64,000 nucleotides of DNA. It comes from an uncultured Candidatus Entotheonella sp. Lineage in GTDB: Bacteria; Tectomicrobia; Entotheonellia; Entotheonellales; Entotheonellaceae. The notes below the pieces were generated by a model. The model was not told the origin of the DNA. It ran no database searches and was given only the letters and a program-made list of their open reading frames with translations. Each line of letters starts with the position of its first letter. Positions within the stretch are counted from its first letter, which is position 1. The DNA is taken from the NCBI GenBank assembly GCA_951828535.1, contig OX639990.1:2715300-2779299 (forward strand), read 5' to 3'. Position numbers and translations under genes: made by a program. Positions 1-64,000 of the stretch are shown here, in pieces.

Positions 1-1065
1 CGCCACAACGGCCACCAGACCCGGCAAGGTGCTGGAATCCTCCACCTCGCTGCCGTGAAAGCCGACGATCACGTCACCCTGCCGCAGGCCGGCCTTGTCT
101 GCCGGCGCATCGGTAACGATGCCGGATACCAGGGCGCCGTTGGCGTCGTCGAGCTTGAAAGCATTAAGCATTTCAGGCGCGATGCTCTGAATGGCCACGC
201 CCAGCCAGCCGCGCGTCACGTTGCCCTTGTCGAACAACTGACTGAGGACGTTCTTGGCCATGTTGATCGGGATGGCGAAGCCGATGCCCTGGCCGCTGCG
301 CATGATGGCCGTGTTGATGCCGATGACCTCGCCGTGCATATTGAAAAGCGGGCCGCCGCTGTTGCCCGGGTTGATCGAGGCGTCGGTCTGGATGAAATCA
401 TCGTACGGCCCGGCGCCGATAATGCGGCCCATGGCGCTGACGATGCCCGCGGTAACCGTGTGGCCCAGACCGAAAGGGTTGCCGATGGCCAACACCCATT
501 CGCCGACCTCCAGGTTTTTCGAATCACCAAACGGCACAGTAGGCAGGGGCAGCGGACTGTCAACGCGCAGGAGCGCCAGATCCGTCTTCGGGTCGCGCCC
601 GATCAGGGTCGCCTCGAATTCCTCCTTCGACGCCAGCGTCACGGTGATTTCGTCCGCTTCTTCCACCACGTGGTTATTGGTCACGATGTAGCCGTTGGTG
701 TTGATAATGAAGCCAGTACCCAGGCTGGGGCGATGGCGTGGACGGCGCTGTTCGCCGAAGAAGCGGTCGAAGAATTCCTGGAAGGGGTCCTCGCCGCCGA
801 AGGGAAACGGCCGCCGGCGTCGTGAGCGTTGTTCGGTGGGGGCGGTTCTGCGGCTGCTGATGTTGACGACAGCGGGTTTCAGGGCTTTGGCCGCCTCGGT
901 GAAGGCCGGCACCTGCGGCTGCTCAAACTCAACGCCGCTGCCCTCCTTCCAAAGCTGTGCTGCCGCCAGCGGTTCCAGACACACGGTGCAGGTGAGCAAC
1001 AGCGCAGCAAATACCCCGGCGGCAAGGTTACTGGCCTGGCGGGGCAACGGGGTCGTGTTTAGCAT
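1..1065 (-). CDS. degP: HtrA/DegP-type periplasmic serine protease (3' end cut by window edge)
   Basis: Trypsin-like protease with PDZ region, expected to degrade misfolded envelope proteins in the periplasm. The 355 residues in the window start with a hydrophobic signal segment (about residues 15-36). The triad is visible: His132 in TNNHVVE, Asp162 in KTDLALLR and Ser236 in NPGNSGGPL. The first PDZ domain begins near residue 285 (RGWLGV) and the gene runs off the left edge inside it. The ATG at 1065-1063 follows a strong AAAGGAG site. It lies 94 bases downstream of groEL on the same strand, so it may belong to the same heat-shock block, although an 11-bp inverted repeat separates them. The family is certain. 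DegP versus DegS/DegQ subtype is not settled, because the number of PDZ domains is not visible. Confidence 0.93.
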   Translation of the reverse strand, partial: MLNTTPLPRQASNLAAGVFAALLLTCTVCLEPLAAAQLWKEGSGVEFEQPQVPAFTEAAKALKPAVVNISSRRTAPTEQRSRRRRPFPFGGEDPFQEFFDRFFGEQRRPRHRPSLGTGFIINTNGYIVTNNHVVEEADEITVTLASKEEFEATLIGRDPKTDLALLRVDSPLPLPTVPFGDSKNLEVGEWVLAIGNPFGLGHTVTAGIVSAMGRIIGAGPYDDFIQTDASINPGNSGGPLFNMHGEVIGINTAIMRSGQGIGFAIPINMAKNVLSQLFDKGNVTRGWLGVAIQSIAPEMLNAFKLDDANGALVSGIVTDAPADKAGLRQGDVIVGFHGSEVEDSSTLPGLVAVVA

Positions 1066-1103
1066 GGGACGCTCTCCTTTGGGTGGACAGCCTTGCGGAG
1101 GGC

Positions 1104-1140
1104 GAGAAGGGAGGAACGGCTGAACCGCCCCTCCCTTCTC
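1104..1140. repeat. 11-bp perfect inverted repeat between groEL and htrA
   Basis: GAGAAGGGAGG (1104-1114) pairs exactly with CCTCCCTTCTC (1130-1140) around a 15-base loop. It lies just after groEL and before the htrA ribosome site. No T-run follows on the minus strand, so it is not a textbook intrinsic terminator. It could act as an mRNA processing or stability hairpin that separates groESL and htrA expression. Confidence 0.6.
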
Positions 1141-1159
1141 CTGGCGCGGTGGCTTAGGA

Positions 1160-3114
<1,955 letters not shown>

Positions 3115-3235
3115 AACTAAAGCTCTCCTCTTCGTGTTTGAGGCAGTGGTAAGCGGCGTGCCATCGCTTCCTGCAAAGGGCTGGCGCCCTGCGGAAACGA
3201 GGTAGCCGAGACCGCGTGTGTCACGTTTGCGATTA

Positions 3236-3262
3236 TTAGCACTCTAGGAAGTTGAGTGCTAA
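3236..3262 (-). promoter_or_regulatory. CIRCE operator for HrcA
   Basis: TTAGCACTC, nine bases, GAGTGCTAA: a perfect 9-9-9 CIRCE element. HrcA binds CIRCE and represses groESL until heat or misfolded protein titrates GroEL. Here it sits just downstream of the -10 box and about 120 bases before the groES start, the usual place. A perfect match predicts that this genome encodes hrcA elsewhere. Confidence 0.97.
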
Positions 3263-3292
3263 ACGATAAACGGGCGGGGCCTCTTTTGTCAA
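3263..3292 (-). promoter_or_regulatory. Sigma-70-type promoter of groESL
   Basis: On the minus strand TTGACA (3292-3287) is followed after 18 bases by TATCGT (3268-3263), and the CIRCE element starts immediately downstream. A vegetative promoter overlapped or followed by CIRCE is the standard HrcA-controlled arrangement. Confidence 0.75.
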
Positions 3293-3318
3293 GAACGCGG
3301 TTACGAAATCAACCGTCG

Positions 3319-3882
3319 TCAGGGTGCCCCGAGAACTGCTTGAGAGGCCGCCGGCGCGTCTCTTTCGGAGGCGGCGTACCACTTCAGGTAGTCATGCCAG
3401 CTCTCAGGCGGATTGCGCAGGCTCGCCGCCATGGTGACGTGGGGCTGCCAGGCGGGCTTGCGGGGCAGCCGCTTCAGGCGCAGGCCGCAGTTCTCCAGGG
3501 TCTTACCGCCCTTGCGGCGGTTGCAGGCCAGACAGCAGGTCACGATGTTCGTCCACTCGGTGAGGCCGCCGAGCACGCGCGGCACCACGTGGTCGTAGGT
3601 CAACTCGCTCGGCGGCGGCATGGCGCCGCAGTACTGGCAGGCGTAGTGGTCGCGGGCGTAGATGTTCTGGCGGGAAAACTTGACGCCGCGCGGCTGGGCG
3701 CGCACCAGCTTGCGCAGCCGGATAACCGCCGGCAAGCGCAGGGTGAGGCTGACGCTGTGAATCTCGCGGGCGTACTCCTCGACGATCTCTGCCTTGCCGG
3801 CGAAATAGAGCGTCAGCGCGCGTTTCCAGTTCAGGATGCGCAGGGGTTCGAACGAGGCATTGAGCAGGAGAACGTGTTCCAT
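3319..3882 (-). CDS. HNH endonuclease family protein
   Basis: A 187-residue protein with a zinc-supported HNH fold. CQYC at 82-85 and CLAC at 117-120 form the zinc knuckles, DHVVPR begins at 97 (Asp-His of the catalytic site) and Asn121 closes the motif. The N-terminal segment (VLLLNASFEPLRILNWKRAL) is typical of the widespread chromosomal HNH group of unknown role, often near housekeeping genes and not linked to mobile DNA. It stands alone on the minus strand upstream of groES. Nuclease chemistry is well supported; the substrate is unknown. Confidence 0.85.
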   Translation of the reverse strand: MEHVLLLNASFEPLRILNWKRALTLYFAGKAEIVEEYAREIHSVSLTLRLPAVIRLRKLVRAQPRGVKFSRQNIYARDHYACQYCGAMPPPSELTYDHVVPRVLGGLTEWTNIVTCCLACNRRKGGKTLENCGLRLKRLPRKPAWQPHVTMAASLRNPPESWHDYLKWYAASERDAPAASQAVLGAP

Positions 3883-4054
3883 GGCGTGTGGGGTTCCGTC
3901 CTGTCGATGATTGCGCCGGTGGCTTTTTTGGCAGCGGCTATTGTACTCAACCCGCCTGTGAAAGGGAACGCCGGGCGCATTTTTTCGACGGACCTGTTAA
4001 ACTTGCAGCCCTAATCCCCGGCTTGGAAACGACCCTAGTTCAAGGAGAGAATGA

Positions 4055-4948
4055 ATGACCGAACGACTGACCCTGATGGCGGTGCATGCCCATCCGGACG
4101 ACGAATGCATGAGTACCGGCGGCAGCCTGGCGCGCTACCGCGAGGAGGGCGTACACACCATCCTGGTCACCGCCACGCGGGGCGAGGAGGGCGAGATCGT
4201 GGACCCGGAAATGGACCCCGACGAGGTGCGGCCGAAACTCGCCGACGTGCGTGTGGCGGAACTCGAAAAGGCCTGCCAGCACTTGCAGGTCGCGGAGCTG
4301 CACCTGCTCAACTACCGCGATTCCGGCATGGCCGGGACGCCGGCCAACAACCACCCCGACTGTTTCCACCAGGCCGACCTGCATGAGGCAACCGGGCGGC
4401 TGGTGCGACTGATGCGGCAATGCCGCCCGCACGTGGTGACCTGCTACAACGAAAACGGCGGCTACGGCCACCCGGATCATATTCAAGTCAACCGCGCGAC
4501 CGTCGCGGCCTTTCATGCTGCCGGGGACCCCGCGCAATACCCCGAGGACGGGCTGGCGCCGTGGCAGCCGCAGAAGCTCTATTACACCTCCTACCCGCGT
4601 TCCTACATCCTGATGCGTTACGAGGTGATGCGCTCGATGGGCGTCGAGTCACCGATGGACCGGCCGGATTTCGACCCGCAGAAGGTGGGCGGTACAGCGG
4701 ACGAAGACATCACGACGCGTATTGAGGTGCGCGATTATCTCGCTCTCAAGATGGAGGCGCTGCGCTGCCACCGCAGCCAGATCGCCCCGGATTGGTGGTT
4801 CAGGCGCATCCCGCCCGAGGTGCAGCGCGACAAATTCGCCCACGAATGCTTCGTCTGCGTGGCGTCGCACGTGCCCCAAAGCGGCCCCGAATCGGACTTG
4901 TTCGCCGGCCTACGCGAGCCGGTGGCGAGCGGTGTGGCTGCATCGTAA
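4055..4948 (+). CDS. PIG-L/LmbE family zinc deacetylase
   Basis: A 297-residue LmbE/PIG-L hydrolase. The metal motif AHPDDE lies at residues 12-17 (His13, Asp15, Asp16) and a second histidine motif, YGHPDHIQ, at about 137-144. This family removes N-acetyl groups from GlcNAc-containing substrates or cleaves related amides; MshB and Mca in mycothiol metabolism are members with a similar length and motif layout. No bacillithiol or mycothiol genes are next to it, so the substrate is open. The ATG at 4055 has AGGAG 8 bases upstream; a second ATG at 4051 is out of frame. Confidence 0.88.
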   Translation: MTERLTLMAVHAHPDDECMSTGGSLARYREEGVHTILVTATRGEEGEIVDPEMDPDEVRPKLADVRVAELEKACQHLQVAELHLLNYRDSGMAGTPANNHPDCFHQADLHEATGRLVRLMRQCRPHVVTCYNENGGYGHPDHIQVNRATVAAFHAAGDPAQYPEDGLAPWQPQKLYYTSYPRSYILMRYEVMRSMGVESPMDRPDFDPQKVGGTADEDITTRIEVRDYLALKMEALRCHRSQIAPDWWFRRIPPEVQRDKFAHECFVCVASHVPQSGPESDLFAGLREPVASGVAAS

Positions 4949-5114
4949 CCTGCCTGGATCATTCCCGTATCCGATTGCACCGGTTGAGATATCGGCCGTC
5001 TAAAGCCCCTCCCTCGATGGTCGCGGACGCCCGCTGGGCTGGAGAATGAAAACAAGGTGGGCCTATTTATCGCCAATCGAAGGTTCGGCACGCTCGCTTA
5101 ACCTTGATCGCTTA

Positions 5115-5172
5115 CATCTCCCTTGGCGGGAGCGGGTTGGGGTGAGGGGGAAAGCCGAAATGAGACACGCTG
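5115..5172 (+). repeat. Dispersed hairpin repeat, CTCTCCC family, copy 1
   Basis: CTCCCTTGGCGGGAG-type hairpin followed by GGGTTGGGGTGAGGGGGAAA and the tail GAAATGAGACACGCTGC. The same hairpin plus tail recurs near 12.4, 22.1, 29.7, 48.0 and 57.1 kb. It fills much of the gap (4949-5197) between the convergent PIG-L and rtcB genes; nothing else is recognisable there. Confidence 0.8.
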
Positions 5173-5197
5173 CAAGCCGTCTTGATCCGACAGTGCC

Positions 5198-6649
5198 CTA
5201 GCCCTTGATCACGCCGAGAGGCCGCAACTGCACGACTTTCCGGCTGATGCCGGCGCCGTGCACGACGTCCACCACGTCCCGAACGTCCTTGTAAGCCTCC
5301 GGGATTTCCTCCATCAGGGTGGCGCGTCCGGCCGAGCGCACGTAAATACCCTGGGCCTCCAGTTCCTGCACGATGGGCCGTCCGCGCGCGCTTTTCTTCG
5401 CCTGCGTACGGCTCATGAGGCGGCCGGCGCCGTGGCAACTGCTGGCAAACGTCTCCTCGCCGCCCTGCCGGGTGCCGATCAGCACGTAGGAGTAGCGGCC
5501 CATGTCGCCCGGAATGAGCACAGGCTGGCCCAGATCACGATACACCGCCGGCAACTGCGGATGCCCCGGCGCCAAGGCACGGGTGGCGCCTTTGCGGTGC
5601 ACGCACAAACGGCGCGCCTGCCCCTCAACGGTGTGCGTTTCGAACTTGCCGATGTTGTGGCACACGTCGTAGATCACCTCGATCCGCAGGTCCCGCGCCG
5701 AGCGTTGCAGCACCTCGGCAAAGGTCTCGCGCACCGTGTGGGTGATGAGCTGTCGGTTGGCGAAGGCAAAATTGGCGGCGCTGTACATGGCGCCAATGTA
5801 TTCGCGCGCCGGCGGGGAGTTCAGAGGGGCGCAGCACAATTGGCGGTCGGGGATGGCGATGCCGTATTGCTGCGCGGCGCGCTGCATGGTCTTGATGGAA
5901 TCGTCGCACACCTGATAGCCCAGCCCACGCGAGCCGGTGTGGATGGTGATGGCGAGCTGATCCTTGAACAACCCCAGGGCGCCGGCCACCTGTTCGTCGT
6001 AAATTTCGGCGACGTAATCGACTTCCACAAAGTGGTTGCCCGAACCGATGCTGCCGAGCTGCGGGCGTCCGCGCTCAAGGGCGCGCTGGCTGACGTATTG
6101 CGGCTCGGCGCCCGCCAGGCAGCCGCTCTCTTCGGTGTGCTCCAGGTCGCGCGGCGCGCCGTAGCCCTGCGACACCGCCCAGCCGGCACCGCGTTTGAGA
6201 ACGCCCTGCAAATCGGCGTGCGACAGCCGCACCGTCTGCTGGCGCGCCCCGACACCGGATGGAATGTTGCGAAACAGGCTCTCGGCCACCTCGCGCATGC
6301 GGCCCTGCACGTCGTGTCGGCTCAGACCTGAGCCCAGCAGCCGCACGCCGCAATTGATGTCGTAGCCGATGCCGCCCGGCGAAATGACGCCGTCGCGGGC
6401 ATCGAACGCGGCCACCCCGCCAATGGGAAAGCCGTAGCCCCAGTGGATGTCCGGCATGGCGATGGAGTGCCCGACGATGCCCGGCAGGTGCGCCACGTTG
6501 ACCACCTGCTGCAGGCTCTGGTCGCCGCGGATGGTTTGCATCATGGCATCGCTGGCGAACACCAGGCCGTCCACCTTCATGCCGCCGTGACGCGGGATGC
6601 GCCAGCGGTGGCTGTCGATGCGTTCCAGGGGCAGCTGATGGGTTTTCAT
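5198..6649 (-). CDS. rtcB: RNA-splicing ligase RtcB
   Basis: A 483-residue RtcB ligase that joins RNA 2',3'-cyclic phosphate or 3'-phosphate ends to 5'-OH ends using GTP and Mn2+. Manganese and active-site residues are visible: Asp97 and Cys100 in GIGYDINCGVR, His205 in GSGNHFVEV, His237 in IHTGSRGLG, His331, and the predicted guanylylated His406 in SCHGAGR. The start codon overlaps the thiL stop as ATGA, so translation is probably coupled. No RtcA cyclase, RtcR regulator or archease is nearby, so regulation differs from the E. coli rtcBA operon. Confidence 0.96.
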   Translation of the reverse strand: MKTHQLPLERIDSHRWRIPRHGGMKVDGLVFASDAMMQTIRGDQSLQQVVNVAHLPGIVGHSIAMPDIHWGYGFPIGGVAAFDARDGVISPGGIGYDINCGVRLLGSGLSRHDVQGRMREVAESLFRNIPSGVGARQQTVRLSHADLQGVLKRGAGWAVSQGYGAPRDLEHTEESGCLAGAEPQYVSQRALERGRPQLGSIGSGNHFVEVDYVAEIYDEQVAGALGLFKDQLAITIHTGSRGLGYQVCDDSIKTMQRAAQQYGIAIPDRQLCCAPLNSPPAREYIGAMYSAANFAFANRQLITHTVRETFAEVLQRSARDLRIEVIYDVCHNIGKFETHTVEGQARRLCVHRKGATRALAPGHPQLPAVYRDLGQPVLIPGDMGRYSYVLIGTRQGGEETFASSCHGAGRLMSRTQAKKSARGRPIVQELEAQGIYVRSAGRATLMEEIPEAYKDVRDVVDVVHGAGISRKVVQLRPLGVIKG

Positions 6650-7686
6650 GGCTCGGTTGCATTCCTCGCGTCAGGTTGGGGTGGTTGGAAATGATCGTAA
6701 CCGCCGGCGGCCAGGGACTCCTCGCTGCCGTCCGGATGGCGGAGCGTCACGCCGGCGCCGGCCTCGATGGCACCGATACAGGTCAGCGGACAATCGAACT
6801 GGCCGCGGAAGCCTTGTTCCAACGATGCCGCGGCACCGGGCGGTGCCGTCAGACACAACTCGAAATCCTCACCGCCGTGCAGGGCAAATGCAAGGGGGTC
6901 CGTGCCGAGGGCGCCAGCCACCCGACGCGTCTCCTCGCTGATCGGGATGCGCTCGGCGTGGAGCTGCGCGCTCACGCCGCTAGCCTCGCAGATGTGCCCC
7001 AAGTCGCTCGACAAGCCGTCGCTGAGATCGATCAGGCTGCGCGCGCCGTGCTGGCGCAGAAACAGCGCTTCCCGCAGCCGCGGCCGGGGACGCCGGTAGC
7101 GCGACAGCACCGTGTCGATAGGCAATCCGGCCACCGCCTGCGGATGAATTAGAGCTTCCAGCCCGGCCTTGGCGCCGCCGAGGTCGCCGGTGACCCATAT
7201 TCCATCGCCGGCACGGGCCGCGGCGCGGTATGCCGCGCCATCCCGCGGCGCCGAACCAAGCACGGTGATGGTCACCGATAGCCGTTCGGCGGACTTGCTG
7301 ATGTTGCCGCCGATGATCGGGCAGCCGTAAGCCTCGGCCAGGTCGTTCATACCGTCGTAAAGGGCTTCGACGAAGACCACCGCCAGCGTTTCCGGCAGCG
7401 ACAGCGCGACAACCGCCCCCAGCGGCACCCCACCCATAGCCGCGATGTCGCTGACGTTAACCGCCAGACAGCGCCAGCCAATATCCTCCGGCGTTGACCA
7501 ATCGCGTCGAAAGTGCACGCCCTCTTCCTGGGTGTCTGTCGTGACCAGCAGGTCGTGGCCGTCCGCGGGGCGCAGCACCGCGCAGTCGTCGCCAATGCCG
7601 CGCACGACCGGCGGCGCATCGGCCTGATTCAGACGCCGCTGCAAGCGCGCCAGCAGCGCAAATTCCCCAAGTTCACGCACCATCAT
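6646..7686 (-). CDS. thiL: Thiamine-monophosphate kinase ThiL
   Basis: Phosphorylates thiamine monophosphate to thiamine pyrophosphate in the cytoplasm. About 346 residues; family features include the N-terminal GEFALLARLQRRL, GIGDDCAVLRPADG with metal-binding aspartates, and ITVLGSAP. The start is placed at the ATG pair 7686/7683 (MMVREL), preceded by AGGA at a proper distance. A longer reading frame to 7812 only translates the repeat upstream. It is the promoter-proximal partner of rtcB (4-base overlap). The usual nusB/ribH neighbours are absent and no TPP riboswitch is visible upstream. Confidence 0.93.
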   Translation of the reverse strand: MMVRELGEFALLARLQRRLNQADAPPVVRGIGDDCAVLRPADGHDLLVTTDTQEEGVHFRRDWSTPEDIGWRCLAVNVSDIAAMGGVPLGAVVALSLPETLAVVFVEALYDGMNDLAEAYGCPIIGGNISKSAERLSVTITVLGSAPRDGAAYRAAARAGDGIWVTGDLGGAKAGLEALIHPQAVAGLPIDTVLSRYRRPRPRLREALFLRQHGARSLIDLSDGLSSDLGHICEASGVSAQLHAERIPISEETRRVAGALGTDPLAFALHGGEDFELCLTAPPGAAASLEQGFRGQFDCPLTCIGAIEAGAGVTLRHPDGSEESLAAGGYDHFQPPQPDARNATEP

Positions 7687-7707
7687 GAAATGGGACTTCC
7701 TATGAAA

Positions 7708-7900
7708 ATGGCCTGCGCAACGCTCCCGACCGTCGTAGCCCATGGTCCCGCGCAAGCGGGCATTCACAGGGTGGGCACGAGGCCCGCCTGGGGGAAACAT
7801 GTAACCCCCCAACTCCCCTTGTCAGGGGGGCCTTGGAGGCGTTGTTCTTGAGCCCTTGCGGTCTTCACAAGTTCCCCCCTGATAAGGGGGGTTCGATCCC
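7708..7900 (+). repeat. About 180-bp dispersed repeat, copy A1, in the thiL-leuS gap
   Basis: Core shared with copies at 33.4 and 60.3 kb: GCCTGCGCAACGC, then a GCGGGCATTCACAGG-type segment, AGGCCCGCCTGGGGGAAACAT, GTAACCCCCCAACTCCCC and TTGTCAGGGGGG. A partial hairpin (CCCCCCTGATAAGGGGGG) follows at 7874-7891. The whole gap 7687-8171 holds no convincing gene, and I see nothing else in 7901-8171. Confidence 0.8.
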
Positions 7901-8171
7901 CGACAACAAATCCCTGGCCGAAAAGGCGCGTCAGAACCGCAAGAACCCAACCCTCGCAGAACCCATCTGCTGGGTCGAGGTCCTGCAAAACAAACGCCGC
8001 GGTCACGAACGATCTCGACGGGGCGCATCACAACATGACGCGTAGATAGGCCAGACATACGAACGCAAACCGCTCCTAAACACCGGGGAAACCTTCTGGC
8101 CCCCGGCTTCCGACGGGGTGACGGTGGGAATCGGGAGAGTGATCAGTGCCGTGTCTTGCCCCGGTGGGCGC

Positions 8172-10643
8172 CTATCGCACGATGAGATTTAGGATGCGGT
8201 TCGGTACGAAAATGGTCTTGACGATCGACTTGTCGGCGACGTGCCGCTGCAGCCTGGCGTCCGCCAGGGCGGCTTCCTGCACGGCCGCCTCGGGGCTGTC
8301 GGTCGCCACGGTCACGGTGCCGCGTACCTTGCCGTTGATCTGCACCGCGAGCACCGTCTCGCTCACTTGCGTCAGCGCTTCGTCGTAGGCGGGAAAGCGC
8401 TGCCGGAAAATGCTGCCATCCTCGCCAAGCCGCTCCCATAACTCCTCCGCCACGTGCGGCGCGAACGGCGCCAGGGCGATCAGAAAGGCTCGCAGGGTGT
8501 CGCGCCCGATGGGCTTGTCGGCGACCTCCGGCTTGGTCACGGCGTTGAGAAACTCCATCATGGCGCTGATGGCGGTGTTGAAGCGGAAACTCTCCAGCCG
8601 CTCGCCGACGTTTTTGAGCATGACGTGCAGCGGCTGCGCGACCTCGGAGGGGGTTGTGCCGTCGGCGTCCGGCGTAGCGCCCAGCACCCAGTTCCAGGCG
8701 CGGCGCAGGAAGCGGTACATCCCCTCAATGCCGCGGTCGCTCCACTCCGAGCTCTCCTCCGGCGGCCCGATGAACAGCTCGTAGAGGCGCACCGAATCGG
8801 CGCCGTAGCTGCCGACCAGATCGTCGGGGTTGACCACGTTGCCCTTGGATTTGGACATCTTTTCCAGTTTGCCGGTGAGCTCGGAGCGGCGCACGATCAT
8901 GCCCTGATTGAACAGTCGGGTGAACGGCTCGTCGAACGGCACGGCGTCGATGTCATGCAGGAACTTGACGAAAAAGCGGGCGTACAACAGGTGCAGGATG
9001 GCGTGCTCGATGCCGCCGACGTACAGATCGACCGGCAGCCAGTCGCGTACCGCATCGGGGGCCACCAGGGCGGTGTCGCAGGCCGGCGAGGCGTAGCGCA
9101 GGAAGTACCAGCAGGAGCCGGCCCATTGCGGCATGGTGTCGGTTTCGCGCGTTGCCGGGCCGCCGCAGGCGGGGCATGCCACCTGCAGCCATTCGGTGAT
9201 CGCCGCCAGGGGCGAATCGCCGGTGCCGGTCGGCTCGTAGCGCTCGACGTGGGGCAGCAGCACCGGCAGGTCGGCCTCGGGCACCCGCACCTCGCCGCAG
9301 GCGTCGCAGTGGATGATCGGGATCGGCTCGCCCCAATAACGCTGGCGGGAGAATATCCAGTCTCGCATGCGGTAATTGACCGTGGCCTCGGCCTCGCCGT
9401 GCTCGGCGAGCCATTCCACCACGCGGCGCTTGCCCTCTTCCCACGGCAGGCCGTCGAAGTCACCCGAGTTGACCATGTTGCCGGGCCCGATGTAGGCCTC
9501 GGTTAACTGGCCGTCGGCGCCCTTGGGGCTGTCCGGGTGGCTGATCACCTCGATGATCGGCAGGCCAAAGACGGTGGCGAACTCGAAATCCCTCTCATCG
9601 TGCGCCGGCACCGCCATGATGGCGCCGGTGCCGTAACCCATGAGGACGTAATCAGCGATCCAGACGGGGATACGGGCGCCGTTGACCGGGTTGATGGCGA
9701 CGGCGCCGAGATTGACGCCGGTTTTGTCCTGCTTCACGTTGGTGCGTTCGACGTCGCTCTGCTGGCGGGTCTCGTCGATGTACTGCTTGACGGCCTCGGT
9801 ACGCTCCGGCGCACATAGGGTGTGGACGAGTGGATGCTCGGGGGCCAGCACCATATAGGTGGCGCCGAACAGGGTATCGGGGCGGGTGGTGAAGACGGGC
9901 AACTCGTGCTCGCTGCCGTCCTGCGCCGATACGGCCGTGAACCGGATGGTGGCGCCTTCGCTGCGGCCGATCCAGTTAGCCTGCATGGTCTTGACTTTGT
10001 CCGGCCAGTCGAGCTTGTCAAGGTCGCGCAGCAGGCGTTCGGCGTAATGGGTGATACGCAGCATCCACTGGCGCATCTCCTTCTCCATCACCAGCGTGCC
10101 GCAGCGCTCGCAGGCGCCGTCCACCACTTCCTCGTTGGCCAGGCCGCACTTGCAGCTTGGGCACCAGTTGATCGGCATGGAGGCTTTGTAGGCCAGACCG
10201 CGCTCGTGCATCTGCAGGAAGATCCACTGCGTCCAGCGGTAATAGGCCGGATCGGTGGTGTCGATCTCCCGTGACCAGTCGTACATGGCGCCGATGTCGT
10301 CGAGTTGGCGGCGGAAGGTCTTGATGTTCTGGTCGGTGCCAAGGCGCGGGTGGATGCCCTTTTTGATGGCGTCGTTCTCGGCGGGCAGACCGAAGGCGTC
10401 CCACCCCATGGGATGCAGCACGGAGTAGCCTTGCAGCGTTTTGTAGCGGGTCCAGACGTCAGACAGCACGTAGCCGCGCCAGTGCCCGACGTGCAACCCC
10501 GAGCCGGACGGGTAGGGAAACATGTCCAGGCAGTAATACTTGGGCCGCGGGTCGTCGTCGCGCACCCGGTGCACGCCGCTTTCTTCCCAACGCCGGCGCC
10601 ACTTGCCTTCGATCTCTGCGGGGGTGTAGACCTCGCTGCTCAT
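8172..10643 (-). CDS. leuS: Leucyl-tRNA synthetase
   Basis: Class I aminoacyl-tRNA synthetase charging tRNA-Leu. 823 residues from the ATG at 10643. The HIGH-type motif is HVGH at residues 51-54 and KMSKS starts at 595. A zinc-finger-like segment (CPSCKCG...CERCG, roughly residues 155-180), the CP1 editing insert and the C-terminal anticodon-binding domain (ending RILNLIVR) are all present. ATG at 10643 is preferred because GAGGTG lies 9 bases upstream; an upstream in-frame GTG overlaps that site. It reads away from the divergent HypE-like gene. Confidence 0.97.
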   Translation of the reverse strand: MSSEVYTPAEIEGKWRRRWEESGVHRVRDDDPRPKYYCLDMFPYPSGSGLHVGHWRGYVLSDVWTRYKTLQGYSVLHPMGWDAFGLPAENDAIKKGIHPRLGTDQNIKTFRRQLDDIGAMYDWSREIDTTDPAYYRWTQWIFLQMHERGLAYKASMPINWCPSCKCGLANEEVVDGACERCGTLVMEKEMRQWMLRITHYAERLLRDLDKLDWPDKVKTMQANWIGRSEGATIRFTAVSAQDGSEHELPVFTTRPDTLFGATYMVLAPEHPLVHTLCAPERTEAVKQYIDETRQQSDVERTNVKQDKTGVNLGAVAINPVNGARIPVWIADYVLMGYGTGAIMAVPAHDERDFEFATVFGLPIIEVISHPDSPKGADGQLTEAYIGPGNMVNSGDFDGLPWEEGKRRVVEWLAEHGEAEATVNYRMRDWIFSRQRYWGEPIPIIHCDACGEVRVPEADLPVLLPHVERYEPTGTGDSPLAAITEWLQVACPACGGPATRETDTMPQWAGSCWYFLRYASPACDTALVAPDAVRDWLPVDLYVGGIEHAILHLLYARFFVKFLHDIDAVPFDEPFTRLFNQGMIVRRSELTGKLEKMSKSKGNVVNPDDLVGSYGADSVRLYELFIGPPEESSEWSDRGIEGMYRFLRRAWNWVLGATPDADGTTPSEVAQPLHVMLKNVGERLESFRFNTAISAMMEFLNAVTKPEVADKPIGRDTLRAFLIALAPFAPHVAEELWERLGEDGSIFRQRFPAYDEALTQVSETVLAVQINGKVRGTVTVATDSPEAAVQEAALADARLQRHVADKSIVKTIFVPNRILNLIVR

Positions 10644-10688
10644 TACTCGTTGCACCTCATGGCCCCGGCTCTCGCCGGGCTTCGTTAA

Positions 10689-10717
10689 CCGATAGTTTTA
10701 AGTAGGGAATTCATCAA
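10689..10717 (-). promoter_or_regulatory. Candidate promoter of leuS
   Basis: On the minus strand TTGATG (10717-10712), 17 bases, TATCGG (10694-10689), about 45 bases before the leuS start. Moderate match only, but the position is right and the segment is A+T-rich relative to its surroundings. Confidence 0.45.
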
Positions 10718-10876
10718 GATAGGCGTGGTTGGCGCGCCCTTTATACCAGCATCGCCGCGACGAGTGCAAGCAAGCTTGCCCTGCAACCCGGCGCGTGTTT
10801 AAGTACGACGCACCGAGAGACGGCAGCTGGCTTGCGGCGAGCCGGTCGTATCATTCCGCACAGAGAAAGAAGAGCC

Positions 10877-11914
10877 ATGACGCAGCCAATTCTCCCACCC
10901 GGAAAGCTCCCCGCAGCATTGCTGGAGGAACTCCTGCGGCAGCAGGAACCACTCGTCGACCCGCGGCTGCTCATCGGCCCACGCCCCGGCGAGGACGCCG
11001 CGGTGATCGACTTTGGCGAGCGGCTGCTCATCGCCAAGTCCGACCCGATTACCTTCGCCACGGACGCCATCGGCTATTACGCCGTCAATGTCAACGCCAA
11101 CGACATCGCCAGCATGGGCGGCACGCCGCGCTGGTTCCTGGCCACCCTGCTGCTGCCGGAAAAGGGCACCACCCCGGACTTGGCGCGGGACATTTTTGCG
11201 CAGATACGCGGGGCATGCCGGGCTCTGCAGGTGACGCTCGTCGGCGGGCATACGGAGATTACGCTGGGACTGGACCGCCCGCTCGTCTGCGGCCACATGC
11301 TGGGGGAGACGACGCGCCAAAACTTGGTCACCAGCGCCGGGGCACAAGTCGGCGACGCCGTCCTGCTCACCAAAGGCTACCCGTTGGAAGGCAGCGCCAT
11401 CATTGCCCGCGAACGGGCGGCGCAACTGACGGATCAGGGATTCGCCGCGGACGACATCGCCCGCTGGCAGGGGCTGCTGTTCGATCCGGGAATCAGCGTG
11501 GTCAGGGACGCCGCCGTGCTGCAACAGGTGGTTGAGGTGCACGCCCTGCACGACCCGACCGAGGGCGGCGTGGCGACCGGCCTGCGGGAGTTGGCTGGCG
11601 CTTCCAGCGTCGGGTTGCGCCTGCAAGCCGATCAACTGCCGCTGCTGCCGGAAGGCCGCATACTTTGCGACGCCTTCGGACTCGACCCCCTGGGTGTTAT
11701 CGCCTCCGGCGCCCTGCTGGCTACTGTGCCGGCGGCGCAAGCCGCCAGGGCCGTACAAGCCTGCGACGCCGCGGGTATCGTCTGCTATGACATCGGCAGG
11801 GTCGTAGCGCCCGACGAAGGCTTGCTCTTATGCAACCAGGACACCGCACGGCCCTTGCCAGCCTTCGTGCGCGACGAAATTGTCAAGCTGTTTGAGGCGG
11901 AGGGAGTCGAGTAG
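10877..11914 (+). CDS. AIR synthase-related protein, HypE-like
   Basis: A 345-residue member of the PurM/ThiL/HypE/SelD ATP-binding superfamily. Visible features are GPRPGEDAAVIDFG near the N-terminus, NVNANDIASMGGTPRWFL, VGGHTEIT and HDPTEGGVATGLREL, which match HypE best. HypE dehydrates a C-terminal thiocarboxamide to the nitrile ligand of NiFe hydrogenase, but this protein ends in EAEGVE and lacks the C-terminal cysteine required for that, and no hyp or hydrogenase genes are nearby. It therefore belongs to the stand-alone HypE-like group of unknown function. Start is the ATG at 10877 after AGAAAGAAGAG. Confidence 0.8.
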   Translation: MTQPILPPGKLPAALLEELLRQQEPLVDPRLLIGPRPGEDAAVIDFGERLLIAKSDPITFATDAIGYYAVNVNANDIASMGGTPRWFLATLLLPEKGTTPDLARDIFAQIRGACRALQVTLVGGHTEITLGLDRPLVCGHMLGETTRQNLVTSAGAQVGDAVLLTKGYPLEGSAIIARERAAQLTDQGFAADDIARWQGLLFDPGISVVRDAAVLQQVVEVHALHDPTEGGVATGLRELAGASSVGLRLQADQLPLLPEGRILCDAFGLDPLGVIASGALLATVPAAQAARAVQACDAAGIVCYDIGRVVAPDEGLLLCNQDTARPLPAFVRDEIVKLFEAEGVE

Positions 11915-12063
11915 TCCCTCTTCTTGGGGGCAAGTCCACGCAGTCGCTTGTCCGGGCACCGGGCCGTCCCTATAATGGCCAGCCGCTCAATGGCTTCACA
12001 CCACCGCAGCACCGGGTTTCAACCAGCCGGTTAACCGCGCCACAGAGAAAGAAGGGACCAGCC

Positions 12064-12405
12064 ATGTACGCAATCTTCGTGACCATTAAGATCAAGCCGG
12101 GATTTTCAGAGCAGTTCAAGGAGGCCAGCTTGGGGGATGCCCAAGGGTCGGTGCGCGATGAGCCCGGCTGCCTGCGGTTCGACATTCACCAGAGCCCGTC
12201 CGACCCCGATACGTTCTATCTGTATGAGGTGTACGCAACGCAGGACGACCATCTGACCGCCCACCGCAGCGCGCCGCACTACATTAAATGGCGGGAGACC
12301 GTGCAAGACTGGTTTGACGGCGATACGCAGGCCATCCCAATGAATACCGTCTTCCCCTCCGACGCCGGCTGGCGGCAGCAAAAGCCGCATTTGGTCAACT
12401 GGTAG
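12064..12405 (+). CDS. Antibiotic biosynthesis monooxygenase (ABM) domain protein, YgiN-like
   Basis: A 113-residue single-domain ferredoxin-like fold protein. FVTIKIKPGFSEQFKEA, EPGCLRFDIHQSPSDPDTFYLYEVYATQDD and HRSAPHYIKW are the standard strands and helix of the ABM family, whose members include quinol monooxygenase YgiN and the autoinducer-degrading LsrG. The substrate cannot be told from sequence. ATG follows GAAGGGA. It stands alone between the HypE-like gene and a repeat. Confidence 0.85.
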   Translation: MYAIFVTIKIKPGFSEQFKEASLGDAQGSVRDEPGCLRFDIHQSPSDPDTFYLYEVYATQDDHLTAHRSAPHYIKWRETVQDWFDGDTQAIPMNTVFPSDAGWRQQKPHLVNW

Positions 12406-12430
12406 GCGGAATCGGCGAAGGTGGGCGGGA

Positions 12431-12470
12431 CTTCCCCCTCACCCCAACCCTCTCCCGTCAGGGGAGAAGG
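12431..12470 (-). repeat. Dispersed hairpin repeat, CTCTCCC family, copy 2
   Basis: TTCCCCCTCACCCCAACCC followed by TCTCCCGTCAGGGGAGA, the reverse orientation of the copy at 5115. It lies between the convergent ABM gene and pncC and may help terminate both. Confidence 0.75.
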
Positions 12471-12512
12471 CGTAGCGGTTTCCCCGCCCAGGTAGAGGGC
12501 CACGGAAACGCT

Positions 12513-12995
12513 CTAGCCAGAGGCCGCCGGCAGATGGCGGCCGAGCAAGTCCAGGACGGCCTGCGCCGCCTGACGCTTGTTGCCGTCGCGGTCGGCCGCG
12601 TCCGCCTGAATGCGTTCCGCCACGTCAAGACCGTCGGGGCCGGCCACCGCCACATAAAAGGTGCCGATGGGCACGCCGGGCTGACCGCCGGCCGGACCGG
12701 CCACCCCCGTCACCGACAGGCCATAGTCGGTGCCCGTCAGATCGCGCACGCCCCTGGCCATGGCGCTCGCCACCTCGGGACTGACGCTGCCCTTGGCGGC
12801 GTACAGGTCGTCGGGCACGCCCAGGATGCTCTGCTTGAGGCCGCCGGTGTAGGCAATAACGCCGCCGGGAAAGTACTTCGAGCTGCCCGGCACCGTGCTC
12901 AGCAGGTAGCCGACCAGTCCACAGGTATCGGCTTCCGCCACCGACACCCGTCTGCCCTGAGCCAGTAATCGCTTGGCGATTTCGTCTACGGTCAT
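12513..12995 (-). CDS. pncC: CinA C-terminal-type nicotinamide-nucleotide amidohydrolase PncC
   Basis: A 160-residue stand-alone CinA C-terminal domain, which deamidates NMN to nicotinic acid mononucleotide in pyridine nucleotide recycling. Family motifs are VAEADTCGLVGYLLSTVPGSS, GGVIAYTGGLKQSILGV and SVTGVAGPAGGQPGVPIGTF. The usual motif is AESCTGG; here it reads AEADTCG, so the catalytic serine and neighbouring positions differ and activity should not be assumed. ATG at 12995 follows AAAGGAG; a longer frame to 13097 lacks such support. It is the last gene after etfB-etfA on the same strand. Confidence 0.8.
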   Translation of the reverse strand: MTVDEIAKRLLAQGRRVSVAEADTCGLVGYLLSTVPGSSKYFPGGVIAYTGGLKQSILGVPDDLYAAKGSVSPEVASAMARGVRDLTGTDYGLSVTGVAGPAGGQPGVPIGTFYVAVAGPDGLDVAERIQADAADRDGNKRQAAQAVLDLLGRHLPAASG

Positions 12996-13106
12996 GATCG
13001 GTCTCCTTTGCGGTGTTCTCGGAAGGGTGGGTTGACGGGATGGATTGAAATCCGCCGGCGCGCCCGTCAAGGCGGGAAGGCTGGGGCACGCCGGCAAAAA
13101 ACGGCG

Positions 13107-14102
13107 CTAGCCAAGCAGCTCGGCGCATTTGGCCTGGAAGGCCGGGATGACCTTCTTGTAATCGCCCACGATGCCGATGTTGGCGCGCTGGTAGATCGGG
13201 GCGTCGGGGTCGCGGTTCACCGCCACGATGGTTTTCGAATAGCCGCAGCCCGCCATGTGCTGCGCCGCCCCGGAGATGGCGCAGGCGACGTACAGCTTCG
13301 GGCTGACGATCTTGCCGGTCAGGCCCACCTGCAGTTGCGTGGGCACCCAGCCCTCGTCCACCGCGGCGCGCGAGGCGCCGATGGTGCCGCCCAGCGATTT
13401 GGCGCAGGGCTCTAGGATGGCGTAGAAATCGTCCGGTCCCTTCAGGCCGCGACCGCCAGAGATGACGATATCGGCGTCTTCCAGCCGCACGCCTTCGGAT
13501 TCGGCCTTGACGCGCTCAACAACGGTCACCGGCAGCGAAGCGGCGTCTACCGACACGTCAACGGCAATGATTTCGCCCTGTCGTCCGGTGTCCGGCTCGG
13601 CGGCCGGCATCGTTTTGGCCCGCACCGTGGCCATTTGCGGCCGCGTCTTCTCGATTACCACGGTCGCCATGGCATTGCCGCCCGACACCGGACGGGTCGC
13701 CTCCAGCAGGCGCGTCCCGGCGTCGATGGTCAGGTCGACGCAGTCCGAGGCCAAGCCGGTGCGCAGCCGGAACGCCAGCCGCGGTCCGAGGTCGCGGCCG
13801 TTGTCGCTCATCCCCACCAGCAGAACCTCCGGCTCCGCCTGTTCGGCAATCTGTCCCAGCACCGTGCAATACGACGCCGTCTGGTAGGTCTGCAGCACGT
13901 CCGCGTCCGCCACGTAAACGCGGTCGGCGCCGTGCGCGATGGCTTCCTGGGCCGCGTCGCCGACGCCGCAGCCGACCACCGCGGCGATCAGCGGCTCACC
14001 GAGCGCATCGGCAAGACGGCGCCCGACCCCGCACATCTCCTTGGCAATCGGCGCCAGCGCGGCGCCGCTCGTTTCCGCGAAAATCATCACGCCCTGGGTC
14101 AT
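13107..14102 (-). CDS. etfA: Electron transfer flavoprotein alpha subunit
   Basis: Large ETF subunit (331 residues), which binds FAD and passes electrons from dehydrogenases to ETF-quinone oxidoreductase. The FAD-binding C-terminal domain is clear: [59 protein letters not shown], and [23 protein letters not shown] at 14102 follows GGAGG. It follows etfB by 43 bases, forming the heterodimer operon. Confidence 0.96.
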
Positions 14103-14145
14103 GCTTCTGTCCTCCGTCGTCCGGTTTTATGAGGCGTCCCGGTGT

Positions 14146-14946
14146 TTAGATGATCTTCAACTCCCGCAACCGCAGGGCCAGATTCGCGCCCATCTCCTCC
14201 GGCGTTTCGCCGGCGATGAACTCGCAGTCGCCGTCAAAGCTCGGCACGTACAGCTTGCTGACACGGGTCAGCGCGCCGGCGCTGCCGACCTGCGCGGCAT
14301 CCACCCCCAACTCCGCCGCGTCCCAGACAGGGATTTGCTTCTTGCCCGCCGTCATGATGCCCTTCAGCGTCGGGTAGCGCGGCTTGTTGGCCTCATTGCT
14401 CACCGTCACCACGCACGGCCCGTGAATGTCCAGCACCTCGTAGCCGTCCTCAAGGATGCGCTCGACGCGCACCGTATCGCCTTGCAACGCTACCTTCTGC
14501 ACCGCGGTCACGCTCGGCAGCCCGAGCAGCTCGGCGATGCCGGAGGGCACCTGCGACTGGTCCCAGTCCGATGCCTGACGCCCGCACAGGATCAGCCCGT
14601 ACGAGCCGATTTTCTCGATGGCGCGCGCCAACACGTAGGCCGTCGAGGCGGCGTCGGCGTCCGCAAACGATTCATCCTGCAACAGGATGCCCTCGTCCAC
14701 CCCCATTGCCATGGCCTGTTTGAGGGCGCGGGTGGCACCCGTCTCGCCCATCGACACCGCGACCACCTTACCGCCTGCCGCCTCCTTAAGCTGCAGCGCC
14801 GCTTCAATGGCGTTTTCGTCGTACCCGTTAATGACCGGATCGATGTTGGGCGGGTTGAGAATCTTCATCCCCGACTCGTCAATCCGAAACGTCTCTTTGG
14901 GCGCTTCCGGGTCCGGCACCTGCTTGAGGGTCACAATAATGTCCAC
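14146..14946 (-). CDS. etfB: Electron transfer flavoprotein beta subunit
   Basis: Small ETF subunit (266 residues), AMP-binding partner of EtfA. IIVTLKQVPDPEAPKETFR at the N-terminus and LILCGRQASDWDQSQVPSGIAELLG in the middle are diagnostic. The start is the GTG at 14946-14944, 7-8 bases after GGAGGAG; an earlier in-frame GTG precedes that ribosome site and is unlikely. No acyl-CoA dehydrogenase or ETF-QO is adjacent. Confidence 0.96.
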   Translation of the reverse strand: MDIIVTLKQVPDPEAPKETFRIDESGMKILNPPNIDPVINGYDENAIEAALQLKEAAGGKVVAVSMGETGATRALKQAMAMGVDEGILLQDESFADADAASTAYVLARAIEKIGSYGLILCGRQASDWDQSQVPSGIAELLGLPSVTAVQKVALQGDTVRVERILEDGYEVLDIHGPCVVTVSNEANKPRYPTLKGIMTAGKKQIPVWDAAELGVDAAQVGSAGALTRVSKLYVPSFDGDCEFIAGETPEEMGANLALRLRELKII

Positions 14947-15042
14947 GTTCTTCTCTCCTCCAAAACACACAAACCGCGCGAAGCGGCCTAACCGGAAAAT
15001 AGCCCCCTGCCTACCAAGGGGAAATACTCGCCTGTAGCGGGC

Positions 15043-16311
15043 TCAGGCACCGGGCAGCAGGCGGTAGTAGCGCCGCTTGCCCAGCCGAACCAGGATGCCC
15101 GCCGGCGGCACCTCGGCGCGGGCCTCGGTATCCTTCACCGGCGTCTGTTCAATGTAAAAGCCGCCTTGGCGCATCAGGCGGCGCGCTTCGGCTTTCGACG
15201 GGCTCAATTCGAGGCCGGCGCACAGGTCGACCCACGTCGTCCCCAGCAGATGCGGCGGCACGATCACTTCCGGCACCTCGTCCGGCGCTTGCTGGCGCTG
15301 CACGACACGCTGAAACGTTTCCGCTGCCTCGCCCGCCGCCGCCTCGCCGTGATACTGCCGTACCAGGTCGAAAGCCAGCCGCTTCTTTACCTCCATCGGG
15401 TTGGCACCGTCTTGCAGTTGCTGCACCTCGGTGTCAATGGCATCGGCGTCCAGCGAGCTGGCGAGTTCCAGGTATGCCGGAATGTGCGCGTCGGCCATGC
15501 GCATCGTTTTGCCGTACATGTCGAACGGCGCGTCGTGCACATTGATGACGTTACCATAGCTCTTCGACATCTTGCGCCCGTCGGTGCCGATGAGCAGCGG
15601 ATTGGTCAGCATGACGTGCGGCTTATCGCCGAAGTGCTCCTGAATCGCGCGCCCGGCCAGCATGTTGAAATGCTGGTCGTAGCCGCCTACCTGCACGTCG
15701 CACTTCAGCATGTAGGCGTCGTAGCCCTGCATCAGCGCGTACAGCGATTCGTGGAAGCGCAGCGACTCGCCCTGCTCCATACGACGCTGGAAATCGCGGC
15801 GGGCGACGATCTGCTTCATCGGAAAGATGCTAGCCAACTCGATGATGTCGGCGAAGGAGAGCTTTCCCAGCCAATCGCCGTTGTGACGCACCTCGGTCCT
15901 GGAGGGGTCCAGGATGCGGTAGGCCTGCTCGGTATAGCTGCCGGCCAGCTCCAGCACGTGCTCGTGTGTCAGGCGCTTGCGCTCGCTCGTCTGCTCGCTG
16001 GGATCGCCGATGGTGGCCGTGTAATCGCCGACCAGAAAGACCACCTGGTGGCCCTGGTCCTGGAACCTGCGCAGTTTTTGCAGGGGGACGAAGTGCCCGA
16101 CGTGGAGTTCGGTGCTGGTGGGATCGACGCCCAGATACACGCGCAGCGGCCGGCCAAGCCGCAGCTTGTCGCGCAGCTCGGCCTGCATGCGGCTGCGCAA
16201 CTCGCCGCCCTCGGGCACCTCGGCGCCCCAGTAATCGGCCTCATCGGCAAAGCGGGTGCCGCGCATCAACAGATCGACCTGGGCTTCCACAGACATGCCT
16301 TCTTGTGCCAC
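15043..16311 (-). CDS. tyrS: Tyrosyl-tRNA synthetase
   Basis: Class I synthetase charging tRNA-Tyr, 422 residues. HVGH lies at residues 70-73 and KMSKS at 247-251; a C-terminal S4-like RNA-binding segment (SKAEARRLMRQGGFYIE) follows. The sequence GVDPTSTELHVGHFVPL and the KMSKS context place it in the second TyrS type (TyrZ-like) rather than the E. coli TyrS type. The start is uncertain: GTG at 16311 or ATG at 16296; neither has a strong ribosome site. Confidence 0.95.
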   Translation of the reverse strand: MAQEGMSVEAQVDLLMRGTRFADEADYWGAEVPEGGELRSRMQAELRDKLRLGRPLRVYLGVDPTSTELHVGHFVPLQKLRRFQDQGHQVVFLVGDYTATIGDPSEQTSERKRLTHEHVLELAGSYTEQAYRILDPSRTEVRHNGDWLGKLSFADIIELASIFPMKQIVARRDFQRRMEQGESLRFHESLYALMQGYDAYMLKCDVQVGGYDQHFNMLAGRAIQEHFGDKPHVMLTNPLLIGTDGRKMSKSYGNVINVHDAPFDMYGKTMRMADAHIPAYLELASSLDADAIDTEVQQLQDGANPMEVKKRLAFDLVRQYHGEAAAGEAAETFQRVVQRQQAPDEVPEVIVPPHLLGTTWVDLCAGLELSPSKAEARRLMRQGGFYIEQTPVKDTEARAEVPPAGILVRLGKRRYYRLLPGA

Positions 16312-16396
16312 AGTATGAGTTCCGTTATCGAAGGGTTAAATGCGCGCCAAGGACCGGACGGGCGCGCTGCTGAGGCATGATGATACGGTAGAGTCT

Positions 16397-16427
16397 ATTA
16401 TAAGTCGGCAGCCGTGAGAAGTGCCAA
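16397..16427 (-). promoter_or_regulatory. Promoter of tyrS
   Basis: Minus strand TTGGCA (16427-16422), 19-base spacer, perfect TATAAT (16402-16397), about 85 bases before the tyrS start. The spacer is long but the -10 box is ideal. No T-box or other leader structure is obvious. Confidence 0.6.
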
Positions 16428-16466
16428 CGCCGCCGCCCGTCAAGCTCCGCGCCGGTGGGTTTGGTC

Positions 16467-16496
16467 TTGACCGCCGGGACGATGCGGGCTTACAAC
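16467..16496 (+). promoter_or_regulatory. Candidate promoter of the holin-like gene
   Basis: TTGACC (16467-16472), 18 bases, TACAAC (16491-16496), 47 bases before the ATG at 16543. It is back to back with the tyrS promoter and could also drive the ATPase-DUF4276 pair downstream. Confidence 0.5.
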
Positions 16497-16542
16497 ATCG
16501 AATGGCTTCCCCGATGTCCACCTCTCGCCACGGGAGTTGAGG

Positions 16543-16881
16543 ATGATACGCTGGCTCATTTACCTGCTTCTGTCCGCCGGTTCACTCGCCGTCATCGCAA
16601 GGTTCCTGCCGGGCTTCCACCTGCGCCATTTCGGCCACGCCCTGCTCGCTGCCGTCGTCTATGGCGTGTTGCAAACCCTGCTGTCGGGCATTCTCAGTTT
16701 CGTCGCCTTCATCCCGATGCTGCTCACCTTCGGGCTGTTCGTCTTCGTGATCAACGCCTTCCTGTTGTTCCTCACCGACAAGCTGCTCGAGGGTTTCGAA
16801 ATCGAGAGCCTGACCACCACGCTGATCGGTGCCGTGGCCCTGACGGTGCTGAACGGTTTCTGGCGGTTTCTGCTTTATTGA
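16543..16881 (+). CDS. Phage holin family 4 (DUF360-like) membrane protein
   Basis: A 112-residue protein with about four membrane helices: residues 3-20, 30-50, 52-75 and 88-110. FLPGFHLRHFGHALLAAVVYGVLQ and the FLTDKLLEGFEIESLTTTLIGA segment match the YvlD-type membrane protein family, named for weak similarity to phage holins but widespread as a chromosomal gene. No lysis gene is adjacent, so a prophage origin is not supported. ATG at 16543 follows GGGAG; a TTG at 16537 is closer to the ribosome site and less likely. Confidence 0.8.
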   Translation: MIRWLIYLLLSAGSLAVIARFLPGFHLRHFGHALLAAVVYGVLQTLLSGILSFVAFIPMLLTFGLFVFVINAFLLFLTDKLLEGFEIESLTTTLIGAVALTVLNGFWRFLLY

Positions 16882-16903
16882 TCGATGGGAAGGGCGACGC
16901 TTG

Positions 16904-17017
16904 GTGCGGACAAAGGAAGCAGCTTGGCACGCCATTATCGACAACTTGGAGGGGCTCGGGTTGGGGAACGATGCGGAAGAAAGACGTCTTGAAACGCACG
17001 GAGGCAGTGTGAGATGA
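16904..17017 (+). CDS. Short ORF leading into the ATPase-DUF4276 module (uncertain)
   Basis: A 37-codon frame starting with GTG (16904) or TTG (16901) and ending at a TGA that overlaps the ATPase start codon as ATGA. It encodes an amphipathic-looking stretch, [19 protein letters not shown], then [18 protein letters not shown] precedes the TTG. The ribosome site for the ATPase lies inside its last codons. It may be a small leader or antitoxin-like gene, the tail of a lost upstream gene, or chance. Confidence 0.3.
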
Positions 17018-18258
17018 CTCAAATAGTCTTGCCAAACGGCGCACCGCCACGAATCGAATACCTGAAGGTGCGAAATTTTCGTGCTTTGCAAGAGGTCGAG
17101 TTCAGAAACTTGACGCCGATGACGGTGCTGCTCGGCCCGAACGGTAGCGGAAAGTCCACAGTGTTCGACGTGTTCGCGTTTCTTGCGGAATGCTTTGAGA
17201 TCGGCCTGCGGCGTGCCTGGGACCGGCGCGGAAGGGCCAGGGAGCTCAAGACCCGCGGCGCCGAAGGCGCGGTGACGATCGAGATCAAATACCGCGAACG
17301 ACCGAAGACGCCCCTGATTACCTACCATCTGGCTGTCGATGAGCCGGCAGGGGCGCCGGTGGTCGTTCGTGAATCGCTGAGTTGGAAGCGACAAAGCTAC
17401 GGAGCACCGTTCCGTTTTCTCGAGTATCAGCGCGGCCAAGGCCAGGCCGCCAGCGGCGAGGCGCCGGATGCGGAAGACCAACGGGTTGATATTCCGCTCA
17501 AATCGTCCGATCTGCTTGCGGTCAACGCCCTGGGTCAATTTCAGGAACATCCGCGCGTGGCGGCTCTGCGCGATTTCATCATGGGCTGGCACGTGTCCTA
17601 TCTTTCTGCTGAAAGCGCCCGCGGCCTACAAGAAGCGGGACCGCATGAACGGCTGACGAGAACCGGCGACAATCTCGCCAACGTCATCCAATACCTGGCT
17701 GAGCAATATCCAGAGCGGCTTGAGCGTATTTTTCACGCGTTACGCGCACGCGTACCTCGTATCGAACGCGTGCTGGCCGAAACCATGCAGGACGGTCGGC
17801 TACTGCTACAGATAAAAGATGCCCCCTTCAGTCATCCCGTGTTGGCCCGTTTCGCCTCCGACGGCACCCTGAAGATGCTGGCCTACCTGGTGCTGCTGTA
17901 CGATCCGGAACCGCCGCCCTTCGTCGGTATCGAAGAGCCGGAGAATTTTCTGCACCCGCGGCTGCTGCACGGACTGGCTGAGGAATGTCGCGAGGCCAGC
18001 GCGCGCACCCAATTACTCGTCACCACCCATTCCCCCTTCTTTATTGATGCGCTGCGACTCAACGAGGTGCGCGTCCTATGGCGCGACGAGAACGGCCACA
18101 CGCGAACGCGGTGCGTCAAGGACATGAACGGCGTACCCGAATTCGTAGAGGCTGGCGCACAACTCGGTGATTTGTGGATGGAGGGCCAATTCCGGGTAGG
18201 TGACCCACTGACCGACCACGGCGCCCCGACGGTCGGTTTTGGTGGGGACAGAATATGA
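17014..18258 (+). CDS. AAA ATPase of the AAA_21/OLD-like type, first gene of a two-gene module
   Basis: A 414-residue ABC/SMC-type ATPase without transmembrane segments. The Walker A motif GPNGSGKST is at 41-49, directly after the [14 protein letters not shown]-terminal strand typical of RecF/OLD-like ATPases. A signature-like segment [16 protein letters not shown] precedes Walker B ([12 protein letters not shown], Glu307-Glu308), and the H-loop TTHS lies at 337-340. OLD nucleases carry a TOPRIM domain after this core, but this protein ends soon after it. The downstream gene overlaps by ATGA and may supply the missing effector, as in other ATPase-TOPRIM defence pairs. Defence function is inferred, not shown. 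Confidence 0.85.
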
Positions 18259-18872
18259 GGACGCGGCACCTGGAGGTACTAACCGAGGAGCGTTCAATGG
18301 AGGTGTTTCTGCAAACCCTGTTGCCGCGCCTATTGCCCGAGGACTCGACGTTTACAATCCATGTCTTTCGAGGCAAGCACGACCTGTTGAGAAAGCTGCA
18401 GGATCGGCTGCATGGCTATACTGGCTGGATACCTGAGAGCTGCCGGGTTGTGGTGGTGATCGACCGCGACAACAACGACTGCCGGGCACTGAAAGAACCA
18501 CTCGAAGCCGCGGCGGCAGCGTCGGGTCTGGTTACGCGTTCGCAGGCAGGCGGCGGTCCTTGGCAAGTGGTCAATCGCATTGCCATCGAGGAATTGGAGG
18601 CGTGGTATTTCGGCGACTGGAAAGCCGTGTGCAGTGCCTATCCGCGCGTATCGCCGAACATTCCGAACCAAGCTCACTACCGCGACCCCGACACGATCCG
18701 GGGCGGCACCTGGGAAGCATTTGAGCGAATCATGAAGAGGCACGGGTACTTCAGGGGAGGATTGGGCAAGGTACAAGCGGCAAGCGCTGTCGCCAAAGGC
18801 ATTGACCCGGCACGCAGCCGCTCGAACAGTTTCAGAGTATTCCATCACGCCATCGTGGAAGCGACCGCATGA
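18255..18872 (+). CDS. DUF4276 family protein, partner of the ATPase
   Basis: A 205-residue DUF4276 protein. Acidic residues are arranged as in TOPRIM-like folds: Glu11, Glu12 and Glu16 in [10 protein letters not shown], then [12 protein letters not shown] with Asp70, Asp72 and Asp75. A conserved FRGKHDLL segment lies between them and [11 protein letters not shown] follows. DUF4276 genes are known next to AAA ATPases in many bacteria; I expect a metal-dependent nuclease or phosphotransfer role, but this is inference. Start ATG overlaps the ATPase stop by four bases, so the two are translationally coupled. Confidence 0.82.
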
Positions 18873-18953
18873 ACGATACCCCGGACCGCGACCGGCACGG
18901 CGACGCCGCAACCCGGCGGGACCGGAATAATGAATGAACAGCGCGTTGTCCCG

Positions 18954-18982
18954 TTGACTGAGGCGATGGGTCGGCATACTCT
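18954..18982 (+). promoter_or_regulatory. Promoter of the Ldh-type dehydrogenase gene
   Basis: TTGACT (18954-18959), 17-base spacer, TACTCT (18977-18982), 29 bases before the ATG at 19012, with GGAG between. The spacing is ideal and the boxes differ from consensus at few positions. Confidence 0.6.
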
Positions 18983-19011
18983 TCACACCTCCAACCACAG
19001 GGAGCAACCCA

Positions 19012-20103
19012 ATGATTCTTGACCGATTCAAGGTGCCGCAGGGCGATGTCGTGCGAGTGCCGGAAGCCGCGCTGAGGCAGACTGCGCAGGTCATTTTTGA
19101 ACGCATGGGCGTGGCGCCCGATGAGGCGGCCGAGGCCACCGACGTGCTGGTGATGACTGACCTGCGCGCCGTGGAAACGCATGGCGTCTCCAATATGCTG
19201 CGCGCCTATGTGCGCGACTACCGCGACGGCAAGCTCAATCCCGCGCCCGGTTGGCGGCTGGAGCGCGAAACGCCCGGCACCGCGGTGATCGACGCCGAAC
19301 GCCGCCTCGGCCTCATCACCGGACCCCGAGCCATGCGGCTGGCCATGGACAAAGCCCGCACCGTCGGCGTCGGCGTAGTGAACGTGCACAACAGCGGCCA
19401 CTTCGGCGCCATTGGCCACCACGCCCTGCTCGCCGCTGAACACAACATGGTAGGCGTCTGTTTCACCGGCGCCGGCCTCAGCGTCGTGCCGACCTTTGCT
19501 TCCAGGCCGCTCATCGGCACCAATCCGATCGCCATCGCCGCCCCGGCCCGCAACGAGGCGCCCATCCTTTTCGACGTGGCCACCTCGGCCATCGCCGGCA
19601 ACAAAATCCGCCTCGCCATGCGGGTCGGCGCGCCGCTGCTGCCCGGCTGGGTTGCCGACAAGGAAGGCCGCCCACTCAGCGAGGATACGCTGGTGCACGA
19701 CCGCAGCGAGTTTCTGCAACTGCCGCTGGGCGGCACGCGGGAGCAGGGTTCGCACAAGGGCTACGGCTTCGCGCTGATGGCAGAGGTGCTGGCCACGTTG
19801 CTGTCAGGCGCTCTGCCGAGCATGCTCGACCCTGCCGGCGGCTCCAAGAACCACTTCGCGGCGTACAACATCGAAGCCTTCACCGACCTCGAGCGCTACC
19901 TGGACACCATGGACGAAATGCTCGAAACGCTGCGCACCGCCCAACCCGCCGAGGGGCACGAGCGCGTCCTCTATCCCGGCTTGTCCGAGCACGAGGAAAC
20001 CTTGGCGCGGCGCGCCCACGGCATTCCGCTGCACCAGGAAGTCATCGCTTGGTTCAACAGCATCACCGCCGAACTCGACCTGCCGCCGTTGCAGACCATG
20101 TAG
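19012..20103 (+). CDS. Ldh family (malate/L-lactate-type) NAD(P)-dependent oxidoreductase
   Basis: A 363-residue enzyme of the non-Rossmann malate/lactate dehydrogenase family (MdhII/ComC/YlbC/AllD). The N-terminus has the VLVMTDLRAVETHGVSNMLRAYV helix, and the catalytic and cofactor regions appear as VHNSGHFGAIGHHALLA, SRPLIGTNPIAIAAP and GSHKGYGFALMAEVLATLLSGA. Members reduce or oxidise 2-keto and 2-hydroxy acids such as malate, sulfolactate, ureidoglycolate or 2,3-diketogulonate. Its convergent neighbour is a sugar-acid dehydratase, compatible with sugar-acid catabolism, but the substrate is not determined. Confidence 0.9.
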   Translation: MILDRFKVPQGDVVRVPEAALRQTAQVIFERMGVAPDEAAEATDVLVMTDLRAVETHGVSNMLRAYVRDYRDGKLNPAPGWRLERETPGTAVIDAERRLGLITGPRAMRLAMDKARTVGVGVVNVHNSGHFGAIGHHALLAAEHNMVGVCFTGAGLSVVPTFASRPLIGTNPIAIAAPARNEAPILFDVATSAIAGNKIRLAMRVGAPLLPGWVADKEGRPLSEDTLVHDRSEFLQLPLGGTREQGSHKGYGFALMAEVLATLLSGALPSMLDPAGGSKNHFAAYNIEAFTDLERYLDTMDEMLETLRTAQPAEGHERVLYPGLSEHEETLARRAHGIPLHQEVIAWFNSITAELDLPPLQTM

Positions 20104-20127
20104 AAGGCAGGAATCACCATGGCCCCC

Positions 20128-20298
20128 CGTTCAGGCCGGGGTCGCTGGATTCCCGCATGCGCGGCAATGGCGCCCCCTGAGAAGGGGAGTTGGGGGCTGT
20201 GAGGTGGATTCCCACGTGCACGGCAATGACGATTCGGGACATTGAAATTGAACGGCCTATTGTCATAGCAATCACCAACGGTTCATGCGGCCGGCCCG
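20128..20298. repeat. Mosaic of GGATTCCCGC-type repeats between ldh and ilvD-like genes
   Basis: Two GGATTCC-CRC-(A/G)TGC-CGGCAATG units (20138-20168 and 20204-20231) flank GCGCCCCCTGAGAAGGGGAG. The end, CGGCCTATTGTCATAGCAATC (20254-20274), recurs in altered form at 33351-33371 beside another GGATTCCGG repeat. No gene is visible in 20104-20298. Confidence 0.6.
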
Positions 20299-22008
20299 TC
20301 ATTCCGCGTGCAACGCCTCAGCACGCAGGAAGTCGAAATCGCACCCCTTGTCCGCTTGCAGGATGTGCTGGGTAAACAGCCATCCGTAGCCGCGCCGGTA
20401 CGGTGCCGGCGGCCGTGGAGCGGCCGCCAGGCGGCGGGCCATCTCGGCCGGCTCGACCAGCAGATCCAGGCGGCGTTCAGGTACGTTGAGCTCGATCACG
20501 TCGCCGTTGCGCACCGCGGCCAGCGGCCCGCCGGCGGCGGATTCCGGCGTCGCGTGCACCACCACGGTGCCGAAGGCGGTGCCGCTCATGCGCGCGTCGC
20601 TGATGCGCACCATGTCCCGAATGCCCTGTTGCAACAGCTTTTTCGGCAGCGGCAGGAACCCCCACTCCGGCATGCCCGGACCACCGAGCGGCCCGGCGTT
20701 GCGCATCACCAGCACGTCGTCCGGGCGCACGTCCAGGTCAGGGTCGTCGATGCGCCGGTCCATGTCGTCGTGATCCTCGAACACCACCGCCCGCCCGCGA
20801 TGCTGCAACAAGTCAGGCGACGCTGCCGTGGGTTTGATGATGGCACCGTCGGGTGCCAGAGACCCGCGCAGCACCGCCAGCCCGCCCTCGGCGTCCAGCG
20901 GCTCATCCAGGCTTCGGATCAGCGCCGGGTTGTGTGACTGCGCCCCGGCAATGCTGTCGCCAAGGCTGTCGCCGGTCACGGTTTTCGCTTCCAGGTCAAG
21001 CAGCGGCGCCATGGCGCCCAGCAAGGCCGGCACCCCGCCGGCGTAGTAGAAGTCTTCCATCAGAAACTCACCCGACGGCTTGAGATTGAGGATGAACGGC
21101 GTCGTGCGTGACAAGTCGTCGAAGCGGCTCAGCGGCAGGTCGATGCCGACGCGGCCAGCGATGGCCACCAGGTGTACGATGGCGTTCGTCGAGCCGCCGA
21201 CGGCGTGCAGGGTTCGGATGGCGTTGTCGAAGGCCGTGGGCGTCAGTATGTCAGAGGGCCGCAGCCCCTGCTCCACCAGCCGTATGATCTGCCGCCCGGC
21301 CGCCTCGGACAGTTGCAAGCGGCGCGAATCGACCGCCGGAATGGCCGCATTGCCGGGCAACGCCATACCCAACGCTTCACTGACGGCCGCCATGGTCGAG
21401 GCTGTGCCCATCACCATGCAGTGCCCCGGGCTGCGCACGATGCAGCTCTGCAGCTCGGCCCAATCTTCCTCGGTAATCCGTTCGGCTCGCAGTTCCTGGT
21501 GATAGCGCCGGCAATCGGTGCACGAGCCCAGTTCCTCGCCGCGCCAGTTGCCCTTGAGCTGCGGTCCGCCGGTGACGATGATCGCCGGCACATCGGCGCT
21601 TGCCGCCCCCATCAGCAGCGCCGGCGTCGTCTTGTCGCAGCCGCCCAATAGCACCACGCCGTCGAGCGGATTGGCGGTGATGGATTCTTCCACGTCCATG
21701 CTCATCAGGTTGCGGTACAGCATGGTGGTGGGCCGCATGTTGTACTCGCCCAGCGACATCACCGGAAACTCCAGCGGAAAGCCCCCCGCCTGCCAGACGC
21801 CGCGCTTCACCGCCTCGGCCAACTGCCGCAGGTGGGCGTTGCAGTGCGTCAACTCGCTCCACGAGTTGCAAATGCCGATGAGGGGGCGTCCTTCGTAGGC
21901 CGGCTCCCCGAACCCTTGGGCGCGAAACGCCGCCTGCCGCAGCCAGCCGTACAGTTCCGGGGTGTCGAACCAGGCACGGCTGCGGTACGGTTTTTCACGA
22001 ATCGCCAT
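20299..22008 (-). CDS. IlvD/Edd family dehydratase, sugar-acid (arabinonate/xylonate) type
   Basis: A 569-residue Fe-S dehydratase that removes water from 2,3-dihydroxy acids. Candidate cluster cysteines are Cys56 (ELTHCNAH), Cys124 (LLGGCDKTTPA) and Cys197 (SPGHCMVMG), with the metal-binding Lys126 next to the second. Length, the N-terminal RSRAWFDTPELYGWLRQAAFRAQG and cysteine spacing fit the pentonate dehydratase branch ([2Fe-2S] L-arabinonate and D-xylonate dehydratases) rather than IlvD of valine synthesis. It converges on the Ldh-type gene; no sugar transporter or KDG aldolase is adjacent. Confidence 0.9.
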   Translation of the reverse strand: MAIREKPYRSRAWFDTPELYGWLRQAAFRAQGFGEPAYEGRPLIGICNSWSELTHCNAHLRQLAEAVKRGVWQAGGFPLEFPVMSLGEYNMRPTTMLYRNLMSMDVEESITANPLDGVVLLGGCDKTTPALLMGAASADVPAIIVTGGPQLKGNWRGEELGSCTDCRRYHQELRAERITEEDWAELQSCIVRSPGHCMVMGTASTMAAVSEALGMALPGNAAIPAVDSRRLQLSEAAGRQIIRLVEQGLRPSDILTPTAFDNAIRTLHAVGGSTNAIVHLVAIAGRVGIDLPLSRFDDLSRTTPFILNLKPSGEFLMEDFYYAGGVPALLGAMAPLLDLEAKTVTGDSLGDSIAGAQSHNPALIRSLDEPLDAEGGLAVLRGSLAPDGAIIKPTAASPDLLQHRGRAVVFEDHDDMDRRIDDPDLDVRPDDVLVMRNAGPLGGPGMPEWGFLPLPKKLLQQGIRDMVRISDARMSGTAFGTVVVHATPESAAGGPLAAVRNGDVIELNVPERRLDLLVEPAEMARRLAAAPRPPAPYRRGYGWLFTQHILQADKGCDFDFLRAEALHAE

Positions 22009-22098
22009 CGTTTGACTCCAATAAAAAATGCCAGGCGCGTCGATGCGCCTGGCAGGGGTTATTCATAGTGGCTCAGTTTGGTAATGACCGGCTACATG

Positions 22099-22185
22099 CC
22101 CCCTCTCCCCGGAGGAACGGTTCCCTCTCCCCTGGCGGGAGAGGGTTGGGGTGAGGGGGAAATCCAACGTGAGACCCTACTGAAG
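22099..22185 (+). repeat. Dispersed hairpin repeat, CTCTCCC family, copy 3
   Basis: CCCTCTCCCCTGGCGGGAGAGGG hairpin (22123-22145) then TTGGGGTGAGGGGGAAA and a tail ACGTGAGACCCTACTGAAG, preceded by a partial CCCCTCTCCCCGGAGG arm. The tail matches the copies at 5.1, 48.0 and 57.1 kb. It occupies the gap 22009-22202. Confidence 0.8.
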
Positions 22186-22202
22186 AGCGGCGTGCCCAAC
22201 CG

Positions 22203-22475
22203 CTACACGCCGCCGCCCAAAGCCGGCAGAAAATGCACCTCGCTGTTCTCGTCGACGCGTTCCAGCAAGCCAAGCTGGCTGGTTTCGCCATCGACGATGA
22301 CGGCAATGCCGGGCATCAGAATGTCTTCCTCGTCGTCGTACAGCTCGGCCTTAAGCCCCGGATAGGCGCGCTCCAGGCTCTCCACCAATTGCCGCACGTT
22401 GCGGCCCGACGCCGTCACCCGCTGTGCCCCGCCGGTCAGGCGCTGCATTCGGGGAGGAAGCCACACTTCCGGCAC
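22203..22475 (-). CDS. MoaD/ThiS-like small sulfur-carrier protein
   Basis: A 90-residue ubiquitin-fold protein aligned with MoaD: VWLPPRMQRLTGGAQ at the N-terminus, VRQLVESLERAYPGL, and the C-terminal strand VHFLPAL. Sulfur carriers end in Gly-Gly, which is adenylated and thiocarboxylated; this one ends Gly-Gly-Gly-Val, with one residue after the diglycine. It starts with GTG six bases after the molybdenum-hydroxylase stop, and its ribosome site (GGAGGG) is made of the last codons of that gene, so the two are coupled. A role in supplying molybdopterin for the neighbour is inferred. Confidence 0.82.
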   Translation of the reverse strand: MPEVWLPPRMQRLTGGAQRVTASGRNVRQLVESLERAYPGLKAELYDDEEDILMPGIAVIVDGETSQLGLLERVDENSEVHFLPALGGGV

Positions 22476-22481
22476 GCCGCG

Positions 22482-24812
22482 CTACCCTCCGTTCCGGGAT
22501 TGCTCATTCCACAGCGTCTCCAGAATGCGGCCCGGCGACATGGGGAGTTGATTGATACGCACGCCGATGGCGTGGGAAATGGCGTTGGCGACCGCCGCCA
22601 GCGGCGGAATAATCGGCGTCTCGCCAACGCCGCGCACGCCGTACGGATGGGTCGGATTGGCGACCTCGACGATCACCGTGTCGATCATCGGCAGGTCGAG
22701 GCTGGTCGGCATGCGGTAATCCAGGAAGCTGGAGTTCAGCATGTGCCCTTTGTCGTCGAAAAAGTATTCCTCGTTCAGGGCCCAGCCGATGCCTTGCACC
22801 GCGCCGCCCTGAATCTGCCCCTCCACGTAGCTGGGGTGAATCGCCTTGCCGGCGTCCTGGACGGCCGTGTAGCGCAGGATGGTCACCTTGCCGGTTTCCG
22901 GGTCCACCTCGACGTCCACGATGTGGGTGCCCAAGGACGGCCCGGCGCCGCCGGGGTTGACGCCGGCGCTGGCCGTGATCGGGCCGCCGGTAGGGTTCTG
23001 GCGCGCCGCCAGTTGCTTGAAGGTGAGGCGCTGCTCAGGGTCCTTGGCGTGCTGCAGGACACCGTTGTCGTATTCCACCTCCCCGACCTCGCAGTCCCAG
23101 ATGCGGGCGGCTCGCTCGATCATCTTGCGCTTGATCTCTTGGGCCACCTCGTAGGCCGCCCAACCCGTCTTGAAGGTCACGCCGCTGCCGCCGGTAACGG
23201 AGGTGAAGCCGACCGAATCCGTATCGCCGACGGACGGGCTGACGTCCGTGACCGGAATGCCCAGTACCTCAGCAAATTGCTGCGACACGGAGGTGCGCGT
23301 GCCGCCGATGTCGGGCGAGCCCTCGATCAGCTTCACGGTGCCGTCGTTGTGGATGATCGCCGTCGCGCTGGCTGGCCCAGTGTTGTTGCGCCAGAAGCCG
23401 CTGGCCACGCCCCGGCCGCGATAGGGGCCTTCGAGCGGCGCGGCGTAGTGCGGGTGATCCTTGGCTGCCTGCACGGTCTCGGCAAACCCGACGCGCGGCC
23501 ACACCGGCCCGGTCGGCGCCCGCGTGCCCTCCTTGGCGCTGTTGCGCAGGCGAAACGCCAGCGGGTCCACGCCCAGTTTTTCGCACAGCAGGTCAATCGC
23601 GGTTTCCATGGCAAACGCCGCGGCCGGCACGCCGGGCGCCCGGTAAGCCGCCGACTTGGGCTTGTTCACCACCACGTCAAACCCCTCGACCCAGGCGTTC
23701 GGGATGTCGTACGGGGACATCATGCACTGGCAGGCGGGCGATACCGGCGATCCCGGAAAGGCGCCGGCTTCGTAAGTCAGGTGCGCCTCGGCGGCGACCA
23801 GACGGCCGTCCTTGGTGGCGCCCAATTTCACCTGAATCTGCGTGCCGGAGGTCGGGCCGGTGCCCTCGAAAACCTCGGTGCGCGACATCATCACCTTCAC
23901 CGGATGACCCGCCTTGCGGGCCAGCGCCGCGGCCACCGGCTCCAGATACACCAGCGTCTTGGCGCCGAAACCACCACCAATCTCCATCGGGATGGCCTTC
24001 ACCTTCGACACCGGCACGTCCATCAGGCGCGCCGTCTGATCGCGCACGTTGAAGTGCCCCTGACTGCTGGACCACAGCGTCAGGGTGCCGTCGCTGTTCC
24101 ACTGCGCGGTGGCAGCGTGCGGCTCGATATAGCCTTGGTGGATGGCTGCGGTTGCCGTTTCGTGCTCGATGATGACATCGGCCTCGCGGAAGCCTTGCTC
24201 CACATCGCCGAGGCGAAACTCGAATTGATTGGCCAGGTTCGAGCCGTCGGTGGGATCGTCGTCGTCCAGGGTACCGCCGGGGCGCAGATTCGCATTGGAC
24301 ATGGTGGCAAGGCGCTCATGCAGCAGCGGTGCGCCGGGCTTCAACGCCTCCTCGGCGCTGAGCACCGCGGGCAGTTCTTCGTAGTCCACCTGAATGAGCG
24401 CCAGCGCCTGCTCGGCAATGTGCGGGCTGGTGGCGGCGACGGCGGCGATGGCGTGTCCTTTGTACAGCGCCTTGTCGGCAGCCAGGATGTTGTTGCTGAG
24501 AAACCGCATGTTGTGCAGCACGCCCTCGGCGAGATCGACCACCCGGCTGGAGGGCTGTGCCAAGTCCCCGGCGGTGACCACCGCATGCACGCCCGGCAGT
24601 TCCTCGGCGTGCCGGGTGTCGATCGACTTGATGCGCGCGTGGCTGTGGGGACTGCGCAGCACCATGCCGTGCAGCATGCCCGGCAGCCGGATATCGGCGC
24701 CGTAGCGCGCCTGACCGGTGACCTTCTCTGCCCCGTCGTGGCGGATGGGCCGCTTGCCCACCTCGTTGTATTCCGCGTTGGACAAGACGATGTTGGGTTC
24801 GTACTCGAGCAT
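22482..24812 (-). CDS. Molybdenum hydroxylase (xanthine dehydrogenase/CoxL family) large subunit
   Basis: A 776-residue molybdopterin-binding subunit. It has the N-terminal Ald_Xan_dh_C a/b hammerhead domain (KVTGQARYGADIRLPGMLH), then the Mo-binding domain with GGGFGAKT, SAAYRAPGVP and GVGETP; Glu731 in the last is the expected catalytic base. The CO-dehydrogenase loop (AYXCSFR) is absent, so this is not a true CoxL. Partner FeS (small) and FAD (medium) subunits are missing from the whole neighbourhood. ATG at 24812 follows GTGGAGG; the longer frame is not needed. The substrate is unknown; members oxidise aldehydes, purines or N-heterocycles. Confidence 0.9.
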   Translation of the reverse strand: MLEYEPNIVLSNAEYNEVGKRPIRHDGAEKVTGQARYGADIRLPGMLHGMVLRSPHSHARIKSIDTRHAEELPGVHAVVTAGDLAQPSSRVVDLAEGVLHNMRFLSNNILAADKALYKGHAIAAVAATSPHIAEQALALIQVDYEELPAVLSAEEALKPGAPLLHERLATMSNANLRPGGTLDDDDPTDGSNLANQFEFRLGDVEQGFREADVIIEHETATAAIHQGYIEPHAATAQWNSDGTLTLWSSSQGHFNVRDQTARLMDVPVSKVKAIPMEIGGGFGAKTLVYLEPVAAALARKAGHPVKVMMSRTEVFEGTGPTSGTQIQVKLGATKDGRLVAAEAHLTYEAGAFPGSPVSPACQCMMSPYDIPNAWVEGFDVVVNKPKSAAYRAPGVPAAAFAMETAIDLLCEKLGVDPLAFRLRNSAKEGTRAPTGPVWPRVGFAETVQAAKDHPHYAAPLEGPYRGRGVASGFWRNNTGPASATAIIHNDGTVKLIEGSPDIGGTRTSVSQQFAEVLGIPVTDVSPSVGDTDSVGFTSVTGGSGVTFKTGWAAYEVAQEIKRKMIERAARIWDCEVGEVEYDNGVLQHAKDPEQRLTFKQLAARQNPTGGPITASAGVNPGGAGPSLGTHIVDVEVDPETGKVTILRYTAVQDAGKAIHPSYVEGQIQGGAVQGIGWALNEEYFFDDKGHMLNSSFLDYRMPTSLDLPMIDTVIVEVANPTHPYGVRGVGETPIIPPLAAVANAISHAIGVRINQLPMSPGRILETLWNEQSRNGG

Positions 24813-24876
24813 GGATAGCCTCCACTCAATGGGTAAAGGGTGGGTTCGGTAACGACCTCGGCGTGGCGTTGCGGCT

Positions 24877-24904
24877 AGTATAGTATTCCCTTCCCCCCTG
24901 TCAA
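24877..24904 (-). promoter_or_regulatory. Promoter of the molybdenum hydroxylase-moaD operon
   Basis: Minus strand TTGACA (24904-24899), 16-base spacer, TATACT (24882-24877), 65 bases before the ATG. The -35 box overlaps the stop codon of the membrane protein gene upstream. A near-consensus site, so the operon may be expressed well. Confidence 0.7.
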
Positions 24905-25317
24905 TTCGCCTCCCCGCCCTCCGGCGGCCTGTCTTGGCGCCGTAGCTCAAAGCCCCGCATGATGACGTAGGCGATGAGGGCGAAGATGAAGAACACCAGC
25001 AGAATCCAGGCGACGCTCTGCAGCGTGCCGATAAGTGTGCGATACACCTCCAGTATCCAGCGGTCGGCGTTTAGCACGATGGGTTCGCCGTCGTCCGTGC
25101 GCGCCGTGATGTATTTCTCCAAGCTCCAAATGCGTACGCCACCGGATACCCCGACCACCACCACCGCGAAGCTGAGGTAGCGGTTCCACGCCGCGCTCAA
25201 CTCGGCCGACACCACGCGGTCCAGGATTTTGCGAATCAGCCTGTCGAACAGCCGGAGTACCAGCAGACTGGTCGCCAGCGCAATCAGCAGGGTGATGATG
25301 AGAAGGGTGATGAACAT
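24901..25317 (-). CDS. Small membrane protein of unknown function
   Basis: A 138-residue protein with three predicted membrane helices: residues 2-24 (FITLLIITLLIALATSLLVL), 47-64 (YLSFAVVVVGVSGGVRIW) and 102-124 (AWILLVFFIFALIAYVIM). A loop of about 37 residues between helices 2 and 3 contains SLEKYITARTDDGEP. I do not recognise the family. ATG at 25317 follows AAGGAG. It reads divergently from the DUF3015 gene and is followed closely by the promoter of the molybdenum-hydroxylase operon. Confidence 0.75.
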   Translation of the reverse strand: MFITLLIITLLIALATSLLVLRLFDRLIRKILDRVVSAELSAAWNRYLSFAVVVVGVSGGVRIWSLEKYITARTDDGEPIVLNADRWILEVYRTLIGTLQSVAWILLVFFIFALIAYVIMRGFELRRQDRPPEGGEAN

Positions 25318-25362
25318 GGGGGTCTCCTTATCCGAATTCATTGTGGCCCGCAGCATCCAATC

Positions 25363-25392
25363 TTGACGCGTCTCGAAGCTGTGACTTAGAAT
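25363..25392 (+). promoter_or_regulatory. Promoter of the DUF3015 gene
   Basis: TTGACG (25363-25368), 18-base spacer, TAGAAT (25387-25392), 64 bases before the chosen start. One mismatch to consensus in each box. Confidence 0.6.
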
Positions 25393-25456
25393 CGCTGCCT
25401 CTATACTCGGGTATCGCTACCCGCCGACAATCATAATGGAACAGAGGAGACGCTTG

Positions 25457-25966
25457 GTGATCAGAATGCTCAAGATATTCCTTCCGATCCTGGTGGTGAC
25501 GTTGGCGCTGCCGCAAATCGGCATGACCCGGGAATTTGCAGAAATATATACCGACTGCGGTATCGGCGGCATGATCGCGCCACGCAGCGATGTTGTTGCT
25601 GCCATAACGAACGTCACCTGGGATCTCGGCACGACGGCCATCTCTTCCAACATCTCATCCCCGGATGTGTGCTCCGGTGGGCAAGCCGAGAAGGCGGCCT
25701 TCATTCACGAGTCGTACGACGCACTGGAATTAGACCTTGCTAGCGGCGACGGTTCCTACCTGGACGCGCTGGTGGCTCTGGCAGGACGTGAAGGACAAGC
25801 CCAGCAGCGTTTTATTGCAGCGGTCCGTACCGGTTTTGCCAAGCTCGTGGCAGCACCTGACTATAATGAACAAAGCCGGTTTGCCAAAGCAGAGGCTCTG
25901 TACGATTTGGTCAACGAGCAGTCCGAAGGCATCGCGGAATCGACGACATCTGTGAATAACGGCTGA
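25457..25966 (+). CDS. DUF3015 family secreted protein
   Basis: A 169-residue exported protein. A signal segment (MLKIFLPILVVTLALPQIG) is followed by YTDCGIGGMIA, NVTWDLGTTAISSNISSPDVC and AAFIHESYDALELDLASGDGSYLDALVALAG, which match the DUF3015 pattern of two cysteines and an S-N-x-S/T-S-P core. The function is unknown. GTG at 25457 is chosen because AGAGGAG lies 7 bases upstream; an ATG at 25436 has no ribosome site. In several gammaproteobacteria the family lies next to a DUF4105 gene, as here. Confidence 0.75.
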   Translation: MIRMLKIFLPILVVTLALPQIGMTREFAEIYTDCGIGGMIAPRSDVVAAITNVTWDLGTTAISSNISSPDVCSGGQAEKAAFIHESYDALELDLASGDGSYLDALVALAGREGQAQQRFIAAVRTGFAKLVAAPDYNEQSRFAKAEALYDLVNEQSEGIAESTTSVNNG

Positions 25967-25976
25967 CCGTTTTTTT
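25958..25976 (+). terminator. Short hairpin with T-run at the end of the DUF3015 gene
   Basis: AACGG-CTGA-CCGTT followed by TTTTT overlaps the stop codon. The five-pair stem is weak, so this may only attenuate transcription into the DUF4105 gene. Confidence 0.35.
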
Positions 25977-25979
25977 CCG

Positions 25980-27896
25980 GTGCGTCCTTCAGCAGTGGGC
26001 TTGCGGCGTTATGCAGCAGGCTCGCTGCTGTTTTGTTTTGTGTTCCTCCCATGCGCATTCCCTGCGCACGCTTCGCCGCTGATGGAAGCACTGCATGTCG
26101 CGGCTCGTCTTGATTTGGCCCACCATTCCACTTGGCTCAAACTGTTGCATTTTGAGGGGCGCCTACCCCAAAGCGTTGTCTTAACTGACGACTTCTTCCT
26201 GTCCCCTGTCGGCAGAAGCAGCCCTCAAGCCGAACTGCGCGCCACGCTTGAGGCTTACTTCCTCCCTTGGCAGCAAGACACTGACGAACACCCCCGCTGC
26301 CGATTTCCAGCTCGGTACTACTGGCTTTCCCGTCAACTTCCCCTGCCCGGCTACGCGCTGAACGAACCTCACTGTCAGCGCCTGTCAAAGTGGGCGCTTC
26401 TTGACCGCGTTAAGTCCGTCAGCTTGCTTCTGGTCAGCGGCTACCTGGGCAACCCCGCCTCCACCTTCGGACACGCGCTTCTCAAGCTCAATACCGATTC
26501 ATCTAACGACGATTACGGCCTGTTCGATCTCACCCTCAATTACGGCGCCCTGATTCCCGAGAACGAAAACGCGCTCCGCTATATCGCCCGCGGGCTTTTC
26601 GGGGGCTATGAGGCCGGCTTCTCCGACAGGTATTTCTATACCCAGGACCTTGTCTACTCTCACACGGAGTTTCGCGACATATGGGATTACAGGCTCGCGT
26701 TGTCGAACCATCAGCGTACCTTGCTGATTCTCCATATCTGGGAAATCATCGGCAGGAAATTCGACTACTATTTCCTTACCAGGAACTGCGCGCTTCGCTT
26801 AGCGGAATTGGTGGACCTTGTCTTAGATGACCTGATCATTGAACGAGCGCGGTTGTGGTACCTACCCGTTCAGTTGTTCCACAGGCTGAACGCAGTCGAC
26901 GCGGCGAGACAACATTCAGGAAACGACAATCTCGTGGAGGCCGTCCGGTTCATTCCTTCCAGCAGGCGTACGCTGGCGCACCGGATGCAGTTGCTGACAA
27001 AGCAGGAAATCAGGGCTATGAATGCCATTCTTCGAGACGGGCCGTCTTCTCTCGACACCCGCTTGAAGGGGCTCAATAACGAGCGCAAGATCGTCGTCCT
27101 GGACAGTCTGCTTGCCTATTACAAACACCAGCTCATGTCCCGCAAGCCAATTGACGACTCGGCACTCCAGCATCTCAAGAGAAAGGCATTGCTGACACGT
27201 TTGCAACTGCCGGCACAGCCGAGGCTCACTCCCGACATACCGGTTCTGCCCTCTCCCGCCGACGGATCGCACCCAATGGCGCTTGGGGTCAGTGTGGCCC
27301 GCGGCACGGCACATGAGCATCCCTTTCTGCGCCTGACGTGGTCGCCTTTCAAATTGCAACGCGTTGGCCGCAACAGCATGGAAGGCGGCGAGTTGGTGCT
27401 CTTGGACATTGCAGTTGGGCTTCTCGGAAGCCAGCGCGAGATTTTTCTCGACCAACTTGATCTCATTCGCGTATCCAGCCTTAACACGTTGCCCCTACCG
27501 CTCGCTGGTGAAAATCCATTGTCCTGGCAATTGCACGTCGGCACTGTTCGCGTCGAGAGCAAAAGAAAGTCTGTCTACGATGGCGCGGCGAGCTTTGGCA
27601 TCGGTTACGCCAAGTCGTGGCACCCGGGGATTATCGGATACGCCATGGCCGACTTGGCGGTTCACACCCTGTCTCCCCATGCGCGATTACGCCCCCATCT
27701 GGGTCTGAGCGCGCATTTGGCAGGTCTTCGTACTTGGGCCTACGTGGGCACCGAGTCAGTCGGCTACCGCGGTGGTTTCCGGGCCGTGTGGGGGGGAAAA
27801 TTGGAGGTTTCGCTGACCAAGCGCTTCGCCGTTCACGCCGAATTCAGTAACGAACGGGCAACCCGCGCGGCGCTTGGGCTGAACGTAAACTGGTGA
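25980..27896 (+). CDS. DUF4105 (Lnb-type N-terminal periplasmic domain) protein
   Basis: A 638-residue exported protein. Signal peptide 1-31 (ends AHA), then a DUF4105 domain at roughly 100-290 with the conserved YLGNPASTFGHALLKL, YGLFDLTLNYGALIPE and FLTRNCALRLAELVD segments; the His in FGHALLK and the Cys in RNCALRL resemble NlpC/P60-like or lipid-modifying active sites. The C-terminal third (from about 400) has alternating strands that look like a membrane-attached barrel. No function is proven. GTG start 13 bases after the DUF3015 stop. Base composition is visibly less G+C-rich than neighbouring genes, which may signal transfer. Confidence 0.8.
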   Translation: MRPSAVGLRRYAAGSLLFCFVFLPCAFPAHASPLMEALHVAARLDLAHHSTWLKLLHFEGRLPQSVVLTDDFFLSPVGRSSPQAELRATLEAYFLPWQQDTDEHPRCRFPARYYWLSRQLPLPGYALNEPHCQRLSKWALLDRVKSVSLLLVSGYLGNPASTFGHALLKLNTDSSNDDYGLFDLTLNYGALIPENENALRYIARGLFGGYEAGFSDRYFYTQDLVYSHTEFRDIWDYRLALSNHQRTLLILHIWEIIGRKFDYYFLTRNCALRLAELVDLVLDDLIIERARLWYLPVQLFHRLNAVDAARQHSGNDNLVEAVRFIPSSRRTLAHRMQLLTKQEIRAMNAILRDGPSSLDTRLKGLNNERKIVVLDSLLAYYKHQLMSRKPIDDSALQHLKRKALLTRLQLPAQPRLTPDIPVLPSPADGSHPMALGVSVARGTAHEHPFLRLTWSPFKLQRVGRNSMEGGELVLLDIAVGLLGSQREIFLDQLDLIRVSSLNTLPLPLAGENPLSWQLHVGTVRVESKRKSVYDGAASFGIGYAKSWHPGIIGYAMADLAVHTLSPHARLRPHLGLSAHLAGLRTWAYVGTESVGYRGGFRAVWGGKLEVSLTKRFAVHAEFSNERATRAALGLNVNW

Positions 27897-27922
27897 ACCA
27901 CTGACCATACTGGGTGCCGCCA

Positions 27923-28723
27923 TCAAGACAGACCGGCAACAATCTTCACATACTCCCGCACCCTTTCAACGTCGATAGCGCTGTCCCAGGCGCCGGATTT
28001 GAGGCAGGAGCCGACGAAGGCGCCGTCAGCTTCGGCGAGGCGGCGGGCGGCGTTTTCGTGATTGGTATGGCCGCCCAGAATGACGGGCAGGTGGGGGTGA
28101 GCGCGCTTGATGTCGCGCACCAGTCGGTTGCTGACCGCCTCGTCGGGGTGCGCCACCTCGACCGCGTTGGCGCCCATGCGGGCGGCGGTGCGGGCCACGT
28201 CGGCGGTGGGCTTGTCGCCCATCCAGTGAAAGTGCATGCTGTCGACCTCGGCGATCAACTTCAGCCGGTCGCCGCCGATGCGGGCGCGGTAGGTGAGAAA
28301 ATCGAGCGGGTTGGCCTCGACAATGCCCGAGGGCGTCACGGTGGCGCCGACGAGCGCCGTGCAGCGCAGGAAGGAGCCGCCGCACACGGTGGCGACCGCG
28401 GCAGAGGCTTTGAGCGCATTGACCATGATCTGCACGCCGATCTGGAAGTCCGGTGGCGTGGCCTCGGCGACCGCCCGGGTAATGGCCGCCACAGCGGCGA
28501 CACGGGCGTAATCCGCCTCGTCACCGGTGGGGTACACGCGGTCCACCGTCTGGATGAGGCAGCCGTCGGCGCCGCCTTGCGACAGGGCGGTGGCGTCGCG
28601 CACGGCCTTGTCCAGCGCTCGTTCGGTGTTGCCCGGTTCGTAAAATGGCGTGCCCGGCAGCGGCAGCAGGTGGACGAGACCGATGACGACTTTCTTGCAA
28701 CCCAGGGCGTTGAAGCTGCGCAT
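27923..28723 (-). CDS. BtpA/SgcQ family TIM-barrel protein
   Basis: A 266-residue (beta/alpha)8 protein. VVIGLVHLLPLPGTPFYEP at the N-terminus, DGCLIQTVDRVYPTGDEADYARVAAV, ANPLDFLTYRARIGGDRLKLIAEV and PVILGGHTNHENAARRLAEADGAFVGSCLK are BtpA family landmarks. BtpA affects photosystem I stability in cyanobacteria and SgcQ sits in a sugar operon; the reaction is unknown. ATG at 28723 follows GAAAGG; a longer frame lacks support. Confidence 0.88.
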   Translation of the reverse strand: MRSFNALGCKKVVIGLVHLLPLPGTPFYEPGNTERALDKAVRDATALSQGGADGCLIQTVDRVYPTGDEADYARVAAVAAITRAVAEATPPDFQIGVQIMVNALKASAAVATVCGGSFLRCTALVGATVTPSGIVEANPLDFLTYRARIGGDRLKLIAEVDSMHFHWMGDKPTADVARTAARMGANAVEVAHPDEAVSNRLVRDIKRAHPHLPVILGGHTNHENAARRLAEADGAFVGSCLKSGAWDSAIDVERVREYVKIVAGLS

Positions 28724-28733
28724 GGCAACCTTT

Positions 28734-29186
28734 CTATGCGGTGACGATTGGACGAGTGGGGGCGTGCTCAGGGAACAGCGCACGAATTTCCCGCTGGAAG
28801 TGGCGAAAGGATGGACGACGAGCGAAGTAGACCAAGTGCGACACGCACGCGCAGTCCGAGGACCCGAAACCGCGAAGCGGCACCTCAGCGCCCGGTAATC
28901 GTTGCATCACCTGCGCCCACTGATGCTCCCGGCGGATCGAGTCATGCGTGTACCACACACGCTCCAATTGACTATGCAGACGTAAATGGTCGATGTGCCA
29001 GTGCGGCCGCGCCGCCAATTTCCGGTGATGCGCCAGCCGCGCGCGAACGCCGCCGGGGCCGAAGGCGCTGCCGATGTAAACGTACCAGCCGGGCCGCAGC
29101 GCCAGGTCGCCGAGCTGCCCGATGCGCAGACAACGGGACAGGGTCGAGGCGAGGATCAGGGCATAGGTTCCCGGCCTCGACGTCAA
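28734..29186 (-). CDS. DUF123 GIY-YIG nuclease-like protein
   Basis: A 150-residue DUF123 protein. GTYALILASTLSRCLRIGQLGDL and the GWYVYIGSAFGPGGVRARLAHHR motif (GIY-YIG-like, YVYIG) identify it, followed by WHIDHLRLHSQLERVWYT and a Cys/His pattern GSSDCACVSHLVYF. DUF123 occurs alone or fused to endonuclease III and is presumed a nucleic-acid enzyme. It starts with TTG at 29186, supported by GGAGG seven bases upstream. It lies in a minus-strand run with AhpD-like and BtpA genes. Confidence 0.85.
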   Translation of the reverse strand: MTSRPGTYALILASTLSRCLRIGQLGDLALRPGWYVYIGSAFGPGGVRARLAHHRKLAARPHWHIDHLRLHSQLERVWYTHDSIRREHQWAQVMQRLPGAEVPLRGFGSSDCACVSHLVYFARRPSFRHFQREIRALFPEHAPTRPIVTA

Positions 29187-29209
29187 ACGGAATCCTCCGG
29201 CGCCCCTGG

Positions 29210-29518
29210 CTATTCCGAATCGAACACCTCTTTGGCCACCCGAACCGCGTTGGCCGCGGTGGGCCAGCCGGCATAGAAGGCCATGTGCGTAATCACGGCG
29301 CTGATTTCGGCCTTCGTCACCCCGTTGTCCAGCGCCCGCCGGATGTGGCCGCGTAGCTGATCGGTGCGATAGAGCGCCGTCAGGGTCGCCACGGTAATCA
29401 GGCTGCGGTCGCGTTTCGACAAATCGGGCTGTTCCCAGACGTCGCCGAACAGCACGTCCGCGGTTAGGTCTGCCAATTTCGGTGAGATTTCTCGCATTAC
29501 GGCACGGGTTTCCGCCAT
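29210..29518 (-). CDS. Carboxymuconolactone decarboxylase (AhpD-like) family protein
   Basis: A 102-residue single-domain CMD protein. The typical sequence FGDVWEQPDLSKRDRSLITVATLTALYR, LRGHIRRALDNGVTKAEISAVITHMAFYAGWPTAANAV is intact. It lacks the CxxC of AhpD peroxidase partners, so it is closer to gamma-carboxymuconolactone decarboxylase or small CMD proteins of unknown role. ATG at 29518 follows AAAGGA; the GTG just upstream is an alternative. Confidence 0.87.
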   Translation of the reverse strand: MAETRAVMREISPKLADLTADVLFGDVWEQPDLSKRDRSLITVATLTALYRTDQLRGHIRRALDNGVTKAEISAVITHMAFYAGWPTAANAVRVAKEVFDSE

Positions 29519-29674
29519 CACGTTTCCTTTATCCGCTCAGGGAAGCATTCGCATCGCCGAGAACCGCCGACGCTTCGGGGCGCTTCAACGCCTTCCATAG
29601 ACAGCACCCTCGGGCTCTTTGTATGATGATCATAAGATGGTGGCCGGGATGTGCCAAGAGAAATAAAATCCAGA

Positions 29675-29718
29675 TTTCCCCCTCGCCCCCGACCCTCTCC
29701 CACCAGAGGAGAGGGAGC
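29675..29718 (-). repeat. Dispersed hairpin repeat, CTCTCCC family, copy 4
   Basis: TTCCCCCTCGCCCCCGACC then CTCTCCCACCAGAGGAGAG, in reverse orientation relative to the copy at 5115. It lies just upstream of the GuaA-like gene, in the divergent gap 29519-29749, where no other feature is clear. Confidence 0.7.
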
Positions 29719-29749
29719 AAGCTGAGCCCAAGTCGTAAGGTCGGAGATC

Positions 29750-31369
29750 ATGCCGGACGGAAATCGCATCCAACGTTTTGCCTGGGGCACGCGCGACGAC
29801 GCCCAAGTACTCATCGTGCATTTCGGCTCGAAATCGACGCCGATGATCGCCCAGCAACTGCGCCAGATCGGCGTGCGCAGCCGCGTCATTCACGCCGCCG
29901 AGGTGCCGGAGGCGGTCGCCGCCGGCCACGGCGCCAAACTGACGATCCTTTCCGGCGGCGATGATCGCATCGGTAACCCCGGCGCTCCCACCATCGCCGA
30001 TGCCGATCTGGCGGCGCTGCGCCAAGGCGGCGCGGTTCTGGGCATCTGCTACGGTGCCCAACTCCTGGCCACCAAACTGGGCGGCACGGTGGCGCCGGCG
30101 GCGGTGCCGGAGTTCGGGGAAGTGCAGGTCGGCGTCGCGGCGCCCTTCGGCGAATACGCCGGCGGCACGGTGGTGATGAACCACAGCGACGAGATCACCG
30201 TCTTGCCTGCCGGTTGGAAGGTCCTGGGCAGCACCGCTCATTGCCGGCACGCCCTGGTCGGCGCCGACGACGTGTACGCCGTGGTGTTCCACCCGGAGGT
30301 CGATCACACCGAGAACGGCGACGCCTTCCTGGCGCACCTCGCCTTCACCCTCGCCGGCTGCGAGCGCGATTACACGTACGATCTAGCCACGTACGTCGAC
30401 ACGTGCACCGACTGGCTGCGCCAGGCCGTGCCGCATGGCGACGTGGAGTTGGGGCTGTCCGGCGGTGTGGATTCCGCCGTGGCCTTTAGGCTCGCCCAGC
30501 GCGCCTACGGGCCGCGCCTGCGCGCCACCTGCGTGGACACCGGCTTTTTGCGCCAGGGCGAGCTGGCCGAGGTGCGGCAGGCGTTCGGCGATGCGGGCAT
30601 CTCATACCTTGAGGCCGCCGACGACTTCCTGCCCGACATCGAGGCACTGCCTTACACCGGTCCCGACCCGCAGGGCGAGGCGCACTACTACGACCAGGTT
30701 CGGCGCACCATCGGCGGGCGCTTCATCGACACCTTCGTGGGCCACGCCCGCCAGCAGGGCCGCCAGCCCGTTGCCCTCGTGCAGGGCACCAATTACGCCG
30801 ACATCATCGAGTCGATTACCAACCTGAAAGCGCACCACAACGTCGGCGGCTTGCCGGCCCATCTCGACGTGCAGGTCGTCGAGCCCATCGCCGGTCTGTT
30901 CAAGTTTGAAATCCGCCAGCTCGCCGCTTATCTCGGCTTGCCCGAGGAGGTCGTGCACCGCCAGCCTTCCCCCGGCCCGGGTCTGGCCATCCGCATGTGG
31001 GGACCGGTGACGCGCTCGAAAGTCGATGCCCTGCGCCGCGGCACGCGCATTTTCGAAGAACTGGTGCGCCAGCATTACCCCGAGCCGCAGCAGCGCCCAA
31101 CACAGTACTATCTGGCCCTCGCCCCCCTGGCATCGTGCGGCCTGATGGGCGATGACCGCGTTTACGGCTACGCCTGGGTCATTCGCGGCGTCACCACCCA
31201 CGACCGTGAGAGCTACGTCACGGTCAGTGCCTTCGACTTTTCGGCGGCTTTCCTGCAAGAGGCGGCACGGCGCCTGACCAATGAAATCGCCATGAGCGAC
31301 GGCACCCGCTTCGTGCGCGTCTTCGTCGAGGTGACCGGCAAGCCGCCGTCCACCACGGAACCGCATTAA
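29750..31369 (+). CDS. Divergent GMP synthase (GuaA-like)
   Basis: A 539-residue two-domain amidotransferase. The GATase triad is intact: Cys100 (GICYGAQLL), His181 and Glu183 (VVFHPEVDHT). The ATP-pyrophosphatase P-loop is SGGVDS at 237-242, and the C-terminal dimer domain ends in VTGKPPST. Several usually invariant blocks differ from housekeeping GuaA: GTNYADIIES for GTIYPDVIES, HRQPSPGPGLAIRM for RHPFPGPGLAIR, and a rearranged ASCGLMGDDRVYGYAWVIRGVT. It may be the genome's GuaA, but its company (SHMT-like and TPR genes, 21 and 13 bases apart) suggests a specialised paralogue acting on XMP or a related acceptor. Confidence 0.85.
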   Translation: MPDGNRIQRFAWGTRDDAQVLIVHFGSKSTPMIAQQLRQIGVRSRVIHAAEVPEAVAAGHGAKLTILSGGDDRIGNPGAPTIADADLAALRQGGAVLGICYGAQLLATKLGGTVAPAAVPEFGEVQVGVAAPFGEYAGGTVVMNHSDEITVLPAGWKVLGSTAHCRHALVGADDVYAVVFHPEVDHTENGDAFLAHLAFTLAGCERDYTYDLATYVDTCTDWLRQAVPHGDVELGLSGGVDSAVAFRLAQRAYGPRLRATCVDTGFLRQGELAEVRQAFGDAGISYLEAADDFLPDIEALPYTGPDPQGEAHYYDQVRRTIGGRFIDTFVGHARQQGRQPVALVQGTNYADIIESITNLKAHHNVGGLPAHLDVQVVEPIAGLFKFEIRQLAAYLGLPEEVVHRQPSPGPGLAIRMWGPVTRSKVDALRRGTRIFEELVRQHYPEPQQRPTQYYLALAPLASCGLMGDDRVYGYAWVIRGVTTHDRESYVTVSAFDFSAAFLQEAARRLTNEIAMSDGTRFVRVFVEVTGKPPSTTEPH

Positions 31370-31390
31370 CAACGCCAAGGAGAGTCCCGC

Positions 31391-32683
31391 ATGCCGGTCG
31401 ACATCAGCGATATCCGCAGCCTCGTGGCGTCTCAGGACGACTGGCGCCAGCGTCAGACGATCAACCTCATCGCCAGCGAGAACGTCCAGAGCCAAGCGGT
31501 GCGCGACATCCAGAACTCGGATTTCATGGCCCGCTATGCCGAGGGGCATCCCAATCAAGGCGATCAGGTCAACCGCTATTACCAGGGCACCCAATACATC
31601 GACCGTATCGAAACCATGGCGCGGGAGGAATTGCTGGCGCTGGCCCGCTGCCGCCAGGCGGACGTGCGGCCCATCAGCGGCAACGCCGCCAATACCGCCA
31701 TCGCCCTCGGCTACTTGCGCGCCGGCGATCCCGTCATCGTCAATTCAACACCCGCCGGCGGCCACATCAGCCACAACACCATCGGCGTCTTCGGCAGGCG
31801 CATCCAGACGCGCGGCGCTTCGCTGAACCTCGAATCGGACAAAGCCATCCCGCTGCACTACCTGCCGCTCAGCGAGGATCATTACCACGTCGACGTGCCG
31901 CAAAGCCTCGACCTCATCGAGCGCACCGCGCCGCGCCTGGTGGTGCTGGGCAAGAGCCTCTTCCTGTTCCCGGAGCCGGTTCGCGAGCTCGCCGCGGTGT
32001 GCCGGGAGAGGGGCATCCCCATCCTGTACGACGGCGCCCACGTGCTCGGCCTGATCCTCGGCGGCCAGTTCCAGGACCCCTGGCGCGAGGGCGCCACCTG
32101 GGTCACCGCCAGCACGCACAAAACCTTTCCCGGCCCGCAGCGCGGCGTCATCCTCGCCGACCTGGACGAGGCCGACGAGAAGCGCTACTGGCCGGCGGCC
32201 AATCGCGGCGTTTTCCCCGGCTCCTCCAGCAATCACCACCTGCACAGCCTGCCGGGCCTGCTCGTCGCCATTCGTGAGATGAAGCAGCACGCGCCAGTCT
32301 ACGCCGCCCAGGTCGTCGCCAACGCCCAAACCCTCGGGCGCGCCCTGGACGACGCCGGCGTTGCCGTGGAGGCGCGCGATTTCGGTTTTACGCGAAGCCA
32401 CCAGATCGCCGTCAACGTCGCCGCGCACGGCGGCGGTGTGGCCGCGGCGCTGCGCCTGGAGGCCAACGACATCATCGTCAACTACAACCTGCTGCCCACC
32501 GACACTGATGCGCGCAATCCCTCCGGCCTGCGCATCGGCGTGCAGGAAATGACCCGCTACGGCATGCGCGAGGCGGACATGCAGGAACTCGCCGGGCTGA
32601 TCGCCGACGCCATCCGTGACAAAGCCGTCAAGGACGCCGTGCACGCCCTGCGGCAGCGGTTCGACACGGTGCAGTATGTATAG
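31391..32683 (+). CDS. Divergent serine hydroxymethyltransferase-family PLP enzyme
   Basis: A 430-residue fold-type I PLP protein related to GlyA. INLIASENVQS, VRPISGNAANTAIALG and STHKTFPGPQRGVI are SHMT blocks, with the Schiff-base Lys244. The housekeeping SHMT substrate loop YAEGYPGxRYYGG is replaced by YAEGHPNQGDQVNRYYQGTQY, and the protein lacks the GGHLTHG block in standard form (GGHISHNTIG). It could act as a 2-methylserine-type or other C1 transferase. It is second in the GuaA-like operon, 21 bases after the first gene. Confidence 0.82.
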   Translation: MPVDISDIRSLVASQDDWRQRQTINLIASENVQSQAVRDIQNSDFMARYAEGHPNQGDQVNRYYQGTQYIDRIETMAREELLALARCRQADVRPISGNAANTAIALGYLRAGDPVIVNSTPAGGHISHNTIGVFGRRIQTRGASLNLESDKAIPLHYLPLSEDHYHVDVPQSLDLIERTAPRLVVLGKSLFLFPEPVRELAAVCRERGIPILYDGAHVLGLILGGQFQDPWREGATWVTASTHKTFPGPQRGVILADLDEADEKRYWPAANRGVFPGSSSNHHLHSLPGLLVAIREMKQHAPVYAAQVVANAQTLGRALDDAGVAVEARDFGFTRSHQIAVNVAAHGGGVAAALRLEANDIIVNYNLLPTDTDARNPSGLRIGVQEMTRYGMREADMQELAGLIADAIRDKAVKDAVHALRQRFDTVQYV

Positions 32684-32696
32684 GGGAGACGCGAGA

Positions 32697-33203
32697 ATGA
32701 CTTGGGGTGTGAATTGGGTTTTGGCGCTGGCCCTCGCCGCGCTGCTGACGGCGTGCGCGTCCAAGGACGAGCAGCCGGCACCGCTGGACCCGCAGAATGT
32801 GGAGCAGTTGGAGCAGGTCTATCAGGAAGGACGGGCGGCTTACTTGGCCGAGCGCTACGACGAAGCCGCCGGGCATTTTGCCCGTGTCGCCAACGCCGAC
32901 CCGCAGCACCTGAAGGCCAGGATTAACTGGGGCGCCAGCCTGTCGCGCGACGGCCGGCCGCTGGAAGCCCTGGGCCATTTCCAGCAGGTCCTGGCACTGG
33001 AACCGGACAACGTCGCTGCCCTCTACAACTGGGGGGCCGCTTTGGCCCGCCTCGGCAAGCATGAGGAAGCGCTGGACAAATTCGAACGCACCCTCGGCCT
33101 GGAAGGCGTCGACAACCTGCTGCCGTCGGACCTGCAACGGACACTCAACGATTACCTGCGCCGCCAGCGCCCCGTCGAACCCGAGAACGAGCCAACGCGC
33201 TAA
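32697..33203 (+). CDS. TPR-containing lipoprotein
   Basis: A 168-residue exported lipoprotein. Signal peptide with lipobox LLTAC, lipidated Cys20, then three tetratricopeptide repeats from about residue 40 to 140 (YLAERYDEAAGHFARVANADPQ, SRDGRPLEALGHFQQVLALEPD, ARLGKHEEALDKFERTLGLEG). The charged C-terminus ends EPENEPTR. ATG at 32697 follows GGGGAG, 13 bases after the SHMT-like gene, so it is probably co-transcribed. Its periplasmic placement with two cytosolic enzymes is unexpected. Confidence 0.85.
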   Translation: MTWGVNWVLALALAALLTACASKDEQPAPLDPQNVEQLEQVYQEGRAAYLAERYDEAAGHFARVANADPQHLKARINWGASLSRDGRPLEALGHFQQVLALEPDNVAALYNWGAALARLGKHEEALDKFERTLGLEGVDNLLPSDLQRTLNDYLRRQRPVEPENEPTR

Positions 33204-33297
33204 GGAAAGTCCGATTCAGCCCGCCGCTTCTCATCGCCTGCCTGACACGCGCCCGTGACCCCGACGGAAGCCGGGCTCCAGAAGATTTGATCGTACA

Positions 33298-33371
33298 ACG
33301 GTCGCTGGATTCCGGCTTTCGCCGGAATGACGATGATGTGGGCTTTGGGCGGCCTATTTTCATGGTAATCG
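33298..33371 (+). repeat. GGATTCCGG palindromic repeat with shared tail
   Basis: GGTCGCTGGATTCCGGCTTTCGCCGGAATGACG-type hairpin (33301-33331) followed after 20 bases by CGGCCTATTTTCATGGTAATC. The same hairpin type and tail appear at 20.13-20.28 kb. It adjoins the long repeat copy at 33383. Confidence 0.65.
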
Positions 33372-33382
33372 CCGATGGCCAC

Positions 33383-33557
33383 ATCAAGAGCCCTGGAAAT
33401 GGCTCCCGGAGCGACCGCCGCCCCCCTGACAAGGGGGTTGGGGGGTTACATGTTTCCCCCAGGCGGGCCTCGTGTCCGCCCTGTGGATGCCCGCCTGCAC
33501 GGGACCATGGGCACCCACAAGGGGGGCTCCTGCGACAGTCGGGGGCGTTGCGCAGGC
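33383..33557 (-). repeat. About 180-bp dispersed repeat, copy A2, upstream of proS end
   Basis: In reverse orientation it matches the copies at 7.7 and 60.3 kb: GCCTGCGCAACGCCCCCGAC, CCATGGTCCCGTGCAGGCGG, GGGGGAAACATGTAACCCCC, AACCCCCTTGTCAGGGGGG and GCTCCGGGAGCCATTT-CAGGGCTCTTGATG. Similarity to the copy at 60.3 kb runs through the whole unit. The gap 33204-33595 contains only this and the GGATTCCGG repeat. Confidence 0.8.
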
Positions 33558-33595
33558 TATGTTCTCGGAATTGTGGCGGATTGTTCAGCCCGTCC

Positions 33596-35377
33596 CTAAT
33601 CCGCATACGGCACCGTTGACACCCGCCCCCGGCTTTCCGCCAACAGGCGGTCCACCTCGGCCCGAAGGGTCGACACCACCTCATCCAGCGGCACGATGCG
33701 GCTCTCCTCGCTGTCGCGCGCCTTCAGTTCTGCGCCCCCCTGGCGCAGCGAGCGCGCGCCGAGGGTGAGGCGCAGCGGCAGGCCGATCAGATCCGCATCG
33801 TTGAATTTCACGCCCGGCGTGGCGTCGCGGTCGTCCAGCAGCATTTCGACCCCCTGCGACCATGCTTCCTGGTATAGCCGTTCGGCCGCCTCGGCCACCT
33901 CCGGCGCCCGCTGCAGCAGCGCCACGCAGGACACGTGGTACGGCGCCACGCTGATCGGAAACCGGATACCGCCTTCGTCGTGGTGCTCCTCGATGACACA
34001 GGACAGCAGCCGCCCGCTGCCGATGCCGTACGACCCCATAATGACCGGCTTGCTGTTGCCGGCGCTGTCCAGGAACACGGCCTCCAGCGCCTCGGTGTAG
34101 CGCGTGCCCAGCTTGAAGATGTTGCCAACCTCGACGCCGCGCGAGGTGCGCAGCGTGCCGCCGCACTGCGCGCAGGGGTCGCCGTCGCGCGCCAGCACGA
34201 GGTCCGCCACGTGATCGGCGGTGTAGTCGCGTCCGTAGTTGGTGTGCCGCAGGTGATACCCGGGTTGGTTGGCGCCGGCGACCAGATTGGGCGACTGGGG
34301 GATCAACTCGTCCACCACCACCAGCACGCCGTCCCCCCGCAGCCCGACAGGCGAGGCGTATCCCGGCTCCGCCCCAACGGCGCGAATTTCCTCCTCGCGC
34401 GCCGGCCGCAGGTCGCGGGCGCCGATGGCGTTGGTAAGCTTGGTCTCGTTCAACTCGCTGTCGCCGCGCACCACGGCAAACACGAACCGTTCCCGGTCTA
34501 CCTCGCCTTCGCCGCCTGCAATCGTGGCCATGAAGAACACGGCCTTGGCGGTGCGCGCCGTCGGCACTTGCAGAAGCTCGGCCAGCGCCTCGATTGTCGG
34601 CGTGTCCGGTGTTGCCACCGGCTCGCTCGGCAACGCCCCCTCCGCCTCGGCCGCCGGCAGGCGCGCCGCCGCCACCTGACGATTCGCCGCGTAGCCGCAG
34701 CCGTCGCACAGCACCAGGGTGTCCTCGCCGATGGCGTTCAGATACATGTATTCGTGTGCCATCTGGCCGCCCATCATGCCCACGTCCGAGCGCACCGCGA
34801 TCACCGGCAAGTGACAACGCTGGAAAATGTTGAAGTACGCCTGGAAATGCGCCCGGTACTGCGCGTCCAGGCCCTCCCAATCCGCGTCCAGACTGTAGCT
34901 GTCCTTCATGGTGAATTCGCGCACGCGAATCAGCCCGCCGCGCGCCCGCGGCTCATCGCGGTACTTCGTCTGGATCTGGTACAGCAGGCACGGCAATTGC
35001 CGGTACGAGCGCACCTCCTGCCGCACCAGATCGGCGATCACTTCCTCATGCGTCATGCCCAGTACCATGTCGCGTTCGGCCCGGTCCTTGAACCGTGCCA
35101 TTTCCGGCCCGACCTGGTACCACCGCCCCGTCTCCTGCCACAGCGACGCCGGGTGCACCACCGGCATGGTGATCTCCTGCCCGCCGATGGCATCGATTTC
35201 GTCGCGGATGATGTCCTCGATCTTCGTCAGCGCCCGGCGCGCCAGGGGCAAATAGCTGTAGCTCCCCGCCGACAGGGGTCGCACCAGACCGGCCTTGAGC
35301 AGCAGTTGATGACTCGGCAGCTCGGCTTCGCCGGGCACGTCTCGCAGCGTCTGGCTGAACAATCGGCTCATGCGCAT
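33596..35377 (-). CDS. proS: Prolyl-tRNA synthetase (bacterial type with editing insert)
   Basis: Class II synthetase charging tRNA-Pro, 593 residues. Class II motifs are visible: ARRALTKIEDIIRDEI, the motif 2 loop YRDEPRARGGLIRVREFTMKDSYS, and motif 3 near GSYGIGSGRLLSCVIEEHHDEGG. The INS editing domain lies between motifs 2 and 3 (about residues 230-400, with AVFFMA, FVFAVVRGDSELNETKL). The C-terminal anticodon domain ends at STVPYAD. ATG at 35377 follows GGCGGAG; upstream codons are not supported. Confidence 0.97.
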   Translation of the reverse strand: MRMSRLFSQTLRDVPGEAELPSHQLLLKAGLVRPLSAGSYSYLPLARRALTKIEDIIRDEIDAIGGQEITMPVVHPASLWQETGRWYQVGPEMARFKDRAERDMVLGMTHEEVIADLVRQEVRSYRQLPCLLYQIQTKYRDEPRARGGLIRVREFTMKDSYSLDADWEGLDAQYRAHFQAYFNIFQRCHLPVIAVRSDVGMMGGQMAHEYMYLNAIGEDTLVLCDGCGYAANRQVAAARLPAAEAEGALPSEPVATPDTPTIEALAELLQVPTARTAKAVFFMATIAGGEGEVDRERFVFAVVRGDSELNETKLTNAIGARDLRPAREEEIRAVGAEPGYASPVGLRGDGVLVVVDELIPQSPNLVAGANQPGYHLRHTNYGRDYTADHVADLVLARDGDPCAQCGGTLRTSRGVEVGNIFKLGTRYTEALEAVFLDSAGNSKPVIMGSYGIGSGRLLSCVIEEHHDEGGIRFPISVAPYHVSCVALLQRAPEVAEAAERLYQEAWSQGVEMLLDDRDATPGVKFNDADLIGLPLRLTLGARSLRQGGAELKARDSEESRIVPLDEVVSTLRAEVDRLLAESRGRVSTVPYAD

Positions 35378-35570
35378 GGTGAATTCTCCGCCTTCTGAAA
35401 TCTGGGAATATCGGGTGAACGCTGAATCATGACACAGCCCCGCGGCGCGTGGCAACGAAGCCCGCCGGCGCAATTGACCCTTCACCCTCTTCTATCCTAT
35501 GATTGCGCTCCTTGCAGCCACGGAGCCTTCCAACCCAGCCGCCCTGCGGCATTTGGCAGGGAGATACGCC

Positions 35571-37049
35571 ATGGAACAATCGGTTTTACAGGAACTCGCG
35601 GCCATCGTCGCGCCGCAGCCGTTGCTGACCCAGCCGGAGGAGTTGCTGGTGTACGAGTGCGACGGTCATACGCTCGATAAAGCGCCGCCCGACGTGGTCG
35701 TCTTCCCGACCAACACCGAGCAGGTGATTGCCATCGTCAAGCTCGCCAGCCGGCACGGCGTGCCGTTCGTGGCGCGCGGCGCCGGCACCGGGCTGAGCGG
35801 CGGCGCCCTGGCGCTTGAGGGCGGCATCGTCATCGAGATGTGCCGCATGAACAAAATCCTGGAAATCGATTACGGCAACCAGCGCGCCGTGGTGCAGCCG
35901 GGCCTGGTGAACCTGCACCTGTCGCTGGCCGTGGCTGACGGCGGCTTCTACTACGCGCCGGACCCGTCGAGTCAGGGTTCGTGCACCATCGGCGGCAACG
36001 TGGCGGAAAACTCCGGCGGCCCGCACACCCTCAAGTACGGCGTCACCACCAACCACGTGCTGGGCCTGGAAGTCGTGCTGCCAAACGGCGACCTGGTGCA
36101 TTTCGGCGGCGCAATTCTCGACACCCCCGGCTATGACCTCACCGGCCTGTTCGTCGGCTCGGAAGGCACTTTCGGCATCGTCACCAGCGTCACCGTGCGA
36201 ATTATGCGCAAGCCGCAGGCGGTCAAAACGCTGCTGGCGTTCTTCGAGACCGTTGAGGCGGCCAGCAACGCGGTAAGTGGCATCATCAGCGCCGGCATCA
36301 TCCCCGCCGCCCTGGAAATGATGGACAACCTGACCATTCAGGCGGTGGAGGCGGCCATCCAGGCCGGCCTGCCGCTGGACGCCGGTGCCCTCCTGCTCAT
36401 CGAGCTCGACGGCATCGAGGACGGCATGGAAGCCGACGCGCAGCGCATTTCCGACATCTGCCAGCAGAACGATTGCCAGAACGTGCGCGTTGCTCAGGAC
36501 GACGCCGAGCGCGCTCTGCTGTGGAAGGGCCGCAAGGAGGCGTTCGGCGCCATCGGGCGCCTGACGCCCAACTACTATACCCACGACGGCGTCATCCCCC
36601 GCACCCGCCTGCCCGAAGCCCTGACGCGCCTGCAACTCATCAGTCACCGCTACGGCCTGCGCATCGCCAACGTCTTCCATGCCGGCGATGGCAACTTGCA
36701 CCCGCTGGTGTTGTACGACGAACGCGACAGCGAGGAAGTCGAGCGCGTCCTCAAGGCCGGGCACGACATCCTGCAGGCGTGCGTCGACCTCGGCGGCGTG
36801 CTGAGCGGCGAGCACGGCATCGGCCTGGAAAAGAAGAACTGCATGTCGTGGCTGTTCAGCGAGGCCGACCTCGACGTTATGCGCCGCGTGCGCGAAGTGT
36901 TCAACCCGCAGGAGCTGTGTAACCCCAACAAGGTCATCCCGCTGCGTGGCCGCTGCCGCTGCGGCGCGGTCACCCACGACGACACCCCCGACCACGAGAC
37001 TCACGAAGCAGTGGCCGCGGCGATGCAGGATGCCCATGTCCACGCTTGA
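35571..37049 (+). CDS. glcD: Glycolate oxidase FAD-binding subunit GlcD
   Basis: A 492-residue FAD_binding_4/FAD-oxidase_C protein, the catalytic flavin subunit that oxidises glycolate (or related 2-hydroxy acid) to glyoxylate. PFVARGAGTGLSGGALALEGGIVIEM and GSCTIGGNVAENSGGPHTLKYGVT mark the FAD domain; VFHAGDGNLHPL and LGGVLSGEHGIGLEKK the C-terminal substrate domain. The tail after PGRC adds a His/Asp-rich stretch. ATG at 35571 follows AGGGAGA. First gene of glcDEF. Confidence 0.95.
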   Translation: MEQSVLQELAAIVAPQPLLTQPEELLVYECDGHTLDKAPPDVVVFPTNTEQVIAIVKLASRHGVPFVARGAGTGLSGGALALEGGIVIEMCRMNKILEIDYGNQRAVVQPGLVNLHLSLAVADGGFYYAPDPSSQGSCTIGGNVAENSGGPHTLKYGVTTNHVLGLEVVLPNGDLVHFGGAILDTPGYDLTGLFVGSEGTFGIVTSVTVRIMRKPQAVKTLLAFFETVEAASNAVSGIISAGIIPAALEMMDNLTIQAVEAAIQAGLPLDAGALLLIELDGIEDGMEADAQRISDICQQNDCQNVRVAQDDAERALLWKGRKEAFGAIGRLTPNYYTHDGVIPRTRLPEALTRLQLISHRYGLRIANVFHAGDGNLHPLVLYDERDSEEVERVLKAGHDILQACVDLGGVLSGEHGIGLEKKNCMSWLFSEADLDVMRRVREVFNPQELCNPNKVIPLRGRCRCGAVTHDDTPDHETHEAVAAAMQDAHVHA

Positions 37050-38379
37050 TGACCTGGCAACGTCCCTGCAATCCGTGGTGGGCGACGAGCACCTGCTCAC
37101 GGACGCCGCCGCGGCGCCCTACGCCGTGGACGACGTGTTGCCCAGCCTCGTCGCGCTTCCGGAAGATGAGGCCCAGGTTGCTGATGTCCTGCGCCTGGCC
37201 GACGAGCATGACGCGACGGTGTTTCCGCGCGGCGGCGGTAGTCACCTACCGCTGGGGGCGACGCCGGAGCGGGTGGACGTGGTGCTGAGCGTCGAACGGC
37301 TGCGGCGCCAACTGGCGTACGAGCCCGGCGACATGACGACGACGGTGCAGGCGGGCATGCCGCTGGGCCACTTGCAGGGCGTACTGGGAGCGCAGGGCCA
37401 GTTCGTAGCACTCGATCCACCGGCAACCGCGGCGACCACAATCGGCGGCGTGATTGCCACCAACGCCAGTGGGCCGCGGCGCCTGCTCTACGGAACGGCG
37501 CGCGACCTGGTGCTCGGCATCAGCGTCGTGACTGCCGACGGTAACCGCACCAAGGCAGGCGGGCGCGTGGTCAAGAACGTCACCGGCTACGACCTGACCA
37601 AGTTGTACATCGGCTCTCTGGGCACCCTTGCCGTGGCCCTTGAGTTGACCTTCAAGGTCCACCCCCTGCCGCCCGCCGAGGCGACCTTGGGCGTTGCCTG
37701 TGCCGGTCAAGCCGACATTCTGCCTGTGCTGACCGCCTTCCTGCGGCTTCCCCTGCGGCTCAACAGCCTGGAATTGCTGAACACCGCGGCGATGGCAGCC
37801 CTGCAAGCCAACAGCGGCGTGGCGGTGCCGATGTCGCCGTATCTGTTCCTGGCACGCCTCGAAGGCGACGCCGCAGTGACCGCCGGCCAGAAGGAACGCA
37901 TTGCCGAAACCCTGCGCGGGCTGTCCCTCAGCGCCCCTGCCGTCACCCAGGATTGGCAACCGGAAGAGCAGCAACGCCTGTGGTCTTGCCTGGCGGCGCA
38001 GGCGTTCCTGCCCGATTCCGTCACCGCCAAAGTCGGCCTTCGCATTAACGACCTCGCCGCCTTCTGTGCGGACATTGAGGCGCTGTCTACTGATCCGCCC
38101 TGGCTGCTCCACGCCCATGCCGGTAACGGCATCGTATCCGTTCAAATCCCCGTCGGCGACGGCAACGAAGAGACCTTGCTGGTGCAGATACAGTCGCTTG
38201 ACGCCTGCGTCGCGCGCCTCAACGGTCACCGGGTGATCGAGCGGGCGCCGGTGGCGGTAAAGCGGCGCTGTGAGGTGTGGGGGCCGGTGGGCGACAACTT
38301 TGCCGTCATGCAGGCGCTCAAGGCGTCGTACGACCCCAAGCGCCGGCTCAACCCCGGACGATTCATAGGAGGACTGTAG
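37036..38379 (+). CDS. glcE: Glycolate oxidase subunit GlcE
   Basis: A 447-residue second FAD_binding_4 subunit of the glycolate oxidase complex. VFPRGGGSHLPLGATPERVDVVLS, PATAATTIGGVIATNASGPRRLLYGTARDLVLG and GGRVVKNVTGYDLTKLYIGSLGTLAV are diagnostic of GlcE. It overlaps the end of glcD by 14 bases (ATG 37036, AGGA upstream; an in-frame ATG at 37030 is the alternative), pointing to coupled translation. Confidence 0.93.
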   Translation: MSTLDDLATSLQSVVGDEHLLTDAAAAPYAVDDVLPSLVALPEDEAQVADVLRLADEHDATVFPRGGGSHLPLGATPERVDVVLSVERLRRQLAYEPGDMTTTVQAGMPLGHLQGVLGAQGQFVALDPPATAATTIGGVIATNASGPRRLLYGTARDLVLGISVVTADGNRTKAGGRVVKNVTGYDLTKLYIGSLGTLAVALELTFKVHPLPPAEATLGVACAGQADILPVLTAFLRLPLRLNSLELLNTAAMAALQANSGVAVPMSPYLFLARLEGDAAVTAGQKERIAETLRGLSLSAPAVTQDWQPEEQQRLWSCLAAQAFLPDSVTAKVGLRINDLAAFCADIEALSTDPPWLLHAHAGNGIVSVQIPVGDGNEETLLVQIQSLDACVARLNGHRVIERAPVAVKRRCEVWGPVGDNFAVMQALKASYDPKRRLNPGRFIGGL

Positions 38380-38381
38380 GC

Positions 38382-39698
38382 GTGAATGGGATGGCGTCGT
38401 TACCCGGTTTCGATCAGGTGGATCGTCCGCAGCGGGAGAAAATCAGCACGTGCATTCATTGCGGGCTTTGTCTGGACAAGTGTCCCACCTACCGCACGCT
38501 GGGCACGGAGATGGACTCGCCGCGCGGGCGCGTGTATCTCATCAAGGCAGTGGACGAGGGGCGCCTGGGCATGACGCCGAATTTCATCGAGCACATGTAC
38601 CTGTGCCTCGATTGCCGCGCCTGCGAGACGGCCTGCCCGTCGCACGTGGAGTTTGGCGACCTGATGGAACGCGCGCGGGGTCAGATCGAGCGGCAGGCGC
38701 CGCGCCCCTTGGCCGGGCGATTGCTGCGCTGGCTGGTGTTTCGCGGGCTGTTTCCGCATCCCCGCCGCCTGCGCGGGCTGTTTCGCTTGCTGCGCCTCTA
38801 CCAGCGCAGCGGCTTGCAACGGCTGCTGCATGCGGTGGGCGTGTTCAACCTGCTGCCGGCGCACCTCAAGGACATGGAGGCCATGCTGCCCGACCTGCCG
38901 CCGCGGCCCTTCAGCCGCAGCGTGCCGGAATACCTGCCCGGCCAGGAACCGGCCACGCGCACCGTGGGGTTCTTCGCCGGCTGCGTCATGGACGGGTTGT
39001 TCGTTGACGTGCACAACGCCACTACGCGGGTCCTGCAAGCTAACGGCTGCGGCGTTCGCACTCCACGCGACCAGGTGTGCTGCGGCGCCCTGCACATGCA
39101 CGCCGGCGACCGCGAGCAGGCCAAGGCGCTGGCCCGGCGCAACATTGCCGTGTTCGAGCGGCAGGACGTGGACGTCATCGTCAATAACGCGGCCGGCTGC
39201 GGCGCACAACTCAAGAGCTACGGCGAACTGCTGGCCGACGATCCCCAATTCGCCGACCGCGCCCACCGCTTCAGCGAGCGCGTGCAGGACGTTTCGGAAT
39301 GTCTCGCGCAGGAGCCTCTGCGCGGGCCGTTGGGCGCCGTGCCCAAGCGGGTGGCCTACGACGATCCCTGCCACCTGCTGCACGCCCAGCGCATTCGCCA
39401 GCAGCCACGCGACCTGTTGCAACAAATCCCCGGCCTGGAGCTGGCGCCCGTCACCGACGCCGATTTCTGCTGCGGCGCTGCCGGTATCTACAACATTACT
39501 CACCAGGACATGTCGCGCCGCATCCTCGAGCGCAAAATGGAGCACCTCGCCGCCGCCCAGCCCGATGTCATCGCCACCGGCAACCCCGGCTGCATGATGC
39601 AACTCCGCAGCGGCGCCCGCCTCGCCGGACTTGACGCTCCCGTCGTCCACCCCATCGAGTTGTTGGCGGCCGCCTACGAGGCCGGGAAGAAGGGCTAG
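38382..39698 (+). CDS. glcF: Glycolate oxidase iron-sulfur subunit GlcF
   Basis: A 438-residue Fe-S electron-transfer subunit. Two [4Fe-4S] motifs lie at Cys24-27-30-34 (CIHCGLCLDKCP) and Cys75-78-81-85 (CLDCRACETACP); two CCG domains follow (CCGALHMHAG and CCGAAGIYN). It passes electrons from GlcDE to the membrane quinone pool. GTG at 38382 is chosen, nine bases after GGAGG and two bases after the glcE stop; an ATG at 38391 is an alternative. Confidence 0.95.
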   Translation: MNGMASLPGFDQVDRPQREKISTCIHCGLCLDKCPTYRTLGTEMDSPRGRVYLIKAVDEGRLGMTPNFIEHMYLCLDCRACETACPSHVEFGDLMERARGQIERQAPRPLAGRLLRWLVFRGLFPHPRRLRGLFRLLRLYQRSGLQRLLHAVGVFNLLPAHLKDMEAMLPDLPPRPFSRSVPEYLPGQEPATRTVGFFAGCVMDGLFVDVHNATTRVLQANGCGVRTPRDQVCCGALHMHAGDREQAKALARRNIAVFERQDVDVIVNNAAGCGAQLKSYGELLADDPQFADRAHRFSERVQDVSECLAQEPLRGPLGAVPKRVAYDDPCHLLHAQRIRQQPRDLLQQIPGLELAPVTDADFCCGAAGIYNITHQDMSRRILERKMEHLAAAQPDVIATGNPGCMMQLRSGARLAGLDAPVVHPIELLAAAYEAGKKG

Positions 39699-39795
39699 CC
39701 GGCGGGCCTTTTGCGGCTGCCGATTACCGAAAAACGTCCACCCGCGAGGCCGTTTAGTTCACGATCGCAAGCCGTGAAGCCGCCTTGAGGCCGAA

Positions 39796-39824
39796 TTGAC
39801 AACCCACCCCCGAGTACCTATCAT
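39796..39824 (+). promoter_or_regulatory. Promoter of the SPT-like gene
   Basis: TTGACA (39796-39801), 17-base spacer, TATCAT (39819-39824), 39 bases before the ATG at 39864. The -35 box is perfect and the spacing ideal, which separates this transcript from glcDEF. Confidence 0.75.
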
Positions 39825-39863
39825 ACGCGCCGCCAAAAGTTACCGATTCGTCATGGAGCAGAC

Positions 39864-41048
39864 ATGAACCTTCTTGAAAAATGCTACAACTTTGAAGAGG
39901 CCAAGATCGCCCGCAAGATGGGCTGGCATCCCTATTTCAAGGTGGTCGAATCCGAACAGGGCGCCGAAGCCATTGTCGACGGCAAGAAAATGATCATGGT
40001 CGGCTCCAACAACTACCTCGGCCTCACCAACCATCCCAAAGTCAAGGAAGCCGTCGTCAAGGCGGTGAAGCAATACGGCACCGGCTGCACCGGCTCGCGC
40101 TACCTCAACGGCACCCTCACCATCCACGTGGAAGCCGAGGAGCGGCTGGCCGACTTCATGCAGCGCGAGGCCGCCCTGATGTTCAGCACTGGCTATCAGA
40201 CCAATCTCGGCACCATTGCATCCCTCGTCGGCAAGGGCGATTATGTCATTACCGACCGCCTCGACCACGCCAGCATCTTCGACGGCTGCCGCCTGTCCTT
40301 CGGCAAGACCCTCAAGTTCCGCCACAACGACATGTCAGACCTGGAGCGCGTCCTCAGCCAGCTCGACCCCGAATGCGGCCGCATGGTCGTGGTGGACGGT
40401 GTCTTCAGCATGGAAGGCAGTATCGTCAGCCTGCCGGAAGTCGCCAAGCTGTGCCAAGCCTACGGTGCCGTGCTGGTGGTGGACGACGCCCATTCCATTG
40501 GTATCCTGGGCGACCACGGGCGCGGCACCGGCGAGCACTTCGGCATCGAGCAAAGCGTTGACATCAGCGTCGGCACCTTCAGCAAGTCGTTTGCCTCCAT
40601 GGGCGGCTTTATCGCCGCCGACTTTGATGTGGTCGATTACATCAAGCACCACGCCCGCGCCCTGATGTTCAGCGCCAGCATGGCCCCGGCCACCGTTGCC
40701 GCCGTCATCGCCGCCCTCGACATCATCCAACAGGAACCCGAACGCCGTGAGGTGCTGTGGCGCAATACCCGTCACCTGCGAAACGGCCTGCAAGACCTCG
40801 GCTTCAACACCGGCAGAAGCGCCACGCCGGTAATTCCCGTCATCCTCGGCGAAGACCACCTGACGTTCCGCTTCTGGAAAGCCCTGTTCGAGCGCGGCGT
40901 GTTCACCAACGCCGCCGTTCGCCAAGCCGTGGCGCCGGGCGGCTCCCTGCTGCGCACCAGCGTCATCGCTACGCACACCCCGCCGCAGCTCGACCACGTT
41001 CTCGAAGTCTTCGCCGACGTGGGCCGCGAACTGTGCGTCATTCCCTGA
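39864..41048 (+). CDS. spt: Serine palmitoyltransferase-like alpha-oxoamine synthase
   Basis: A 394-residue PLP enzyme of the alpha-oxoamine synthase family, expected to condense L-serine with an acyl-CoA or acyl-ACP to 3-ketosphinganine in the cytoplasm. NNYLGLTNHPKVKEAVVKAVKQYGTGCTGSRYLNGT, DHASIFDG, DDAHSIG and GTFSKSFASMGG are present, with the Schiff-base Lys241. Length and the long N-terminal helix (EEAKIARKMGWHPYFKVVES) resemble bacterial SPT more than BioF, KBL or HemA. A GNAT gene follows by 38 bases. The reaction is predicted; BioF-type activity remains possible. Confidence 0.8.
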   Translation: MNLLEKCYNFEEAKIARKMGWHPYFKVVESEQGAEAIVDGKKMIMVGSNNYLGLTNHPKVKEAVVKAVKQYGTGCTGSRYLNGTLTIHVEAEERLADFMQREAALMFSTGYQTNLGTIASLVGKGDYVITDRLDHASIFDGCRLSFGKTLKFRHNDMSDLERVLSQLDPECGRMVVVDGVFSMEGSIVSLPEVAKLCQAYGAVLVVDDAHSIGILGDHGRGTGEHFGIEQSVDISVGTFSKSFASMGGFIAADFDVVDYIKHHARALMFSASMAPATVAAVIAALDIIQQEPERREVLWRNTRHLRNGLQDLGFNTGRSATPVIPVILGEDHLTFRFWKALFERGVFTNAAVRQAVAPGGSLLRTSVIATHTPPQLDHVLEVFADVGRELCVIP

Positions 41049-41086
41049 TACACCCGCTCACTGATCGGATGCGCTGAAGGCGACCC

Positions 41087-42208
41087 ATGCCGTCCATCAC
41101 CATCACGCCGCTGCAACCTGGCGATACCAAGGCTTTCATTAAATTCCCGTGGCAGGTCTACGCCGGCGACCACTTCTGGGTGCCGCCGCTCATCATGGAT
41201 CGCAAGGCGTTCCTCAATCCGCGCAAGAATCCCTTTTTCCAACACGCCCAGGTTCAGTTGTTCCTGGCGCACGACGGCGGCCGCACGGTAGGCCGCGTCG
41301 CCGCGGTGATCAACGAGGCGCACGACACGTATCACAACGAAAAGGCGGGATTTTTCGGGCTGTTCGAGTGCATGCCGGACTGCCAGGAAGCCACCGGCGC
41401 CCTGCTTGACGCCGCCACCGCCTGGGTGCGCGAACGCGGCGCCACCTTTCTGCGCGGGCCGGTGAACCTGTCCAGCAACGAGTTGGACATGGGCCTTCTG
41501 GTCGAGGGCTTCGGCGCCTCGCCCATCTTCCACTCGGCGTACAATCCGCCGTGCTACACCGCTTTCATCGAGGCCGCCGGGTTCAGTAAGTGCAAGGACC
41601 TGCTGGCCTTCTATCGCCACCGCTGGCCCGACCCCGACCCGCGCGTGCGGGAGGCCATCGTCCGCCGCCAGCGCCGCGGCAACATCACCGTCCGCCACGT
41701 CAACATGAAGGACTTTGCCGCCGACGTAAAGCGCATTACCGACGTGTACAACGACGCCTGGAGCGACAACTGGGGCTTCGTGCCGATCACCGACGCCGAG
41801 GCGCAGCACATGGCCAAGGAGTTGAAGATGGCCGTCATCCCCGAACTCACCCTGCTGGCCGAAATCGGCGGTGAGGCAGTCGGCTGCCTGGTCGCCATTC
41901 CCGACCTCAACCGCGGTCTCCGGCACATGAACGGTCACCTGACGCCGTGGGGCCTGGCGCGCTTCCTTATTGCCCGGCGCCGCGCCAATACCGTCCGCAT
42001 CGCCCTCGCCGGCGTGCGGAAGAAACACCGGCGGCTTGGCATCGACTTACTGCTGTACGGGGAGTTGTGGGAACAGGGGGCGAAGCGCGGCCTGCTGCAC
42101 GGCGAGGCGGCGTGGGTGTTGGAGGACAACACGCTGATCATCCGGGTGATGGAGCAGTTGGGGGCGCGAGCGTACAAGCGGTATCGGTTGTATGAAAAGC
42201 CGGTGTAG
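41087..42208 (+). CDS. GNAT-like acyltransferase, candidate bacterial ceramide synthase
   Basis: A 373-residue protein with a GNAT fold in its C-terminal half (AEIGGEAVGCLVAIPDLNRGL, then VRKKHRRLGIDLLLYGELWEQG, the acetyl-CoA loop region). The N-terminal half has FPWQVYAGDHFWVPPLIMDRK, FLRGPVNLSSNELDMGLLVEGFG and YNPPCYTAFIEAAGF. Bacterial ceramide synthase of Caulobacter belongs to the GNAT superfamily, and genes of this type are found beside spt. The pairing here suggests N-acylation of a sphingoid base. The ketoreductase step is not encoded in the window. Family call firm, function inferred. Confidence 0.72.
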   Translation: MPSITITPLQPGDTKAFIKFPWQVYAGDHFWVPPLIMDRKAFLNPRKNPFFQHAQVQLFLAHDGGRTVGRVAAVINEAHDTYHNEKAGFFGLFECMPDCQEATGALLDAATAWVRERGATFLRGPVNLSSNELDMGLLVEGFGASPIFHSAYNPPCYTAFIEAAGFSKCKDLLAFYRHRWPDPDPRVREAIVRRQRRGNITVRHVNMKDFAADVKRITDVYNDAWSDNWGFVPITDAEAQHMAKELKMAVIPELTLLAEIGGEAVGCLVAIPDLNRGLRHMNGHLTPWGLARFLIARRRANTVRIALAGVRKKHRRLGIDLLLYGELWEQGAKRGLLHGEAAWVLEDNTLIIRVMEQLGARAYKRYRLYEKPV

Positions 42209-42234
42209 GTCGGGTCAGCGAAGCGTAATCCGAC
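42209..42234. repeat. REP-like palindrome, copy 1
   Basis: GTCGGGTCAGCGAAGCGTAATCCGAC-type hairpin between the converging GNAT and PfkB genes. Related hairpins lie at 54.70, 60.20 and 63.09 kb. It may stabilise both convergent transcripts or act as a bidirectional terminator. Confidence 0.75.
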
Positions 42235-42240
42235 ATTTCG

Positions 42241-43251
42241 CTAACTGGAGGTGGCGTCGGACAGGATGTCGTTGGCGATGCCGGTGAGGTCGCCTTCCAG
42301 ACGGGCGCCCATCTGGCGGACAACGTCGTAGGCCACCCGCGCTCCCAGACGTGCCGCTCGCTCAGGCGCGCCGCCGCTTGAAATGCCGTACAGGACGCCG
42401 GCGGCGTAGATGTCGCCAGCACCGGTCATGTCGATGGCCTGGGTTTTCAACGCCGCCACGTAGTGTCGTTCGCCGTTCAGATGCACGTAGGAACCGCGTT
42501 CGCTGCACGTCACACAGACGTTGGCGCACTCGTCCAGCAACGCCGCGAGCGACGCCTGCGGATCGTTCGCCCCGGTATACGCCTCAGCCTCGGATTCGTT
42601 AGCGAAGACCAAGTCGGCGTATGTCGAGACGATCTTCTTCAGGTCATCGCCGAACGCCTCCACCACGAAGCGGTCGGAGAACGAAAAGGCGATGCGGGTG
42701 CCGTGCCGCCGTGCCAGGTCCATGGCGTGAAAGCTCGCCGCCCGCGTGGCCTCGCCCGCCAGCAGGTAGCCCTCCAGATACACCCACTGAGACGCCGCTA
42801 CGGTGGCTTCGTCGACATCGTCGGGACCCAGTTGGGCCGAGGCGCCGAGGCAGGTCTTCATGGTGCGCTCGCCGTCGGGCGTCACCAGCACGAGGCACAG
42901 GCCGGTGGTGTCGTCCGGCTTGTCGGTACCGGTCAAGTGAATGCCGAACTGCGCGAACTCCGACCGGTAGTGCTGCCCGGCATCGTCCTCGGCCAGCGAG
43001 CACGCATACGCCACTTTGCCGCCCATCTGGGCGATGCCCACAATCGTGTTGGCCGCCGAGCCGCCGGCGTGCAGTTCGCCTTCCCGGTTGCCAAGGTGCG
43101 CCAGAATGCCCGCCTGCTCCCGCGCGTCGGTCAGTTCCATACGGCCCTTGCTGAGTTGCAAGGCTTGCAGCTCACCGTCCGTCACCTTAACCTGCCGGTC
43201 GACAATGCCATTGCCGATGCCATACACCATGTAGCGACGTTCAACGCCCAT
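42241..43251 (-). CDS. PfkB/ribokinase family kinase, adenosine-kinase-like
   Basis: A 336-residue sugar or nucleoside kinase. The N-terminal PfkB signature GGSAANTIVGIAQMGGKVAYACSLAEDDAG and the C-terminal signature DMTGAGDIYAAGVL are present, with catalytic base Asp280. The IGNGIVDRQVKV start and overall length place it in the proteobacterial adenosine-kinase-like group. The substrate is not certain. ATG start at 43251. Confidence 0.88.
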   Translation of the reverse strand: MGVERRYMVYGIGNGIVDRQVKVTDGELQALQLSKGRMELTDAREQAGILAHLGNREGELHAGGSAANTIVGIAQMGGKVAYACSLAEDDAGQHYRSEFAQFGIHLTGTDKPDDTTGLCLVLVTPDGERTMKTCLGASAQLGPDDVDEATVAASQWVYLEGYLLAGEATRAASFHAMDLARRHGTRIAFSFSDRFVVEAFGDDLKKIVSTYADLVFANESEAEAYTGANDPQASLAALLDECANVCVTCSERGSYVHLNGERHYVAALKTQAIDMTGAGDIYAAGVLYGISSGGAPERAARLGARVAYDVVRQMGARLEGDLTGIANDILSDATSS

Positions 43252-43323
43252 ATTGGTTCCTTCGTGACCTGGGTAGATTTCGTGCTTCCTTAGGTAGACC
43301 GTTGTCCTTTCCTATTCTATTCG

Positions 43324-44592
43324 ATGGAACCTCCCATGCAACGCGCCTCCCGCTTCTACTACGGCTGGATCATCGTCGCCATTGCCAGTTTTACCATGAT
43401 GATCATTGTCGGCATCTACTTCGCCTCCGGCGTGCTTTTCGCCGCCATCGTCTCGGAGTTCGGCTGGAGCCGCACGACCGCCTCCCTGCCTTTTTCCATC
43501 GGCCTGCTCAGCTACGCCGTCACTGCTTGGCTGGCCGGGCGGCTGTTCGACGCCTATGGGCCGCGCTGGCTGTTTCCGCTTGGCGCCTTGTTCATGGGCA
43601 CCGGCCTCATCGTTACCGCGCAGGCGACGACGGTGTGGCACCTGTGCCTCGGCTGGGGCCTGCTGGCGGCACAAGGGTTTAACCTGGCGGGATTCGCGCC
43701 GCATCTGGCACTGGTCTCCCTATGGTTCGAACGGCGCCGCGGCACCGCCGCCGGCCTGGTCCTCGGCGGCGCCAGCCTGGGGGCTCTGGTCATCGTGCCG
43801 CTGACGCAGTATTTCGTCGATCTGCACGGTTGGCGCTGGACCTACACCGCCCTCGGCGTGGCGACGATCCTGATTCTGGCCCCACTGAACGCACTCTGGC
43901 AGCGTCATCGCCCGCAGGATATCGGCCTGCATCCCGAGGGCGCCGCCGTAGACCCGCTGCTTGCCGCAACGCCCGCCCCGGCGCTCTTGGGCATCTCCCA
44001 TCTGCTGGACACCCTGCGCACCGCCCGCTTCTGGTACCTGTTCGTTTCAGTATGCAGCATCGGCTGGTTGTCGAACATCACCAGCGTGCACCAGCTCGCC
44101 CACATGGTGGACAATGGCTTCGCCGACTTGCTGGCCGCTTCGGTGATCGGCTTCACCGGCCTGCTGCGGGCGATCAGCAGTACCCTGTGGGGCAATCTGT
44201 CCGACCGTTTGGGACGCGAGCCGATTTACACCGTTGGCACCGTGCTGTGTATGGCCGGCATCGGCTGCCTGGCGGGTCTGCACCCACCCGCCGCGCTATG
44301 GTGGCTTTACGGCTATGCCATCGGCTTCGGACTTGGCTACGGCGTGCACGGCTCAGTACAGGCGGCAGCCACTGCCGACCTGTTTCCAGCGCGCCATCTG
44401 GGCACGATCCTGGGCGTCCTGGAACTGGGCTGGGGCGTCGGCGGTTTTGGCGGCGCGTGGCTCGGTGGTTACTGGTACGACCAGCACGGCGGCTACCACG
44501 GTGCCTTCGTGCTCACCGTTTTCATCTGCGCGCTCGGCTGCCTGGGGCTATGGCTGGCGGCGCCGCGGCGCAACCGGCTCAGGCCGCTTTAG
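43324..44592 (+). CDS. Major facilitator superfamily transporter
   Basis: A 422-residue, 12-helix MFS permease with the motif-A-like loops DAYGPRW (between helices 2 and 3) and DRLGREPIYTVG (between helices 8 and 9). The N-terminal FYYGWIIVAIASFTMMIIVGIYFASGVLF and the WERRRGTAAGLVLGGASLGALVIVP region match the monocarboxylate/oxalate-formate-type branch, so an organic acid substrate is likely but unproven. The ATG at 43336 (after GGAACC) is an alternative start. It reads divergently from the PfkB kinase. Confidence 0.85.
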   Translation: MEPPMQRASRFYYGWIIVAIASFTMMIIVGIYFASGVLFAAIVSEFGWSRTTASLPFSIGLLSYAVTAWLAGRLFDAYGPRWLFPLGALFMGTGLIVTAQATTVWHLCLGWGLLAAQGFNLAGFAPHLALVSLWFERRRGTAAGLVLGGASLGALVIVPLTQYFVDLHGWRWTYTALGVATILILAPLNALWQRHRPQDIGLHPEGAAVDPLLAATPAPALLGISHLLDTLRTARFWYLFVSVCSIGWLSNITSVHQLAHMVDNGFADLLAASVIGFTGLLRAISSTLWGNLSDRLGREPIYTVGTVLCMAGIGCLAGLHPPAALWWLYGYAIGFGLGYGVHGSVQAAATADLFPARHLGTILGVLELGWGVGGFGGAWLGGYWYDQHGGYHGAFVLTVFICALGCLGLWLAAPRRNRLRPL

Positions 44593-44692
44593 CAATTGAT
44601 TTTGCCCCCGCCTCACTTCATAGTGGGGGGATCCTTTGGAGTCCGGTTGTATGAACTCCACAATCCGAACCGACATCCAAGAAGGGATTGCA

Positions 44693-45715
44693 ATGCGCAA
44701 CATGAGCCGTTACGTCTGTCTGTTCATCGCGTTCACGGTGGTCGTGCTGGCCGGCACGGCACACGCTGGCGAGGTCCTCGATGCCGTTGTGGCGCGCGAC
44801 AGTGTGCGGTGCGGCGTCAGCACCGGTCTGGCCGGCTTTGCCATCGCCGACAGCACCGGTAACTGGACCGGCCTCGACGCCGATTATTGCCGCGCGCTGG
44901 CCGCCGCCGTGCTCGGCGACGGCGCCAAGGTCACCTACGTGCCCCTCTCTCCCCAGCAGCGCTTCACCGCCCTGCAGGCCGGCGAGGTCGATCTGCTCAG
45001 CCGCAATACCACCTGGACGCTGACCCGCGACGCCTCTCTCGGCCTGGTGTTCGCCGGCGTGACGTTTTACGACGGCCAGGGCTTCATGGTGCCTAAAGAC
45101 CTCGGTGTGCAGAGTGCCGAGGAGCTCGACGGCGCCGAGGTGTGCGTGCTGACCGGTACGACAACGGAACTGAATCTGGCCGATTACTTCCGCGCCAACG
45201 GCATGAACTTCAAGCCGGTCGTCTTCGAAAGCCTGGAAGAATCCGTTACCGCCTTCTTAAATGGCCGCTGCCAGGTCTACACCACCGACCGCTCGGGCCT
45301 CGCCGCCATCCTGGCATCCGATGCGCCGAACCCCGACGATTACGTCATCCTGCCCGAGACCATCTCCAAAGAACCGCTGGGACCCGTGGTGCGGCGCGGT
45401 GACGATGCCTGGTTCACCATCGTCAAATGGATGGTTTACGCGCTCATCGAGGCGGAAGAAAAGGGCGTTACGCAGGCCAACGTGGCGGCCATGATGGACA
45501 GCCAGGACCCGGTGATCCAGCGCCTGCTCGGCACCTCGGGCGACATGGGTCAGAAGCTGGGCCTGAGCAACGCCTGGGCAGTGCAGGCGATCCAGGCCGT
45601 TGGCAACTACGGCGAGATTTACGACCGCAACGTGATCCCCATCGGCTTGCCGCGCGTGGGTTCCAACCGCCTGTGGACGAATGGCGGCCTGATGTACGCG
45701 ATGCCGCTGCGCTGA
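44693..45715 (+). CDS. aapJ: General L-amino-acid ABC transporter, periplasmic binding protein
   Basis: A 340-residue binding protein that captures L-amino acids in the periplasm. Signal peptide 1-25 (ends AHA), then VRCGVSTGLAGFAIADSTGNWTGLDADYCRALAAAVLGD, SRNTTWTLTRDASLGLVFAGVTFYDGQGFMV and CQVYTTDRSGLAAI, all typical of AapJ/BztA. ATG at 44693 follows AAGGG; a longer frame to 44636 is unsupported. First gene of aapJQMP. Confidence 0.93.
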   Translation: MRNMSRYVCLFIAFTVVVLAGTAHAGEVLDAVVARDSVRCGVSTGLAGFAIADSTGNWTGLDADYCRALAAAVLGDGAKVTYVPLSPQQRFTALQAGEVDLLSRNTTWTLTRDASLGLVFAGVTFYDGQGFMVPKDLGVQSAEELDGAEVCVLTGTTTELNLADYFRANGMNFKPVVFESLEESVTAFLNGRCQVYTTDRSGLAAILASDAPNPDDYVILPETISKEPLGPVVRRGDDAWFTIVKWMVYALIEAEEKGVTQANVAAMMDSQDPVIQRLLGTSGDMGQKLGLSNAWAVQAIQAVGNYGEIYDRNVIPIGLPRVGSNRLWTNGGLMYAMPLR

Positions 45716-45749
45716 AGCCGGCCCGCTTTCGCCCCGGGAATCACACCCC

Positions 45750-46925
45750 ATGGTATCCCCGACGACACTCGCTCCCGTCGTTTTCTGGCGCAACCAGCGC
45801 TTCCGCCTGGCGCTGTATCAGGCGGTCGCGCTGTTGCTGGTCATCGGCGCCGGGGCCTACTTCGTTTCCAACGCCTTGGCCAATCTGGATGAGCGCTCGA
45901 TCCGCACCGGTTTCGGTTTTCTGAGCCGCGAGGCGGGGTTCCGCATCGGCGAGAGTATCATCCCCTACGATGCCTCGAACAGCTACGGGCGCGCTTACGT
46001 CGTTGGCGTGCTGAATACGCTGCGGGTGTCGCTGCTGGGCATTGTGCTCGCCACGCTCATCGGCGTGCTGGTCGGCATGGCCCGGCTGTCGAGCAACTGG
46101 CTGGTCGTGCGGCTGGCGTCGCTGTACGTCGAGACGGTACGCAACGTGCCGTTGCTGCTGCAGCTTTTCTTCTGGTACACGGTGATCACCGGCCTGTTGC
46201 CCTCGGTGCGCCAGGCGACGCAATTGCTGCCGGGAGTGTACCTGAGCAAGAGCGGGCTGATGTTCCCGGCGCCGGTGCCGCACCCCGGCCATCCGTACAT
46301 GGCGGCGGTGTTCGTCATTGGCTGCGGCCTGGCGTGGGGCTATCGGGGCCGGGCGCGGCGGCGCCAGGAAGCCACCGGCCAGGTGCCCAAGCTGCTGCTG
46401 CCGTCGCTGGGGCTGATCCTCGGACCGCCGCTGGTGGTGTGGCTGGTCAGCGGCGCCCCGACGGCGCTGGACGTTCCCGTCTTCACGCGCTTCACCTTTC
46501 GCGGCGGCAACAGCATTACGCCGGAATTTCTCTCGCTGCTGGCCGGGCTCGTGCTGTACACCGCCGCCTTCATCGCCGAAAACGTGCGCGGCGGCATTCA
46601 GGCGGTGCCGCGCGGCCAAAGCGAGGCGGCGGCGGCCCTGGGACTGCGCCGCACCACCGCCCTGCGCCTCGTCATCCTGCCCCAAGCCCTGCGCATCGTC
46701 ATTCCCCCGACCACCAGCCAGTACCTCAACCTGATGAAGAACAGTTCCCTGGCGGTGGCCATCGGCTATCCCGACTTGGTGTCGGTGGCCAATACCTCGC
46801 TGAACCAGAGCGGCCAAGCCATCGAGTGCATTTCGATCATGATGGGCGTTTACCTGACCATCAGCCTGTCCATTTCCGTGGTGATGAACGTGTACGACCG
46901 CGCCATTGCCTTGGTGGAGCGCTGA
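45750..46925 (+). CDS. aapQ: General L-amino-acid ABC transporter permease AapQ
   Basis: A 391-residue inner-membrane permease with about eight helices. The EAA loop region ENVRGGIQAVPRGQSEAAAALGLRRTTALRLVILPQALR contacts the ATPase. The long periplasmic insert between helices 2 and 3 (SREAGFRIGESIIPYDASNSYGRA) and overall length are the AapQ/BztB type rather than HisQ. 34 bases after the binding protein and one codon-scale gap before aapM. Confidence 0.93.
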   Translation: MVSPTTLAPVVFWRNQRFRLALYQAVALLLVIGAGAYFVSNALANLDERSIRTGFGFLSREAGFRIGESIIPYDASNSYGRAYVVGVLNTLRVSLLGIVLATLIGVLVGMARLSSNWLVVRLASLYVETVRNVPLLLQLFFWYTVITGLLPSVRQATQLLPGVYLSKSGLMFPAPVPHPGHPYMAAVFVIGCGLAWGYRGRARRRQEATGQVPKLLLPSLGLILGPPLVVWLVSGAPTALDVPVFTRFTFRGGNSITPEFLSLLAGLVLYTAAFIAENVRGGIQAVPRGQSEAAAALGLRRTTALRLVILPQALRIVIPPTTSQYLNLMKNSSLAVAIGYPDLVSVANTSLNQSGQAIECISIMMGVYLTISLSISVVMNVYDRAIALVER

Positions 46926-46927
46926 GC

Positions 46928-48001
46928 ATGGCCGCCGCACCCGCCCCGCCGCGGCTCGGCGCCGTTGCCTGGCTGCGGGCCAACCTGTTCAGCAACTGGT
47001 CCAATACGGTCCTGACGCTGCTGGGGCTGTTCCTGCTCGTCAGGGCGCTGCCGCCGCTGTTCGATTGGGGCGTGGCGCACGCCGTCTGGGGCGCCGCCGA
47101 CCCCGACGTCTGCAAGGCGGCCAGCGGCGCCTGCTGGGCGATGATTCACGAAAAATATCGCCTCATCCTGTTCGGGCGCTACCCGTACGCGGAGCAATGG
47201 CGTCCGCTGCTCGGCCTGGTCCTGCTGGTGGTCATGATCGGCCTCAGTTGCAACCGCAACGCCTGGGGCCTGCGGCTGGCCGAGGCGTGGGGCGCGGCTT
47301 TGGCGGCGTGGCTGTTGCTGATGTGGGGCGGTGTTGCCGGGCTGACGTTCGTGCCCAACAACCTGTGGGGCGGACTGCCGCTGACGCTCATTCTCACCGT
47401 CATCGGCCTGGCCATCGCCTTTCCGCTGTCGATCTTCCTGGCCCTGGGGCGGCGCTCGCGCATGCCGGTGATCCGCATCCTGTGCCGCGTCTACATCGAG
47501 CTCATTCGCGGCGTGCCGCTCATCAGCCTGCTGTTTATGGCCTCCTTCATGTTGCCGCTGTTCCTGCCCACCGGCGTCAGTATCGACGAGGTCCTGCGGG
47601 CGCAGGTGGCTATCATCCTGTTCTCGGCGGCCTACCTCGCCGAGGCGGTGCGCGGCGGCCTGCAGGCGATTCCCAAGGGCCAGCACGAGGCGGCGCACGC
47701 CCTCGGCCTCAGCTACTGGCAGGCACAGCGCAAGATCATCCTGCCGCAGGCTATTGCGGTGGCCATCCCGGCCATCGTCAACATCTTTATCGGATTGTTC
47801 AAGGATACCTCGCTGGTGGCCATCGTCAGCCTTACCGACCTGCTGCTGGCCATGCGCCAAGCCATCGCCGACCCGCAGTGGCGCCGGTTTTTCGTCGAGG
47901 GCTACGTCTTCATCGCGTTGATTTACTTCGTGGTGTGCTTCTTCATGTCGAAATACAGCCAATACCTGGAAACGCAGTTCCGCAGCGGACAGCAGCGCTG
48001 A
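46928..48001 (+). CDS. aapM: General L-amino-acid ABC transporter permease AapM
   Basis: A 357-residue second permease. About eight membrane helices; the EAA loop is AEAVRGGLQAIPKGQHEAAHALGLSYWQAQRKIILPQA. GGLPLTLILTVIGLAIAFPLSIFLALGRRS and VYIELIRGVPLISLLFMASF are typical of the polar amino-acid permease domain. ATG at 46928, two bases after the aapQ stop. A longer frame upstream only reads aapQ in another frame. Confidence 0.93.
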   Translation: MAAAPAPPRLGAVAWLRANLFSNWSNTVLTLLGLFLLVRALPPLFDWGVAHAVWGAADPDVCKAASGACWAMIHEKYRLILFGRYPYAEQWRPLLGLVLLVVMIGLSCNRNAWGLRLAEAWGAALAAWLLLMWGGVAGLTFVPNNLWGGLPLTLILTVIGLAIAFPLSIFLALGRRSRMPVIRILCRVYIELIRGVPLISLLFMASFMLPLFLPTGVSIDEVLRAQVAIILFSAAYLAEAVRGGLQAIPKGQHEAAHALGLSYWQAQRKIILPQAIAVAIPAIVNIFIGLFKDTSLVAIVSLTDLLLAMRQAIADPQWRRFFVEGYVFIALIYFVVCFFMSKYSQYLETQFRSGQQR

Positions 48002-48023
48002 TCCGCTCCTTGCGGGCTGGAGG

Positions 48024-48088
48024 CCCCCTCTCCCTTGGCGGGAGAGGGTTGGGGTGAGGGGGAAACTCGAAAGTGAGATGCTGCTGAA
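48024..48088 (+). repeat. Dispersed hairpin repeat, CTCTCCC family, copy 5
   Basis: CCCTCTCCCTTGGCGGGAGAGGG hairpin, TTGGGGTGAGGGGGAAACTC and tail AAGTGAGATGCTGCTGAAG, lying between aapM and aapP. Placed inside an operon it could lower aapP mRNA relative to the permeases, or mark an mRNA processing site. Confidence 0.85.
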
Positions 48089-48102
48089 GAAGGAGAATCC
48101 GC

Positions 48103-48861
48103 ATGGCCGCATCTGCCGCCAGTGCCGGAACGATGGTGCACATGCAGGGCTTGCACAAGTGGTACGGTCAACTGCACGTGCTCAACGACATCAACATGGA
48201 CGTGGCGCGCGGGGAGCGGGTTGTCATTTGCGGGCCGTCCGGTTCCGGCAAGTCCACCCTGATCCGCTGCATCAACCGGCTTGAGGAGCACCAGCAGGGC
48301 CGCCTGACCGTCGACGGCGTGGAGTTGACGAACGACCTCAAGAACATCGACGCTGTGCGCCGGGAAGTGGGAATGGTGTTCCAGCACTTCAACCTGTTTC
48401 CGCACCTCACCGTGCTGGAGAACTGCACCTTGTCTCCCATATGGGTGCGCGGGCGGCCGCGGCGCGACGCCGAGGAACTGGCCATGCAGTACCTGGAGCG
48501 GGTGCGGATTCCCGAGCAGGCCGGCAAGTATCCGGGGCAACTCTCCGGCGGGCAGCAGCAGCGGGTGGCCATCGCCCGCTCCTTGTGCATGCAGCCCAAC
48601 ATCATGCTCTTCGACGAGCCCACGTCGGCGCTCGACCCCGAAACGATCTCCGAGGTGCTCGACGTCATGATCGACCTCGCCGAGTCCGGCATGACGATGC
48701 TGTGCGTCACCCACGAAATGGGCTTCGCTCGCCAGGTCGCCAACCGCGTGGTGTTCATGGACGCCGGCGAGATCATCGAAGCGAGCCCACCCGAGATGTT
48801 TTTCAACCACCCGCAATCCGAGCGCACCCGGTTGTTCCTCAGCCAGATTCTGTCGCACTGA
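48103..48861 (+). CDS. aapP: General L-amino-acid ABC transporter ATPase AapP
   Basis: A 252-residue cytoplasmic ATPase. Walker [10 protein letters not shown] at 44-52, Q-loop [10 protein letters not shown], signature LSGGQQQRV, Walker [14 protein letters not shown] and the switch histidine [10 protein letters not shown] are all intact. The family ends as here with the [12 protein letters not shown] tail. ATG after AAGGAG. Separated from aapM by a hairpin repeat. Confidence 0.95.
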
Positions 48862-48906
48862 ATCGGGCCGTCTTCCCGCAGCGCGCGTTTTCAATGGCCG
48901 CCGAAT

Positions 48907-49572
48907 CTACACGGCAATGACGGGCGAGATGACGTTGTCGCGCAGCCATTCGGAGAGGTCTGCGAGGCTGCGGTGGTTGATTTCGTGGCCAATGTCGTAT
49001 TCGCGGTAGGTGAGGGGAAGGCGCAGGGCGCGGAGGGTTTCGACCGATTCGCGGGCGCGGTCGACGGCGACGAGTTCGTCGCGCGAGCCGTGCTGGACGA
49101 GGGTGGGCAGGTACCGCAGGGTGTCGGGGTCGGCAACGCTTTCGACCGCCTCGGGCGGGCACCAGGTGCTGAGGGCGGCGAGGGCGGCAAAACGTCCCGG
49201 CGCGCCGAAGGCCAGGGTGTAGGCCATGACGCCGCCTTGGCTGAAGCCGACAACGCCGAGCTTTTTGGGGTCGATCGGATAGCGTTCCGCCGCCGTGTCG
49301 AGGAAATTCAGGATGTGGTCGCGCGCCGTACGCAGTTGCTGCGGCTCGGGCGGCGTGCCGGGAATCAGCGGGTACCAGCCGTAGCCCACCACGCCGGGTC
49401 CCAACGGCGTTTGCACCGGCCCCTGCGGGCACAGGACGAGAAAGTGCCCGGCGGCCAGGTGCGGCGCCAGGCCGAGCAGGTCCAAGGCGTTGGCCCCCCA
49501 GCCGTGCAGGACCAGCAGCGTCGGGTGCGGGCCGTCACCCGGCGGTTCGTAGACGGTGTGAACCAGGTCCAT
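48907..49572 (-). CDS. Alpha/beta hydrolase, phospholipase/carboxylesterase type
   Basis: A 221-residue serine hydrolase. LVLHGWGANALDLLGLAP is the oxyanion region, GFSQGGVM the nucleophile elbow, GSRDELV carries the acid and GHEINHRSLADLSEWL the histidine. This matches the YpfH/carboxylesterase 2 group. ATG at 49572 follows GGGAGAGG. It is 14 bases downstream of the phosphatase gene and probably co-transcribed with it. Substrate unknown. Confidence 0.87.
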   Translation of the reverse strand: MDLVHTVYEPPGDGPHPTLLVLHGWGANALDLLGLAPHLAAGHFLVLCPQGPVQTPLGPGVVGYGWYPLIPGTPPEPQQLRTARDHILNFLDTAAERYPIDPKKLGVVGFSQGGVMAYTLAFGAPGRFAALAALSTWCPPEAVESVADPDTLRYLPTLVQHGSRDELVAVDRARESVETLRALRLPLTYREYDIGHEINHRSLADLSEWLRDNVISPVIAV

Positions 49573-49586
49573 GATAATCCTCTCCC

Positions 49587-50351
49587 TTAACGGTTCAGCA
49601 GGTCGATGACCTGCGGGTGCAAGGTCTCATTGGCCGCCACGCACGACGCGCCGGTGGCAGCATCCTCGCCCGTCCACGTGGTGATGACCCCGCCGGCGCC
49701 GCGGATGACCGGGATCAACGGCAGCAGGTCCCACGGGTTCATGATGGGGTCGAGCATGATGTCGCCGCCGCCGCCGGCCAGCAGCAGATAGCCGAAGCAG
49801 TCCCCCCAGGTGCGAAACAGCCGCGTGCGTCCCCGCAGCGTCTCGAAGCGCTCGAAGTTCTGATGCCGCGCGATGTTGCCTAAATCGGTCGCCAGCAAGG
49901 TGGCCTCGTCCAGCCGCTGGCATTCCCGCAGCCGCACGGTTCGTCCGTTCAGCGTGGCGCTCGCGTTATCCCCGACACACAATTGCTTCAGGATCGGCTG
50001 GTGGATGGCCCCCAGCATCGGCTCGCCCTCGTGCAGCAGGCCGATCAGCGTGCCGAACAACGGGCAGCCGCTGGCAAACGAGATAGTGCCGTCGATCGGA
50101 TCGAGCACCCACACGAATTCCGCCCCGTCGTTCTCCGTCCCGAATTCCTCCCCAACGATGCCGTGCTGCGGGTAATGCCTGCCGATCAACTCCCGCATCA
50201 CCGCCTCCGCCTCGCGGTCGGCCCGCGTCACCGGGCTGCGGTCGCCCTTAAGCTCCACGTCCAAATCAGCACTGGCAAAATACGGCCGGATCACCTCGCC
50301 GCTCGCTGCGGCCAGTTTCTCCACGAACGCTCGCAGTTCCGTTTCAAGCAC
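49587..50351 (-). CDS. hisN: Inositol monophosphatase family, histidinol-phosphatase-like
   Basis: A 254-residue metal-dependent phosphatase. GIVGEEFG and WVLDPIDGTISFASGCPLFGTLIGL give the Li-sensitive phosphatase metal sites, and the C-terminus has WDLLPLIPVIRGAGGVITTW. The FGTLIGLLHEGEPMLGAIHQPILKQLCVG segment fits the HisN branch (histidine synthesis) better than IMPase/SuhB. The start is the GTG at 50351, 7 bases after GAGGAGGGG; an upstream TTG lies before that site. Confidence 0.85.
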   Translation of the reverse strand: MLETELRAFVEKLAAASGEVIRPYFASADLDVELKGDRSPVTRADREAEAVMRELIGRHYPQHGIVGEEFGTENDGAEFVWVLDPIDGTISFASGCPLFGTLIGLLHEGEPMLGAIHQPILKQLCVGDNASATLNGRTVRLRECQRLDEATLLATDLGNIARHQNFERFETLRGRTRLFRTWGDCFGYLLLAGGGGDIMLDPIMNPWDLLPLIPVIRGAGGVITTWTGEDAATGASCVAANETLHPQVIDLLNR

Positions 50352-50519
50352 GCTTTTCCCCCTCCTCGTGTCCGATTCCAATTACCTGTCGATGTCCGCC
50401 CCATTGTACACGCAACGGTCTGCCGCACCACGCCGCGCCGTGGACCCGACTCCAGGTTTCATGCTACTATTCCGACCTTCACATCCCACACAGAATCTCC
50501 ATAAAAAGGGCTTTGCCGC

Positions 50520-51407
50520 ATGTCTGAAATCCGCCTCATGGTGTCCCGTCACTCCGCCTTTTACAGTCCGCTGATCGCCACCATTGCCGCGGGTTTTCTG
50601 GAAAAAGAGGGGTTGACCGGCACGTACGCCGTGGTGCCCAAAGGTTCCGGCACGCCCGCCGAGGTCGGTGCCGGTCGGGTGGACGTGGGACAGGCGGCGG
50701 TGGCGTCATCCTGGGGGCCGCTGGATCGCGGCGAGGAGCCGCCGGTGGTGCACTTCGCGCAGATCAATCGCTACGACGGTTTCTTCATCGCGGCGCGCCA
50801 ACCGGACCCGTCGTTCACCTGGGACAAGCTGCGCCACGGTCGCTTCATGTACGTGCACGGCGGACAGCCCGAGATCATGCTGCGTTACGGCCTGCACAAA
50901 ATGGGGGTCGATCTGAGCGACGTGCCGGACATCAGCAAGCCGACGACGCCGGAGATGATGGACGCCTTCCGCAGCGGCGAGGGGGATTACTTTCACGAAC
51001 AGGGCGCCTACCCGCAGCAACTCGCCCACGAGGGTGTCGCGCACGTGGTGGCGTCGGTCGGCGAAGCGGTCGGGCCCGTTGCCTTCAGCAGCCTGGTCGC
51101 GCGGCCCGACTGGCTGGCCACGGATGACGCCCGGCGCTTCACCGCGGCCTACGCGGCGGCCCGCCGATGGGTACACACCGCGGAGCCGGCGGAAGTGGCG
51201 CGGGCCGAGGCGGATTTCTTCCCGGACATGGCGGTGCAGGCCGTGACCGAGGCCATCCGCACCTACCAGCGGCTGGGTGCCTGGTCGGGCGATATCCCCG
51301 TCGAGCCGGCCCTGTACGAAGCGGCCCTTGACGTGTTTGAACACGGCGGCCGCCGCGGCCCCCGGCACCCGTACGAGCGGGTGGTCGTGCCGCCGCCCGC
51401 CATCTGA
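50520..51407 (+). CDS. NMT1/THI5-like substrate-binding-fold protein without signal peptide
   Basis: A 295-residue protein with the periplasmic-binding fold: RLMVSRHSAFYSPLIATIAAGFLEKEGLTGTYAVVPKGSGTPAEVGAGRVDVGQAAVASSW, typical of NMT1/SsuA-like proteins. There is no hydrophobic signal segment or lipobox, so it is predicted to stay in the cytoplasm. It contains no cysteine, so it is not a THI5-type HMP-P synthase. No ABC permease or ATPase is adjacent; the next genes are flavin monooxygenases. ATG at 50520 after AAGGG. It could be a sensor, a chaperone or an enzyme with this fold. Confidence 0.75.
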   Translation: MSEIRLMVSRHSAFYSPLIATIAAGFLEKEGLTGTYAVVPKGSGTPAEVGAGRVDVGQAAVASSWGPLDRGEEPPVVHFAQINRYDGFFIAARQPDPSFTWDKLRHGRFMYVHGGQPEIMLRYGLHKMGVDLSDVPDISKPTTPEMMDAFRSGEGDYFHEQGAYPQQLAHEGVAHVVASVGEAVGPVAFSSLVARPDWLATDDARRFTAAYAAARRWVHTAEPAEVARAEADFFPDMAVQAVTEAIRTYQRLGAWSGDIPVEPALYEAALDVFEHGGRRGPRHPYERVVVPPPAI

Positions 51408-51432
51408 CCGCCGCGTCGCCGAAGGACATGCC

Positions 51433-52458
51433 GTGACCCTGAAGTTGAGCATTCTGGACCTGAGCCCGCTGTACGATTCGGAAACCGCCGCGCAAGCCTT
51501 CCGGCGCACCATTGAGCTCGCCCAAAAGGCGGAGGCGTGGGGCTATCACCGCTTCTGGGTCTCCGAACACCACGGCTCCGACCGCGTGGTCGGTTCGTCC
51601 CCCGAGGTGTTGATTTCGCACCTGCTGGCCAAGACCGAGCGCATCCGGGTGGGGTCGGGCGGCGTCATGCTGCAGCACTACAGCCCCTACAAGGTGGTGG
51701 AGAATTTCAACGTGCTGGCCTCGTTGGCGCCGGGCCGGGTGGACCTGGGCATCGGGCGCGGACCGGGGGGCATGCCGCAATCCACGCGCGCCTTGCAGCA
51801 GGGAGACGGCCAAGTGAGCCGGCCGCTAACGGAAAAGCTGGTCGAACTGGAGCAACTGCTGCATGACCGGGTGACCGAGGACCATCCTCTGCACGGCCTG
51901 CGCGCCTCGCCGTTGCCGCCGCAGCCCGCCGAGCTGTTTCTGCTCGGCACCAGCCCGGCCAGCGCCGAACTGGCCGCCGACATGGCCATCCCGTACGTGT
52001 TTGCCTATTTCCTGAACAGCGACGACACTATGATGCGCGACGCCGTGACCACGTATCGGGAGCGCTTCGCCGCCACTCACGTCGCCCGCCCGCAGGTGAT
52101 GCTGGCGTTGCCGGTGATCGTCGCGGATACCGAGGCGGAAGCGCGCGCCCACGCCGCCGAGGTCCGCGTGGTGCGCATCCGCCTGCAGAGCGGGCGCACG
52201 CTGACCGTCGGCAACCTGGAGGGCGCCGAGGAGTTCGGCCGCCAGGCAGGTGAGGCTTACACGCTCGACGTGCAGCAGGCGCGGGTCATCCACGGCTCGC
52301 CGGACGCCGTGCGCCAGCAGCTTGCCGACCTGCAAGGGGAATATCAGGCCGACGAGATCATGGTGATCACGGCCATCAAAGACTTTCGCAAACGGCTCCA
52401 TTCCTACGCTCTGCTCAGTGAACTGTTTGTCTGCGCCGCCCCGGCGGGGACGGAATGA
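51433..52458 (+). CDS. LLM-class flavin-dependent oxidoreductase (MsnO8 type)
   Basis: A 341-residue bacterial-luciferase-fold oxidoreductase. LSILDLSPLYDSETAAQAFRRTIELAQKAEAWGYHRFWVSEHH and GSGGVMLQHYSPYKVVENFNVLASLAPGRVDLGIGRGPGG are the MsnO8 family landmarks. It probably uses FMNH2 from a separate reductase or F420; which is not certain. GTG at 51433 with AAGGA upstream. It follows the NMT1-like gene by 25 bases and precedes a second LLM enzyme. Confidence 0.88.
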   Translation: MTLKLSILDLSPLYDSETAAQAFRRTIELAQKAEAWGYHRFWVSEHHGSDRVVGSSPEVLISHLLAKTERIRVGSGGVMLQHYSPYKVVENFNVLASLAPGRVDLGIGRGPGGMPQSTRALQQGDGQVSRPLTEKLVELEQLLHDRVTEDHPLHGLRASPLPPQPAELFLLGTSPASAELAADMAIPYVFAYFLNSDDTMMRDAVTTYRERFAATHVARPQVMLALPVIVADTEAEARAHAAEVRVVRIRLQSGRTLTVGNLEGAEEFGRQAGEAYTLDVQQARVIHGSPDAVRQQLADLQGEYQADEIMVITAIKDFRKRLHSYALLSELFVCAAPAGTE

Positions 52459-52460
52459 CT

Positions 52461-52560
52461 TCCCCCCCTGGCAAGGGGGTTTACAGTGGATTCCATGCCC
52501 GCGTGCGCGGGCATGACTTCCCCCCTGACAAGGGGGGCAAGGGGGGTTACCAAGCCAAAC
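52461..52560. repeat. Palindromic repeat cluster between the two LLM genes
   Basis: Two copies of CCCCCCTG-CAAGGGGG hairpins (52463-52481 and 52518-52536) flank GGATTCCATGCCCGCGTGCGCGGGCATGAC. The hairpins resemble the CCCCCC-GTCAGGGGGG core of the long repeats at 7.7, 33.4 and 60.3 kb. Confidence 0.7.
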
Positions 52561-52573
52561 GGGAGAATTGCCG

Positions 52574-53905
52574 ATGACGACGCACCGCATGCTGCGATTT
52601 GGCGCCTTTCTTGCCGGCACGGGCGGCAACATGGCGTCGTGGAGACACCCCAACGCCATCGCCGACGCCGCCATCAATCTGGATTACTACCGCTGGCTCA
52701 CCAAGCGGGCCGAGGCGGCGAAGTTGGATTTCGCGTTTTTCGGCGACGGGCTGTACATCAGCGAGAAGTCGCACCCCAATTTCCTCAACCGTTTCGAGCC
52801 CCTGACGCTACTGGCGGCGCTGGCCATGGAGACGGCGCACATCGGCCTGGCGGCCACGCTGTCCACCACCTACACCGACCCGTACACGGTGGCGCGCCAG
52901 TTCGCCTCCATCGACCACATCAGCAAGGGCCGGGCGGGCTGGAACATCGTCACCTCGCCGCTGGAGGGGTCGGCGCTCAACTACAGCCGCCCGGAGCACC
53001 CGGAGCACGACCTGCGCTACCGCATGGCGGACGAGTACCTGGAGGTCGCCAAGGGCCTGTGGGATTCGTGGGAGGCCGACGCCTTCGTGCGCGACAAGGC
53101 GCGCGGGCGGTTCATCGACGCCAGCAAGATGCACCGGCTGAACCACCGGGGGGAATTCTATTCGGTGCAGGGGCCGCTGAACATTTCGCGCTCCCCGCAG
53201 GGGCGCCCGGTGTTGATCCAGGCGGGATCGTCGGAGGCGGGCAAGAGTTTTGCGGCGCGGCATGCCGACGCGGTGTTCACCGGAGGGGCATCGCTGGCGG
53301 ACGGCGCGCGGTTTTACCAGGACGTGAAGCAGCGGGCGGCGCGCTTCGGCAGGGCGCCGGAGGAGATTATGATCATGCCCGGTTGCGGGCCGATCGTCGG
53401 CAGCACGATGGCAGAGGCGGAGGCGAAATACGAGGAGATCGCCAATCTGGTGAGCATCGAGGACGCCTTGAACTACCTCGGCCGCTATTTCAACGACATC
53501 GACTTCACGCAATACGACCTGGACGCGCCGTTTCCCGACCTCGGCGATTTTGGCCGCAACGGCTGGGAAAGCACGACGGACCGCATTAAGGAATTGGCGC
53601 GCGCCGAGAACCTGACGCTGCGGCAGATGGCGCTGCGCTCCACCACCACCAAGCACGCCTTCATCGGCACGCCGGAATACGTCGCCGACACCATGCAGGC
53701 GTGGTTCGAGGCGGGCGCCGCCGACGGCTTCATGCTCACCGGCGCGGTGCTGCCGGACGGCCTGATCGACTTCATCGACCACGTGCTGCCCATTTTGCAA
53801 GCGCGCGGACTGTTTCGCACCGAGTACGAGGCCGCCACGCTGCACGGCAACCTGGGCCTGCCGATTCCCGCCAACCGCTACGCGATGAGGGAGGCTGTAC
53901 GATGA
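52574..53905 (+). CDS. NtaA/SnaA/DszA-type flavin-dependent monooxygenase
   Basis: A 443-residue luciferase-fold monooxygenase. [86 protein letters not shown] and [23 protein letters not shown] are characteristic of the NtaA/SnaA/DszA/SoxA family, which cleaves C-N or C-S bonds using FMNH2 from a partner reductase. The FMN reductase at 59665 is a candidate partner. ATG at 52574 after GGGAGA. The natural substrate is unknown. Confidence 0.92.
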
Positions 53906-54645
53906 TCGAAACGACTCTGGACATCACAACCGCCGACGGCGCCATGGAGACGTTCATCTGCCGCCCGGAGCGCAGCGGCCCGAACCCGGCAGTCTTTTTC
54001 CTGATGGACGCCCCCGGCATCCGCGAGGAACTGCGCGACATGGCGCGGCGGCTGGCGACGGTCGGCTACGCGGTGCTGCTGCCCAACCTGTACTACCGCG
54101 CCGGGCGCGACAGCGTCTTCGGACCCGACGTGCTGGAGAAGGGAAGCGCCGAGCAAACCCGCATGCGCGCCATTCGCACTCGCATGACCATCCCGCCCGC
54201 CATGCAGGACGTCGCGGCGATGCTGGATTATGTGGATGGGCTGGATTTCGTTGCCGAAGGCCCGGTGGGCTGCCACGGATACTGCATGAGCGGGCCGTAT
54301 GCTCTGGCGGCCGCGGCACGCTATCCCGACCGGGTAGCCGCGGCGGCATCGTTCTACGGCACCTGGCTGGTGAACGACGCCGAAGAGAGTCCGCATCTGT
54401 CACTGGGCCGTGTGGGCGGAGAGTTGTACATCGCCTGCGCCGAGCATGATGATCTGGCGCCGCCCGACATGGTGGAAGAACTGCGCCGCCTGTTCATCGC
54501 CTCAGGCGTCGCCGGCGAGCTGGAAATCTACCCCGAGGTGCATCACGGCTTCGCCTTCCCTGAGCGCTGGTGCTACGACAAACCCGCCGCCGAACGCCAT
54601 TGGGAACGCCTCCTGGCCCTCTACGACCGCCAGTTGAAAAGGTAG
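53902..54645 (+). CDS. Dienelactone hydrolase family protein
   Basis: A 247-residue alpha/beta hydrolase of the DLH family. The nucleophile is Cys128 in [13 protein letters not shown], the acid appears in [10 protein letters not shown] and the base in [10 protein letters not shown], as in carboxymethylenebutenolidase, although the usual GxCxGG is GYCMSG here. The start overlaps the monooxygenase stop as ATGA, so the two are coupled. Ring-cleavage lactone hydrolysis is suggested by family, not by context. Confidence 0.9.
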
Positions 54646-54702
54646 CTGACCTGCTACAAACCGGCTCGCAGGGCACGTCGCCGGGGGAGCGCAGGCGGCA
54701 TC

Positions 54703-54731
54703 ATCCGGTTAGCACCTGCGGCTAATCCGAC
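54703..54731. repeat. REP-like palindrome, divergent copy
   Basis: ATCCGGTTAGCACCTGCGGCTAATCCGA, an imperfect relative of the GTCGGATTAGC hairpins, lies between the converging DLH and TPR genes. Confidence 0.5.
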
Positions 54732-54788
54732 CCAGGGGAAGCCTCCGATCCTGGAGAAAAACGCGATGGCCCGGCGGCAAGATCGTTT

Positions 54789-56141
54789 TCAATCGATCTG
54801 CGACAAATCCAGCGGCGACACCAACCGCCTGATCGTCCGCGCCACGTCCTGCGCGCCCTGGCCTTGCGGCCTTACCCGTTGGTAGATCGCCTCCGCCGTT
54901 CGCAGCCGATCCAGCGCTTCCGCCATCCGGCCTTGCCGGCCGTAGACGTTGCCGATGTTGCCGAGATCCCGCGCCCGCCCCGCGGCGTGTCCGCTGCCCG
55001 TATTCAACTCAAGCGCCTTCTCGTGCACCGCCAGCGCCTTGTCCAACTGCCGTTGCCGCTCGTACACATTGCCGACGTGACTGAGGGCCGCTGCCTGCCC
55101 GACGGCGTGCTTGATCCCCGTGTACAGTTTGAACGATCCCTCGTACGCCGCCAGCGCCCTGTCCAACTGCCCCTGCCTGAAATACACGTCGCCGATGTCG
55201 TCCGTGACCGCGGCGCGATCGCCGGTGTTGCCGAGCTCGGCATGGAACCGCAGCGCTCTCCCCAGCGATACCAGCGCGTCACTAATCTGCCCCCGCATCC
55301 GGTACACGTTGCCGATATCCGTCAAGGCGAACGCCTGCCCGATGCTGCCGAGTCGCTGTTCCGCAAGCTGATATGCCTGCCGGTGCCAATCCAGCGCCGC
55401 CTCGGGGAGCCCCTGCTCGGCATGCACGTGACCCAGATTCCCCAAGGCGACCGCCTGTCCTACCGGGTGAGCCAGTTGCTTGCAGATTTCCAGCGCCCGC
55501 TCGTGCGCGGCAAGGGCCTCGTCCATTCTGCCCTGCATCGCATGCAGATTGCCGATGTGCCCGAGGGCGGCGGCCTCGGCCAGAAGATCCCGTTCTTGCT
55601 TGGCAACATCCAGGGCTGCGCGGTGTACGGCCAGCGCCTCGGCGACGCGGCCCTGATCCCGATACACAACGCCCAGGCCCAGTTGAAAGGCCGTCACGAA
55701 GTCGCGGCCGCCACCCTCCTCCATCCGTTCCAGCCCGGTGCGAAAATGCGCCTCGGCCACCGCAAGCTCGCCCAGATTGAGCGCCACCAGACCGGCATTG
55801 AGGTGGGCGGAGAGCGTCTCGTACGCCTCCAACGACCACCGGAGCTCTTTCTCCGCAGCTCTGTACCGGTATGCTCTGGCCTGCTCCTTCGCCGAAGCGA
55901 ACGCCTCCGCCGCAGTTGCGCGGCTCGCCGCTTCAGCCTGTTGCAATTCCGCCTCAAAGCGAGCCGTGGTCGCCTTGTACAATAAACCCCGAGGCGTGTG
56001 AACGATGGCGAAATGCGGTTCTGTTGGCGGGTCACCGCCCTCATATAACGCAAAGCCCCCCAGCGCCGCGGCTACGACCACGACACCGAACGCCAGCAAC
56101 AACAACCTACGCCGAACACCAAACCAACCTTGCATCGCCAT
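54789..56141 (-). CDS. TPR-repeat protein with N-terminal membrane anchor
   Basis: A 450-residue protein. One membrane helix at 12-33 (LLLLAFGVVVVAAALGGFALY), a predicted alpha-helical coil at 55-110, and then at least six tetratricopeptide units of about 40 residues (ALGHIGNLHAMQGRMDEALAAHERALEI, ALGNLGHVHAEQGLPEAALDWHRQAYQL, ALTDIGNVYRMRGQISDALVSLGRALRF and so on). The 40-residue, two-helix-plus-link unit resembles Kinesin-light-chain-type TPR (TPR_12). Role unknown. Stop and start of this gene lie just downstream of the SDR gene. Confidence 0.85.
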   Translation of the reverse strand: MAMQGWFGVRRRLLLLAFGVVVVAAALGGFALYEGGDPPTEPHFAIVHTPRGLLYKATTARFEAELQQAEAASRATAAEAFASAKEQARAYRYRAAEKELRWSLEAYETLSAHLNAGLVALNLGELAVAEAHFRTGLERMEEGGGRDFVTAFQLGLGVVYRDQGRVAEALAVHRAALDVAKQERDLLAEAAALGHIGNLHAMQGRMDEALAAHERALEICKQLAHPVGQAVALGNLGHVHAEQGLPEAALDWHRQAYQLAEQRLGSIGQAFALTDIGNVYRMRGQISDALVSLGRALRFHAELGNTGDRAAVTDDIGDVYFRQGQLDRALAAYEGSFKLYTGIKHAVGQAAALSHVGNVYERQRQLDKALAVHEKALELNTGSGHAAGRARDLGNIGNVYGRQGRMAEALDRLRTAEAIYQRVRPQGQGAQDVARTIRRLVSPLDLSQID

Positions 56142-56150
56142 CGCCTCGCC

Positions 56151-56918
56151 CTACTGCGCCATAAATCCGCCATCCGCCGCCATCGCGTGTCCCGTGATGA
56201 ACGACGCCGCGTCCGAGCACAACCACACCACCGTTTCGGCGATCTCCTCGGGCCGTCCCAGGCGCCCGATCGGCTCGCGTGCCAGCATCTGCCTCTCCAG
56301 CTCCGGCCCCTCGTGCCGCAGCACGTAATCCACCATCGGCGTGCGCACATATCCCGGACACACCGCGTTGACGCGAATCCCCTGGCTGCCGTATTCCAGA
56401 GCCGCCGACTTGGTAATTCCGACCACGCCATGCTTGCTGGCCACGTAAGCCGAGCGCCCGGCGATGCCGACCAGTCCGGCAATCGACGCCGTGTTGACGA
56501 TGGCACCGCTGCCCTGCTTCCGCATCTGCGCCAACTCGTACTTCAGGCACAGCCAGACGCCCGTCAGATTGACCGCCAACACCCGGTGCCAGTCGTCCAG
56601 CGGGTATTCGTCCGTCGGCGGATAGGCGCGCTGCGTCACGCCGGCGTTGTTGTACGCGCAATCCAGCCGCCCGTAGGTCGCCACAGCCTGGCTGATCATC
56701 GCGTCCACCTCCGTGTCGACCGCCACGTCGGCGCGCACGAACACCGCCTCGCCGCCCTGCTCCGTGATGCTGTGCACCGTTTGCTGACCACCGTCCTCGT
56801 TCATGTCCGCGACCACCAGCTTCGCTCCCTCGCGGGCAAACACCAGCGCCGTTGCCCGGCCGATCCCCGAACCCCCGCCCGTCACCAACGCCACCTTGCC
56901 TTCCACTCGTCCCGCCAT
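56151..56918 (-). CDS. SDR family oxidoreductase
   Basis: A 255-residue classical short-chain dehydrogenase. The cofactor motif TGGGSGIG is at 13-20, NNAG at 90-93, and the catalytic Ser145, Tyr158 and Lys162 (SAYVASK) are present. VVADMN at 36-41 suggests NAD preference because an acidic residue ends the second strand. C-terminus GGFMAQ is standard. ATG at 56918 follows GGAGGGG at 11 bases. It is upstream of the TPR gene on the same strand. Substrate unknown. Confidence 0.92.
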   Translation of the reverse strand: MAGRVEGKVALVTGGGSGIGRATALVFAREGAKLVVADMNEDGGQQTVHSITEQGGEAVFVRADVAVDTEVDAMISQAVATYGRLDCAYNNAGVTQRAYPPTDEYPLDDWHRVLAVNLTGVWLCLKYELAQMRKQGSGAIVNTASIAGLVGIAGRSAYVASKHGVVGITKSAALEYGSQGIRVNAVCPGYVRTPMVDYVLRHEGPELERQMLAREPIGRLGRPEEIAETVVWLCSDAASFITGHAMAADGGFMAQ

Positions 56919-57043
56919 TGTCCAGCGCCCCTCCAAACCGTGTTGTGTCCGCGTCGAGACCGATTCCCAAAAACGAGCGCGTATCCTATCACAACCCTGT
57001 TCTCTAAAGTCTGGCCGCCGCACAGATCCATGGCCCCATTTGG

Positions 57044-57160
57044 TAGCGTCTCACTTTCAAATTTCCTCTTTCCTCCTCGCGCCAACCCTTCCCCCTCTCT
57101 CCTGGTGGGAGAGGGAGCAACAATCCACCCAGAAAAAAGTTCCCCTCCCTCTGGGAGGGT
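57044..57160 (-). repeat. Dispersed hairpin repeat, CTCTCCC family, copy 6, with extra arm
   Basis: Reverse copy: GTAGCGTCTCACTTTCAAATTT (tail), CGCCAACCCTTCCCCCTCTC and TCCTGGTGGGAGAGGG. A second hairpin-like arm, CCCCTCCCTCTGGGAGGGTTTAGGGG, follows at about 57140-57165. It fills the divergent gap 56919-57335. Confidence 0.75.
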
Positions 57161-57253
57161 TTAGGGGAGGGCAGTCTTGGGAGTCCGGGCTTCCAGCCCG
57201 CAAACGTCATCCCCTTTTCAAATGCGCTTACCCTGCACGGGCGCCGAGGCCCG

Positions 57254-57282
57254 TTGAAGTGGGGCGGAGGGCGCGGTAGAAT
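57254..57282 (+). promoter_or_regulatory. Promoter of the cupin gene
   Basis: TTGAAG (57254-57259), 17-base spacer, TAGAAT (57277-57282), 54 bases before the ATG at 57336. It may drive cupin, amidohydrolase, PhyH and FMN-reductase genes, which follow at gaps of 33, 47 and 11 bases. Confidence 0.6.
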
Positions 57283-57335
57283 GCCCGACGCTTTGTGAGG
57301 GACGAAATCGTCTATACGGGACAGGAGACAACATC

Positions 57336-57836
57336 ATGGGGCATACGCTGGAAGCCTTTGCGGCTTCGTGTCACGATACTCTGAAAGCCGACTCCGGCAC
57401 GGCGGGCCGGGAGCGGGTTTGCGCGCTGCTGCGGGAGGTGCTGCAGGACGGCTCGTTCGTGGCGGCGCATTTGGGAGACGACGTACCGGAACGAAAAATT
57501 CTCTACGAAGACGCCGAGCTCGGCTTTTGCATCCTGGCGCACGTGCATCAAGACGCCAAAGAAAGCCCGCCGCACGACCACGGCCCGACGTGGGCGATTT
57601 ATGGGCAAGCCGCCGGCGAGACCGAGATGACGGATTGGGAACTACTGGAGGCGGCAAGCGAGGCCGAACCCGGCAAGGTCCGCAAGACCAGGACATACAC
57701 CCTGACGCCCGGCATGGCCTTCGTGTACAACGAGGGTGACCTGCACTCCCCGCGCCGCGACGGGCCGACCCGCCTGATTCGCCTCGAGGGCGTCAACATC
57801 GACACGGTGAAGCGCCTGAAGTTCCAGGCCGTGTGA
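57336..57836 (+). CDS. Cupin-fold cysteine-dioxygenase-like protein
   Basis: A 166-residue predicted metal-dependent double-stranded beta-helix protein. His80 and His82 in PPHDHG and His137 in GDLHSP form a likely 3-His iron site, as in thiol dioxygenases. The CDO-like WAIYGQAAGETEMTDW segment supports the family. ATG at 57336 follows AGGAG. Substrate not known; a thiol is plausible. It leads a four-gene run. Confidence 0.8.
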   Translation: MGHTLEAFAASCHDTLKADSGTAGRERVCALLREVLQDGSFVAAHLGDDVPERKILYEDAELGFCILAHVHQDAKESPPHDHGPTWAIYGQAAGETEMTDWELLEAASEAEPGKVRKTRTYTLTPGMAFVYNEGDLHSPRRDGPTRLIRLEGVNIDTVKRLKFQAV

Positions 57837-57869
57837 CCGGCGGGCAGCCGCTTCGGAGGAACCGCATTC

Positions 57870-58700
57870 ATGAACATCGTCGATTCGCAGGTGCATATGT
57901 GGCAGGCCGAGTCGGCTGACCGGCCATGGCCGGCAGGCCGCGCGCAGGATGCGCAGAAGCCGTATCCGATCAGCAAGGAAACGATGCTGTTCCAGATGGA
58001 CCTGGCCGGCGTGCGGCGGGCAGTGATCGTGCCGCCGTCGTGGGAAGGCGACCGCAACGACGTGGCGCTGGAGGCGGCGCAGAGCTATCCCGACCGCTTT
58101 GCCGTCATGGGCCGCCTGGACCTCAAGGACCCGGCCAGTCCTGGCAAGGTGGCCGGCTGGAAGGAACAACCCGGCATGCTCGGCATGCGCTTCACGTTCC
58201 ACAACGAGCACTACCGCCACCTGCTCACCGACGGCTCGACCGATTGGCTGTGGCCGGCGTTGGAGCAGGCCGGCATTCCGATCATGATCATCATGCCGGA
58301 CGCCCTCGACCATCTCGACCGCGTCGCCGCCGCCCACCCGGGGCTGAAAGTGGTCATCGACCACGTCGGGCTGGATACTAGCAAGGGCCTCCAGGCGTTC
58401 GACAACCTACCGCAGGTCTGCCGGCTCGCTCGGCACCCGAACGTGGCGGTCAAGGCGTCCGGCATGCCGTCGCTGTCCGCCGAGCCGTATCCGTTCCGCG
58501 ACCTGCACCCGCACATCCGCACGCTGATCGACGCCTTCGGCCCGCAGCGCGCCTTCTGGGGCACCGACCTGACCCGCATGCCCTGCACCTACTACGAATG
58601 CATCACCCTGTTCACCGAGCACCTGCCGTGGCTGCAGGGCGAGGACCTGGAATGGGTGATGGGCCGCGCCATTTGCGAGTGGCTTGACTGGCCGCTCTGA
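57870..58700 (+). CDS. Amidohydrolase 2 family (ACMSD/PDC-like) hydrolase
   Basis: A 276-residue TIM-barrel metal hydrolase. The first metal motif is DSQVHMW (usual DxHxH with Gln-Val-His here), VVIDHVGLD the next, and HAKASG-like VAVKASGMP and WGTDLTRMP carry later ligands. This branch includes 2-pyrone-4,6-dicarboxylate and L-rhamnono-lactone lactonases. ATG follows GGAGG. Lies between the cupin and PhyH genes, probably in one transcript. Confidence 0.85.
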   Translation: MNIVDSQVHMWQAESADRPWPAGRAQDAQKPYPISKETMLFQMDLAGVRRAVIVPPSWEGDRNDVALEAAQSYPDRFAVMGRLDLKDPASPGKVAGWKEQPGMLGMRFTFHNEHYRHLLTDGSTDWLWPALEQAGIPIMIIMPDALDHLDRVAAAHPGLKVVIDHVGLDTSKGLQAFDNLPQVCRLARHPNVAVKASGMPSLSAEPYPFRDLHPHIRTLIDAFGPQRAFWGTDLTRMPCTYYECITLFTEHLPWLQGEDLEWVMGRAICEWLDWPL

Positions 58701-58747
58701 CGCCGGGGCTATCAAGTCATCACACCTACCGAATCCGGAGACGCACC

Positions 58748-59653
58748 ATGCCAACCATTGTCGCACAGGGCGAAACGATCCCGGCCGAGCGCCTTGCGTC
58801 GTTCGAGGACCATTCAGCGCTGCGGGGCGATGCCGCCGCCCTGCAAGCGCAGCTTGCCGACGGCGGCTACCTGTACATGCGCGAATTCTTGCCGCGTGAC
58901 GACGTCCTGGCGGCGCGCGCCGACATCTTTGGCCGCCTCGCCGAGGTGGGCGAGATTCTGCCGCCCGTCGGCGACGGCATCTATTCCGGCGCCAGCCGCC
59001 GCAAAGAGCAGGTGGCCGACCTCGGCGCCTTCTGGAAATCCGTCTGCGAAACCTGGTCGCTGCGCCGCATCACCCACGGCCCGCGGCTCTACGGCCTCAT
59101 GAGCGCGGTGTTCGGTGAGCCGGTGCGGGCACAGGACTACCTGTTCCTGCGGCCGGCGAATCGCGGCAAATCCACCAACCTGCACTGCGATTACGGCTTC
59201 TTTACCCGCACCACCGAATCGGTTCTGACCGCCTGGATCGCGCTCGGCGACATTCCGGTCAGCGAGGGCCCGCTGTTTGTGGTCGAGGGCTCGCACCGCT
59301 TCGACGATATCGTCGCCTCGCAAAAAGGCTTCGACGTTGCCCGCGACACCCACCGCACCGCCGCCTTCAACGCCACGCCGCTGCAGTTCGTCGAGGAACG
59401 CGGCACCCGGCTGCTGACCCGCGACTTTGCCGCCGGCGACGTGGTGATCTTTCCAATGTTCACGCTGCACGGCTCGCTGCAGAACGTCTCCGAACAGAAC
59501 CGCGTGCGGTTGTCCGTCGACGTGCGTTACCAGCGCCTGGACGACGCTGTGGACGAACGCTACTTCGGCCCGTCGCCGACGGGTACCACGGGCATCGGCT
59601 ACGGCGAGTTGGTGGGCGCCAAGCCGCTGACCGAGGCGTGGCACATTCGCTGA
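58748..59653 (+). CDS. Phytanoyl-CoA dioxygenase (PhyH) family protein
   Basis: A 301-residue Fe(II)/2-oxoglutarate dioxygenase. The facial triad is His146-x-Asp148 (LHCDYGFF) and His241 (TLHGSLQN), with a following arginine in NRVRLSVDVRYQ for 2-oxoglutarate. PhyH proteins hydroxylate a wide range of small molecules, including lipids and natural products. ATG at 58748 after GGAGACG. Its stop codon overlaps a possible ATG of the FMN reductase gene. Confidence 0.88.
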   Translation: MPTIVAQGETIPAERLASFEDHSALRGDAAALQAQLADGGYLYMREFLPRDDVLAARADIFGRLAEVGEILPPVGDGIYSGASRRKEQVADLGAFWKSVCETWSLRRITHGPRLYGLMSAVFGEPVRAQDYLFLRPANRGKSTNLHCDYGFFTRTTESVLTAWIALGDIPVSEGPLFVVEGSHRFDDIVASQKGFDVARDTHRTAAFNATPLQFVEERGTRLLTRDFAAGDVVIFPMFTLHGSLQNVSEQNRVRLSVDVRYQRLDDAVDERYFGPSPTGTTGIGYGELVGAKPLTEAWHIR

Positions 59654-59664
59654 TGGAGGCCGGC

Positions 59665-60177
59665 ATGCATGTGAGCGTCGTCATCGGCAATCCCAACCCC
59701 GGCGGCCGCACCACGCGGGTGGCCGAGGCGGCGGCCCGCGCGGCGATCGAAGCCGTCGGCGCCGGCGGCCGCGCCAGCCTCGAAACCATCGAGCTGGCGC
59801 ACGTGGCCGGCCGCCTGTTCGCTTGGGAGGACGACGAACTCGCCGCCCTGAGCCAAAAAGTGGCGGCCAGCACCCTGATCGTTCCCGCCTGTCCGGTGTA
59901 CAAAGCCTCCTACACCGGCCTGCTCAAAGCCTTTTTCGACCGCTACGGCAGTAACGGCTTGGCCGGCACGGTGGCGCTTCCCGTCATGCTCGGCGCCGCC
60001 CCGCAGCACGCCCTGGCGGTGGAGACGCACTTCCGCCCGCTGCTCGTCGAGCTCGGTGCCTCGGTGCCCAGCCGCGGCCTGTACGTTCTCGAATCGCAAC
60101 TGGACGACCTCGACGCCGTGGTGGTCGACTTCATGCACGACGCCGGCCCGCTGCTGCGTCGCGCCCTCGCCGATTAG
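59665..60177 (+). CDS. NAD(P)H-dependent FMN reductase
   Basis: A 170-residue flavodoxin-fold reductase of the SsuE/MsuE type: VVIGNPNPGGRTTRVAEAA is the phosphate-binding loop, and CPVYKASYTGLLKAFFDRYGSNGLAGTVALPVMLG the flavin-binding region. It would supply FMNH2 to LLM monooxygenases. The start is ATG 59665 (GGAGG five bases upstream); ATG 59653, overlapping the PhyH stop, is possible. Confidence 0.88.
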   Translation: MHVSVVIGNPNPGGRTTRVAEAAARAAIEAVGAGGRASLETIELAHVAGRLFAWEDDELAALSQKVAASTLIVPACPVYKASYTGLLKAFFDRYGSNGLAGTVALPVMLGAAPQHALAVETHFRPLLVELGASVPSRGLYVLESQLDDLDAVVVDFMHDAGPLLRRALAD

Positions 60178-60200
60178 ACCATTTCCGTATTAAGCTGCAG

Positions 60201-60226
60201 GTCGGATTAGCGCAGCGTAATCCGAC
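60201..60226. repeat. REP-like palindrome, copy 2
   Basis: GTCGGATTAGCGCAGCGTAATCCGAC is a nearly perfect 26-base palindrome just after the FMN reductase gene. Confidence 0.8.
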
Positions 60227-60280
60227 CTCACCGCCGAATTGTCCCCGCATTCCCATGACAACAGACTGTCCGACGCCTCC

Positions 60281-60450
60281 GATCGTCGTAGGGGCAACCC
60301 TTGGGGGTGTCCGCTGTTCCGTGCAGGCGGGAACTCACGGGGCGGGCGCCAGGCCCGCCCAGGGGAAACATGTAACCCCCCAACCCCCCTTGTCAGGGGG
60401 GCGGCGGGCCGCTCCGGGAACCATTTTCATGGCTCTTGATGCGGTCTTGG
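60281..60450 (+). repeat. About 180-bp dispersed repeat, copy A3
   Basis: Same unit as at 7.7 and 33.4 kb in the + orientation: GTGCAGGCGGGAACTCACGG, GGCCCGCCCAGGGGAAACAT, GTAACCCCCCAACCCCCC, TTGTCAGGGGGGCGG and CGCTCCGGGAACCATTTTCA, ending at GCTCTTGATG. It abuts a decayed gene fragment that begins at about 60458. Confidence 0.82.
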
Positions 60451-60457
60451 CGGGCCC

Positions 60458-60709
60458 ATGGAGGCTGCTGCGAAACCCACCCATTCACCCTCGTCGCATT
60501 TGTGATCGCATCCCGTTCAGGTCGAAGTTTCCCAGGACTCCAATGCCAGCGGCGACCCGTGCAAGCGATGGGGTACCGAGCCCTACCACTTTGACCTCAC
60601 TCCGCTTAAAATGATGTTTCGAGAAACTTACCAAGAGGATGCGGGCACCCTGTTTCTACTTCTCGACGATGTTCCCGGTTCCGTCCACGAATTTGCGCCA
60701 TCAGCGTGA
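60458..60709 (+). pseudogene. Decayed fragment of the C-terminal domain of a paralogous binding lipoprotein
   Basis: Translation (GTT at 60515 onward) gives VQVEVSQDSNASGDPCKRW, then YHFDLTPLKMMFRETYQEDAG and a stop at 60707-60709; this aligns with the end of the intact lipoprotein at 61570-63084. Upstream, TTCACCCTCGTCGC (60484) matches it exactly, as does the GGxxGCxxxCCCAC context, but in another frame with a +1 shift before 60515. No start codon or N-terminal part survives. It is a leftover of a second copy, broken at the adjoining repeat. Confidence 0.78.
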
Positions 60710-60799
60710 TGCCCAGACCGGGAGGATCAGAGCACCCCCTCCGCATCTTTCTGTTGACCCTGTTGATCACAGCGGGGGAAGTCGCTGTACGGAGGACGT

Positions 60800-61549
60800 A
60801 TGCCATACGCAGACATCCGCGGCGTCAAGCTCCATTACGAAGACGTTGGGAAAGGGCCGCCGCTCCTCCTGCTACCCGGCGCGCTGGGAACCGGACGATC
60901 GGATTTCGCGCCGCAATTGCAGGCACTCCCCGAGCGCGGCTTGCGCGTGATTGCGCCCGACCCGCGCGGCTATGGGAAATCCCGTCCGCCCGAGCGCGAG
61001 TTCCCGCCTGATTTTTACCAACAGGACGCGCACGATTTCGCGGCGCTGATGGAGACGCTGGGCTGCTCGACCTACGCGGTCGGTGGCTGGAGCGACGGCG
61101 CGATTATCGGTCTGCTGCTGACGTTGGCCTACCCGCAGCGGGTAACCAAGCTGGCGATCTGGGGTGGCAATGCGTACGTCACCCGGGCGGATATCGAGCT
61201 GTATGAGACAACGCGCTGCGTGGCGGACTGGCCGCCGCGTGCGGCAGCACCGATGCAGGCGATGTACGGCGATGGCTTCCAGGCGCTATGGACGCGCTGG
61301 TGTGACGCTCAGCAGAGGCTCCTGAAAGCGGGCGGCGATCTCTGCCGGGAACGCCTGGCACAGATTACGTGTCCCACCTTTCTGCTGCACGGTGGGAAAG
61401 ACCGGCTGGTGCCGCTCATTCATGCGCAGTTCCTGCAGCAAGGGATCGCAGGGGCGCGCCTGCACGTGTTTCCGGAGGGAAGGCATGGCGTTCATCTCTA
61501 CGATGCGGGCGCATTCAACGAGTTGTTGGTCGAGTTTCTGCTGCCTTAA
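60800..61549 (+). CDS. Alpha/beta hydrolase, BPHL (valacyclovir hydrolase)-like
   Basis: A 249-residue serine hydrolase. LLLLPGALGTGRSDFAPQL carries the oxyanion HG-like site, the nucleophile is Ser98 (GGWSDGAII), the acid is in GGKDRLVPL and the base in EGRHGVHLY. Closest to the BPHL/valacyclovir hydrolase group that hydrolyses amino-acid or thiolactone esters. ATG four bases after GGAGG. It lies between the decayed lipoprotein fragment and the intact paralogue. Confidence 0.87.
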   Translation: MPYADIRGVKLHYEDVGKGPPLLLLPGALGTGRSDFAPQLQALPERGLRVIAPDPRGYGKSRPPEREFPPDFYQQDAHDFAALMETLGCSTYAVGGWSDGAIIGLLLTLAYPQRVTKLAIWGGNAYVTRADIELYETTRCVADWPPRAAAPMQAMYGDGFQALWTRWCDAQQRLLKAGGDLCRERLAQITCPTFLLHGGKDRLVPLIHAQFLQQGIAGARLHVFPEGRHGVHLYDAGAFNELLVEFLLP

Positions 61550-61569
61550 GGGGAGGGGTTAGAAGTATT

Positions 61570-63084
61570 ATGCGACATCCATTTCGAGCCATGTTTGGCG
61601 TGCTTGCCTTGGTCGCGCTCCTCGTCGGCTGCGAGTCGGAACAGACGCGCACGATCAAAATCGGTTTTATCGTTGCGGGCGAGCGCCCGACCTACCTGCG
61701 CTCCGCCCAGTTGGCCGCGGATGAAATCAACGAATCGGGAGGGCTGTTCGGCACGCCTGTCGAATTGGTGAGCCTCGTGAACCGAGAGGCGTCACTGCCG
61801 CTGTCGATTCAGGCCGCCAAGGACATGATTCTTGAAGACCACGTCATCGCCATCATTGGGCCCAACCGGTCTACGCACGCCGTTGCGGTGGGGCCAATCG
61901 CGCAACGGTACGGGGTGCCGATGGTCACCACCGCCGCCAGCAATCCCAGGGTGACGGAGGCGGGCGATTTCGTCTTCATGGCTTCCGTCACGGACACGTT
62001 TCAGGGCCGCGTCATGGCGCAGTTCGCGCGCGAGGAGCTGGCGGTGCGGACCGTTGCGCTGCTGACGCTGCGAGACGACGTTTACACGGAGGGGATATCC
62101 AACTTCTTTGCGGCGAACTTCCGCCAACTGGGTGGAGAGGTGGTTGAGGATGCGTTGTACGACGACGGGACCACGGATTTCAGCGGGCAACTGCGCAGCA
62201 TCGCGGCGCTGCAACCCGACGCACTTTTCATCTCCAGTTTCATTCGCGAGATTGCCCCGATCACCCGGCAGGCAAGGGCAATGCGGTTGCAGAATGCCGC
62301 CGGTGAGCCAACGCTGTTCCTCGGAACGGATACCTGGGATAGCGAGATCCTCTTAAGCGACGAAGACGCTAAAGCTAATGTGGAAGGGAGCTATTTCACG
62401 ACCCACTTTTCGCCGGACACGGAGGAACCGGCGGCGCAAGCGTTTATTGAGGCTTACCAAGCCGCGTACGGAACTGCTCCGACCGGCGGAGACGCCGTGA
62501 ACTACGACGCGGTCAAGTTACTTTATGAAGCCATCGAACGGGCGGGCGGTCTTGACCCCGAGGCGATTCGGGAGCAGTTGCAAGCCACCGAAAACTATGC
62601 CGGTGCCACCCGCATCGCGCATTATGACGAAAAACGCCATCCGGCCAAAAGCTCCGTCATTCTCACCGTCGAAAATGGCGAAAAGCAGTTCTATCGGCAG
62701 ATTGATCCGCCGCTGCGGGGTCGCGTCGTCATCGACGATGCGGGGTGGCAGTGGGGAAACGATCCGTATAAGTTGGAGGCCGCGTCGATAACAGGCGATA
62801 CGCTGACGATCACGGCATCGTATGGCGGTGGATGCAGAGCCCACCAGTTCACCCTCGTCGCGTCCGCTGCCTTCATGGAGTCGGACCCCGTGCAACTCCG
62901 AGTTTCCCTGCGCCACAACGCCAACGGCGATCCGTGCAGGGCGTATCTGACCGAGACGTATGACTTCGACCTCACCCCGATCAAAACGAGGTATCAGGAC
63001 AGCTACCTACAGGGGGCGGGCACCATTGTTCTGCGCCTTGACAAGGCGCCCGATGCCGACCTCGTTTACCAATTTGCGTCATAG
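61570..63084 (+). CDS. Lipoprotein: Leu/Ile/Val-type binding domain fused to a GGCxxH C-terminal domain
   Basis: A 504-residue exported lipoprotein. Signal and lipobox LLVGC give lipidated Cys21. Residues about 30-375 are a branched-chain amino-acid/amide type periplasmic binding domain (IKIGFIVAGERPTYLRSAQLAADEINESGG, AIIGPNRSTHAVAVGPIAQRYGVPMVT, TGGDAVNYDAVKLLYEAIERAGG). From about 415 a second domain starts, YGGGCRAHQFTLVA, with Cys422 and His425, and NANGDPCRAYLTETYDFDLTP with Cys456. That domain is seen in stand-alone lipoproteins; the fusion is unusual. No ABC permease is adjacent. ATG at 61570. Confidence 0.83.
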   Translation: MRHPFRAMFGVLALVALLVGCESEQTRTIKIGFIVAGERPTYLRSAQLAADEINESGGLFGTPVELVSLVNREASLPLSIQAAKDMILEDHVIAIIGPNRSTHAVAVGPIAQRYGVPMVTTAASNPRVTEAGDFVFMASVTDTFQGRVMAQFAREELAVRTVALLTLRDDVYTEGISNFFAANFRQLGGEVVEDALYDDGTTDFSGQLRSIAALQPDALFISSFIREIAPITRQARAMRLQNAAGEPTLFLGTDTWDSEILLSDEDAKANVEGSYFTTHFSPDTEEPAAQAFIEAYQAAYGTAPTGGDAVNYDAVKLLYEAIERAGGLDPEAIREQLQATENYAGATRIAHYDEKRHPAKSSVILTVENGEKQFYRQIDPPLRGRVVIDDAGWQWGNDPYKLEAASITGDTLTITASYGGGCRAHQFTLVASAAFMESDPVQLRVSLRHNANGDPCRAYLTETYDFDLTPIKTRYQDSYLQGAGTIVLRLDKAPDADLVYQFAS

Positions 63085-63091
63085 CGGAAAT

Positions 63092-63117
63092 GCCGGATTA
63101 CGCTTCGCGAATCCGAC
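63092..63117. repeat. REP-like palindrome, copy 3
   Basis: GCCGGATTACGCTTCGCGAATCCGAC lies between the converging lipoprotein and BtuF-like genes, in the same class as the copies at 42.21 and 60.20 kb. Confidence 0.75.
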
Positions 63118-63125
63118 CTACGTCC

Positions 63126-64000
63126 TCACACCCGCACGTACGACCCCGGTACCGCCATGCCGGCGCAGGCTTCGGGATGCAGCATCTCGGCGAGGATTTC
63201 CGCGCTCTCGACGATGCGCGGGCCGGGCCGGTTGTAATAGGCATTGCCGTCCGCCACATACACCCGATTCTGTTGCACGGCCGGCAGCGCTCCCCACTGG
63301 GGATGCGCCGTCAGCAGCGACAGGTCCGCCTGCGACTGCGGGATTTTGAACCCGCACGGCGTGATCACGATCACCTCCGGTTGGTAGGCAACCAAGGTAT
63401 CCCAGGTAATGGGCGGCGTATGCGCGCCCGCCTCCACGAGACCATACTCCCCGCCCGCCATATCCACCAATTCGGGAATCCAGTTGCCGGCGACCATCAG
63501 GGGCTCCAGCCATTCCAGGCAGGCAACGCGCGGCCTCGGCAGGTGTTCCGTCTTTACTGCGACTTCCCGCAGGCGCGCTTCCAGCCCCTGGATCAGGGTG
63601 TCGGCGGCTTCCTGCTGCCCGGTGGCCGCGGCAACGTTGCGGATGTCCCTCCAGATATCACCGAGCTTCTCCGGGTTGAGCGACACGACCTTGACGTCCG
63701 GCGTCAGAAAACATTGCACGGCGTCTTCAACGTCGGGTAGGGAAACGGCGCACACCTCGCACTGGTCCTGTGTGACGATGACGTCCGGCTTCAGATCTTG
63801 CAGCGCGTCGGTATTCAGACGGTAAACGCTCAGCCCCTCCTGCACGATCTCCTGCACCCGCGCGTCAATGTCGCCGCTGGTGCCGCGCGGGTCCAGCTTC
63901 GGCTCGGTCAAGACAGGAAGGCCCACCACGTCAGTGGGGTAATCGCATTCGTGCGAGACGCCCACCAAGCGCTCCCGCAAACCCAGCGCGCAGACAATTT
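63126..64000 (-). CDS. BtuF-like cobalamin/iron-siderophore binding protein (5' end cut by window edge)
   Basis: C-terminal 290 or so residues of a helical-backbone metal-receptor binding protein. The visible start reads IVCALGLRERLVGVSHECDYPTDVVGLPVLTEPKLD, a BtuF landmark, followed by RLNTDALQDLKPDVIVTQDQCEVCAVS, VACLEWLEPLMVAGNWIPELVDMAGG and NAYYNRPGPRIVESAEILAE. These features match the cobalamin-binding or corrinoid subgroup. The frame is open to the edge, so the start and any signal peptide are outside. No permease or riboswitch is visible here. Confidence 0.85.
   Translation of the reverse strand, partial: IVCALGLRERLVGVSHECDYPTDVVGLPVLTEPKLDPRGTSGDIDARVQEIVQEGLSVYRLNTDALQDLKPDVIVTQDQCEVCAVSLPDVEDAVQCFLTPDVKVVSLNPEKLGDIWRDIRNVAAATGQQEAADTLIQGLEARLREVAVKTEHLPRPRVACLEWLEPLMVAGNWIPELVDMAGGEYGLVEAGAHTPPITWDTLVAYQPEVIVITPCGFKIPQSQADLSLLTAHPQWGALPAVQQNRVYVADGNAYYNRPGPRIVESAEILAEMLHPEACAGMAVPGSYVRV

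Follow-up and report, generated by a model that had tools for sequence, protein, structure and literature searches.

The two genes between positions 17014 and 18872 of the window (by which we mean the whole stretch of 64,000 nucleotides that was analysed, from an uncultured Candidatus Entotheonella sp.) are, by their profile matches, a member of the PADLOC candidate defence family HEC-01, and by analogy with related systems they probably act as a two-gene sensor-nuclease anti-phage module of the type in which an ABC ATPase is split from its TOPRIM partner. A sequence-only reading had taken them for a candidate defence pair with the logic of PARIS or OLD systems, and this is supported by the predicted fold of the second protein, by the linkage of the two genes and by an association with type I restriction genes in relatives; the defence function is one that we infer from these. 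The genes and their junction are:

17014 to 18258, forward strand: ATPase gene, OLD/SMC-like ABC (AAA_21), 414 aa; proposed sensor subunit (HEC-01 ATPase)
18255 to 18872, forward strand: DUF4276 gene, 205 aa; predicted TOPRIM-fold nuclease effector (HEC-01 partner)
18255 to 18258, forward strand: ATGA start/stop overlap of the ATPase and DUF4276 genes; translational coupling

Both open reading frames, and the ATGA that joins them, lie just where the sequence-only reading had drawn them. Pfam assigns the ATPase to AAA_21 (2.9e-31) and its partner to DUF4276 (4.6e-30); a search of NCBIfam gave no match for the DUF4276 protein. When compared with the PADLOC models for HEC-01, the ATPase matched PDLC04182 over residues 12-397 (520.8 bits, E 6.1e-157) and the DUF4276 protein matched PDLC04202 over residues 5-202 (280.2 bits, E 2.9e-84). 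Both required components of the family are thereby matched near full length by adjacent, overlapping genes, and nothing of substance was found in which the window pair differs from HEC-01. HEC stands for 'Hma embedded candidate', a candidate class (PMC10855318), and in the literature HEC-01 is used as a label in genome annotation (PMC12724379). The name refers to a different neighbourhood (Hma), whereas the recurrent partner in our analysis is type I restriction. The combination of an ATPase with DUF4276 had been described as not well characterised; the pair turns out to be catalogued already, although among the papers searched there was no experimental study of HEC-01 activity or phage protection, and the term 'DUF4276' did not turn up in any of the 5.39 million papers, nor did 'PF14103'. 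What is already known is the ATPase-plus-TOPRIM logic and the pair itself as candidate HEC-01, and the useful additions made here are the coupling to hsdS and the TOPRIM assignment of DUF4276. We also noted that the PADLOC labels HEC-01A and HEC-01B look swapped, as PDLC04144 ('B') matches the ATPase and PDLC04143 ('A') matches the DUF4276 protein.

The ATPase carries the following motifs:

17134 to 17160, forward strand: Walker A, GPNGSGKST, residues 41-49; near-invariant in homologues
17857 to 17874, forward strand: ABC signature-like loop, SDGTLK, residues 282-287; S282, D283, G284, T285 and K287 invariant
17923 to 17958, forward strand: Walker B / D-loop region, residues 304-315, with E307 and E308; E307 to N311 invariant
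18022 to 18039, forward strand: H-loop, TTHSPF, with H339; H339 invariant

It can be seen that all four of these elements, which had been proposed from the letters alone, are intact, and they are nearly invariant in the 53-82 homologues compared; the signature-like SDGT spans residues 282-285 and the Walker B motif with its catalytic glutamate, EEPE, residues 307-310. Pfam finds neither a TOPRIM nor a nuclease domain in this protein, in line with the earlier claim that it has none. An AlphaFold model of the ATPase (pLDDT 82.6) matches the heads of PtuA, Rad50 and SMC (Z about 19-21).

By its predicted structure, the DUF4276 protein is in all probability a TOPRIM nuclease. The residues that bear on this assignment are:

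18285 to 18302, forward strand: TOPRIM acidic motif after strand 1, with E11, (E12) and E16; E11 aligned to the OLD catalytic Glu (role from PMC6755086)
18372 to 18377, forward strand: Gly-Lys after strand 2, G40 and K41, at the TOPRIM glycine position; conserved (FRGK) and aligned to the OLD Gly region
18462 to 18470, forward strand: TOPRIM DxD motif, D70 and D72; invariant, aligned to the OLD D-x-D
18591 to 18599, forward strand: E113 and E115, where the helical part begins; invariant, putative equivalents by order of BpOLD T506/E508 (metal B; PMC6755086)
18768 to 18770, forward strand: K172; 95% conserved, putative equivalent by order of the catalytic Lys562 of BpOLD

In a comparison with solved structures, the AlphaFold model of this protein (mean pLDDT 91.1) matched best the TOPRIM domain of the B. 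pseudomallei OLD protein (6nk8; Z 11.6, 167 residues, 3.6 A), which was also the top hit of Foldseek. Next came the TOPRIM domain of X. campestris OLD (6njw; Z 10.3) and the hypothetical protein PH0156 (2p62; Z 9.6), followed at Z 9.3 by both the OLD nuclease of T. scotoductus (6p74) and chain A of the PARIS complex (8ux9_A); the first unrelated row had Z 7.9. Sequence searches of the solved structures, with the single sequence and with a profile, gave no credible match, so the claim of a TOPRIM fold rests on the predicted model. Alignment by hhalign of the DUF4276 profile with OLD TOPRIM sequences from other genomes was weak (E 0.0044 in a single comparison, probability 7.8%); it placed E11 on the OLD catalytic Glu, D70-x-D72 on the DxD and the FRGK segment on the OLD Gly region. 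The protein thus combines the core fold, as predicted, with a Glu after strand 1, a Gly after strand 2 and a DxD after strand 3. In BpOLD, metal A is bound by E400, D455 and D457 and metal B by E404, T506 and E508, with K562 assisting (PMC6755086). The same order (E, E, DxD, ExE, K) is found in the DUF4276 protein, where E11, E16, D70, D72, E113, E115 and K172 are either invariant or at least 90% conserved. The sequence-only reading had noticed a Glu and an Asp-x-Asp resembling a TOPRIM-like acidic site and had asked for structure prediction; the invariance of Asp70 and Asp72, the alignment of E11 and the fold of the model with its conserved catalytic residues all agree with it.

The two genes are linked almost without exception. 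Relatives were sampled as 80 homologues of 52-74% identity fetched from other species, and the ATPase gene was adjacent and on the same strand at 86 of 87 homologous loci, the exception being cut by a contig end. A family-wide search with PF14103 covered 98 genomes, from which 30 DUF4276 loci were fetched; an ABC ATPase lay upstream on the same strand at 29 of these, with broken or partial ATPase frames at three of the 29 (L132, L140 and L152), and the sole locus lacking one is a 100-aa fragment in the genome from which the window itself comes. The tree distances of ATPase and DUF4276 proteins correlate (r 0.55 among close relatives, with 0 of 2000 permutations as high). We conclude that the linkage of the pair is near-obligate and far exceeds what chance would give, and conserved linkage, one of the checks proposed beforehand, holds across many phyla. 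The relatives come from Pseudomonadota, Acidobacteriota, Latescibacterota, Planctomycetota, Cyanobacteriota, Gemmatimonadota, Myxococcota, one archaeon and others, and the ATPase tree shows 20 phylum changes against a minimum possible of 12, which is consistent with some transfer. Presence is patchy (6 of 98 sampled genomes), the pair was carried by 6 of 72,556 plasmid records, and it was not found in the phage records searched.

Two overlapping genes with a scattered distribution and a nuclease-like effector could also be read as a toxin-antitoxin-like addiction pair, a selfish module without regular defence benefit in which the DUF4276 nuclease would be a toxin countered by the ATPase as antitoxin. 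The ATPase of PARIS likewise restrains a toxic nuclease (PMC12409363). However, a simple antitoxin would not usually be a large, conserved ATPase whose hydrolysis site is intact, and the pair is rare on plasmids, where addiction modules abound. We therefore regard this explanation as unlikely.

The strongest association of the pair is with type I restriction genes. Using Pfam calls on representatives (HSDR_N, Methylase_S, HsdM_N/N6_Mtase), hsdR, hsdS or hsdM were found at 22 of 80 loci, with HsdR at 17, HsdS at 15 and HsdM at 8, the HsdS members at L020, L045 and L025 being assigned by clustering only. The 17 loci with hsdR compare with 0.24 expected when the density of hsdR in the 98 genomes is applied to an equal amount of flanking DNA (Poisson 5e-26). 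On the tree, at least 15 changes of the restriction label are needed, so the association is not one inherited cluster. The typical gene order is hsdM-hsdS-ATPase-DUF4276-hsdR, in which the hsdS stop and the ATPase start can overlap as ATGA (for example at L022 and L079), and there are about a dozen loci where an ATGA of this kind joins the ATPase start to the end of hsdS or of a relic of its tail. Upstream of the ATPase, 16 of 77 loci have a C-terminal HsdS tail (LRDTLLPKLISGELRV), against 0.06 expected, and mostly with the ATGA overlap. Among these loci, at L002, L031, L042, L046 and L057 a short or truncated hsdS-like tail has been kept where there are no recognised restriction genes, so several copies are probably derived, on the evidence of these tails, from an hsdS-linked arrangement. 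Type I restriction genes were the only strong recurrent neighbours; away from restriction loci, metabolic genes make up most of the neighbourhood, and AAA_15/21, DUF4143 and Fic genes occur there in small numbers. Enrichment in defence islands, one of the checks proposed beforehand, is strong for type I restriction genes and weak for other defence genes, and no housekeeping linkage emerged from the neighbours of the relatives. It counts against a defence module of the ATPase-TOPRIM type that the bulk of copies, with their metabolic neighbours, are outside defence islands and that the window copy has no restriction or defence neighbours; the rarity on plasmids, the absence from the phage records searched and the weak sequence-only link to TOPRIM count the same way.

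The link with hsdS could alternatively reflect hitchhiking, restriction loci being hotspots that take up unrelated defence genes. The pair would then be a stand-alone immune module that answers a phage trigger of its own, and DUF4276 would be a DNA nuclease of the OLD kind, directed at the phage DNA itself, and not a suicide effector that is activated when restriction is lost. Most copies, including that of the window, have no restriction genes within 6 kb, and other genes, DUF4143 ATPases and DUF3226 pairs among them, are also inserted in type I loci. The fold is also closest to that of OLD DNA nucleases (Z 11.6, versus 9.3 for the PARIS chain). Against hitchhiking, the ATPase gene and hsdS overlap by ATGA, and HsdS tails are kept in front of the ATPase at loci that lack a recognised hsdS gene; both observations point to co-expression with the specificity subunit and not to lodging by chance. 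We judge that this alternative might well be correct, if at somewhat less than even chances.

Several known systems share features with the split ATPase-TOPRIM module that we favour. PARIS (AriA/AriB, 'class 4 OLD') likewise encodes an ABC ATPase and a TOPRIM protein as separate genes of one operon; in it the TOPRIM tRNase AriB is held by the ABC ATPase AriA until phage Ocr binds, the target being tRNA-Lys (PMC12409363, PMC9122126). The AriA model matches the window ATPase weakly (105 bits, against 520.8 for the HEC-01 model). However, AriB is a DUF4435 protein, whereas Pfam, searched up to E 1, assigned the window effector to DUF4276 and gave no DUF4435 match; full membership of PARIS was rejected. 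The OLD nucleases of classes 1 and 2, and GajA, share with the DUF4276 model a TOPRIM fold that includes a helical part, and the putative catalytic residues of the DUF4276 protein follow one another as theirs do; the TOPRIM domains of OLD and Gabija cut DNA (PMC10568477). In classes 1 and 2, and in GajA, the ATPase and TOPRIM parts are fused, whereas in the window they are encoded by two genes, so membership of those classes was rejected. Gabija was rejected as well, since it also needs the UvrD-like helicase GajB and the window locus, with its metabolic flanks, has no such neighbour. MAD3 of MADS resembles the window ATPase (NCBIfam NF047739), but at 118 bits the match is far under the cut-off of 420 and membership of MADS was also rejected.

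Two further comparisons concern modules that sit inside other defence loci. Dyads of an OLD-ABC protein and a TOPRIM protein are inserted in BREX loci and have been read as back-up suicide effectors (PMC12839542). They are like the window pair in combining an ABC ATPase with a nuclease and are set in a modification-based defence system; the paper deals with BREX loci and does not name DUF4276, whereas here the host system is type I restriction and the coupling is to hsdS. The gene for PrrC is embedded in an hsd locus, answers the inhibition of restriction and guards the type I enzyme (PMC12707154). The anticodon nucleases PrrC and RloC thus share with many HEC-01 relatives a place in type I restriction loci, but they differ from the window pair in being single proteins with an unrelated nuclease domain (HEPN).

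By analogy with these systems, the ATPase, as an OLD/SMC-like ABC protein, should dimerise through ATP and would act as the sensor, holding the DUF4276 TOPRIM nuclease inactive. An event brought about by the phage would release or activate the nuclease, which would then cut nucleic acid (DNA or tRNA) with two metal ions, and this cleavage would stop the infection, probably through arrest of the cell. Since many relatives are translationally coupled to hsdS, the trigger would most likely be interference with restriction of the kind known for PARIS and PrrC, coming either from an anti-restriction protein or from inhibition of the HsdMSR complex. The roles of sensor and effector, the nuclease activity, the trigger, the substrate and the outcome are all proposed on this analogy. 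As a more specific and tentative suggestion, HEC-01/DUF4276 may be a guardian of restriction, in which an ATPase translated behind HsdS senses the type I enzyme or phage inhibitors of it and unleashes the TOPRIM nuclease; stand-alone copies of the window type might then have escaped from this arrangement and watch over whichever restriction system the cell has, and hsdR is indeed present elsewhere in the host genome. If confirmed, this would place a further guardian of restriction, built independently, alongside PrrC and PARIS. The hsdS coupling gives a concrete lead to the trigger, and for DUF4276, which has no described function, the probable TOPRIM fold and the pairing with an ABC ATPase suggest a role that can be put to the test for the entire Pfam family.

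The window's own copy stands alone. It is flanked by tyrS and a small membrane protein gene on one side and by genes for an Ldh-family dehydrogenase and an IlvD-like protein on the other, as had been described when it was placed between unrelated housekeeping genes, and none of the ten genes nearest to the pair has a PADLOC match. Two further features of the locus are:

16886 to 18969, no strand assigned: segment between synteny breakpoints relative to a same-genus genome, about 2.1 kb (module and short flanks)
16901 to 17017, forward strand: short open frame, about 38 aa, with its stop overlapping the start of the ATPase gene (ATGA 17014-17017); no homologue among related loci

Synteny with the same-genus genome (about 90% DNA identity) stops at 16885, just past the membrane protein gene, and resumes at 18970, just ahead of the dehydrogenase gene, and the G+C content of the module (about 0.59-0.62) compares with mostly 0.62-0.70 around it. 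The earlier description of the locus as like an inserted module is supported, short of proof, by these breaks; the two flanks are far apart in the relative, with other genes at the breaks, and no clean empty site was seen. No tRNA gene was found in the 64-kb window and no convincing direct repeat flanks the module, as looked for in connection with site-specific insertion, and a promoter scan gave nothing above chance. The same-genus genome has, at the position beside the small membrane protein, a different and apparently accessory gene (L099:4273-6087), and this position may be a site of gene turnover. The overlap of the 38-aa frame with the ATPase gene resembles the hsdS junction of restriction loci; the frame matches nothing among relatives, so we rejected it as a conserved third gene or HsdS tail, and it is perhaps the remnant of an upstream gene. 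Elsewhere the host genome has hsdR, as well as a further intact pair of DUF4276 and ATPase genes and what look like two remnants of DUF4276 genes (G000:C1, 1977767-1978426, 2912090-2912260 and 1193060-1193298), a picture of turnover.

With many copies lying among metabolic genes, a pair serving housekeeping or genome maintenance has also to be considered. Cran1, an archaeal OLD protein, offers a parallel: its role is in the cell cycle and not in defence, and it shows that OLD-family proteins without an antiviral role exist (PMC12796447). The patchy presence of the pair (6 of 98 genomes, scattered over phyla) argues against such a function, as do the decayed copies in the host genome, the type I restriction genes as the strongest recurrent partners, and the same-genus genome, from which the close form is absent and which has only one that is 35% identical. 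We consider a housekeeping role very improbable.

Some loci of the relatives contain further unusual genes. At L035 (2557-4763) and L026 (2662-4763) a nucleotidyltransferase (MNT) domain is fused to HsdS directly upstream of the HEC-01 ATPase, and this frame is preceded by an NTase-substrate-binding (HEPN-like) gene; in their domains the two resemble a toxin-antitoxin pair, here incorporated in a type I restriction operon. A single open reading frame with HsdS-type and GIY-YIG nuclease domains adjoins HEC-01 at L081 (3030-4670). In two cyanobacterial loci a second ABC ATPase gene and then a DUF3226 gene lie downstream of DUF4276 (L054:2992-4287, L078:8050-8742), possibly another ATPase-effector pair stacked in a type I locus.
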